Positions 1 through 33,131 of a DNA stretch of 33,131 bases are shown here, one piece after another. The stretch comes from a virus, in IMG/VR virus record IMGVR_UViG_3300029286_000155, positions 1 to 33,131 of that record. The stretch is one strand, 5' to 3'. Under the pieces are notes generated by a model. The model did not search any database and was not told the origin of the DNA. It saw only the letters and a list, made by a program, of their open reading frames with translations. The first letter of the stretch is position 1. Every line of letters starts with the position of its first letter. The translations under genes were made by a program, and so were the position numbers.

Positions 1-1651
1 AATATGCCACATAACCAGTTATTCCGGCTATAGCAGAACCACCAGCACCCTTTCCACCGGCACTTGCAGTAGCAGCTCCCCCCGAAATAGCACCTAAACT
101 AACTCCTGCCTCACTAATTGCAGAGCTAGCTCCACCGGCTCCACATAATTTCTGAGTTATTGTACTAGATATGGATACTTTACTAGGAGTAATCGTACTA
201 GCTACCCCATATGCACTTGAATTTTTACATTCAATTGTTCCCTCAAGAGTAAGCACTCCCTTTACTCCTATTGTTGTAAAATCAACCGTATTTCCAGTAA
301 CTCTTAACTTACCGCCAGCATCTATAGTTAAATCGTTATAATCATGAATAGAACCACCTACTATATCATAAGTAACTCCAGTTGTTATATGTAAATCTCC
401 CTCTACTCCGTACGGCCAATTTCCAGTTATATTAGCTGCAACTCTTTTTCCAAAGACTGTACCATTTATACAAGTAAATTCATATAAATCAATTGCTGTT
501 GAAGACTGAGCAGGAGCACTTCCACCATCCCACAATATTCCAGTAGGCCATGTTATCGTATGAGCACCATCTGCTTCTACAGCTAGTCTTATTATCCTAT
601 TGTTGTAATTACTGAAAGTTATTATTCTCGAATCTGCCATAAATAAAGAATATAAATTAGCTAGTGACCAATCTACATCAATAGTAGCCGCATCTGTTAA
701 AACTACTTGTGCAACTGTTAGATTTTTATACAAAGTTTTATTTCCGTTAATAGCTTGGTTTCCCTCACTCATAACGAAATCAGCATCAGCACCTGAATCT
801 GGAATAGTATATAATCTATCAGCAGATAAAGTAGAATGTGCAGCGATTTGCACACTTATGTCATTTGAATTCTGCTCATAAGTATCGTCAACTATTTTTC
901 CAGCTCCAGCATAAATTGCAAGTCTTCCAGCAGTACCTGAATTTACAACTCCAGCAGGACTAAAAGTATCATACCAGTTAGTAGATGCCTTCATTGCTTT
1001 GATTTCATTTGTGATAGCATCCATCCAATTCTTAAAGTTTTTAATTTCAGAATCATCAGTTGATATAGCAAAACTTGCTATTGAAGGATTAGTTGTTCTA
1101 AAAAATAAATTCCTTTGGTCTGTAATTGCAGTGATTAGACCACCTGCATTCACATCAATATAACAAAGAGGAATTAAATCGGCATCTCCGGAAAAAGCAG
1201 TTGTATTAACTTGAGTTCCCAGACTTAAAGAAGTAGCCGTATTTACAGTTTGTGTAAATTCTGCACCATCTCCGCTATTTGCAGTTTTATCCCAAAGAAC
1301 TCTTGAAGCAGGAGTTCCAGCAACTTCAGATAATTCAAATTCTACATAATTTCGAGAACTAGCAGTTAATGATGAAGCAGGAATCGTCATAGTAGTAGTT
1401 GCAACCGGTGAAATATAATAAGAATAATCTCCTGTATTTTCTCCATGCAGGATAGTACCGTTAGTGGTATCTACTGTAGCATAAGCAGCACCTATACCAG
1501 TTACAGCAAATCCCTTAACTATATAATTCTCAGCAGAGAACATCTGTTTATGCCAATAATTTGAATCAGCACGACAATAGCCTTCCAAGCTATTAATGTC
1601 ATCTAAATCCAGTCTTTCATTAACATGGAATTTTACTCTCTTTAAAATCAT
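1..1651 (-). CDS. Tail fibre-like protein, C-terminus beyond left edge
   Basis: The frame is open from the ATG at 1651 to the window edge (550 codons seen). A good ribosome site (GGGAG) lies just upstream. The N-terminus (MILKRVKFHVNERLDLDDIN, then a segment reading IVKGFAVTG) resembles the baseplate-attachment part of many phage fibres. The middle holds small beta-rich stretches and a short predicted helix. The last visible part (about residues 430-550) has a parallel beta-helix look (repeated short G/N-turn strands such as LTIDAGGKLRVTG) followed by a Gly/Ala/Ser-rich tract. It is the last gene of the baseplate series, downstream of the tail protein I-like gene by 15 bp, which is the usual place for a host-recognition fibre. 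The receptor is unknown. The assignment rests on context and composition, not on a catalytic motif. Confidence 0.75.
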   Translation of the reverse strand, partial: MILKRVKFHVNERLDLDDINSLEGYCRADSNYWHKQMFSAENYIVKGFAVTGIGAAYATVDTTNGTILHGENTGDYSYYISPVATTTMTIPASSLTASSRNYVEFELSEVAGTPASRVLWDKTANSGDGAEFTQTVNTATSLSLGTQVNTTAFSGDADLIPLCYIDVNAGGLITAITDQRNLFFRTTNPSIASFAISTDDSEIKNFKNWMDAITNEIKAMKASTNWYDTFSPAGVVNSGTAGRLAIYAGAGKIVDDTYEQNSNDISVQIAAHSTLSADRLYTIPDSGADADFVMSEGNQAINGNKTLYKNLTVAQVVLTDAATIDVDWSLANLYSLFMADSRIITFSNYNNRIIRLAVEADGAHTITWPTGILWDGGSAPAQSSTAIDLYEFTCINGTVFGKRVAANITGNWPYGVEGDLHITTGVTYDIVGGSIHDYNDLTIDAGGKLRVTGNTVDFTTIGVKGVLTLEGTIECKNSSAYGVASTITPSKVSISSTITQKLCGAGGASSAISEAGVSLGAISGGAATASAGGKGAGGSAIAGITGYVAY

Positions 1652-1666
1652 CTCAATCTCCCTTTC

Positions 1667-2953
1667 CTATAAATAAGGATTTTCTATTATGTATTTATAA
1701 TCTTCAGTCATTATCACAAAATTTACAATAACTCCTGCTGCTGCCAAACTTTCTAATATAGTTTGTATTATAGTTCGTGCGTCTATAACACTTGGTATAT
1801 AAATATTATACTCTGTTCCAGTTCCAGTTGTTAGAACGTTTATTGTGCTATCAATTTGATGCACATACTGAAAAACATAGGAAGGGTCTAAAAGTACCAC
1901 ATTACCAGCTTGAATTCCACGATACTTAACCGGATACTCTTCTGTACTCATTCCAAAATCAAATATCAATTCTCCAGTTGTTTCCTCAAAAGAAGTAGTA
2001 GCATCCACATTAACATACGTCCTAACTTCACCCTTTTTTATAAGTTGTTGGATTTTTGCTTTCTGACTTGATACAGTTTTATTATTATAACCTGTGGATG
2101 GATTATTTATAAAGGAACCCTGCCATACTCCATTATTTGGAGCAACTGGAGATTCTATTGTAGCATCTGCATGTATGTGATGTGAGTTAAGTAAACTATC
2201 ATCTAAGATATTTATTGCAGCAGGAATTTCAATTGTAATTTCATTTGGATTTATTTCATAAATTACCGTTCTTAATGATTGTTGCCAAAGTTCATATTTT
2301 CCAACAGGAAGGTCAAATTTAGAAGAACCGAGCATTGAACTTGTAACAACTTCAACTGAACCAACCATTCCAACTGCATCTGTTCTGATATTGATATATT
2401 CCTTTCCAGTTATCTCATCAGTTATTATTGAAGGAGTTCCCTTTTTAAGTCTGCTTAATATTGTAATCATTTCAGCAGCAGTAGCGGCTCCACTAGATAC
2501 CAAATCCCCAGCTAAAACTTTTATAACTTGAGCAGTTGCTCCATTTATAGAAATACTTATTTTATCATTTGTCGAAACATTGAATGGTGCGTAATTTAAA
2601 GAAGTCACATTTGCTCTACTATAAAGAACTCCCCAAAATACATCCATTGTGTCATAAAAAGTCTTGCGTATTTGCCTTGATTTCAACGATAAGTTAGGAA
2701 CAAGGTTTCTGTACATCTCATCGGAAATACCCAAATTTTGAGGTCTCTCTACCCCTTGGGATGCAGCTAAACGAGTTAAGTATTGACCGCTTGCTGTTTT
2801 CACAAATAATTGAGCTTTGCAGTTTGCTAATTGAGTACAAATCTCTTCATCTGCTTCTGCGAATCCCTGAATTAAAGCATTTATAACCGGATTTGTTTCA
2901 GGTTTAAATATCTTTGGGATACTTCTATAATATTTTTGTAATTTATCGCCCAT
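1667..2953 (-). CDS. Baseplate tail protein I-like (P2 gpI type)
   Basis: This 428-aa protein opens with a short helical segment carrying NPVINALIQGFAEADEEI, then QLFVKTASGQYLTRLAASQGV. This is the typical start of phage tail proteins that join baseplate protein J to the fibres: a helical lead, then a 'tasGeyLdrlg...GV.R' motif. The rest is beta-rich and not recognisable to me. It sits between the baseplate J-like gene (11 bp upstream) and the fibre gene (15 bp downstream), exactly the gpJ-gpI-fibre order of contractile phages. The start at 2953 has a GGAG ribosome site. P2 gpI is about 180 aa, so this protein carries a long extra C-terminal portion, perhaps its own fibre-docking domain. Role inferred from the N-terminal motif and gene order. 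Confidence 0.7.
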   Translation of the reverse strand: MGDKLQKYYRSIPKIFKPETNPVINALIQGFAEADEEICTQLANCKAQLFVKTASGQYLTRLAASQGVERPQNLGISDEMYRNLVPNLSLKSRQIRKTFYDTMDVFWGVLYSRANVTSLNYAPFNVSTNDKISISINGATAQVIKVLAGDLVSSGAATAAEMITILSRLKKGTPSIITDEITGKEYINIRTDAVGMVGSVEVVTSSMLGSSKFDLPVGKYELWQQSLRTVIYEINPNEITIEIPAAINILDDSLLNSHHIHADATIESPVAPNNGVWQGSFINNPSTGYNNKTVSSQKAKIQQLIKKGEVRTYVNVDATTSFEETTGELIFDFGMSTEEYPVKYRGIQAGNVVLLDPSYVFQYVHQIDSTINVLTTGTGTEYNIYIPSVIDARTIIQTILESLAAAGVIVNFVIMTEDYKYIIENPYL

Positions 2954-2964
2954 TTCTTACTCCA

Positions 2965-5900
2965 TTATCCTATAGAAATTAAACTACTTCTCGTCCTTAT
3001 TACCTGATTGTCTGCACAAGATACATTAACTAAAGGAATTACAATACTAACATCAGTAACACCTGAAACATTAGTTATAATAGCAGCTCTTATTTCTTCT
3101 AAAATTAAATCTTCTCCAACTTTCAAGCTATTGACATATCCAGTTGTTTGCGATAAAATTTCATTGGAAACCTGACTTACTACTAAGCCCTCTTTTAGAG
3201 TTACTAAGATATCTAAAGAAACTTCATTAACTGTAGGTGCAAGAACTTGGAATTGGATGCCAGCAGCTCCTATCCCAGGGAAACTAACTAAATCGGTATC
3301 ATCGCCATAAATAGTTTGATGAACAACTTTAGTTAATCCAGTATAATAATTATAAGCCTGAAGTCCACGATAAGAAGCAGTTAAAAATGCTAATTTTAAA
3401 TTTGCATTCCCACCAGTAATCTGAACATAACCCTCAGAACCATTTAACTTAGAACTAAGTTGTAACTTTGTCCCATTTGTTGCAGCTTCAACATTAGCCT
3501 TAAGACTTAATGATGTGACTCTTAAATTATTCATAAAGTAAACTAAATTAGAAATTGTATAAGGCATTATTACAAAAGTATCATTAATTGAAGGGGTAGC
3601 TCTTAAAGCACCAGTAACTGTTATTTCTCCGTCTGCAATTTTATAATCAGCTATAGGTCTTCTTTGTCCTACTTTTATTGTTCCAGTAGAAGCAGATTCA
3701 GCTATTCCCGATGCATTTATAACTCTAACATAAGTTGTATTATTTGTAGCTGTTATTATAAAATCTCCATCATTTTCGCTATTAGCCATTCCACTAAAAG
3801 TAACAACATCGCCAGCAGCAAAATCTGACATATTAGTAGGGGTAGCACTGAAGTCATATTGCATGTAACCTGAACCTGCGGAAACTGTCGTAACTGTACC
3901 GCTTCCAGTTGTAGTCATTGCACCACTTGTAAATGCAGCATAAAAACCATTAATTACATCATTAGCTAAAAATATGTTCATAAAAGCAGATGCTTTAAAG
4001 ATAGTAGAAGATGTTCCGGTAGTTACTGTTCCACCATAATACATTGGAACTGAGAAAGTATTATTAGTAATATCATCATCAATAACTGCAACTAAAGTAT
4101 CACTGAGTGTAAAAGCATAAGGTCCAGCAGCACTTAATCTAAAAGCTTTAAATGCTTTCTGATTTGTTGCAGCAGAATCTAAAGTAAAACCAAATGGAGT
4201 ATTTCCAGTGGAAGCACTTTTGATTTCAATAGAACCAACAGAAGCGGTGTAAGAATTAGATGTGATTTCTAAATAATTAACTCCCTCAACTGTTCTAACT
4301 GAGGCAGTAGCTCCAACTAATAAAGTATTAATAAAAGCAGCAGTAACAGCAGCAGTTTTTACACCAGCTATTGCAGCAGTAAAAGTAATAGTTTGATTTG
4401 CACCGCCATCCACAGATATTACCAGAGTTTGTCCGTTTACTAATAAATAACTTTCTGCAATAGAAGCTCTCAAAAAAGCTCTAGTATAAAGCGGTCCTAC
4501 ATTTACGCTTTGAGTTACAGTAAGAGGGGTCTTTAATTCTATAGTTCCCAATTCTTTATTTAAAGTATAATCTTTGTTTGCTCCAACAACTTCTGAAGTA
4601 GGAAAATTAAAACCAAATGCTGCATCGTTTGCAGTTCCACCAGTAATTTCGATTTTAGATAAAGAACTTAAACTTTTATTTGATTGAATTCTTATTTTGC
4701 TATCGCTATCTATTGAAGTAGCTGTAGCACCTGCTAATTGAGCATTTATAATGTCACAAACTTCATCTGTAGTAGCATAAGTTGTACTTACAAAGTCTGC
4801 TGATTGGAAAGTAACAGTTTGGGGATTTGCAGATTTACCATCAACGATAACAGTTAGAGTCTGAGGAAAAGCACCTATTGAAGCTAAATCATATAAAGCA
4901 GAATTAGCGGAATCCACATAAGCTGTTTCGCCATCTTTAGAAAGTAGCGTAGAATCGACATATAATAACAATGTGTACACTTTATCAGTAGGAAAAGCTA
5001 AGATAGTATTTGCAGTTCCACCAGTAACTTGCATTTCTTCGTTTACATCAGCTTTAGCCATTATAACTACTTTAGTTCCAGATTGTGAAGTTCTAGCTTC
5101 AATTAATGTAGCTCTAGCATTTATTGCAGTAGCAACTTCTTCTGCTGTAGCTGCATCTGAGAATTCAAAATCAGTAGTAAATATGGAAATAGTTTCAGAA
5201 TCCAATCCTACAGTATAGGAAAGAGTTTTAGTTCCTGCTGAAAAGTCAAAAGTCTCAGCCACATTAGTTTCCACTTGAGCTTTTACTAGAGGAAATAAAT
5301 CTAATTGTAATCTAGTTTCGCCACCTGTAGCAGAATCTATAATTTCTTCATAACCAAGAGATTCATAAGAAGGTTCAAAACCTTGTCCATTGTCTATGTA
5401 AACTTTTACAGGAGCATCGGTAGTTAAAGGTAAAATAACATTAGCAGAAACAACTCGTTGAGCAGAATCCACATCAATTAAACCTACTATTGCATTTAGA
5501 ATAGCTTGTTTTGTTCCTTTAGATAAACTTTGGATTGCTGTTTTAATTCTATCTCTTAGTTCATCATCAGTTTCTCTATCTTTACCTGTTGAAAATTTAC
5601 TTTCGTTTTTCGCACGAGCACCTGAAAAAGGAGCTGATGCAAAAGCATCTGTACCATTAATAGCATTTACTGGAATATTTCCAGAAGTACCTGCAATAAT
5701 TGCAGTAACAGGAACATTTATAAGTTCTGCTTCTCCAGCTAAAAGAGTAGAATCTACGTCTACGGAATAGTTTATTACAGTTGATACGGAAGTAGCAGGA
5801 ACTCTTAAAACGCTCCCAGCTAAAATAGTTATATCTGTATTTTGTTTTAAAATAACAGTTTCTTCAACTGCATGATTGTATGCTAAACCAGAAGTTACAG

Positions 5901-6390
5901 TAAATGTATAATAATTTGTATTATTTACAGGAGCTAAAACATAGGAAACTTCTTCTTCCACAGAAGTTCCTCTTCCTAAAATCAAAGTTCCAGCAGTTGA
6001 ATATAAAGCACTAGATGCATCTATTACGTTAATTGTAGTATCTCCAGCTATAGGAGCAGTTAATCCAGAATAAAAATTAGTAGATACTTTTACGAAAGTG
6101 CTTGCACGTTGAACAGTTACTACACCACTAGCATTTAATGCTGCATTTCTTGTTATTCCAAAATTAAAAGCATAATTATCTAAATCAGTTCCTTTCATAT
6201 TGTCAACATCTACAAGTCTAAGAATTTTTGCCATTTGAACGTATTGAGCAAAATCTTCTTGTGATGCCGCAAAAGTTAGTCTATCTATAGCAGACCCTGC
6301 ATTAATATCATTAATAGATAACAATGCCATAATCTTTTTTAGCATTGCAGATTGAATCTGCTTCTGACTTTTAAGTTGAAAGTTTCCCAT
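2965..6390 (-). CDS. Baseplate J-like wedge protein with large repeat insertion
   Basis: The first 370 residues match the baseplate J/gp47 pattern: a GTDLDNYAFNFGITR element (67-81), beta-rich middle, EAELINVPVTAIIAGTSGNIP (220-240), and the hallmark GKDRETDDELRDRIK (269-283). The last ~125 residues (1015-1141) fit the family C-terminus. Between them lies an insertion of about 640 residues, which makes the protein 1141 aa against 300-500 aa for typical members. The insertion contains at least three related beta-rich modules (about 385-470, 507-600, 645-745) and a partial fourth (945-1005). Each ends near a GGTAN-type turn followed by a short F-rich strand. J proteins form the baseplate wedges and trigger sheath contraction. 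Starts at ATG 6390 with a GGAG site, 9 bp after the gp25/LysM gene. Confidence 0.88.
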   Translation of the reverse strand: MGNFQLKSQKQIQSAMLKKIMALLSINDINAGSAIDRLTFAASQEDFAQYVQMAKILRLVDVDNMKGTDLDNYAFNFGITRNAALNASGVVTVQRASTFVKVSTNFYSGLTAPIAGDTTINVIDASSALYSTAGTLILGRGTSVEEEVSYVLAPVNNTNYYTFTVTSGLAYNHAVEETVILKQNTDITILAGSVLRVPATSVSTVINYSVDVDSTLLAGEAELINVPVTAIIAGTSGNIPVNAINGTDAFASAPFSGARAKNESKFSTGKDRETDDELRDRIKTAIQSLSKGTKQAILNAIVGLIDVDSAQRVVSANVILPLTTDAPVKVYIDNGQGFEPSYESLGYEEIIDSATGGETRLQLDLFPLVKAQVETNVAETFDFSAGTKTLSYTVGLDSETISIFTTDFEFSDAATAEEVATAINARATLIEARTSQSGTKVVIMAKADVNEEMQVTGGTANTILAFPTDKVYTLLLYVDSTLLSKDGETAYVDSANSALYDLASIGAFPQTLTVIVDGKSANPQTVTFQSADFVSTTYATTDEVCDIINAQLAGATATSIDSDSKIRIQSNKSLSSLSKIEITGGTANDAAFGFNFPTSEVVGANKDYTLNKELGTIELKTPLTVTQSVNVGPLYTRAFLRASIAESYLLVNGQTLVISVDGGANQTITFTAAIAGVKTAAVTAAFINTLLVGATASVRTVEGVNYLEITSNSYTASVGSIEIKSASTGNTPFGFTLDSAATNQKAFKAFRLSAAGPYAFTLSDTLVAVIDDDITNNTFSVPMYYGGTVTTGTSSTIFKASAFMNIFLANDVINGFYAAFTSGAMTTTGSGTVTTVSAGSGYMQYDFSATPTNMSDFAAGDVVTFSGMANSENDGDFIITATNNTTYVRVINASGIAESASTGTIKVGQRRPIADYKIADGEITVTGALRATPSINDTFVIMPYTISNLVYFMNNLRVTSLSLKANVEAATNGTKLQLSSKLNGSEGYVQITGGNANLKLAFLTASYRGLQAYNYYTGLTKVVHQTIYGDDTDLVSFPGIGAAGIQFQVLAPTVNEVSLDILVTLKEGLVVSQVSNEILSQTTGYVNSLKVGEDLILEEIRAAIITNVSGVTDVSIVIPLVNVSCADNQVIRTRSSLISIG

Positions 6391-6399
6391 TTTAATCTC

Positions 6400-8490
6400 C
6401 TAAAGCCCTAACGTCATCGGTATAGGCATATCAATATTTTTCACATAAACATTAAAGGTAATATAAAAAGCCGAATTATCTTGAACTATTGCCACATTTG
6501 TAACTTTAGAAATACGAGGGTCTTGTCTAAGAGTTCTAATTAAATCATCTTTCATTATGCTTAAAGGTTTTACTTTAGAACCAACCACTAAATTAGAACC
6601 AACCATAGGGTAATTTAATAAATCGCCTTTTTCATAAGAAATCTTTAAAACGATTTGCTGACCCATATTTTCTGCACCGGAGATAACTTCTAAATCACCT
6701 GAGTTACCTAAACATAAATCAAAATCAGGAGATAGTCTTAAATCTGTTCCCAACTTTTTCTCTAAATAAGATAAATCAATTGTACTTGGAATATCTATAA
6801 CATCTGGAGTTGTATTATCTCCAAATGAGGATGAAACTGGAATTAATAGCTTATCGCCAGGTACAGCCACATGTTCATAAGTAGTATTTACATCTTGAGT
6901 CACAAATGGAGATTCTAAATTATTTAATTCCGCAATCTCAGGCCATCTAGCCGAATCACCCAAGTAGTTAAGAGCTAATCTCTCTAAATCAGTTCCAGCA
7001 GATAAGGTAATCTCTTTTACACTTTTAGTAGACTGAAGCTTTAACTCACCTTTATCAAAACTATCCATTATGTCTTTTATCTGTTTGTCATAAGTATTCT
7101 TAAATAAGTCTTGAGTGCTAAGTAAATCTATAATAGCATCTATGGCATCATTGAATCCACTAAGAACATCTATTTCGTTTTCTGTAATTATCTTAGAAGG
7201 GTCAGCAGTAATTGTGGAAGTTCTATCAAATAAAGTATCGTAGTCAGTATCTCCAAGATTAAACATATCTTCAGCATTCTGTCTCATTCTAATTAAATTA
7301 TCTAAAGTGTCTAAATAGTAACTTCTAGGAAGAGCAGAAGAACTTTCAATATCAGCAAGTAATCCAACTCTGGAAGTTTCGGGTAAAGTAGAGGATGATA
7401 CTAAAGTAATAGTTTCGCCTAAATTATATAATACAGCAATTCCATCTCTATTAACAGATTCTTCGATATCAGCAGGAAAAGTTGTTTCTCTAATTAAAGT
7501 TGCTCTAGGAGAATTATCAACTTTATTTCTAGTAGTAGTTTGTTCTTGTTTTAAACCATTCATTATGCTTATTGTGTGAGGAATGGATAAAGTAGATTGA
7601 GCAATATTTTTAGGTAAATCAGCAAGGGAGTAAGATAGTCCAATAGCAGACCTAAGAACTAGACCGATTTTTCTAATAGGTTCGAGTAAAACGCCATCAA
7701 AAGTAGATTCGATTTGTTTAACTATTTCTTGAGACCTTAAAAAGGTTCCTCTAGCATTATTTAATTTATCCAAAGCTCCATTTATGGTTTTAGAGAAAGA
7801 ATCAATAGTTGCAGATGGAGTAGAGAATTCAAAGTGTTTTAACACCTTAAATTGCATGTTATAATCATAAAGATAAGGTCTACCAGCCTGTCTATCCATG
7901 GTAAATGAAAGTAATTCTACGATTAACCATTCGCCATCTTTATAATTTTTAAAAATAAGACGAGAATCTTTTACATTAGCGTCTTTATTTAGTTTTTTCC
8001 ATTCATAATAAGTTTTAAACCAGTTTCTTAACTCTAAAAATACTTCGTATCCGCTTTTATGTTTTAGGTCGTTTGGTTGAAGAATAGCTTGTCCAGTTGA
8101 GTTGTCAACCCCACCTGTACCCCTAAAAGGAGCTATTCCGGTAGTACCTGATATCTGAAGACTTTTATATTTATTACCAGAATGAGATACAACTGTTCCA
8201 CCTTGAGTAGATTTGATTGAAATTGCAAAATCTTCAGTTTGAGATATCTTAGAAGGAGCTAAAGGTAGTTCAAAATCCACAAATGGAGAATTTCCTTGCA
8301 TTTTTACATTCTGAACACTAAAAGTGTAAGGAAAAGGTAGTTTTTTCCAGTTTTCGGGAATTATGCTACTTTGGATGTCTTTGAGACTAGAATCTTTAGG
8401 ATACATATCACCCATATTAGGAGACAGTCCTGTAAGATTCTTTATTGAACCTTTTATATCATTATACAATTTTGAGATGTTAATAGCCAT
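6400..8490 (-). CDS. LysM-gp25 fusion baseplate protein
   Basis: This 696-aa protein appears to combine three parts. Residues 50-220 form a beta-rich domain with QISGTTG (112-118) and RLIFKNYKDGEW, similar to the first domain of LysM-containing tail proteins. Residues 492-552 look like a LysM module (AGTDLERLALNYLGDSARWP, then a GDKLLIPV end). Residues 580-696 match the gp25-like wedge fold (DLRLSPDFDLCLGNSGDLEV, later LIRTLRQDPRISKV). In many myoviruses the LysM protein and gp25 are separate neighbouring genes. Here they are fused. LysM proteins help attach the hub to the tube, and gp25 is a core wedge protein. A -35-less promoter-like box lies 33 bp upstream. Start has a GGGAG site. Confidence 0.8.
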   Translation of the reverse strand: MAINISKLYNDIKGSIKNLTGLSPNMGDMYPKDSSLKDIQSSIIPENWKKLPFPYTFSVQNVKMQGNSPFVDFELPLAPSKISQTEDFAISIKSTQGGTVVSHSGNKYKSLQISGTTGIAPFRGTGGVDNSTGQAILQPNDLKHKSGYEVFLELRNWFKTYYEWKKLNKDANVKDSRLIFKNYKDGEWLIVELLSFTMDRQAGRPYLYDYNMQFKVLKHFEFSTPSATIDSFSKTINGALDKLNNARGTFLRSQEIVKQIESTFDGVLLEPIRKIGLVLRSAIGLSYSLADLPKNIAQSTLSIPHTISIMNGLKQEQTTTRNKVDNSPRATLIRETTFPADIEESVNRDGIAVLYNLGETITLVSSSTLPETSRVGLLADIESSSALPRSYYLDTLDNLIRMRQNAEDMFNLGDTDYDTLFDRTSTITADPSKIITENEIDVLSGFNDAIDAIIDLLSTQDLFKNTYDKQIKDIMDSFDKGELKLQSTKSVKEITLSAGTDLERLALNYLGDSARWPEIAELNNLESPFVTQDVNTTYEHVAVPGDKLLIPVSSSFGDNTTPDVIDIPSTIDLSYLEKKLGTDLRLSPDFDLCLGNSGDLEVISGAENMGQQIVLKISYEKGDLLNYPMVGSNLVVGSKVKPLSIMKDDLIRTLRQDPRISKVTNVAIVQDNSAFYITFNVYVKNIDMPIPMTLGL

Positions 8491-8522
8491 TAATAAAAAT
8501 CTCCCATATCAATCTATTTATA

Positions 8523-8531
8523 ATTATAGCA
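8523..8531 (-). promoter_or_regulatory. Late-type -10 promoter (TGCTATAAT)
   Basis: On the minus strand the bases read TGC TATAAT TATA, about 33 bp upstream of the 8490 start, with a normal ribosome site between. No TTGACA-like hexamer is seen 16-18 bp upstream. It belongs to a set of six similar -35-less boxes upstream of structural genes. It would re-initiate transcription for the gp25, J, I and fibre genes. Confidence 0.6.
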
Positions 8532-8609
8532 TAGATAGAGCCTAATCATTCAAAATAATTGGATTAATAATAAGAAAAAGAGTAATAAATTTAGATACTT
8601 AACAATCAA

Positions 8610-9485
8610 TTAAAGGGTCGTTTTTATAGAGTCAATCGCTGTTTGAATAGTTTGCATAATAGAGGCAGCAGTTGTCCACGCAGAAGCAGAACTTGGAGCA
8701 CCTGTTGCTCCGCTTACTATTGTTCCAGAAGAAAGGACAAAATCTCCCTTATCATGAGTATGACTTGCAGCCGCCGTAAATAGGGTATTTAGTTGAGCTA
8801 ACTGGTCTGATATTTTATGTAAAAGCTCAATTCCATTTGCACCTATCGCTATCTTATCCCCACCATCCAGAACGGTTTTATCTGCAAGCATTTCCAATCT
8901 TGCAGGAAGTATGCTAGAACCAGAATATTCACTTTCATCGGAAGGTATAAAATAATCTTTGTCAGAATCATACATTCCGCCTTTACGATGTAATTTATAT
9001 TCCCCGTCTTTATTTATATTAGAATAAACGCCATTGTACTGCTCTACTACCCTTGGACCATCTTCCTTAGTAGCACCTGTTTTATTATAATCTCGTGGAC
9101 TAGGAGCACCCCCCATAATCTGTGGACAAGAAGTATCACCTTGTAAAAACTGAACCAGAACAACATCTCCATCTTGGTCTTTGAGTAAAGTCTGAGTAAG
9201 AGGTTTACTAGCTTTCCTGAAAACTCTTTCATGATAATTATACATTCCGCCATATTGAGAAGATACCATGCAATTTGTAATTCGTTGACCTTCTAAAATT
9301 CCACCAAGTATCAGAACAGTATAAGTTAATTGTGGATTCTCGGTATTATTTGTTATGTTATTCGGACTTCCAACATAATCCACATCAATAACCATAGCTC
9401 TAAATAGACGATTATCTATAGGCTGATAGGTACTTCCCTGAGAAGGATAATTAGCAGATATGGCTGAACCATCAGAAACTAACAT
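8610..9485 (-). CDS. Baseplate spike / gpV-like protein
   Basis: This 291-aa protein has an OB-fold-like N-terminal half: beta strands around YTVLILGGILEGQRITNCM, then DQDGDVVLVQFLQGDTSCPQIMGG (about 105-128). That pattern is shared by gpV, gp5 and VgrG-like spike proteins. The C-terminal half has short Gly-turn strands and a helical region (LLHKISDQLAQLNTLFTAAA), then THDKGDFVLSSGTIVSGATG, which fits a trimeric spike tip or stalk. It lies 3 bp after the hub gene and before the gp25-like gene, as in P2-like and T4-like baseplates. Spike proteins sit at the tip of the tube and pierce the outer membrane. No HxH metal-binding tip or lysozyme domain is seen. Confidence 0.72.
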   Translation of the reverse strand: MLVSDGSAISANYPSQGSTYQPIDNRLFRAMVIDVDYVGSPNNITNNTENPQLTYTVLILGGILEGQRITNCMVSSQYGGMYNYHERVFRKASKPLTQTLLKDQDGDVVLVQFLQGDTSCPQIMGGAPSPRDYNKTGATKEDGPRVVEQYNGVYSNINKDGEYKLHRKGGMYDSDKDYFIPSDESEYSGSSILPARLEMLADKTVLDGGDKIAIGANGIELLHKISDQLAQLNTLFTAAASHTHDKGDFVLSSGTIVSGATGAPSSASAWTTAASIMQTIQTAIDSIKTTL

Positions 9486-9488
9486 AAA

Positions 9489-11228
9489 TTATTTCTCCTT
9501 ATCCGGAGTATACTCTCCTTCCTGTTTATATGTAGAATATCTACCTGAAAAGTCTTCAGAAGCTACGTCAGTTCCGTTTTTATAAGATTGCTCATCTCCA
9601 CCACGAGTAATCTGTAAACTCTGAACCCATGTTCCTGTACCTTTTTCATCTATAGAATAAGTATCAGTATAATGTTCTATGTAGAATAACTTATTTGATA
9701 CATAAGGAACTGACTCAGAAAATTGAAGTAATATTCCTATCTTAACATCATTACTGCCCATTTTATTTAATGAACCTGAGTTAAGAAAAATTAGACGACC
9801 CCAATAATCATAAAGAATCTCATTGTATTCCTTGATAGTTGTTACCCAATCTGTTGTATCAAAATTAGCCTGAATATCACTTTTTATTTTTTTATCTGTT
9901 TTCTTTTCTTTTTGCTCAGAACCCATAGCATTAGGCGAAAGTGAGTTTATATCAGTATGCATTGGTCTAAATCCATATCTAGTTATAGAATCTCTATTTT
10001 GAATTGGATAAGGAAGATTTCCATGAGCATCGGGTTTCTGGGAAGCCATCCAACCGACGTTTGTGTTAGCCCCAAATAAGTTAGGAGCTATATTTACTAT
10101 TACATGATTATGTCTGGTATGGTCATCTTTTCCTAAATCAAAAGTAATGACATCAATTGGTTCTACTGTTATTTTCGGTTCTAAATCCACAAACTTAGTT
10201 ATATTTTCAGCTAAAATAGGATATTTTGTTTTATCAATTGCAAACGGAATTGGTCTAAAAATTAATTGCATCTTTCCATCGGCACTTAGTTCAGTAAATA
10301 ACTCATGAAACTGAGTAACTGATAGTTCTTTTAGAGAACCCCATGCCTCTCCATTTAGGAAAGCTAAAGGATTTGCAACAGATATAGTTGCTTTTGTAGG
10401 AGAAAAAACCATTAAATCTTTTATATTTCCATAATAAGAAGGATTTCCTTCTGTAGTCATTCCAGCATCTGAAATTAATCTTGAAGGAAGTAACCACTGT
10501 CTTACTTGACCACTAATACTCTTTGTAGAGTCATAATGACTTAACTCAGGTATTTTTTGAGGTGCTAAAAATAAGTTATGTAGAGTTTGTAAAAAATTGT
10601 TTAAAGTTTTACTTGCAACAACAGTCAACCAACTATTTACATTTGCTTCTTTTAAAAATGAAGCATAAAACCATCCATTAAACCAAAGTATAGTATCTTC
10701 ATATACTAAGCCATAGTCTCTTCCAGACATTTCAAAAACTGCATCAAATCCACCTTTTTCATTTATTTCAGTTTGAACAGCAATTCTTTCAATGTATCCA
10801 ATGCATCTTATTTTACTAGGAGAAGGAATATTTTCAGCAACACAAACTTTATCGTTAGCCGGATTTAAGTCATTATCTTGTGATAAATAAATCACACACC
10901 AAGTACCTGGTTTTATTAATTGTCCCCAATCTGTAACCCCATCATACTCCACACTATTAGCAACTGTAAAAGAGAAATCACCTGAAGGAGAATCTAAGGA
11001 TTTTGAATATGTTAAATTCATTATTTTACTCGAAATGTCAATAGGAGTAGAATCGCTTAATAGAGTCAATCCTTCATCTGAAGAAGAAATGTCCACATCA
11101 TCTTTTGGAGAATAAGGAGTTAAGTCTTTGTTTACACCTTGCTGTTTCCATTGATAAACTATTACTCTACATTGAGCAGAAACATTTTTAACATCATTTG
11201 TTAGGGTTGTAGATTTAGTATCAATCAT
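9489..11228 (-). CDS. Baseplate hub protein (gp27/gpD/gp44-like)
   Basis: This 579-aa protein starts with beta-rich sequence containing SKIMNLTYSKSLDSPSGDFSFTVANS (residues about 65-90) and IKPGTWCVIYLSQ. This is the typical start of phage hub proteins, where a phage operator line of 'tfs.s.d.p.gsfsitl.....w...i..gd.v.i' defines the first ring-forming barrel. The C-terminal part (FYIEHYTDTYSIDEKGTGTWVQSLQITRG) fits the last hub domain. The hub forms the ring that joins the tube to the spike. Its ATG overlaps the stop codon of the tape measure gene by one base (TAATG), so translation is probably coupled. Position just before the spike gene supports the call. I do not see peptidoglycan hydrolase motifs. 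Confidence 0.78.
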   Translation of the reverse strand: MIDTKSTTLTNDVKNVSAQCRVIVYQWKQQGVNKDLTPYSPKDDVDISSSDEGLTLLSDSTPIDISSKIMNLTYSKSLDSPSGDFSFTVANSVEYDGVTDWGQLIKPGTWCVIYLSQDNDLNPANDKVCVAENIPSPSKIRCIGYIERIAVQTEINEKGGFDAVFEMSGRDYGLVYEDTILWFNGWFYASFLKEANVNSWLTVVASKTLNNFLQTLHNLFLAPQKIPELSHYDSTKSISGQVRQWLLPSRLISDAGMTTEGNPSYYGNIKDLMVFSPTKATISVANPLAFLNGEAWGSLKELSVTQFHELFTELSADGKMQLIFRPIPFAIDKTKYPILAENITKFVDLEPKITVEPIDVITFDLGKDDHTRHNHVIVNIAPNLFGANTNVGWMASQKPDAHGNLPYPIQNRDSITRYGFRPMHTDINSLSPNAMGSEQKEKKTDKKIKSDIQANFDTTDWVTTIKEYNEILYDYWGRLIFLNSGSLNKMGSNDVKIGILLQFSESVPYVSNKLFYIEHYTDTYSIDEKGTGTWVQSLQITRGGDEQSYKNGTDVASEDFSGRYSTYKQEGEYTPDKEK

Positions 11229-13006
11229 TATTTGTTACCTGGTTTTGTATTCTTTGCCGGAGGTAGCACAACTTTTGATTTTTTATAAGCATCAGCTAGT
11301 TTTTGTGAAATAGCTCCAAATATAACCCCTAGTTGTTTTATCTCAGTATTCAATTCTTCGTAATATCCCTTTTTACCATCATCCACTTTCATAGCACCTG
11401 GCCCAGTAAGTTTTTCTGTTGTGGCAGCTAATAGATAATCAGCTTTAGTCATAGCTTTTAATCTTTTAATTTCAAGCGGAGCAGCAGATTCTCCTAAAGC
11501 TCCCAATGCACTCATTCTATTGGCTATAGCTATTTCTAATAATCCTGAAGTATTTTTCTGAATAGCACTTAAATAATCTGAAGAAGTTCTATCTCTTAAG
11601 CCTTTAGTAGCTTTCTCACCTTGAGCAGAAGTCATTTCCCCAGATGCTACTTTTGCATAAATCTCTCTACCTCTACCTATTTTGCTAATATCATCTGTTC
11701 CTAAAAGTTTAGAATAAATTTCAAGAGAAGCCGCTTCCGCTTCTGGAGTTCCTGGTCTTGCAGAAATTCCACCAGCTCCTGCATAATCAGTCATAGCGGA
11801 TACTCTACTTTTGAATGAAGAAAACATTCCCATTTTTTCCCAATTCTTTATAGTTTGAGCAGTCTGTCCAGTTCTACTTGGACCGAATAAACCAGTTTTC
11901 ATAACTTGTTGAGTTCCTAAAATAGTTCCACCACCAATCCCAGCTCTAGCAAAAGCACCTTGAATAAATGCTGCTTTATCACCAGAAGCATTACGAACAG
12001 AAGCATCAGCTCCCATCAATATATTAGATATTATTTCAGGAGAATCTTTGGTCATTGCAACCACATCAGATAATGTACTTAGTATCTGTGCATTATCAGA
12101 AAGTCCTCTAGCATTAATATTAGTTAGCATATTTGCAGCAGTCTCTAAGTATTGAGTTACTCTTCCATCTTTCAAACCAGCAGACACAGCAGATGACATC
12201 ATTTTGCTAACTGCATCATTTGCCCCTCTAGCACCGATAGTAGAAGCTAGTCCTCCTCCTAAATTAGATAGGGTTCCCCGAGACACACCATGTCCTCTTT
12301 CAAATCTTGTTCGTTGTAAAACAGAACGATTAGAAGAACCTGCTATCCCAAAAGCACTTGTTGATTTTAGTTGTTCCTCTAAAAATGCATTTATATCCAT
12401 ACCGTAGGAAGCAGCTTCAGAAGCCTGTCCACCAGTAAAACCTGGTCGAGTTATCCCTCTTCCTATTAATAAATTTCTAGTACCAATACTTTCCTGATAT
12501 TTACCTACTCCCTGAACTCCTTGATGAATAGCAAATCCGCCAACACCAAGCGCAGCAGCCACCGCAGCAGCCACAATTGGATCTAAACCAGCTAAACCAG
12601 CTAAACCAGCTAATCCTCCTCCAGAACCTCGAGAGGAAGATGAAGACGAAGAACTCATTCCACTTTGAGAGATATTAGAAAGTTCTCCCTTACTCCCATT
12701 TAATCTAACAAGTTCTTTACTTGTTTGTAAAAGCTTAGTATATTCAGCAGCATATTCCTTAGTTCCCTGTTTTGCTCTCATTAAGGACTTAGTTTGAGCA
12801 TTAATCTGGTCAGTTAATTTTTTAGCCTCTTTATTTAGTTTTTCTAATTCTTTTGTGGCTCCCTTTTTTAATAAATCATTGGTATCTTTAGAAAATAGTT
12901 GAATATTACTTTTACCCATGTCTCGTTGAATGGTTTTTTTCAAATCCATTAACGATTTTTTTACATCTGAGGTATCCGCACTAATTCTAATTTTATTCTC
13001 AGCCAC
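11228..13006 (-). CDS. Tape measure protein
   Basis: The first ~110 residues are highly charged and probably coiled coil (KKSLMDLKKTIQRD, then KELEKLNKEAKKLTDQINAQ). They are followed by a serine run (about 116-125), glycine-rich sequence, and a hydrophobic stretch (LAGLAGLAGLDPIVAAAVAAALGVGGFAI is the region, about 131-160). That layout is typical of tape measure proteins, which fill the tail tube, set tail length and insert in the host membrane. The gene is immediately downstream of the two tail-assembly chaperones and upstream of the hub, the conserved place. At 592 aa it is on the short side. At about 1.5 angstroms per residue this would suggest a tail near 90 nm. No lytic domain (transglycosylase, peptidase) is evident. 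Confidence 0.82.
   Translation of the reverse strand: MAENKIRISADTSDVKKSLMDLKKTIQRDMGKSNIQLFSKDTNDLLKKGATKELEKLNKEAKKLTDQINAQTKSLMRAKQGTKEYAAEYTKLLQTSKELVRLNGSKGELSNISQSGMSSSSSSSSRGSGGGLAGLAGLAGLDPIVAAAVAAALGVGGFAIHQGVQGVGKYQESIGTRNLLIGRGITRPGFTGGQASEAASYGMDINAFLEEQLKSTSAFGIAGSSNRSVLQRTRFERGHGVSRGTLSNLGGGLASTIGARGANDAVSKMMSSAVSAGLKDGRVTQYLETAANMLTNINARGLSDNAQILSTLSDVVAMTKDSPEIISNILMGADASVRNASGDKAAFIQGAFARAGIGGGTILGTQQVMKTGLFGPSRTGQTAQTIKNWEKMGMFSSFKSRVSAMTDYAGAGGISARPGTPEAEAASLEIYSKLLGTDDISKIGRGREIYAKVASGEMTSAQGEKATKGLRDRTSSDYLSAIQKNTSGLLEIAIANRMSALGALGESAAPLEIKRLKAMTKADYLLAATTEKLTGPGAMKVDDGKKGYYEELNTEIKQLGVIFGAISQKLADAYKKSKVVLPPAKNTKPGNK
12583..12613 (-). repeat. 9-bp tandem repeat in tape measure gene
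   Basis: Three exact copies of CTAAACCAG and a partial fourth follow one another on the plus strand. They encode LAG-LAG-LAG in the hydrophobic region of the tape measure protein. The unit is a multiple of three, so copy-number change would add or remove three residues without a frameshift. Confidence 0.85.
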
Positions 13007-13007
13007 G

Positions 13008-13397
13008 TTATTCTCCCATTACCGGTTTAAAAGATACACTCTCTTCTTGATTGTCTACTAGTTTAAGTAATTCTTTTTGATTCTCTTCAATTGCAGCATC
13101 CATCCATGCTGTAGGGTCTTCCTCTTCTGTTTCTAATTTTCCTTTCAAGGTCTTAATAAATCTTTCTCGCTCTTTTAGGTCTGTTGCGAAAAGCAAAGCA
13201 TAATATTCTACGATTATATCTTCGTTGCTGTAGTCATCCCAAATATGGTCTAACAATAGTATATTTTTTTTAAGACATAATTGAAATTTACAAAACTTAA
13301 TAAAATCATCAAATGTAATCTTTTCTTCAGGCATACATGCTGTACAGAAAGCTACATATTTGAGTTTCTTAAGAATGTCAACTTCTTTCTTTTTCAT
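13008..13397 (-). CDS. Second tail-assembly chaperone (gpT-like)
   Basis: This 129-aa helical, acidic protein sits between the first chaperone-like gene and the tape measure gene. That is where phages encode the downstream part of the G/GT chaperone pair, which coats the tape measure protein before tube assembly. The ATG at 13397 overlaps the TGA of the upstream gene (AAAATGA), in the -1 frame. The protein may be made by coupled re-initiation, by a -1 frameshift on the A run that would fuse it to the upstream product, or by both. No family motif is clear enough to stand alone. The call is from position, size and overlap. Confidence 0.6.
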   Translation of the reverse strand: MKKKEVDILKKLKYVAFCTACMPEEKITFDDFIKFCKFQLCLKKNILLLDHIWDDYSNEDIIVEYYALLFATDLKERERFIKTLKGKLETEEEDPTAWMDAAIEENQKELLKLVDNQEESVSFKPVMGE

Positions 13398-13795
13398 TTT
13401 ACAGTTTCTTCCTCTTCCGAATCATCTCCCCAACACGCTTTAACCCAAGCTGCCTCTAACTTTAATGCTTCGTTATAGATAGCTTCTACCACATTAGCAT
13501 CATCTAATTCGTAACCACTATTACTTTCTTCCCAAAATTTAGGGGATTTTGTAATCGTGAATTTTAGATAAGAAATCATATGATGAAGATTCTTAACTCC
13601 AAAATCAAGTATAGAATCTAGTCCACCATTTAAAACCGCTTCATTTTTTGCTATAGATGCGGAAGCTTTCAGATTAGGGATTGTAAAGGAAAACTCACCT
13701 TTATATTTCAAACGAGTTGTTTCGCCTGTTATGTCTATCTCGAATGATTGAGTTCGGTCAGGTAATGACTTAGCTAAGTCCTTGAAATTGCTCAT
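13394..13795 (-). CDS. Tail-assembly chaperone (gpG-like)
   Basis: This 133-aa protein has the layout of tail-assembly chaperones: a short beta start (TTRLKYKGEFSFTIPNLKASASIA), helices with GGLDSILDFGVKNLHHMISYLKFTITKSPKFW, and an acidic helical end (VVEAIYNEALKLEAAW, then EEEE). The phrase 'tkSPkfW...d..vv..iYnea...e..w' is common in such proteins. It is the first gene of a minus-strand unit that runs through chaperone 2, tape measure, hub and spike. A late-type promoter lies about 45 bp upstream, with a GGAGG ribosome site between. It overlaps the next gene by 4 bases. Confidence 0.68.
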   Translation of the reverse strand: MSNFKDLAKSLPDRTQSFEIDITGETTRLKYKGEFSFTIPNLKASASIAKNEAVLNGGLDSILDFGVKNLHHMISYLKFTITKSPKFWEESNSGYELDDANVVEAIYNEALKLEAAWVKACWGDDSEEEETVK

Positions 13796-13839
13796 AAAAA
13801 TCCTCCATCTAAAATCTTAAATCTATACAATCTAGGATA

Positions 13840-13848
13840 ATTATACCA
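13840..13848 (-). promoter_or_regulatory. Late-type -10 promoter (TGGTATAAT)
   Basis: The minus strand reads TGG TATAAT TAT upstream of the chaperone/tape-measure/hub unit. The hexamer 17 bp upstream reads TAACAA, which does not match TTGACA. It is divergent to the sigma70 promoter of island A about 100 bp away. Confidence 0.62.
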
Positions 13849-13944
13849 CATAGAGTCTATAGTTGTTATGTCCATTTACACAAATACCTGAAATCATTAA
13901 ACATTTTAAAAAGTATAATTTTTATGAAAAATGTAATTATTTTG

Positions 13945-13973
13945 TTGACATTGTAACTAAAATCTGTTACAAT
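13945..13973 (+). promoter_or_regulatory. Sigma70 promoter, island A
   Basis: TTGACA (13945-13950), 17 bp, TACAAT (13968-13973), with an extended -10 TGT just before it. The first gene starts at 14000 after an AGGAG site, so the leader is about 20 nt. Near-consensus, so strong and likely early with host RNA polymerase. Confidence 0.88.
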
Positions 13974-13999
13974 AGAAAAGTAATTAGGAGAAAAAAGAA

Positions 14000-14518
14000 A
14001 TGAAGAATTTAAAATTATTATTATTAGTAACTTTGGTTTTAATTCCTTTATCAGCATGTTTAGTTCAGTATCAAAAAGGAACTATTCAAGAAGAAACTAG
14101 ACCTTACGTAAATTCATTTTTAAACGAATGTTATACTTACGGAGTTGATTGTTCTAAAATAGGTCAAGTAACAGTTGAAATTGAAGAATTATCTGACGAC
14201 GAATTAGCTGGAGATGGAACAACCCTTGCTATTTGTACAATGTATATTACTGCTGGAATGTTTCTTCCTACAATGATAAAAACTGTTAGAATCTCTCCTG
14301 AATTTTGGTATGATGCTGACGAGGATTCACGATTATCTGTTGTATATCATGAACTTGGACATTGCGTATTAGATAGAGCACATAACGACGATATGATTGA
14401 TAATGAAACTCCAGCAAGTATAATGAATACCTTTTTAGGAGACTATCCTGCTTACTACTTTAGTCCAGAAAATAAAGATTATTATATGAGAGAACTATTT
14501 CAAGTAGAGGAGAACTAA
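14000..14518 (+). CDS. Exported lipoprotein zinc metalloprotease
   Basis: Residues 1-20 are a lipoprotein signal peptide: MKNLK, a leucine-rich core, and the lipobox LSAC with Cys20 as the lipidated residue. The residue after it is Leu, which in enteric bacteria allows outer-membrane sorting. Residues 117-128 read HELGHCVLDRAH, a zinc-binding HExxH motif with a further His at 128. A downstream SIMN (140-143) could be the methionine turn of metzincin-like enzymes. Spacing of the third His is one residue longer than classic metzincins, so the clan is not certain. The protein would sit on the envelope and cut proteins there. It is followed within one base by a small gene, and shares the island with two more exported proteases. 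Substrate unknown. Confidence 0.8.
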   Translation: MKNLKLLLLVTLVLIPLSACLVQYQKGTIQEETRPYVNSFLNECYTYGVDCSKIGQVTVEIEELSDDELAGDGTTLAICTMYITAGMFLPTMIKTVRISPEFWYDADEDSRLSVVYHELGHCVLDRAHNDDMIDNETPASIMNTFLGDYPAYYFSPENKDYYMRELFQVEEN

Positions 14519-14519
14519 G

Positions 14520-14750
14520 ATGAGTAACGACGACCAAATCAAAAAAGCATTGTTAGAAGATTTAGCAACAGAAATCGTAGAAGAAGTTTGCGTAAAGTTA
14601 GATAAAGCACACATGGGATTTTCTTACGATTATGGCATTATCAGAAGATTTGTTTTTGATTATATAGATAAAGGAATGACTGATTCACAGGAAATTATGG
14701 AAAACTTATTGATGGACCATATTGTTGAAGAATTTTGTGGAAATGCTTGA
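14520..14750 (+). CDS. Small acidic protein, function unknown
   Basis: A 76-aa, mostly helical, acidic protein (LLEDLATEIVEEVCVKLDKAH, later IMENLLMDHIVEEF). Nothing identifies a family. It starts one base after the stop of the lipoprotein metalloprotease gene and uses the AGGAG that lies within the end of that gene, so the two are co-translated. Lack of a signal peptide puts it in the cytoplasm. Confidence 0.75.
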   Translation: MSNDDQIKKALLEDLATEIVEEVCVKLDKAHMGFSYDYGIIRRFVFDYIDKGMTDSQEIMENLLMDHIVEEFCGNA

Positions 14751-14775
14751 CTTTGAATTGATTTTATGTTATGAT
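14747..14775 (+). promoter_or_regulatory. Sigma70 promoter
   Basis: TTGACT (14747-14752), 17 bp, TATGAT (14770-14775), preceded by TGT. The -35 box overlaps the last codons of the upstream gene. It drives the gene at 14799. Confidence 0.82.
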
Positions 14776-14798
14776 AAGTATATTGGAGGTTGATTAAA

Positions 14799-15020
14799 AT
14801 GAGGTACACAGTAAAAACAAGAGGTCACTTAATGGCTCAAGTTGCAACTTTAACTGATGCTGTAGAAGTAGCTATTTTTGTTTCCCGTAAAGAGGAATCA
14901 GAAACTTACATCTACGACAAATTAACTTTAGTTGCTAGAGTAATTGGAACTAATGTGAGCATCTTGGACAAAGAAAAATTCCTTAAATCAGTTAATCAAA
15001 GTGTAACGGTAAAGGAGTAA
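14799..15020 (+). CDS. Small hypothetical protein
   Basis: A 73-aa protein, MRYTVKTRGHLMAQVATLTD..., with an alpha/beta look (strand, helix, two strands) and no recognisable family. I chose ATG 14799 and not the TTG at 14790: the GGAGG ribosome site ends at 14789, so TTG would have no spacing while the ATG has 9 nt. It has its own promoter 24 bp upstream and is followed by the zinc protein gene after 3 bp. Confidence 0.75.
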   Translation: MRYTVKTRGHLMAQVATLTDAVEVAIFVSRKEESETYIYDKLTLVARVIGTNVSILDKEKFLKSVNQSVTVKE

Positions 15021-15023
15021 CTT

Positions 15024-15461
15024 ATGCTTAGAGACTGTAAAAATTGTGGAATGAGTCCTTCTTACAATACAAACAGTAGTGGGTATACTGAAGTTTCGTG
15101 TTGGAATTGTGGAACTAGAGAAACTGGATATACTTATGACGAAGCAGAAAAAAATTGGAATGATGCACATGGTTATCCTATAACTTTTACTAATAGTGGA
15201 AATACCGCACCTGTAGGAGTTAGTGGTGGAAATGGCGTAGGATGTACTTTTAATGGGTCTGGAAGCTGTGCTGGATGTAACGGATGTGATGCAATTAAAG
15301 ACACTCAATTTGAAAGCACAGACTCGAGAGGAGAAATCAAAACTTGTGCTAATTGTGGAAGAGGATGTTTTTTATTAACCACAGTATATTGCGAACCAAA
15401 AAAAGAATCTATGAAAGTTTCTGAAGTATGTAATTCATGGATTTATAAATATAAAAAATAA
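15024..15461 (+). CDS. Lar-like zinc-ribbon protein (possible anti-restriction)
   Basis: Residues 5-8 (CKNC) and 26-29 (CWNC) with the following EAEKNWNDA (40-48) match the Lar / restriction-alleviation zinc-ribbon layout, where CPxC...CxxCG is followed by 'A...WN'. Lar from the Rac prophage reduces type I restriction by promoting host methylation. Beyond residue 70 there are two further cysteine clusters (74, 82, 85, 88 and 108, 111, 115, 123, 136), so the protein is about twice the usual length and may bind more than one zinc. It is expressed with the 14799 gene (3 bp apart). An early anti-restriction role fits the position but is inference. A different zinc-ribbon function is equally possible. 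Confidence 0.6.
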   Translation: MLRDCKNCGMSPSYNTNSSGYTEVSCWNCGTRETGYTYDEAEKNWNDAHGYPITFTNSGNTAPVGVSGGNGVGCTFNGSGSCAGCNGCDAIKDTQFESTDSRGEIKTCANCGRGCFLLTTVYCEPKKESMKVSEVCNSWIYKYKK

Positions 15462-15464
15462 TAC

Positions 15465-15493
15465 TTGACATTATATGGTAATTAGAGTATAAT
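15465..15493 (+). promoter_or_regulatory. Perfect consensus sigma70 promoter
   Basis: TTGACA (15465-15470), 17 bp, TATAAT (15488-15493). Both boxes are full consensus. Drives the exported ClpP-like and trypsin-like protease genes; a GGAGG ribosome site lies at 15508-15512. Confidence 0.92.
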
Positions 15494-15517
15494 ATAAAAA
15501 GGTAAAAGGAGGAATTT

Positions 15518-16258
15518 ATGAAGATGTTTTTGGTTCTAGTAGCTCTGATGTCTACGGTAGCAATGGCTTCCAGCAAAAAAGTTGTATTGCAAGAAGGTAA
15601 GTTTTTCTCATTCAGTGAAGAAGTTACTGACTCACTTGCTCAAGATTTTACAAGATTTATGCTTACAACAGATGAAAAGGAAGTTTATGTTTATATAAGT
15701 TCGCCAGGTGGAGACGTAGTTGCTATGTCTACAATGATTGGAATTTTAAGAAATACTGACATAAAAACTATATGTATAGCTAACTTTGCAGCCTCAGCAG
15801 CATTTATGTTCTTTGAAAATTGCACAGAAAGATACATGACTTATGATGGCGTAATAATGTCACATAATGCAGCAGGTGGTTTTATGGGAGAATTTCCTCG
15901 AGTAGAGAGTCTATTTAATATGTTCAATGGAATAGTAGTTGCTCATGAAAAAGTTATAGCAGATAGATTAAAATTAGCTTATGCTGATTATAAAGCTATG
16001 ATAAATAATAATCTTTGGATGAATATCGACCAAGCAAATAAACTTAATGCTAATGATGGCGAAGTTTATGTAACATGTCCAAAAGAATTAGTTCTTGCTA
16101 CTGAAATTAAAGATGTAGCAGTATGTGGAATGTTTGGATGTGAATATCTTACAATGGAAATATCAAAATGCCCTCTAATAACAAAACCAATTAAAATTTT
16201 TGAATCAAAAGAGAAAAAAGAAATAGACACATCTATGTTTTTTACAACTGAGAAATAA
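15518..16258 (+). CDS. Exported ClpP/SppA-like serine protease
   Basis: Residues 1-17 form a short Sec signal peptide (MKMFLVLVALMSTVAMA, likely cut after AMA). The mature part has the ClpP/crotonase-type layout: VYVYISSPGGDV (57-67, oxyanion strand with GG), the serine region NFAASAAFMFF (89-99, Ser93), and VIMSHNAAGG (112-121, His116). The position expected for the catalytic Asp reads MINNN-LWMN, so I see no Asp there. The enzyme may use a dyad or be altered. ClpP itself is cytoplasmic. An exported relative is unusual in a phage. A C-terminal extension has four cysteines (187-218) that could form disulfides outside the cytoplasm. It is followed after 9 bp by a trypsin-like protease gene, in the same operon. 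Confidence 0.78.
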   Translation: MKMFLVLVALMSTVAMASSKKVVLQEGKFFSFSEEVTDSLAQDFTRFMLTTDEKEVYVYISSPGGDVVAMSTMIGILRNTDIKTICIANFAASAAFMFFENCTERYMTYDGVIMSHNAAGGFMGEFPRVESLFNMFNGIVVAHEKVIADRLKLAYADYKAMINNNLWMNIDQANKLNANDGEVYVTCPKELVLATEIKDVAVCGMFGCEYLTMEISKCPLITKPIKIFESKEKKEIDTSMFFTTEK

Positions 16259-16267
16259 GGAGATTAT

Positions 16268-17122
16268 ATGTTAAGGAAACTATTTATAATATCATTGTTT
16301 GCATGCTCGATAACCTTCTACACTCAACATGCTACAAGAAATATAACTCAAATAGAATCACAGAATCAAGAATCAGTTTTCATGGCAATCAATACAGTAG
16401 ATATGGCGAGTGGGACTGCATTTAAAGTAGAATACAATGATGTACAGTTTTACTTAACTAATGCCCATGTATGTGACACAGCTCCTTTATTAGTATTAAA
16501 GAATCCTAAACATAAAGTTGTAGTAAGTGTCGTGAGACTTGATTTCAATTTAGATTTATGCATGATGCAACTTGCTTATCCAGAAACTGATGACGAGATT
16601 CCAGCCATAAAAATAGCTAAAAATGAACTCACTGATATTCTAATATACACAATAGGATATGGAGCAAGAGAGTACATGGCACAGGACGGAGTAATTTTTT
16701 ATACTAAAAATATGGACGTAAGTTTTGATTATTATTTAGTAAGTTATTCAGATTATCTTGAATTAGCAACTAGAATTGGCAGCGTAGAGAAACTTGAAAG
16801 TGAACTTAAACTTTACTGTGAAGCTAGAGGAACAGCCTTTAAATTAGAAGTAAAAATAAACAAAAAGAAAAAAGAAGTTGAAGTTATGTGTTTAGGTAAC
16901 ATGTCTCTAACTAGAACAAATTTTAAAACATATGGTGGAGCTAGTGGTAGTCCGGTATTTAACGGCAATGGCGAACTTATTGGAGTAATCAACAGCGGAC
17001 AAGACTTCTTTCCACAAGGAACTAATGAGGTATTAAACTTTATAAAGTTACCATTCTCTGACCTTGGAAACTTTATACCACTCTCGTCAGTAATTAAATT
17101 TATAGAAACACAAACAGACTAA
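16268..17122 (+). CDS. Exported trypsin-like serine protease
   Basis: The first ~25 residues are an export signal (MLRKLFIISLFACSITFY). A weak lipobox-like LFAC at 10-13 is present, but its hydrophobic core would be very short. The catalytic triad of the trypsin/HtrA fold is visible: TNAHVC with His67, LDLCMM with Asp96, and GGASGSPVF with Ser226, followed by NGELIGVINSG. This is a complete protease, with an unusual lysine-rich insertion at about 170-212 containing two cysteines (183 and 208). No PDZ domain. It is co-transcribed with the ClpP-like protease. Expected to act in the periplasm or outside the cell. Substrate unknown. Confidence 0.85.
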   Translation: MLRKLFIISLFACSITFYTQHATRNITQIESQNQESVFMAINTVDMASGTAFKVEYNDVQFYLTNAHVCDTAPLLVLKNPKHKVVVSVVRLDFNLDLCMMQLAYPETDDEIPAIKIAKNELTDILIYTIGYGAREYMAQDGVIFYTKNMDVSFDYYLVSYSDYLELATRIGSVEKLESELKLYCEARGTAFKLEVKINKKKKEVEVMCLGNMSLTRTNFKTYGGASGSPVFNGNGELIGVINSGQDFFPQGTNEVLNFIKLPFSDLGNFIPLSSVIKFIETQTD

Positions 17123-17132
17123 GGAGGATTTT

Positions 17133-17258
17133 ATGGCCACATTTGCAGCAGTTATTGGATTATTAAGTTTCTTTTTTCTAGCGATTTTAGCAGACGCTAT
17201 TATGGTAAACAAATTACCTAAGACAAAGAAAAAAGCAGTTAAAAAAGCTAAGAAGTAA
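17133..17258 (+). CDS. 41-aa membrane microprotein
   Basis: ATG 17133 follows AAGGAGG with good spacing, 10 bp after the trypsin-like gene. The 41-aa product has one hydrophobic segment (about residues 4-24, AAVIGLLSFFFLAILADAIM) and a strongly basic tail (KTKKKAVKKAKK). This gives a single-span protein with its positive end in the cytoplasm. Small basic membrane proteins of phages include holins, lysis regulators and superinfection-exclusion proteins. Nothing here decides between them. Confidence 0.7.
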   Translation: MATFAAVIGLLSFFFLAILADAIMVNKLPKTKKKAVKKAKK

Positions 17259-17267
17259 ATCAAAAAT

Positions 17268-17341
17268 AGGTCACTAGTTCAATGGTAGAACGAAAGTCTC
17301 CAAAACTTTTGATGTGGGTTCGATTCCTACGTGACCTGCCA
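17268..17341 (+). tRNA. tRNA-Trp (CCA)
   Basis: A full cloverleaf folds by eye: acceptor AGGTCAC with GTGACCT, D-stem GTTC/GAAC, anticodon stem AAAGT/ACTTT with loop CTCCAAA (anticodon CCA), T-stem GTGGG/CCTAC with TTCGATT loop. Discriminator G and CCA end are encoded. The length is 74 nt. The anticodon reads UGG (Trp) only, so it does not imply UGA recoding, and genes here use TGA as a stop. It lies in the early island A, directly upstream of a zinc-ribbon gene. Confidence 0.93.
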
Positions 17342-17382
17342 AAAAAAGTATTTACTATGATGCAGATAAAAAAAGATACTTC

Positions 17383-17637
17383 ATGAAGATTTGTGAAGGT
17401 GTAGAGGAAGAAGTTAAGTATTGTCCACGATGTAATACTAAAATAAGAAATGAGTATAAGACTACTAAGATGAAATTTAAAATAGTTCAAGTAGAACATG
17501 GAATAGATTTATTGACGGTAATACATGTGTATCCTGTAGATAAAACACTTCATAGTTATACAGTAGGAAAGAGATTAGAGGGATTAGAACTAGAATTAGA
17601 AGTTAAAGTACCTTTTGATTTTAAGGAAAAAGAATAG
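17383..17637 (+). CDS. Zinc-finger protein with possibly lost N-terminus
   Basis: The product from ATG 17383 is 84 aa and holds a CPRC (14-17) pair and a charged, strand-rich remainder (MKFKIVQVEHGIDLLTVIHVYPVDK). There is no ribosome site before this ATG. The reading frame is open upstream to a TGA at 17332-17334 that lies inside the tRNA, and the codons between read ...IYYDADKKRYF-MKICEGVEEEVKYCPRC. That is protein-like and suggests the real chain begins earlier, perhaps at ATT 17350, or that tRNA acquisition cut away the original start. A function is not evident. Confidence 0.6.
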   Translation: MKICEGVEEEVKYCPRCNTKIRNEYKTTKMKFKIVQVEHGIDLLTVIHVYPVDKTLHSYTVGKRLEGLELELEVKVPFDFKEKE

Positions 17638-17660
17638 GGACTACTTTTCAGTAATCCCTA
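17635..17660. terminator. Bidirectional terminator
   Basis: TAGGGACTAC, loop TTTTCA, GTAATCCCTA form a 10-bp stem with one mismatch. A T-rich stretch follows on the plus side (TTTAGATTTC) and on the minus side (TTCTTTTTCC). It lies between the convergent zinc-finger gene, whose TAG it includes, and the tail tube gene. Confidence 0.78.
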
Positions 17661-17686
17661 TTTAGATTTCTAAACTTTAGAATAGA

Positions 17687-18094
17687 TTATATACCAGATG
17701 CTGTTCTGCCTATAAAATTCCAAGAACCTGTCCAAACGCCTCTAGCGTTTATAGAACCTTCACCAGAAGTACGCTTAACGCCACTCATAGTAAAAATAAC
17801 TTTATCGCCTATTCTGTCATAAACTTCCATTGTCAATTCTGGTTGAGATAATACATCATCTAGGTTAGTATAAGCTATGCCTATTGCCGTCGCTGCGTTC
17901 TCATCAACCTTAAAGAATTGTGCGGAGAATGAACAACTATGGCCACATTCAGCACCTTCTGCTATTTCCAGTTGGTCAAGAACTTCGATAGGTACTATAT
18001 GGTCGTCTATAGATACGCTAATTCCACTGATAAATGCAACCTTAACTCCGTTTAATTTCAAACTCGCCCTGCTTCCACTTAATGTCTTACTCAT
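17687..18094 (-). CDS. Tail tube protein
   Basis: The 135-aa protein begins MSKTLSGSRASLKLNGVKVA and continues FISGISVSIDDHIVPIEVLDQLEIAE, then FSAQFF, LSQPELTMEVYD, and a last part with INARGVWTGSWNFIGR. This order is the typical tail tube sequence of large contractile phages, where 'tlsGsra.fkinG.kVgya..vs....i...pvevLd..ei.e' is followed by a polar region and 'i.ar.ltg.n..f..r'. Tube monomers stack as hexameric rings inside the sheath. The gene is downstream of an unidentified 153-aa gene by 15 bp, and its transcript would end at the 17635-17660 terminator. It is separated from the sheath gene by island B and the homing endonuclease. Confidence 0.85.
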   Translation of the reverse strand: MSKTLSGSRASLKLNGVKVAFISGISVSIDDHIVPIEVLDQLEIAEGAECGHSCSFSAQFFKVDENAATAIGIAYTNLDDVLSQPELTMEVYDRIGDKVIFTMSGVKRTSGEGSINARGVWTGSWNFIGRTASGI

Positions 18095-18109
18095 AATACA
18101 CTCTCCTTT

Positions 18110-18571
18110 TTATTTTTTATATATTGACGAACAAACTTCATAAATATCGGAGTTTGTTAGTAATTTTTGATAGTCTGTGTAAGCTATCTCTAGTTCTTCT
18201 CCAGCTCTATTAGTAAAGATGAAAAGATGACAATTGTGGTCGAAACTCTTAAGAAGAAGTTCATCTCCAGTGTGAATAGTCTTCCAAGTATTTACATAAC
18301 CTTCATTTTTTTCAGATTTAACCATCTCGCATGTCTCATAGTTAATAGGTCTCATTACCTTCAAAGGAGTACGATTCTGCAATCTGATTTCAAATAACTT
18401 AGACATTACTGGAAGTAATTCTTTCATGTTCTTTTCAATCTCTTCCATTTGTTTAGCCATTTCAAAACTTTTCTTAAGCATGTCTTTCCCAGAAGAGTAT
18501 TTACCTTGAGCATTAACTACTCTCTTGCATGGGTCATTGTACATTTTATTCCAATCTACTTTTTTACTCAT
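18110..18571 (-). CDS. Unknown 153-aa protein, probably leaderless mRNA
   Basis: The product is lysine-rich and largely helical in its first half (KDMLKKSFEMAKQMEEIEKNMKEL is the region, about 29-52) and more beta-like in the second (NTWKTIHTGDELLLKSFDHN). I do not recognise a family. It is the first gene of a minus-strand unit that continues into the tail tube gene (15 bp). Its ATG lies six bases after a TGCTATAAT box, with no ribosome site, so the transcript would start at or next to the A of ATG. A tail-tube related role is suggested only by the position. Confidence 0.7.
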   Translation of the reverse strand: MSKKVDWNKMYNDPCKRVVNAQGKYSSGKDMLKKSFEMAKQMEEIEKNMKELLPVMSKLFEIRLQNRTPLKVMRPINYETCEMVKSEKNEGYVNTWKTIHTGDELLLKSFDHNCHLFIFTNRAGEELEIAYTDYQKLLTNSDIYEVCSSIYKK

Positions 18572-18577
18572 GTAGAT

Positions 18578-18586
18578 ATTATAGCA
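18578..18586 (-). promoter_or_regulatory. Late-type -10 promoter (TGCTATAAT)
   Basis: TGC TATAAT on the minus strand, followed by ATCTAC and then the ATG at 18571. No -35-like hexamer at 16-18 bp. Divergent from the sigma70 promoter at 18617-18645; the two -10 boxes are about 60 bp apart. Confidence 0.62.
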
Positions 18587-18616
18587 CAGACCCGATTTTT
18601 TAATTACATAAAGTCC

Positions 18617-18645
18617 TTGACTATTTACATGAAGCCTGATATAAT
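18617..18645 (+). promoter_or_regulatory. Sigma70 promoter, island B
   Basis: TTGACT (18617-18622), 17 bp, TATAAT (18640-18645), with an extended -10 TGA. The first gene starts at 18662 after an AGAGG site. The leader is only about 10 nt. Confidence 0.87.
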
Positions 18646-18661
18646 ATAGTCAGAGGTAATT

Positions 18662-19063
18662 ATGCCAGAAACTAGGTTCAGGGTTTGGGATTCCGAAGAA
18701 AAACGAATGAGAGATGATTTTCTAATCAAGGCAAATGGAGAATTATTAATTTTGGATAAGGAGAATCATACTGAAGGAAGTCTTAATTTAAAGGTATTCT
18801 TACTAGAAGATATGGAAATGTTCACAATTTCTAAACATACAGGACTTATCGATGCTAGAAAAAAGGACATATATGAGGGCGATATTATGAAGTCCAATCA
18901 CCCATATGACTCCGTTAGAATTGTAGTATGGACAGGAAGTTCTTATCAATTAAAAAGCATATCCTATAATGCAGTTATTTCCAATACAGAATGTATAGAT
19001 TTTATATCTCAAGTTGTAATAGGAAACATATTTGAGAATCCAGAACTTTTAGGGAAAAAATAG
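18662..19063 (+). CDS. YopX-family protein
   Basis: The sequence has the YopX layout: RFRVWDSEEKRM (6-17) at the start, a middle strand region, FTISKHTGLIDARKKDIYEGDIMK (54-77) as the family's 'fTGlkDknGkeIyEGDiv' block, then VRIVVWTGSSYQL, and VVIGNIFENPELL at the end (116-128). YopX proteins are common in phages of many bacteria. Their role is unknown, and they usually lie among early genes. This is the first gene of island B, joined directly to the next gene (stop and start adjacent). Confidence 0.88.
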   Translation: MPETRFRVWDSEEKRMRDDFLIKANGELLILDKENHTEGSLNLKVFLLEDMEMFTISKHTGLIDARKKDIYEGDIMKSNHPYDSVRIVVWTGSSYQLKSISYNAVISNTECIDFISQVVIGNIFENPELLGKK

Positions 19064-19498
19064 ATGAAACAAGACTTCACACAAGACTTAAAAGAGGGGG
19101 AACAGTATCAGGAGCTTGTTTCCAATATGCTGTTTATTGAGCTTAAGCTGCCCATATTTTGCTACAATAATAAAGAAGACCAATTAACACATGGTGAGAA
19201 TCCACAAGGATGGGAAATCAAATTTGACCGCATGTACTCATCAACTGGAAATATTTATATAGAAACGGAAACGTATGGCCACATAGATGGGATTTATAAA
19301 AAGAACTGTAATTCGTGGATTTGGGTTATAGGAAACTATGACCGATTTTTTATCTTTAGTAGAAAGACCTTACAAAAAATGCATCAATCTGGAAAGTTCA
19401 GACAAGTTGTAAATAAATATGATAGTTCTTCCGGATTTTTAATAAGTGATGCAGAAGCAAGGGAATATGCTGAAAAGGTAATAGAGGTTAGTAAATGA
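19064..19498 (+). CDS. Putative PD-(D/E)xK-fold nuclease
   Basis: Residues 50-68 read WEIKFDRMYSSTGNIYIETE, matching the 'EIKfD....tGNiyIE' core found in small phage proteins of the restriction-endonuclease fold. Glu51 and Lys53 would form the ExK part. An upstream acidic residue (Asp39 or Glu45) is the likely third ligand. The remaining helices (YQELVSNMLF at the front, RKTLQKMHQSGKFR near the end) are compatible with that fold. The substrate is unknown. It could be a Holliday-junction or repair type enzyme. Its last four bases overlap the next gene (ATGA). Confidence 0.6.
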   Translation: MKQDFTQDLKEGEQYQELVSNMLFIELKLPIFCYNNKEDQLTHGENPQGWEIKFDRMYSSTGNIYIETETYGHIDGIYKKNCNSWIWVIGNYDRFFIFSRKTLQKMHQSGKFRQVVNKYDSSSGFLISDAEAREYAEKVIEVSK

Positions 19499-19716
19499 GT
19501 AATTGGAGAAAATATGTAGACCCACTATTCACTCCTCCGGAAAGTAGACTTTTGACTAGGGACCGCATACCTTTTATTTGCCCAATTTGTCAGAAGGTAA
19601 CTGTACTCTATGTTCAAAATGTAAGACAAAAAGTAGCTAAAGACGGCAAGTATATTTGTAGGTCATGCTCGGGAAAAGAAACTTATGCTAGATTTAAGGA
19701 GAAAAACAAAAAATGA
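19495..19716 (+). CDS. Small zinc-ribbon protein
   Basis: A 73-aa protein with CPIC (29-32) and CRSC (55-58), the four cysteines of a zinc ribbon, and a basic end. The part between (VTVLYVQNVRQKVAKDGKYI) would be the two connecting strands. Likely nucleic-acid or protein binding. It overlaps its upstream neighbour by 4 bases and its downstream neighbour by 4 bases, so translation is coupled through the operon. Confidence 0.75.
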   Translation: MSNWRKYVDPLFTPPESRLLTRDRIPFICPICQKVTVLYVQNVRQKVAKDGKYICRSCSGKETYARFKEKNKK

Positions 19717-20138
19717 AGTATAGAACTAATTATACCAAACTAGCAGCTTTCTTAACATTTGATATGCATATTCATGTTTTTGATATGGATTATTGGGGAT
19801 ATTGCGTTAAATCTAAAGGGAAAAGAGTCCCAATCTACGAACCATTTATCTTCATTTCCCCTAAGTTAAGTTATAAATACAAATACTTCACATTACTTCA
19901 TGAAATGGGTCACATCTTTTATTTCAATTCCAAAGACAAAATGATGTGGACAAAAAGGGATAGAAACGAAACAGAAGCTAATATGTTTGCAATGAGCATG
20001 TTAAAGACAGATGTGGAGAAAGAGCAGTTTAAGAAGTTTTATGGAAAAGCTGGAATTTACAATGATAATCGTTGTGCATCTTGGAGAGAAATCATAAATG
20101 AATGGGCCGACAAGGACGAGATTCCAGAAAGCAAATAA
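19713..20138 (+). CDS. ImmA/IrrE-like metallopeptidase (M78)
   Basis: Residues 63-67 read HEMGH in the setting LLHEMGHIFYF, and RNETEANMFAMSML (84-97) follows 17 residues later, with Glu88 as the likely third zinc ligand. This is the ImmA/IrrE order HExxH...E.EAN.FA. Such enzymes cut phage repressors or stress regulators (ImmA cuts the ICEBs1 repressor, IrrE cuts DdrO). No repressor with a helix-turn-helix is next to it here, so the target would be encoded elsewhere or in the host. It is the last gene of island B, one base before the convergent endonuclease stop. Confidence 0.83.
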   Translation: MKYRTNYTKLAAFLTFDMHIHVFDMDYWGYCVKSKGKRVPIYEPFIFISPKLSYKYKYFTLLHEMGHIFYFNSKDKMMWTKRDRNETEANMFAMSMLKTDVEKEQFKKFYGKAGIYNDNRCASWREIINEWADKDEIPESK

Positions 20139-20139
20139 G

Positions 20140-21894
20140 TTATTTTATAGTTAGTTTCCAACACTTCTTACCACAATCCCATACTTTATAAAATTTATGC
20201 TCCACAGCCCATTGAGATTCTGTAATTTCCTTAGGACATCCTGTATGGGATTTTTGCTGAGATTGTTTTGAGAAAGCTTTTCCATTATGAGTATAAAAAT
20301 AATCAGGTTTATATTCTGCAACTAAAGTAAATCCTGCATTTATATACATGTTTCCAACTGGAGAGAATCTATTATCAGACCACGTTAAAAGTTCCATAGG
20401 AGGCAGTGATTTGAGCATTTTAGATAAGCCACCTACTATAGTATATTTAGAAAAACAAACCCTATTAAGCACTAAGTTAGCCTTAGTTTTGCGATGATGC
20501 TGACCCACAGACAGAGCTGCTACTATTTCTCCATTATATAAAAGTCCTCTAAGATGTAAGTTAGATACAGCTAATCCTTGAATATGGTTTTCTTTGATAA
20601 AGGACTTAATTAGATTAACATCTTGAGTAAGAGTACATTTTCTTGCGAATATCTTCTGAGAAGGAGTTATTAATTTAAGAAGGAATTGTTTAATTTGAGG
20701 TTTATGATTTTCCCACTCATGTTCAAATATAGTGTAAAGTTTATAGCCTTGGTCAAGACATGACTTGTATTTGTTATAATGGTAGTTTTTATGACTCAGA
20801 CATTGCTCACTATGCCATTTTAAACCATTAAATTCTATAGCAATCTTTAAATTTGGAATTAAAATATCCACTTCTTTTGGAGATATCAAATTTCTATCAT
20901 TTCTTAAAATACGATAATTAGTGTGTTTCTCTAGGAAAGTAGCAAGTTCTATCTCTTGTCCAGAAGTAGAAGAGTCTTTTGAAATTAAATCAAACCTATT
21001 ATTAGAATGAAGAATTTCAGAGATAGTTTTCTCAGAACACTTAAAAGTTTTTGCAACTATTGGTGTACCTGCAAATAACTTTGTATCCTCTAGGTACTTT
21101 ATTATTTTTTGACAAAATTCTTCATGAGTTTTACAATTATTTTTTGCCAGTAGTCTATCTCTAGGTTTTTGCTTTAAATCCAATCTATTCTTTACCACTA
21201 GAACTCTTAGTATGTAATCTTTAGAACAATTAAAGTTTTGTAGAGTTTCCTTAGAACTTGGAGCATTTTTAGTTTCTATTAAATACGTCATTACTTTATC
21301 ACAAAACTCATCATATGTTTTGCAGTTATTTTTATATAAAACAACTTTGACAAAAGGATTATTAGCTAGAGCTTTAGCTTTTACACCAGGAATCTGGGAA
21401 ATGTTATCTACTCCATATTTTAATTTAATTGAATTCATAACTTTCTTATAATTATCTTTATTGGTAATTCTCATTTTTTCTTGATTTTCTGGAGTTAAAA
21501 AAACATTAGATACCCCATACTTCTTTAAGCAAGTTTCTTTTCTTTTTAGATTAGTAGAATTCAATTTATTTGTACTATCTACTCCATATTTTTCTAAACA
21601 TCTTTTTTTATAAGCATCCTTTACCGTTTTAGATTTAAGAGGAGAATCTACACCATACCTCTTTAAGCAAGTTTCTTTTCTTTTTTTAGTAGCTTTAGCT
21701 GAACTATTTTTAATAGAACAACTCTTACATACGTAGATACCATGTCTAGCTAAAGTTGCATCTATCACACCTATTCTTTTTCCCTCTCCCCATGTTCCAC
21801 ATTGCTGACACATTGCATCTACTTTAGTATTTTGTACTAATTTTTCAGAATCAGATTTAATGTCCACATTTTTATATTTTAAGTTTAATTTCAT
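20140..21894 (-). CDS. Vsr-like homing endonuclease (I-Bth0305I type)
   Basis: The protein has an N-terminal zinc finger (Cys29, 32, 56, 59), then four KYGV-type repeats (about 79, 102, 125, 159; DNA-binding NUMOD-like), then two related helical repeats (NNCKTYDEFC and NNCKTHEEFC, about 189 and 252). A PD-(D/E)xK nuclease core follows: EVDILIPNLKIAIEFNGLKW, with Asp343, Glu354 and Lys359, and HSE at 361-363, like the Vsr/EDxHD fold. The C-terminal 170 residues resemble the acetyltransferase-like extension found in these proteins. It lies between sheath and tube modules as a separate unit, with its own promoter and a terminator before it, as expected for a selfish element. Its ATG is six bases after the -10 box, so its mRNA may be leaderless. 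Confidence 0.82.
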   Translation of the reverse strand: MKLNLKYKNVDIKSDSEKLVQNTKVDAMCQQCGTWGEGKRIGVIDATLARHGIYVCKSCSIKNSSAKATKKRKETCLKRYGVDSPLKSKTVKDAYKKRCLEKYGVDSTNKLNSTNLKRKETCLKKYGVSNVFLTPENQEKMRITNKDNYKKVMNSIKLKYGVDNISQIPGVKAKALANNPFVKVVLYKNNCKTYDEFCDKVMTYLIETKNAPSSKETLQNFNCSKDYILRVLVVKNRLDLKQKPRDRLLAKNNCKTHEEFCQKIIKYLEDTKLFAGTPIVAKTFKCSEKTISEILHSNNRFDLISKDSSTSGQEIELATFLEKHTNYRILRNDRNLISPKEVDILIPNLKIAIEFNGLKWHSEQCLSHKNYHYNKYKSCLDQGYKLYTIFEHEWENHKPQIKQFLLKLITPSQKIFARKCTLTQDVNLIKSFIKENHIQGLAVSNLHLRGLLYNGEIVAALSVGQHHRKTKANLVLNRVCFSKYTIVGGLSKMLKSLPPMELLTWSDNRFSPVGNMYINAGFTLVAEYKPDYFYTHNGKAFSKQSQQKSHTGCPKEITESQWAVEHKFYKVWDCGKKCWKLTIK

Positions 21895-21900
21895 AATGTA

Positions 21901-21928
21901 ATTATATCATATATGAGTAAGAAGTCAA
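21901..21928 (-). promoter_or_regulatory. Sigma70-type promoter of the endonuclease gene
   Basis: On the minus strand TTGACT (21928-21923), 16 bp, TGA-TATAAT (21906-21901), then six bases to the ATG at 21894. Unlike the structural-gene boxes it has a real -35, so the endonuclease could be expressed early by host polymerase. Confidence 0.75.
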
Positions 21929-21952
21929 GCTAAATCTTATAAATTATATAAA

Positions 21953-21989
21953 AATATAAGGGCTAAGATTTTACTCTAGCCCTTATATT
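21953..21989 (-). terminator. Intrinsic terminator after tail sheath gene
   Basis: A 13-bp perfect inverted repeat (AATATAAGGGCTA ... TAGCCCTTATATT) with an 11-nt loop. On the minus strand it is followed by TTTTATATAA, so it ends transcripts leaving the sheath gene (stop at 22011). It insulates the sheath unit from the endonuclease gene. Confidence 0.88.
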
Positions 21990-22010
21990 CTTTAAAGTTA
22001 AATTACTTAG

Positions 22011-23876
22011 TTAAGCACTTTGTTTTAAATCAAGAAGACTAAAAGTTATGAATATAAAATCCATTCCCTGAACCGGATAAACTTGAACCTGCACCGTCGT
22101 AGTGTTTCCAGTTTGTGTAACAATAAAAGTATCTTCTACAAAACCATAAGGAGCGCCTATAGAGGTTACCAGAATGTTAGCTGTATTAAGCTCTTTCATC
22201 TTATTTCTTAGAACACTTTTAACAGAAGAAGCAGCACCATTTGAAACTTTTTTTCCAACAAAAACTAAATCACAAGTCTCACGTAGAGTTTTTCCAACAT
22301 ATTGAGCAGCAGCCATTACAGAACCTCTATTGAATACAAAACTTCCATCTAAAGCATAAGTTGTATTATCTAACATTATCCTAAAAGAGCCATTTACCTT
22401 CTCTACTGCCATTACCCCAGCGTCTATGATATCATCATAGTCTGTGTCTACGTTCAGTGTCCCATCATAACTTTCGTCCCCAGCCATATCCACATACTGA
22501 GCACAATCTATAACATTAAGATATTTATGAGTTAGTGGTTCTCCAATTTCGCTACCCAATCTTATTCCGGCAGCCATAACAGCTAAAATATGAGGTTGTT
22601 TCCATCTAAGATTTCCAGTTGCATCACTTATTTTAACATCTTGACCGGCAACTTGAACTAATTCAGAAGCCACACTTCCAGCAGCAGCATAAAGAAGAGC
22701 TTTAGTTGCATTTCTGCTTCCAAATATACCCATTGCTTCTTTTTTATTCTTTATCGAAGACCTTAAGATTAAATGAGCTTTTCCAGCAGCCATTACACTT
22801 GCTATAGTATAAGTTGAACCGGCATCAGTAACGAATCCACCATCATAAATCTGACCAAGTGTTATATCAGTTGTGTAATCTTGAGAGATAAGAGGAACCA
22901 TTACCCCATATTCATAAGCAAGAGATTTAGCCATACCATCACTAAAATCTGTATTTATAGATGCACCTTGTGCTCCACCTGTAAGATAGGTATCTGTACA
23001 GTTAGCAGGAACGCTAGCAACTGGAGTAGCAACTAGGGTAGCTTCTATATAATTAGAATTTTCGTTTATAACAGTTTTGATTTCTTCTTGTAGTCTATAA
23101 AGATTCTGAATGTTACCTATAGCTTTTATATTTAAAGAAGAAACTAAGTCTAAATCAGTAGCTGCAATAACGGTACCTGTTGAAGTATTAACAAGAGCTG
23201 CTGTATAACCTGCATAAGTATTAATCTTGTCAACTAGTTGTTTAATTGTATAAGTTGCTAAAGGAATGCTTAAGCCAGCTCCACTATCTATTGATGTGGT
23301 AAGGGTCTTAGCCGCCTTTGTAGCTCCAGCGATTGACATAGTAGCTGTGGTACATGCTGTTCCATAATAAACTGACAATTGAATAGCTGCTGCGTTTTCA
23401 GGAAGTATTTCAGTTGTTTCGCCTAAATTCTTAACTGTTATTATTTTTCCACGAGCTGCATCTGCAACACCGTTTGCTATTGACATATAGATGTTATTTC
23501 CATCAACACCGTAATCTTTAGCTTTAATAGTAAACATAGAGCTAAGAGTAACAGAAGCTTGAGTAGAAGAGTTTGTTTTCCAAACTAATACTTTTCCGAA
23601 TCCACCGATTAAAGATGAACTAGAAGGTCTAACGCCAGCAACTAAAGCATCTACGATAGGTCCTTTACCATAATAAGCAACTGCTTCACCAACTTGAGAT
23701 GCAGAAAAGGATTTTATCCCTGAAACGTCCCCAGGTGCTCCCATGCTTGACTCACCTATAATGAATAAGGTATCATTAGCAGTTAAATAGCTGCCACCCG
23801 ATTGGTCGACGTTGAAGTAAGAATAAGCACCAGCCTTTCTTATGTTTGCTCCCTTCCATGCTTTCTTGATAGCCAT
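22011..23876 (-). CDS. Tail sheath protein
   Basis: The 621-aa sequence starts MAIKKAWKGANIRKAGAYSY and has FIIGESSMGAPGDVSGIKSF (38-57), the 'fiiG.s..Gp...p..i.s..e....fG.g' start of sheath proteins. The end carries VFVGKKVSNGAASSVKSVLRNKM and a last beta domain (FIVTQTGNTTTVQVQVYPV) that fits the conserved C-terminal handshake region. A beta-rich middle (about 165-260) contains an inserted domain related in flavour to those of the J protein. Sheath rings surround the tube and contract. It has a late-type promoter (23954) and ends at a strong terminator. Confidence 0.9.
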   Translation of the reverse strand: MAIKKAWKGANIRKAGAYSYFNVDQSGGSYLTANDTLFIIGESSMGAPGDVSGIKSFSASQVGEAVAYYGKGPIVDALVAGVRPSSSSLIGGFGKVLVWKTNSSTQASVTLSSMFTIKAKDYGVDGNNIYMSIANGVADAARGKIITVKNLGETTEILPENAAAIQLSVYYGTACTTATMSIAGATKAAKTLTTSIDSGAGLSIPLATYTIKQLVDKINTYAGYTAALVNTSTGTVIAATDLDLVSSLNIKAIGNIQNLYRLQEEIKTVINENSNYIEATLVATPVASVPANCTDTYLTGGAQGASINTDFSDGMAKSLAYEYGVMVPLISQDYTTDITLGQIYDGGFVTDAGSTYTIASVMAAGKAHLILRSSIKNKKEAMGIFGSRNATKALLYAAAGSVASELVQVAGQDVKISDATGNLRWKQPHILAVMAAGIRLGSEIGEPLTHKYLNVIDCAQYVDMAGDESYDGTLNVDTDYDDIIDAGVMAVEKVNGSFRIMLDNTTYALDGSFVFNRGSVMAAAQYVGKTLRETCDLVFVGKKVSNGAASSVKSVLRNKMKELNTANILVTSIGAPYGFVEDTFIVTQTGNTTTVQVQVYPVQGMDFIFITFSLLDLKQSA

Positions 23877-23953
23877 CGTTTTATCTCCTTAGTACGTTTT
23901 TAACATTCATCATAAATCTATGAATCCAATAAAAATCTCAGATTCATATCATA

Positions 23954-23962
23954 ATTATATCA
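23954..23962 (-). promoter_or_regulatory. Late-type -10 promoter (TGATATAAT)
   Basis: Minus strand TGA TATAAT TATG, about 78 bp upstream of the sheath gene. The hexamer 17 bp further up reads TAATGT, so no -35. The transcript has a ~70-nt leader. Confidence 0.65.
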
Positions 23963-24006
23963 CCATTTAGGATAGCACATTATTTTACGTTAATGACTTG
24001 AAATTG

Positions 24007-25008
24007 TTACATTTCCTCATCATCAGGAATGCCATTCCCATCTAGGTCGTCTTGGTCAGAATTGTCGTTTACTTGGATAGTAGCATCCGTTCTTCCTAAA
24101 TCTTCTGTGGTAGCCACATCTTTAGCTACTTGGACAACAATCTCAGCAGATTCAATTGGAATTACTTGGTCACTTCTCCATTCATCTTCTACTTGACCTG
24201 TAATAGTTAAAAACCTAGTAAAAACATGGTCTGCCATATATTGAGTATTTCGGCTAAAATCAGAACCAGAGAATGTAGCATTTATAAAGTTTCTTTCAAT
24301 AAGTTCTTTTTTATGAGAAACTATGAAGAATTTAACAAGTTGATAAATGTATTTTGTTAAAAGAGCATTTTTCGTATGTATCCCAATTGTGATAGTAACT
24401 TGGGTTCTAACTCCCCTAGATTCAAATTGTTTATAATCAAAAACCGACTTAATCATGCCATCGCCAGAGTAATCAATTTCAGAATAAGGAGCAAAGAAAA
24501 GCTGTTTATTGCCGGTATCCTTTACAAGACCCAAGATTTCAAACTCAACTCCATTAGAGTCCTCATACATCATAAAAGCATAAGCATCGGTTAAGTCATC
24601 GGCATCATCAATATAAGCTATCCCCGAAATCTCATCATAAGATGTGATGGTTACATTTGAAACCTTAATCTGGGAAGCAATATCCTCAGTTGTATCAAAA
24701 GGAACTTCTTCATCATCCACAAAATCATCTATAGCAGCTAAATTAGTAGCTTCATTTTCGCTTGCAAGTTGAATGGAGATGGAGTTTTCACGAGCTGCAA
24801 CTTCTGCAAGGGCATGAACTACAGCTATATCACGAGTTTGAATGATTTTCTTAAGCTTTTCAATCTCTTCCTGACCGTATTTCTTGGAAATGTAGTCTTC
24901 CGTGAAAACAGATAAAAGGTGGTTCAAGGTAGAAGTATCTCTTCGTAAGGTAGCAAGAGATTCCCTGATTATACTTTCTATGATTAATTCTGGAAAATGT
25001 AAGCTCAT
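24007..25008 (-). CDS. Tail/neck protein with Ca-binding-like acidic tail
   Basis: This 333-aa protein begins with a helical region (ELIIESIIRESLATLRRDTSTLNHLL) and has a beta-rich middle (VTITIGIHTKNALLTKYIYQL). The end is very acidic: DNSDQDDLDGNGIPDDEE (about 314-331) resembles calcium-binding loops of thrombospondin type 3 or dockerin repeats. Position between tail completion and sheath genes, as for tail terminator and neck proteins, suggests a role at the head-tail junction, but no family is recognised. It starts 9 bp after the 25018-25761 gene. Confidence 0.6.
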   Translation of the reverse strand: MSLHFPELIIESIIRESLATLRRDTSTLNHLLSVFTEDYISKKYGQEEIEKLKKIIQTRDIAVVHALAEVAARENSISIQLASENEATNLAAIDDFVDDEEVPFDTTEDIASQIKVSNVTITSYDEISGIAYIDDADDLTDAYAFMMYEDSNGVEFEILGLVKDTGNKQLFFAPYSEIDYSGDGMIKSVFDYKQFESRGVRTQVTITIGIHTKNALLTKYIYQLVKFFIVSHKKELIERNFINATFSGSDFSRNTQYMADHVFTRFLTITGQVEDEWRSDQVIPIESAEIVVQVAKDVATTEDLGRTDATIQVNDNSDQDDLDGNGIPDDEEM

Positions 25009-25017
25009 GGTATGCTC

Positions 25018-25761
25018 CTATAATAAAGTCTTTATAATATTGTCCATTTCTTGTTCTATCCATTGTTGAGCAGCTTGGAACGCATGCAAGCCTGAATACC
25101 CAGGGTGATTCCAACCACTGCTATTTTCTGAAATTATTCTGTAATTCATGTAAACACTACTTACGCTACCTTTTTCATTTATATGCTGGTATTTCACCAT
25201 GGAGTCTAACATTGGATTTTTAGAACTAGCCACAGCTACTTTACCCGTCATCGGATTTCCAGACAAGTCCTTGAATATCTTAGTTATTTTCTGTTGTCTA
25301 CCTTTAGCATTTGTGGCGGTCATTCCTTTCATAGAAGTCAACATAGAAGGAGACATGTTTGCCTGTTTTTCTTCAAAAGGAACCGCAGCATATTTTGCAC
25401 CATCTGCTCCCGTACGAACCCAAGGTTCTCCAGCTCTTGAGCCGACCTGAACAGTCTTTTTTGAGTTTAAAAGCACTTCTTTCATGTCGTAAGGACCAAA
25501 TCCATCTTCAATCATATTAGCCCAAGACCCATCAAGGGAAATAAGCCATGAAGTTTCATCTAACTTTTCAAAAGATAAGCCAGAAAGGTAATCTTGTCTA
25601 GTATTCTTTAATTTAGACTGAGCATCCGCTATAATAGAAGAATATGCACTTTCAGCTAAATCCTGAACGGCATTAGTAAGTTCTGCCTCTAACTCATCTG
25701 CTAAGTTATCAAGGCTTTTACCTAGTTCTTCTGCTCTAAATTTTAAACTGATATCAGGCAC
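25018..25761 (-). CDS. HK97 gp10-like tail completion protein
   Basis: The 247-aa protein begins with a helical segment (AEELGKSLDNLADELEAELTNAVQDLAESAYSS is the region), then WANMIEDGFGPYDMKEVLL (about 79-97) and near the end HPGYSGLHAFQAAQQWIEQEM. This is the layout of HK97 gp10/minor tail proteins, which act at the top of the tail during completion and joining to the head. It is the first gene of the unit driven from a late-type promoter at 25780 and is followed closely by the 333-aa gene. The insert between about 100 and 215 is unusually long for the family. Confidence 0.68.
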   Translation of the reverse strand: MPDISLKFRAEELGKSLDNLADELEAELTNAVQDLAESAYSSIIADAQSKLKNTRQDYLSGLSFEKLDETSWLISLDGSWANMIEDGFGPYDMKEVLLNSKKTVQVGSRAGEPWVRTGADGAKYAAVPFEEKQANMSPSMLTSMKGMTATNAKGRQQKITKIFKDLSGNPMTGKVAVASSKNPMLDSMVKYQHINEKGSVSSVYMNYRIISENSSGWNHPGYSGLHAFQAAQQWIEQEMDNIIKTLL

Positions 25762-25779
25762 TATATTCCCTCTGACATA

Positions 25780-25788
25780 ATTATATCA
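25780..25788 (-). promoter_or_regulatory. Late-type -10 promoter (TGATATAAT)
   Basis: Minus strand TGA TATAAT TATG, about 19 bp upstream of the 25761 start. The hexamer 17 bp upstream reads TCATAG, not a -35. Shares 13 bases (TGATATAATTATG) exactly with the sheath promoter. Divergent to the island C promoter. Confidence 0.67.
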
Positions 25789-25819
25789 TTTTTGAGACCC
25801 CCCTATGAGTAAGTCTTTT

Positions 25820-25849
25820 CGGACATATTCGGGTATATTTGGATATATT
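25820..25849 (+). repeat. Three tandem degenerate decamers
   Basis: CGGACATATT, CGGGTATATT and TGGATATATT follow each other without a gap. Consensus YGG-n-Y/A-ATATT. A GGACA at the front and TGTCC at 25856-25860 are also inverted. The 10-bp period is that of one DNA turn, as expected for a row of protein contacts. Confidence 0.6.
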
Positions 25850-25862
25850 TATGGGTGTCCTA

Positions 25863-25886
25863 TTTTGCATTTTGCAAAATGCAAAA
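25863..25886. repeat. Perfect 24-bp palindrome
   Basis: TTTTGCATTTTG and its exact reverse complement form an uninterrupted 24-bp palindrome with no loop. It lies 29 bp upstream of the -35 box of the island C promoter. It fits an operator for a dimeric regulator better than a terminator, as there is no T-run beyond it and no loop. Confidence 0.75.
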
Positions 25887-25915
25887 ATAATTTTTAAAAT
25901 AAATAAAAATAACTC

Positions 25916-25944
25916 TTGACATTATTCTCAAAGTATGTTATTAT
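25916..25944 (+). promoter_or_regulatory. Sigma70 promoter, island C
   Basis: TTGACA (25916-25921), 17 bp, TATTAT (25939-25944), with extended -10 TGT. An AGGAG site (25971-25975) precedes the first start at 25981. It would drive the SemiSWEET, sigma factor and following genes. Confidence 0.86.
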
Positions 25945-25980
25945 AGTGTAGTGAGAAGTTAAGAAACCAAAGGAGACTAT

Positions 25981-26196
25981 ATGAAAAAGTATTATCACAC
26001 CGTTACAGATTTCATGCTTAGAGCTAACATAGCAAAAAAAGTCTACGGTCCTTTTTCTACCAAAGTAGAGGCTGAGAATAGCATAAGAAAGATTTTAAGT
26101 TTAATTCCCCATCAATATATGTTTACAAGTGATGATGACTTTGAGAAGCTTTTTTCCAGAACAATTAAAGCTAAAAAAGTTTCTATATTAAATTAG
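25981..26196 (+). CDS. Small basic protein, function unknown
   Basis: A 71-aa lysine-rich protein (MKKYYHTVTDFMLRANIAKK..., later FGP-type FSTKVEAENSIRKILSLI). The pattern 'vyGPfst..eAe..i' is seen in small SPOR-like or WGR-like surface folds but is not enough for a call. It is the first gene of island C, 12 bp before the SemiSWEET gene. Confidence 0.7.
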   Translation: MKKYYHTVTDFMLRANIAKKVYGPFSTKVEAENSIRKILSLIPHQYMFTSDDDFEKLFSRTIKAKKVSILN

Positions 26197-26208
26197 ATAG
26201 GAGATTGC

Positions 26209-26460
26209 ATGTTTTTAGGTTGGTTAGGTAGCACATTACTAGCATTATGTGGGATTCCTCAAGCCCTTGCATGTTATAAGCAAGGTCACTCTAATGGGAT
26301 TTCATGGACAATGCTAATTATGTGGCATTCAGGGATTCTTTGTATGATGATTTATATATTACCAACTAGAGACGTTCCCCTGATATTGAGTTACGCTGTG
26401 AGTGCTGTTACTATTTCGGTTATGCTGTTTTATAAATGCTTTCCAAGGGAGACAAAATGA
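26209..26460 (+). CDS. SemiSWEET/PQ-loop family membrane protein
   Basis: The 83-aa protein has three predicted membrane segments (about 3-22, 32-51, 55-76) and the family's Pro-Gln at 17-18 (ALCGIPQALACYK) followed by the SxGISWxM stretch (28-35). SemiSWEETs form three-helix bundles that dimerise to make a sugar transporter. Length and pattern fit a complete SemiSWEET. A phage copy is unusual. It could move sugars or modify membrane permeability, but the substrate is not visible. Its stop codon overlaps the start of the sigma factor gene (ATGA). Confidence 0.82.
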   Translation: MFLGWLGSTLLALCGIPQALACYKQGHSNGISWTMLIMWHSGILCMMIYILPTRDVPLILSYAVSAVTISVMLFYKCFPRETK

Positions 26461-27827
26461 AAAATTCCAAAGAATTAATTTCATCTTATTTATCTAAGTT
26501 AAACAATTATCCTTTACTTACAAAAGATGAGGAAGTTGAGATAGCTAAAAAATTAGATAAAAATGAGACTGCCATAATTAAAAGGAGTGCCACATCAACT
26601 CTTTTTTTACAGGCTATTTTATCTTCCAAGAAGAAATTAGTTAGTGACCATTCCTATCTTTTTAAACTACTTAAAAATGTAGAAGGGGATTCATTACAGA
26701 ATGAAAAAGAGGATGCTTACGCAGCGTGTCAAGCATTATTTATAAAGATTGAAAATTACCTTGAAAAACCAATAAAAGGTGAAAAAGAGTTAATATTATC
26801 ATCTTTACTTAAACTAGCATTAACCAATTTCGCCATTACAAGTTTTATTAAGCCAATAGAAGAAACCTGCAAAATACTGAAAGATTATGAAAAAAGAACA
26901 AAACATAATTATGAAGTTCTACAAGTAAACAATGCTGTAGAATACAATAAATTAGTTTATGAATTTTATGAAAATAGTGCTCCCAAGAATTCTAAGATTA
27001 TAAACGCACTAAATGACCAAGAAGAAATCTCAAATTATTACCTTCATAATAGATTAACTCCAACTCAGATTAAAGTAATAAAAACATTGGGAAGTGATAT
27101 AGTAAAGATAAAAAGACAAGTTGAAGCCGATAGAAATAAGTTAATAACATCGAATTTAAGATTAGTTGTCTCCAGAGTAAGGTTATTTCTCAATAAGGGG
27201 CTAGATTTCGATGATTTAATTCAAGAGGGTAACATTGGGTTAATGAAAGCTATAGACAAGTATGACTACCAAAGAGGCATAAAATTCGGCACATATGCTA
27301 CTTGGTGGATTGACCAGACTATTCAAAGGGGGGGTTCTAATAAATCAAGAATCATTAGAGTTCCAATCTACTTACAGGATTTAATTCCCAAAGTAGAAAG
27401 GGCAGTAATGGAACTCGAAGCAGAGAATGGTAAAACGCCCACGATAGAGGAGATTTGTAAACACTCTGAACTTACAAAGGAGCAAGTCTCTTCTATCATT
27501 TCTTTAGTCGGTCAACCCATTTCTATTGAAACTCAGATTTCTCAAGACTTACAGTTAAAGGATATGATTATAGATATGAGCGAGGATAATGACCCATACA
27601 ACTCAGTAAGTAAGAAATTGCTCAAAGATAAAATTAGGGAAGTTCTTGCTCAATTGCCTGAAAGTTATCAAAAAATATTGAGATTAAGATTCGGAATTGG
27701 AGAAAGCAGACCAATGAACTTAGACGAAATTGGACATCAAGTAGGTCTTTCAAAAGAAAGAATCAGACAAATCCAAAATGAGGGATTTGCTAAACTGAGA
27801 AAGAAATTAAAAATAGAGGAGAAATGA
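26457..27827 (+). CDS. Phage-encoded RpoD-like sigma factor
   Basis: The protein shows sigma70 region 1.2 (KELISSYLSKLNNYPLLTKDEE, about 4-25), region 2 (NLRLVVSRVRLFLNKGLDFDD, then LIQEGNIGLMKAIDKYD and FGTYATWWIDQTIQRG, about 224-293), region 3 (IRVPIYLQDLIPKVERAVMEL), and region 4 (LPESYQKILRLRFGIGESRP, then LDEIGHQVGLSKERIRQIQNE, about 400-445). All are intact, so it should recognise both -10 and -35 elements. The segment between 1.2 and 2 (about 40-215) is long and unlike host sigma factors. I chose ATG 26457 over an in-frame ATG at 26436: AGGGAG is correctly placed for 26457, and this overlaps the previous stop. It is the candidate to direct phage transcription. Confidence 0.93.
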   Translation: MKNSKELISSYLSKLNNYPLLTKDEEVEIAKKLDKNETAIIKRSATSTLFLQAILSSKKKLVSDHSYLFKLLKNVEGDSLQNEKEDAYAACQALFIKIENYLEKPIKGEKELILSSLLKLALTNFAITSFIKPIEETCKILKDYEKRTKHNYEVLQVNNAVEYNKLVYEFYENSAPKNSKIINALNDQEEISNYYLHNRLTPTQIKVIKTLGSDIVKIKRQVEADRNKLITSNLRLVVSRVRLFLNKGLDFDDLIQEGNIGLMKAIDKYDYQRGIKFGTYATWWIDQTIQRGGSNKSRIIRVPIYLQDLIPKVERAVMELEAENGKTPTIEEICKHSELTKEQVSSIISLVGQPISIETQISQDLQLKDMIIDMSEDNDPYNSVSKKLLKDKIREVLAQLPESYQKILRLRFGIGESRPMNLDEIGHQVGLSKERIRQIQNEGFAKLRKKLKIEEK

Positions 27828-27828
27828 T

Positions 27829-28074
27829 ATGTTATTAGGAATTATAATCACTTTTGGAATAATATCATGTGTGGTATTGGGAACCGTGTTCATTAAAGAA
27901 CTTTTGGAAGAAATTAGAAATGACAAGAAAGTATCTTTTGAGGGAAAATGTCAAGAATGCAACGGTCCCTTAGTTAATCTTCCCTCCAATAAGATAGGTT
28001 TTAGAAGAATGACAAGCTGCATAAATCCATACTGTAAGAATCACAATTTTACTTATATAAAAAAGGAGAAATAA
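27829..28074 (+). CDS. Membrane-anchored zinc-ribbon protein
   Basis: An 81-aa protein with an N-terminal membrane segment (about 3-24, IIITFGIISCVVLGTVF) and a cytoplasmic C-terminal zinc ribbon (CQECNGPL at 44-51 with CINPYC at 67-72). It follows the sigma factor by one base, using the GGAG at the end of that gene. Function unknown. Confidence 0.75.
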   Translation: MLLGIIITFGIISCVVLGTVFIKELLEEIRNDKKVSFEGKCQECNGPLVNLPSNKIGFRRMTSCINPYCKNHNFTYIKKEK

Positions 28075-28075
28075 C

Positions 28076-28183
28076 ATGCAACTATTACTTAATGTATTAG
28101 TACTCTTGGTATTAGTTTTTGGGGTTCAATTATTGGGAATGATGTTAGTGGTTCATGTTTGTTCTAAAAAAGGGAGGAAGTAA
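28076..28183 (+). CDS. 35-aa membrane microprotein
   Basis: ATG 28076 with AGGAG upstream. The 35-aa product is a single hydrophobic span (LLLNVLVLLVLVFGVQLLGM) ending in the basic KKGRK. Two bases after the previous gene's stop. Function unknown. Confidence 0.65.
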   Translation: MQLLLNVLVLLVLVFGVQLLGMMLVVHVCSKKGRK

Positions 28184-28185
28184 TC

Positions 28186-28284
28186 ATGGAAACTCAAGTT
28201 ATAAATGATTTAGTTCAGGTTTTAATGTTAGCTGGAACAGTATCAATTGCAGCATTGGTTTTACTAATTGTGGTTAGTAAATAA
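28186..28284 (+). CDS. 32-aa membrane microprotein
   Basis: ATG 28186 follows a GGGAGG site located within the preceding gene. It encodes 32 aa with a short polar lead (METQVINDLVQ) and one membrane span (AGTVSIAALVLLIVV). A separate small membrane protein in tandem with the previous one. Function unknown. Confidence 0.6.
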   Translation: METQVINDLVQVLMLAGTVSIAALVLLIVVSK

Positions 28285-28298
28285 AGGAGATATTTATT

Positions 28299-28475
28299 AT
28301 GAGTAAAAAACCTATAATAGAATACGAATGCAGATGTTGTGGTAATATCTCAGAACACAATACGGGTAAATGTGATGAATGTGGAGCAGATGCTTGGATG
28401 GAAATGAATTGGGATGATTATAGGGACTACGACACCAATTTGATGGATGACATAGACAGTGAGGATGAGTTTTAA
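28299..28475 (+). CDS. 58-aa acidic zinc-ribbon protein
   Basis: ATG 28299 after AGGAG. The 58-aa product has CRCCG (11-15) and CDECG (25-29) pairs, a rubredoxin-like zinc ribbon, and a very acidic end rich in Asp and Glu (DDIDSEDEF). It may bind zinc as a small nucleic-acid or protein-binding module. Function unknown. Confidence 0.75.
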   Translation: MSKKPIIEYECRCCGNISEHNTGKCDECGADAWMEMNWDDYRDYDTNLMDDIDSEDEF

Positions 28476-28493
28476 CTAAAGGGGGAATATTTT

Positions 28494-28712
28494 ATGTGTA
28501 AAACGCCAGAAGAACTAAGAAAGGCAAAAACAGATGAGGAATTGCTTGCAACTCAGAAAAAAGACTTAGAGCAAGACAATGCTGACCTAAGAAAGTTACT
28601 TGCAAAAAGTGCTGCCAAAATTTGTTACTTATGTAAAAAAAGTGACCCACAAAAAAGGTATTGCAATATATGTAAGGACATGGAAGAGCTTAGAGAAAGC
28701 ATTAAGGAGTAA
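28494..28712 (+). CDS. Coiled-coil and zinc-finger protein
   Basis: A 72-aa product: a charged helix (EELLATQKKDLEQDNADLRKLL is the region, about 15-36) likely forming a coiled coil, then CYLC (44-47) and CNIC (57-60) as a zinc knuckle. GGGGG upstream acts as the ribosome site. Function unknown. Confidence 0.7.
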   Translation: MCKTPEELRKAKTDEELLATQKKDLEQDNADLRKLLAKSAAKICYLCKKSDPQKRYCNICKDMEELRESIKE

Positions 28713-28715
28713 ATT

Positions 28716-29120
28716 GTGAAAAAAATAGGAACTGGAAACATACCTCCAGTAATAACTTGTGCATGGCTACGTCTGCATAAAAAGCACATTTTTGTTTTTG
28801 GAGATAACATAATAAGAAAAGGGACGGCAGGACAAGCATCTTGTAGAAACGAAGACAACACTTATGGCTTTATTACCAAGAAGTATCCTAACTTAGATGC
28901 AGCATCTTACTATAAACCAGAACCTTATAAATTGGTCTTTAAATATGAACTTGAGAAATTGACTCGTTTTATAATAGAGAAGCCACAATATACCTTTTTA
29001 ATTCCCACTTTGGGTAGTGGTTTGGCAAACAGATTCAATATTTATGAACAAGTTATTCGTGATGGGATACAAGTTTTAAGGCAGTATCCGAACGTAGTAT
29101 TTTTGGAGGATATAAAATGA
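28716..29120 (+). CDS. Macro-like (DUF7831-type) phage protein
   Basis: The 134-aa protein has the phage family pattern of 'iFVFGDNiirkGtaGQAscR....tyGf.TKk.P' (25-57) and 'FLIPTLGSGLANR' (93-105) near a last 'vvFLEDI' strand. Members with this layout are common in tailed phages. Their predicted fold is related to macro domains, which bind ADP-ribose or NAD derivatives. Activity here is not shown. Start is GTG 28716, 4 nt after the upstream TAA, with an AAGGAG site. Overlaps the next gene by 4 bases (ATGA). Confidence 0.6.
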   Translation: MKKIGTGNIPPVITCAWLRLHKKHIFVFGDNIIRKGTAGQASCRNEDNTYGFITKKYPNLDAASYYKPEPYKLVFKYELEKLTRFIIEKPQYTFLIPTLGSGLANRFNIYEQVIRDGIQVLRQYPNVVFLEDIK

Positions 29121-29320
29121 TTACGGTTAGCATCTTAATCAATGGTCAACCCATTTTTACAAGGTCAGCTAGAAATCAAGGTGAAACAAACGAGAAAGGA
29201 GATACTATTTACGTTACTGATGCAGATGAGATAGTTCTACATAAACGAGATAGAGGTGCCATTGCACTTGCCATTAAATTACTTAGAACAATAAACGAAA
29301 AAATGGATAAAAAGAAATAG
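29117..29320 (+). CDS. Small hypothetical protein
   Basis: A 67-aa alpha/beta protein (MITVSILINGQPIFTRSARN..., later DRGAIALAIKLLRTI). The short strand start and the tail helix are typical of small phage regulators, but no family fits. Coupled to the macro-like gene by an ATGA overlap. Confidence 0.7.
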   Translation: MITVSILINGQPIFTRSARNQGETNEKGDTIYVTDADEIVLHKRDRGAIALAIKLLRTINEKMDKKK

Positions 29321-29328
29321 GAGGTTTT

Positions 29329-29439
29329 ATGTGTTACATTGGAATGTATTTTGCTGAAGCTATGAAATTTATTGCAATTGGTGGAATTAGTGGATTGGTG
29401 TTGGGTTTTATAATTGGATATAAGGTATTCAAAAAATGA
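29329..29439 (+). CDS. 36-aa membrane microprotein
   Basis: ATG 29329 with GGAGG upstream. It encodes 36 aa with one membrane span (FIAIGGISGLVLGFIIGY) and a basic end (KVFKK). The stop overlaps the next ATG (ATGA). Confidence 0.65.
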   Translation: MCYIGMYFAEAMKFIAIGGISGLVLGFIIGYKVFKK

Positions 29440-29546
29440 TAGATAATCTATTAGATGGACTATTTCTAGGATTCATATTAGGATTTGTGGGCACATTTAT
29501 AATTTATGGAAGTTATTTAATCTATAGAGGAAAAGATGGAAAATAA
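29436..29546 (+). CDS. 36-aa membrane microprotein, overlapping pair
   Basis: ATG 29436 is coupled by ATGA to the previous gene. The 36-aa product has a span (LFLGFILGFVGTFIIYG) and a polar end (YRGKDGK). Similar in size and G-rich helix (GFxxGF) to its neighbour, so the pair may have come from duplication or form a two-subunit membrane complex. Confidence 0.6.
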   Translation: MIDNLLDGLFLGFILGFVGTFIIYGSYLIYRGKDGK

Positions 29547-29769
29547 TGGTTACTTTAAAGGAGAATATTATATAGAATTAGTATGTGACGAAGATACAGA
29601 AACCTTTACAATAAATGTAACCAAAGCAACTCCTAAAGGAATAAAAACAGCATGGTTTAAAGACCCACAATGGTTTCTAAAGTTTATAGACGATTTCGAT
29701 GAATATGTAGATGCTCATGTGGATGACTTAATTAATCAATTAAATGAGGGAAAAGTTACTCTTCAGTAG
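29536..29769 (+). CDS. Small acidic protein, function unknown
   Basis: A 77-aa acidic protein, with beta start (YFKGEYYIELVCDEDTETFTINV) and helical end (FLKFIDDFDEYVDAHVDDLINQL). No family recognised. It overlaps the previous gene by 11 bases, with GAGG upstream. It ends 14 bases inside the convergent neck gene. Confidence 0.7.
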   Translation: MENNGYFKGEYYIELVCDEDTETFTINVTKATPKGIKTAWFKDPQWFLKFIDDFDEYVDAHVDDLINQLNEGKVTLQ

Positions 29770-30592
29770 AGTCGTCATCATCAACTATTTTATTAGGTAA
29801 AATCTCATTACCGTTAAAATCTAAGTTTTTAGGCATGAATTCACGATTTAAGGTCCACAGCTCGGGCATTTTTTGGAACGCAACAGTTCCGTCACTATTT
29901 TTGATTTGAGTAAATCTCGAAACTTGTACTGCTTTTGTACAACGATATCTCACATTACTTTCATAATGAATGCTATAAATCTCTCCAGCTTCTGGTCCAC
30001 GATTAGCTATCCATTGAATTGTTCCAGTTGGAGATACATGAAAATCTATAGTTTGATAATAACGGATTCCTTTTTTATCCATGATGATATTAACTCTTTT
30101 TGCAGAAAATTTAGTAGTATCGGAATCTCCAGTTGAACGTTTTATTAATTCGTAATAGATTTGAAAATAGTCTTGAAGTTCCACAAGGGTCATGTATTGT
30201 AGATTTATTCCTAAAAGAAATGTTCCATGACATGACTGGTCATCCACGAAACCTTCAGCACTTTGTCTTTTAATGAGTTCCTGACGTTGGATTAAACACA
30301 TTGTGTCGATTGGGTCCACATCAATATACCCTCTACTGCATCCTGGAACTTGACAATCTATCTCATGTTGACCACTATCCACATCTTTAACATTTGGGCA
30401 AAAGAAAGTTCGATAAATCTTTACTCTAATTCCATGTTGCAAAATTAATCGTTCGAAGTTTTTTGGAGTCAGCGACGTTCTATTACTAGCATAAGGGTCA
30501 TTAATTGATACAGGTTCAGACATATTCCAACTAGGCTTCTTTTGCGTAGTGGCATTAACGGTAGCCTTATCTTTCTTTTTAGTATTGGACAT
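29756..30592 (-). CDS. Neck / head-tail joining protein
   Basis: A 278-aa protein. Near residue 60 it has VKIYRTFFCPNVKDVDSGQH (58-76), then CQVPGC (80-85), a cysteine set with the look of zinc-binding neck proteins ('YR..fCP.......H...C..PGC.rGyid'). A following helical region (LVELQDYFQIYYELIKRSTGD) and strands (GIRYYQTIDFHVSPTGTIQW) fit virion neck proteins. It lies between the charged 364-aa gene and the tail genes. Its 3' end overlaps the last plus-strand gene of island C by 14 bases, without a terminator. Confidence 0.6.
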   Translation of the reverse strand: MSNTKKKDKATVNATTQKKPSWNMSEPVSINDPYASNRTSLTPKNFERLILQHGIRVKIYRTFFCPNVKDVDSGQHEIDCQVPGCSRGYIDVDPIDTMCLIQRQELIKRQSAEGFVDDQSCHGTFLLGINLQYMTLVELQDYFQIYYELIKRSTGDSDTTKFSAKRVNIIMDKKGIRYYQTIDFHVSPTGTIQWIANRGPEAGEIYSIHYESNVRYRCTKAVQVSRFTQIKNSDGTVAFQKMPELWTLNREFMPKNLDFNGNEILPNKIVDDDDSTEE

Positions 30593-30613
30593 TCTCTTCC
30601 CCTATATTTCCAA

Positions 30614-30632
30614 GGGAGAGTATTATTCTCCC
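30614..30632 (-). other. Hairpin at end of 364-aa gene
   Basis: GGGAGA and TCTCCC form a 6-bp stem with a 7-nt loop that holds the stop codon on the minus strand. No T-run follows, and the next gene's ribosome site is downstream. It could affect coupling or RNA stability. Not a convincing terminator. Confidence 0.4.
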
Positions 30633-31717
30633 AAAATCTTTTTAAGTTCGTCTTCTGTTATACCAAGAGCATTCATCATGTCAACGTCAGCAAAACTCTT
30701 AGATAGTTTAACTGTTTCGTCTGTCTTATGGTCTCTTATACTTGAAATGCGATTTACTTCATTGATTGACTTGTCCATTTTATCTTCAATAAATGTATTT
30801 ACATCAAATTTCTCTGATTTTTCAAGCTCTTTTGCAGGAGCATTCATTTCAGCTATTGCTGCATCATATATGTCATTTACTGATACATGATAGTTTCTTC
30901 CACCAGTACAAGCTTTTAAAAGGATATTTTCTTCGGTCCAAACTATTGATTTTTTCATAGGAGCAGGAGCATTGCATTCTTTCTTAAGTTCTGTCTTTTC
31001 TGCTATATCTTTGCTTTCAGGTTTAATTTCTTCTTTAAGTTCCTTAGCTTGTTCTTCGCCTTCCTTCTTCTGTTCTTCAGGTTTCCCTTCTTTAAGAACT
31101 TCAACTAGTTTTTCATGTTCTTCAACGAAGTCTTTCTTAGGCATTTCAACTTCTTCAGCTTTTATAACCTGACCTTCAAGTACGGAATCATCACCTTGAG
31201 GCTTAACATCTTTATTTTTCTTGTCTACAAGTTTTTCATCCACATCATCATTTGCAAGTTCTTCTTGAAGTATTGTATCATCAAGTTTGCCCATTATAGT
31301 TTTAGCTTGTGGAGCATCTGTTATCTTTTCAGGTGTTATAGCAGCTTTTGCCATTCCTTCTGGAAGTTTAACTTGCTTTTTAGCATCAGCATTTTCATCT
31401 TCTTTATTTACTTCTTCGCCATCTTTAGTAGTAGCATTCTGTCCAGCAAGTTCTTTAGTATCGCCTTGATGTTTGAATTCAGCAGCTTTCTTCATTTCTT
31501 GTAAAGCTTCTTTTAACATCTCAGCTTGGTCATCAGAAAGTAATGGAAGAGCTTTCTTTAAGCCTTCTGGTCCAAGTGCTAAAATTGTATCAAATAATTC
31601 TTTCATTTCAAATTCTCCCTCTGATTTTTGAATTGGCTCTATAAGCTCGATTTCGGTAATTGCTGATTTTTCTAACAATTCAGAATAGTTATCTAGGTCT
31701 TTATCGAAATCTGACAT
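30623..31717 (-). CDS. Highly charged structural/scaffold-like protein
   Basis: A 364-aa protein, very rich in Glu and Lys (many KE/EK pairs, long runs from about 60 to 240), with helical ends. The C-terminal part (NDIYDAAIAEMNAPAKEL, then NALGITEDELKKIL) looks folded. Phage scaffolds and internal head proteins are often of this type. The position next to neck genes and the late promoter at 31753 agree with a virion or assembly role. No catalytic motif is visible. Starts at 31717 after a GGAG site. Confidence 0.6.
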   Translation of the reverse strand: MSDFDKDLDNYSELLEKSAITEIELIEPIQKSEGEFEMKELFDTILALGPEGLKKALPLLSDDQAEMLKEALQEMKKAAEFKHQGDTKELAGQNATTKDGEEVNKEDENADAKKQVKLPEGMAKAAITPEKITDAPQAKTIMGKLDDTILQEELANDDVDEKLVDKKNKDVKPQGDDSVLEGQVIKAEEVEMPKKDFVEEHEKLVEVLKEGKPEEQKKEGEEQAKELKEEIKPESKDIAEKTELKKECNAPAPMKKSIVWTEENILLKACTGGRNYHVSVNDIYDAAIAEMNAPAKELEKSEKFDVNTFIEDKMDKSINEVNRISSIRDHKTDETVKLSKSFADVDMMNALGITEDELKKILGE

Positions 31718-31752
31718 AATTCACTCCTTTCAGTAAAAATATAACTACCTTA

Positions 31753-31761
31753 ATTATATCA
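31753..31761 (-). promoter_or_regulatory. Late-type -10 promoter (TGATATAAT)
   Basis: Minus strand TGA TATAAT TAAGG, 36 bp upstream of the 31717 start. The hexamer 17 bp upstream reads ATAACG, no -35. Confidence 0.62.
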
Positions 31762-31781
31762 TAAAAAGTAATGTCCGTTAT

Positions 31782-31991
31782 TTAGAAGTTACAGCCGAAA
31801 AATATACCATAATCTAGCGTTGTAACGGGAGGAGGTCCGCCACCATCTGGTGTAGAAGTAAAAGGACACCCAAAAAAGGCAAAGTCCATATTTAGGGTAT
31901 TTATATCAGTTCTAGCTTGAACGTCAAAATAAGGACACCCAAAAAAGGCAAAATCTCCATTTTTAATATCAGTTGTGGTTGGGAGTGCCAT
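31782..31991 (-). CDS. Small repeat protein with FFGC motifs
   Basis: A 69-aa protein with two exact DFAFFGCP motifs (13-20 and 36-43) and a third, degenerate one (DYGIFFGCNF) at the C-terminus. Between them lie short polar linkers, the last rich in Pro/Gly. Each repeat ends in an aromatic-rich strand with one cysteine. It could be a small virion decoration or fibre-associated protein, since it lies between the fibre-like gene and head-tail genes. I do not recognise a family. Confidence 0.65.
   Translation of the reverse strand: MALPTTTDIKNGDFAFFGCPYFDVQARTDINTLNMDFAFFGCPFTSTPDGGGPPPVTTLDYGIFFGCNF
31862..31952 (-). repeat. Two identical 22-bp DNA repeats
   Basis: Exact 22-bp copies at 31862-31883 and 31931-31952, 69 bp (23 codons) apart and in the same frame. 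They encode the two DFAFFGCP motifs. Recent duplication or gene-conversion-maintained repeat, as neutral codon drift is absent. Confidence 0.85.
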
Positions 31992-31992
31992 A

Positions 31993-32214
31993 TTATTGTG
32001 GTTCCTTTAATCTTTCGGCTTCATCTAAAAGTCTTTGCTCTTCTAGTTGTTTTTCGTAGTTATCTTTAAAAATTTGTGCTTTAGCCATGATTTCATCTAA
32101 AGTAGGTTGTTCTTGGAATTTAAAACTCTGTACAAAATCTCCAAAATCAATACGAGCATAATACTTATTTGCCATATTCTTTTCACAATCTACATATTCC
32201 ATTTTAGTAATCAT
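31993..32214 (-). CDS. Small charged protein, function unknown
   Basis: A 73-aa protein. Residues 15-36 look beta-rich (NKYYARIDFGDFVQSFKFQE), followed by a long charged helix (IMAKAQIFKDNYEKQLEEQRLL is the region). GGAGG lies before ATG 32214. One base upstream of the FFGC-repeat gene. It could be a chaperone for the fibre-like gene upstream (12 bp), as small helical genes next to fibres often are. This is inference. Confidence 0.6.
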   Translation of the reverse strand: MITKMEYVDCEKNMANKYYARIDFGDFVQSFKFQEQPTLDEIMAKAQIFKDNYEKQLEEQRLLDEAERLKEPQ

Positions 32215-32226
32215 AAAATCCTCCTA

Positions 32227-33131
32227 TTAATCAGCTTGAGAAATGGTAATTGCACCAAAATAAACAGAATCAGTATATGTAGAAGCAGCATCTGCATAAT
32301 AAGCATAAGGGGTAAGTTCTATAACTCCTGCTTCGGTTGGAGTAAATGTAGCCGTAACAGTTTCCCAAGTATCTGCCGTATTTGTCATTTTCCAGTCTAT
32401 TGTTGATGCTGATGTGATTCCAAGTTGAGGTGCTGCAATACGAATCCCACCTATAATATTAGTTGTAGCAGTTTTTCTCATTCTGACAGTAAAAGTTACC
32501 AATTTATTTGCATTTACTGCTATTAAATAACCATTAGTAATTGGTAATTGTAGTGGAAATTCTGATTTTCTTCTAACACCTGATGGAGAATATTTGATAG
32601 AATAATTAGTACCAGCTTCTTTAACGGAATTCTGTTTAGTTATAGTTCCCTGTAGTGCATATACATAATCATTATTGATAGTACCGTCATTTTTACCTGA
32701 AAAAATAAAGCAGTCAGTTATGTAATATGTAGTGTTAGCAACAAACTCGATATCAGCAGTGTCAGAAGTAGATGTCCAGTCATATAAGTAAATTGTTCCA
32801 GTTGCATGTTTAATGACAATTGCATTATTTGTAGTTGTAATCTTATTAATTGAAGTTACTCCGTTATTATACACAGAACATGATGAATTATAAGAAGAAT
32901 CTGTTACTTCTCCAATTGTAATCTTACCTGTATTATACATAAAGTAGTCATTGTTATTTGCCTTTGATATTTTTTCTGCTGAAATCAAACATCCAGCAGC
33001 TAATGTATACATTCCATAAAAGTTTCCGGATATGGTAGCAATAGTTCCCTTTAGCACGCAAGTAGCGTTAGCTTCACAGTATATTCCAATGCCATTATTA
33101 ACTAAACATCTAAGATTATTAAAAGTCAGTA
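32227..33131 (-). CDS. Beta-helix fibre-like protein, N-terminus beyond right edge
   Basis: The frame stays open from the stop at 32227 to the right edge, so the GTG at 33057 is not the true start. The visible part (about 300 residues) opens with repeated short strands with N/G turns (LRCLVNNGIGIYCEANATC and on), the look of a right-handed beta-helix. The last ~130 residues (from about LVTFTVRMRKTATTNIIGG, ending SVYFGAITISQAD) resemble a beta-sandwich carbohydrate-binding domain (TWETVTATFTPTEAG is the usual family strand). Likely a virion fibre or spike with a polysaccharide target. First gene of the visible minus-strand unit. Confidence 0.65.
   Translation of the reverse strand, partial: LTFNNLRCLVNNGIGIYCEANATCVLKGTIATISGNFYGMYTLAAGCLISAEKISKANNNDYFMYNTGKITIGEVTDSSYNSSCSVYNNGVTSINKITTTNNAIVIKHATGTIYLYDWTSTSDTADIEFVANTTYYITDCFIFSGKNDGTINNDYVYALQGTITKQNSVKEAGTNYSIKYSPSGVRRKSEFPLQLPITNGYLIAVNANKLVTFTVRMRKTATTNIIGGIRIAAPQLGITSASTIDWKMTNTADTWETVTATFTPTEAGVIELTPYAYYADAASTYTDSVYFGAITISQAD

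Follow-up and report, generated by a model that had tools for sequence, protein, structure and literature searches.

What would a phage gain from carrying three mutually unrelated exported proteases in one short island? The window (the whole stretch of DNA analysed here, 33,131 nucleotides) is a 33 kb myovirus fragment with 39 genes, and its + strand encodes, at 14000-17122, a lipoprotein zincin, a ClpP-like protein and a trypsin-like protein. We consider the best explanation, at a probability of roughly 0.4, to be an early set of exported proteases, driven by host-type promoters, that would sit in or near the envelope and cut host envelope proteins.

Three proteases with export signals

All three reading frames lie on the + strand, each behind a good Shine-Dalgarno site. 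By lipobox patterns and a heuristic based on hydropathy, only three globular products of the 39 genes have a clear N-terminal export signal, and these are exactly the zincin, the ClpP-like protein and the trypsin. The original prediction of three exported proteases of different catalytic types is thus borne out. It also had the genes lying together, which holds for their closeness but not for contiguity, as three small genes (14520-15461) separate the zincin gene from the ClpP-like gene. The first encodes a cytosolic protein of 76 aa within the operon of the zincin (14520..14750, +) with no significant Pfam or PHROG match, and the second a protein of 73 aa (14799..15020, +) with no match in either library. 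The third encodes a Cys-rich, zinc-ribbon-like protein of 145 aa (15024..15461, +) with a weakly Lar-like N-terminus (Lar_restr_allev, E 0.01, under the cut-off). Directly 3' of the trypsin gene is a gene for a 41-aa protein with a single transmembrane segment by hydropathy and a basic tail (17133..17258, +), without a family match.

The zincin (172 aa; 14000-14518, +) begins with MKNLKLLLLVTLVLIPLSAC, and its lipobox LSAC, ending at Cys20, fits the pattern [LVI][ASTVI][GAS]C. Lipidated in this way, the protein would be held in the membrane, facing the periplasm or the cell surface. The metal-site residues are HELGH (117-121), a third His at 128 and Met142 in the motif SIM. Structure prediction and search, the check named in the original prediction, gave a metzincin-like fold (AF2 model, pLDDT 90.7) whose best match is MMP-11 (Z 9.3, rmsd 3.2, 123 residues); the top rows of the VIA structure comparison are all metzincins, from Z 9.3 down to about 7. 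Foldseek alone returned no match for this fold at E<=1e-3, and no Pfam family matched the protein over its cut-off. Like the metzincins (MMPs, karilysin, snapalysin), the zincin has a HExxH helix, a downstream His and a Met-turn-like SIM, in addition to the predicted fold. Unlike them, it has HELGHCVLDRAH, which departs from the consensus HExxHxxGxxH/D, with the third His one residue later (+11 rather than +10) and the conserved Gly absent, and its mature form is a lipoprotein of only about 150 aa. The +11 spacing is identical in all 43 aligned family members, among which SIM is conserved and Met142 invariant. The family is a large one of lipoproteins from environmental phages, Bdellovibrionota and Bacteroidota, with more than 60 phage and more than 100 bacterial members. 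A lipobox was recognised by pattern in 44 of the 67 phage copies, and none of these 44 has Asp at +2.

The ClpP-like protein (S14; 246 aa; 15518-16258, +) has a short signal peptide and matches Pfam CLP_protease at 47.5 bits (E 2.5e-12; cut-off 20.2 bits). Its AF2 model, built as a monomer, has the ClpP fold (Foldseek E 5.6e-11), and the closest full-length viral model is A0A6J5KYR7 (28% identical). Ser93 and His116 are present, whereas in the subfamily alignment the acid position, Glu in relatives, is Asn165, so the Ser-His-Asp(Glu) triad is incomplete and the enzyme may be low in activity. A natural Ser-His-Asn case is known in Listeria ClpP1 (PMC12900304). A C-terminal extension with Cys187 and Cys218-Pro-Leu is common to the exported phage subfamily. 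The protein thus resembles ClpP and the ClpP-like head-maturation proteases of phages in its Pfam match, catalytic Ser and His, and fold. It differs in its signal peptide, Cys-bearing extension, Asn and lack of adjoining head genes, and in that no ATPase partner would be expected in the periplasm. We considered whether it is a displaced head-maturation protease and rejected this reading given the signal peptide, the export-specific relatives and the nearby structural genes, which encode tail proteins on the other strand.

The trypsin-like protease (S1; 284 aa; 16268-17122, +) matches Trypsin_2 at 51.3 bits (E 2.7e-13; cut-off 27.6 bits). The N-terminal export signal is hydrophobic and may include a lipobox (Cys13), albeit a short one. 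The triad His67, Asp96 and Ser226 (in GASGSP) is invariant across 12 phage homologues, whose profile matches the window protein at E 1.2e-24, and so are Cys69, Cys98 and Cys208; the invariant cysteines are compatible with an oxidising compartment. It shares the His-Asp-Ser triad and GASGSP with other exported S1 proteases (Trypsin_2, glutamyl endopeptidase-like), and is unlike them in that a phage encodes it, that its cysteines stand in HVC and DLC, and that a long insert precedes the Ser loop. Both the trypsin and the ClpP-like protein would act in the periplasm.

Promoters, timing and the question of lysis

Promoters in the window fall into two classes. Consensus sigma70 sites precede genes of the + strand islands (13945, 14747, 15465, 18617 and 25916), whereas TGNTATAATTAT, without a -35 box, is matched exactly at four sites (against 0.14 expected), each a short way upstream of structural operons on the - strand. 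In the protease island, TTGACA-17-TACAAT (13945..13973, +; 11/12 consensus, TG before the -10) stands before the zincin gene, TTGACT-17-TATGAT with an extended -10 follows (14747..14775, +; 10/12), and a perfect TTGACA-17-TATAAT (15465..15493, +; 12/12) stands before the ClpP-like gene. The trypsin gene has no promoter of its own and starts 10 bases past the ClpP stop, and therefore belongs to the same operon. The strong sigma70 promoter or shared operon predicted for each gene was accordingly found. Given the two classes, transcription of the proteases probably accompanies that of the phage sigma-factor gene and precedes that of the structural genes. The early character proposed for the island is likewise upheld, insofar as host-like promoters on the strand opposite the other-class structural operons point to early expression; this timing is read from the promoters. 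Islands of the same type elsewhere on the + strand also hold YopX-like, M78 peptidase, PQ-loop and sigma factor genes and a tRNA-Trp.

The promoter class bears on an alternative in which the proteases are late lysis accessories that, beside or in place of spanins, let the envelope give way once the endolysin has acted, by cutting lipoprotein tethers and proteins of the outer membrane or periplasm. In the window a pure lysis role is weakened by the host-type sigma70 promoters, unlike those of the structural operons, and no holin, endolysin or spanin was found adjoining the island, whose genes have no lysis-family match. The claim that this is not a lysis cassette therefore stands for the window. 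It is less secure among relatives, where some proteases lie near endolysin or spanin-like genes, an arrangement that would fit lysis better. In one phage (G042, L255) an exported trypsin lies between a transmembrane 'VTK..DGT' protein and a GH24 endolysin (E 4.6e-64), and in another (G036, L260) the exported trypsin is flanked by a similar transmembrane protein and by an M15-type endolysin about 0.85 kb off (E 1.3e-10). In L198, roughly 3 kb separates an exported ClpP from a GH24 lysozyme-like ORF. In three further phages (L059, L201 and L211) the exported ClpP is followed by a transmembrane coiled-coil protein with spanin matches of the Rz type, which are weak (E ~0.01-0.02), and by another coiled-coil protein, secreted and with a transmembrane segment at its C-terminus. 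The window proteases share an envelope location with spanins and disruptins, and spanin-like genes adjoin a protease in some relatives; the early-type promoters set them apart, and spanins and disruptins are not known to be proteases. Overall, we regard a lysis function as rather unlikely.

Recurrence in other phages

Searches of IMG/VR with single proteins (the three proteases and the sheath) and tblastn of the proteases against 50,697 public phage records returned no relatives apart from weak matches of the ClpP-like protein to head proteases; in the public records the zincin and trypsin had no BLAST-level match. These searches were too strict, and relatives were recovered with degenerate DNA motifs; an alignment-based ClpP scan gave 600 matching stretches, all junk. 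The supposed rarity of envelope-directed phage proteases thus holds for public records but not for environmental phages, many of which carry the zincin and exported-ClpP families. Neither is represented by a dedicated curated family in the libraries searched.

In four other, related phages (L059, L201, L206 and L211) the zincin gene is directly followed by an exported ClpP gene. In L254 a trypsin occupies the syntenic slot of the zincin and ClpP, between flanking genes related to those of the window (HNH 45%, KKGE protein 33% and a 194/162-aa gene 34% identical). Exported subtilases accompany such proteases in some phages: trypsin plus subtilase occurs in 8 of 50 zincin phages and in 0 of 50 control records of similar size, and the two are linked (p ~0.002). 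The distance between zincin and trypsin is no better than random in the 13 phages with both (Fisher-combined p 0.35-0.71), and the ordered trio of zincin, exported ClpP and trypsin was absent from the other phage loci examined. Three candidates (G020, G046 and G059) with the order zincin-ClpP-trypsin within 11 kb were set aside, as their ClpP has no export signal. Of the joint unit originally envisaged, linkage therefore survives for zincin with exported ClpP and for trypsin with subtilase, whereas the conserved trio and a zincin-trypsin link do not. Judged from these gene arrangements, the recurrence of exported proteases in other phages, in sets, is supported, and the various proteases seem to behave as modules that can in part replace one another, and not as components of a single complex.

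The lack of a conserved trio also fits three independent morons, that is, unrelated early genes with separate jobs that happen to have landed side by side where a gap between structural operons tolerates insertions. A separate promoter serves the zincin gene, three small genes separate it from the ClpP-like gene, and similar islands in the window hold unrelated genes. We nevertheless consider this unlikely, because all the clearly exported globular proteins are proteases lying close together, and because in other phages such proteases occur together and one can take the slot of others.

We return to the early envelope-protease set, in which the three enzymes would jointly cleave proteins of the host envelope in the early phase of infection. 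The benefit would most likely be that surface or periplasmic receptors, or envelope-stress or defence factors, are stripped or processed, with proteolytic superinfection exclusion and envelope remodelling as the outcome. For it speak the restriction of clear export signals to these three globular proteins of the 39, the two promoter classes, the recurrence elsewhere and a cultured precedent, T5 Llp, an early envelope lipoprotein that acts on a receptor (PMC9586334). Superinfection-exclusion lipoproteins of this type resemble the zincin as early-type phage lipoproteins sent to the envelope, and differ in that Llp is not a protease and blocks FhuA by binding. Against it are the unconserved trio, the non-significant zincin-trypsin linkage, the Asn of a ClpP-like protein expected to lack an ATPase partner outside the cytosol, and the proteases beside endolysin or spanin-like genes in other phages.

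Phages are known to attack the envelope with binding proteins, muralytic enzymes and spanins. Related sets in environmental phages suggest that phages repeatedly resort to cutting proteins of the host envelope, a tactic as yet undescribed, and a recurrent set of this kind would add envelope proteolysis to these modes. A broader proposal, which we hold as somewhat doubtful, is that many uncultured phages, possibly of predatory bacteria, carry a swappable arsenal (lipoprotein zincin, exported ClpP, trypsin, subtilase) acting jointly on the host envelope, a protease-based envelope takeover or outer-membrane lysis undescribed in cultured phages. 

Host affiliation and a fourth peptidase

If the host is a predator (Bacteriovoracales/Bdellovibrionota), the proteases could instead be auxiliary nutrition genes that speed the digestion of prey protein during infection, and the four types (zincin, S1, S8 and S14) would suit bulk digestion. 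In the tree, phage zincins are intermixed with those of Bdellovibrionota, while Bacteroidota sequences mostly form their own groups, and a Bacteriovoracaceae genome supplies the closest sequence to the window zincin (34%). Bacteriovoracales also give the sigma factor of the window its highest scores (200-206 bits, with 127-196 for others), but the margin over other proteobacteria is small, as the RpoD of PDB 7xya reaches 196 bits. We find a predation role quite improbable, since several of the proteases are anchored in a membrane and not secreted, the matches to the window trypsin in that bacterial class are all weak, and 241 Bdellovibrionota genomes contained no sheath relative. The Bdellovibrionota zincin loci that we viewed did not have the look of prophage genes, and a literature search on phage-exported and bdellophage proteases found nothing relevant.

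PADLOC reported generic trypsin and M78 similarity in the window and nothing more. The next + strand island encodes a fourth peptidase (19713-20138), which is cytosolic and IrrE/M78-like (Peptidase_M78, E 7.1e-10).

Three exported proteases encoded by a myovirus

All three protease genes of the original prediction are present as described, and the promoters proposed for them were borne out (11/12 consensus 5' of the zincin gene and 12/12 5' of the ClpP gene). The zincin gene (14000-14518, + strand) encodes a lipoprotein of 172 aa with the lipobox LSAC and the motif HELGH. In the ClpP-like protein (15518-16258, + strand; 246 aa) a short signal peptide precedes a CLP_protease domain (47.5 bits, cut-off 20.2). 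The trypsin gene (16268-17122, + strand) begins 10 bases past the ClpP gene; its product of 284 aa carries an export signal and contains Trypsin_2 (51.3 bits, cut-off 27.6). Beyond this trio, a hydropathy heuristic found a strong N-terminal hydrophobic segment only in two small transmembrane proteins (39 proteins).

The IMG/VR record (33,131 bases) is possibly a fragment. Its - strand carries a myovirus structural module with sheath (E 1.7e-41; at most about 26% identity to known phages), baseplate and other virion proteins. Interspersed among these structural operons are + strand islands with other genes, including a tRNA-Trp (17268) and a full-length, phage-encoded RpoD-like sigma factor (26436-27827). 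A fourth peptidase, a cytosolic protein of the M78 (IrrE/ImmA) type, lies in the island that follows the proteases (19713-20138, E 7.1e-10), in one run with a YopX-like gene (18662-19063) that has a sigma70 promoter 5' of it (18617). An HNH/homing endonuclease gene (20140-21894, - strand) adjoins the sheath gene.

Two promoter classes

The motif TGNTATAATTAT, likely a late promoter, occurs exactly at four - strand sites (8520-8531, 13837-13848, 23951-23962 and 25777-25788; chance expectation 0.14), each just 5' of a structural operon on that strand (8490, 13795, 23876 and 25761, respectively). Near matches precede two further operons, and a -35 box is mostly absent at the TGNTATAATTAT sites. 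Full -35/-10 sigma70 sites number six, all on the + strand, five of them 5' of island genes. With one mismatch allowed, the count of sigma70-type sites is just modestly above chance, and therefore the weight rests on their placement. From this arrangement we infer that a host-type polymerase transcribes the protease and sigma-factor islands, and that the structural genes are served by another class, for which the RpoD-like sigma factor is a candidate. The two classes argue for early proteases in this phage. Our best reading, at a probability of roughly 0.4, is an early, envelope-held protease set that would act on host envelope proteins.

Related proteases in other phages

A degenerate DNA motif coding for HExGHCxxxRxH recovered 64 zincin loci in IMG/VR (tblastn against the window zincin, E down to 6e-14) and at least 119 in bacterial genomes, chiefly Bacteroidota and Bdellovibrionota. 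Across 43 aligned members H117, E118, H121, H128, M142 and E165 are invariant; a lipobox is present in the majority, and position +2 is never Asp in the phage members. Foldseek found no significant match for the AF2 model (pLDDT 90.7, pTM 0.83), and VIA re-alignment ranked metzincins top (MMP-11, Z 9.3, 123 residues). The predicted fold is metzincin-like; we do not class the protein as a metzincin because its zinc-motif spacing differs from the consensus by one residue.

The ClpP belongs to an exported subfamily that a motif scan recovered in L059, L198, L199, L201, L204/205, L206, L207 and L211; its common features are a signal peptide, the motifs AAS and MSHxAxGG, and CPL in the C-terminal part. 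In four related phages (L059, L201, L206 and L211) a zincin gene lies directly 5'. The window protein retains Ser93 and His116 and has Asn165 in place of the subfamily's Glu; since the catalytic residues of Listeria ClpP1 are given as Ser-His-Asn (PMC12900304), activity is possible and may be low.

Trypsin_2 scored above cut-off in 13 of 50 zincin-bearing phage records. All 12 trypsins readable in full have an N-terminal export or transmembrane segment and have His, Asp, Ser and three Cys in common with the window trypsin, which a profile built on them recovers (E 1.2e-24). Several zincin phages carry a fourth protease type, exported or lipoprotein subtilases, among them compact ones at L251:8847-9617, L252:2911-3762 and L253:3304-4128 (Peptidase_S8, E 3e-22 to 2e-24); these loci include cases where the subtilase directly adjoins a trypsin or exported ClpP. 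Against 50 control records of similar total length, one-sided Fisher tests, which ignore relatedness and include some near-copy records (G028, G061, G063), gave 13/50 versus 5/50 for trypsins (p 0.033), 12/50 versus 4/50 for S8 domains (p 0.027) and 8/50 versus 0/50 for both in one record (p 0.003). The exported protease set is real and recurrent among phages and, as far as we searched, undescribed.

Trypsin-subtilase distances were below random (combined p about 0.002-0.003), zincin-subtilase linkage was marginal (p 0.03-0.12), and zincin-trypsin linkage was not significant (p 0.35-0.71). Because L254 has a trypsin in the slot that zincin and ClpP occupy in L211, with an HNH gene (45%), a secreted KKGE-type protein (33%) and two more genes kept around it, the proteases look like exchangeable modules. 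One main rival reading, that they are independent morons, each with its own role, we consider rather unlikely.

Lysis neighbours and host

The other main rival reading is that the proteases are lysis accessories. Trypsins lie alongside a GH24 endolysin in G042 and an M15-type endolysin in G036, a lysozyme-like ORF is about 3 kb from the exported ClpP of L198, and transmembrane coiled-coil neighbours of exported ClpP give weak spanin-like matches. The promoter classes of the window argue for early proteases, and we judge this explanation unlikely overall; given the endolysin neighbours and spanin-like matches, some members of the family may have a lysis role. Near an exported protease in four loci lies a secreted coiled-coil protein with a C-terminal TM segment and the motif KKGExxPxxGxLF (L211:6824-7210, L201:1463-1834, L059:6025-6399 and L254:12087-12515); a database search returned no match for it, and it is possibly spanin- or holin-like.

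The sigma factor scored best against two Bacteriovoracales genomes (206 and 200 bits), followed by other Bdellovibrionota (178-191), two gammaproteobacterial genomes (173) and Bacteroidota (127-138); most PDB RpoD/SigA sequences gave 174-196 bits. A quick zincin tree, in which many forks are open, intermixes Bdellovibrionota and phage sequences. Together these comparisons suggest a Bacteriovoracales-like host. Just 5' of the sigma gene lies a gene for a PQ-loop membrane protein (26209-26460, E 2.3e-8), unusual for a phage.
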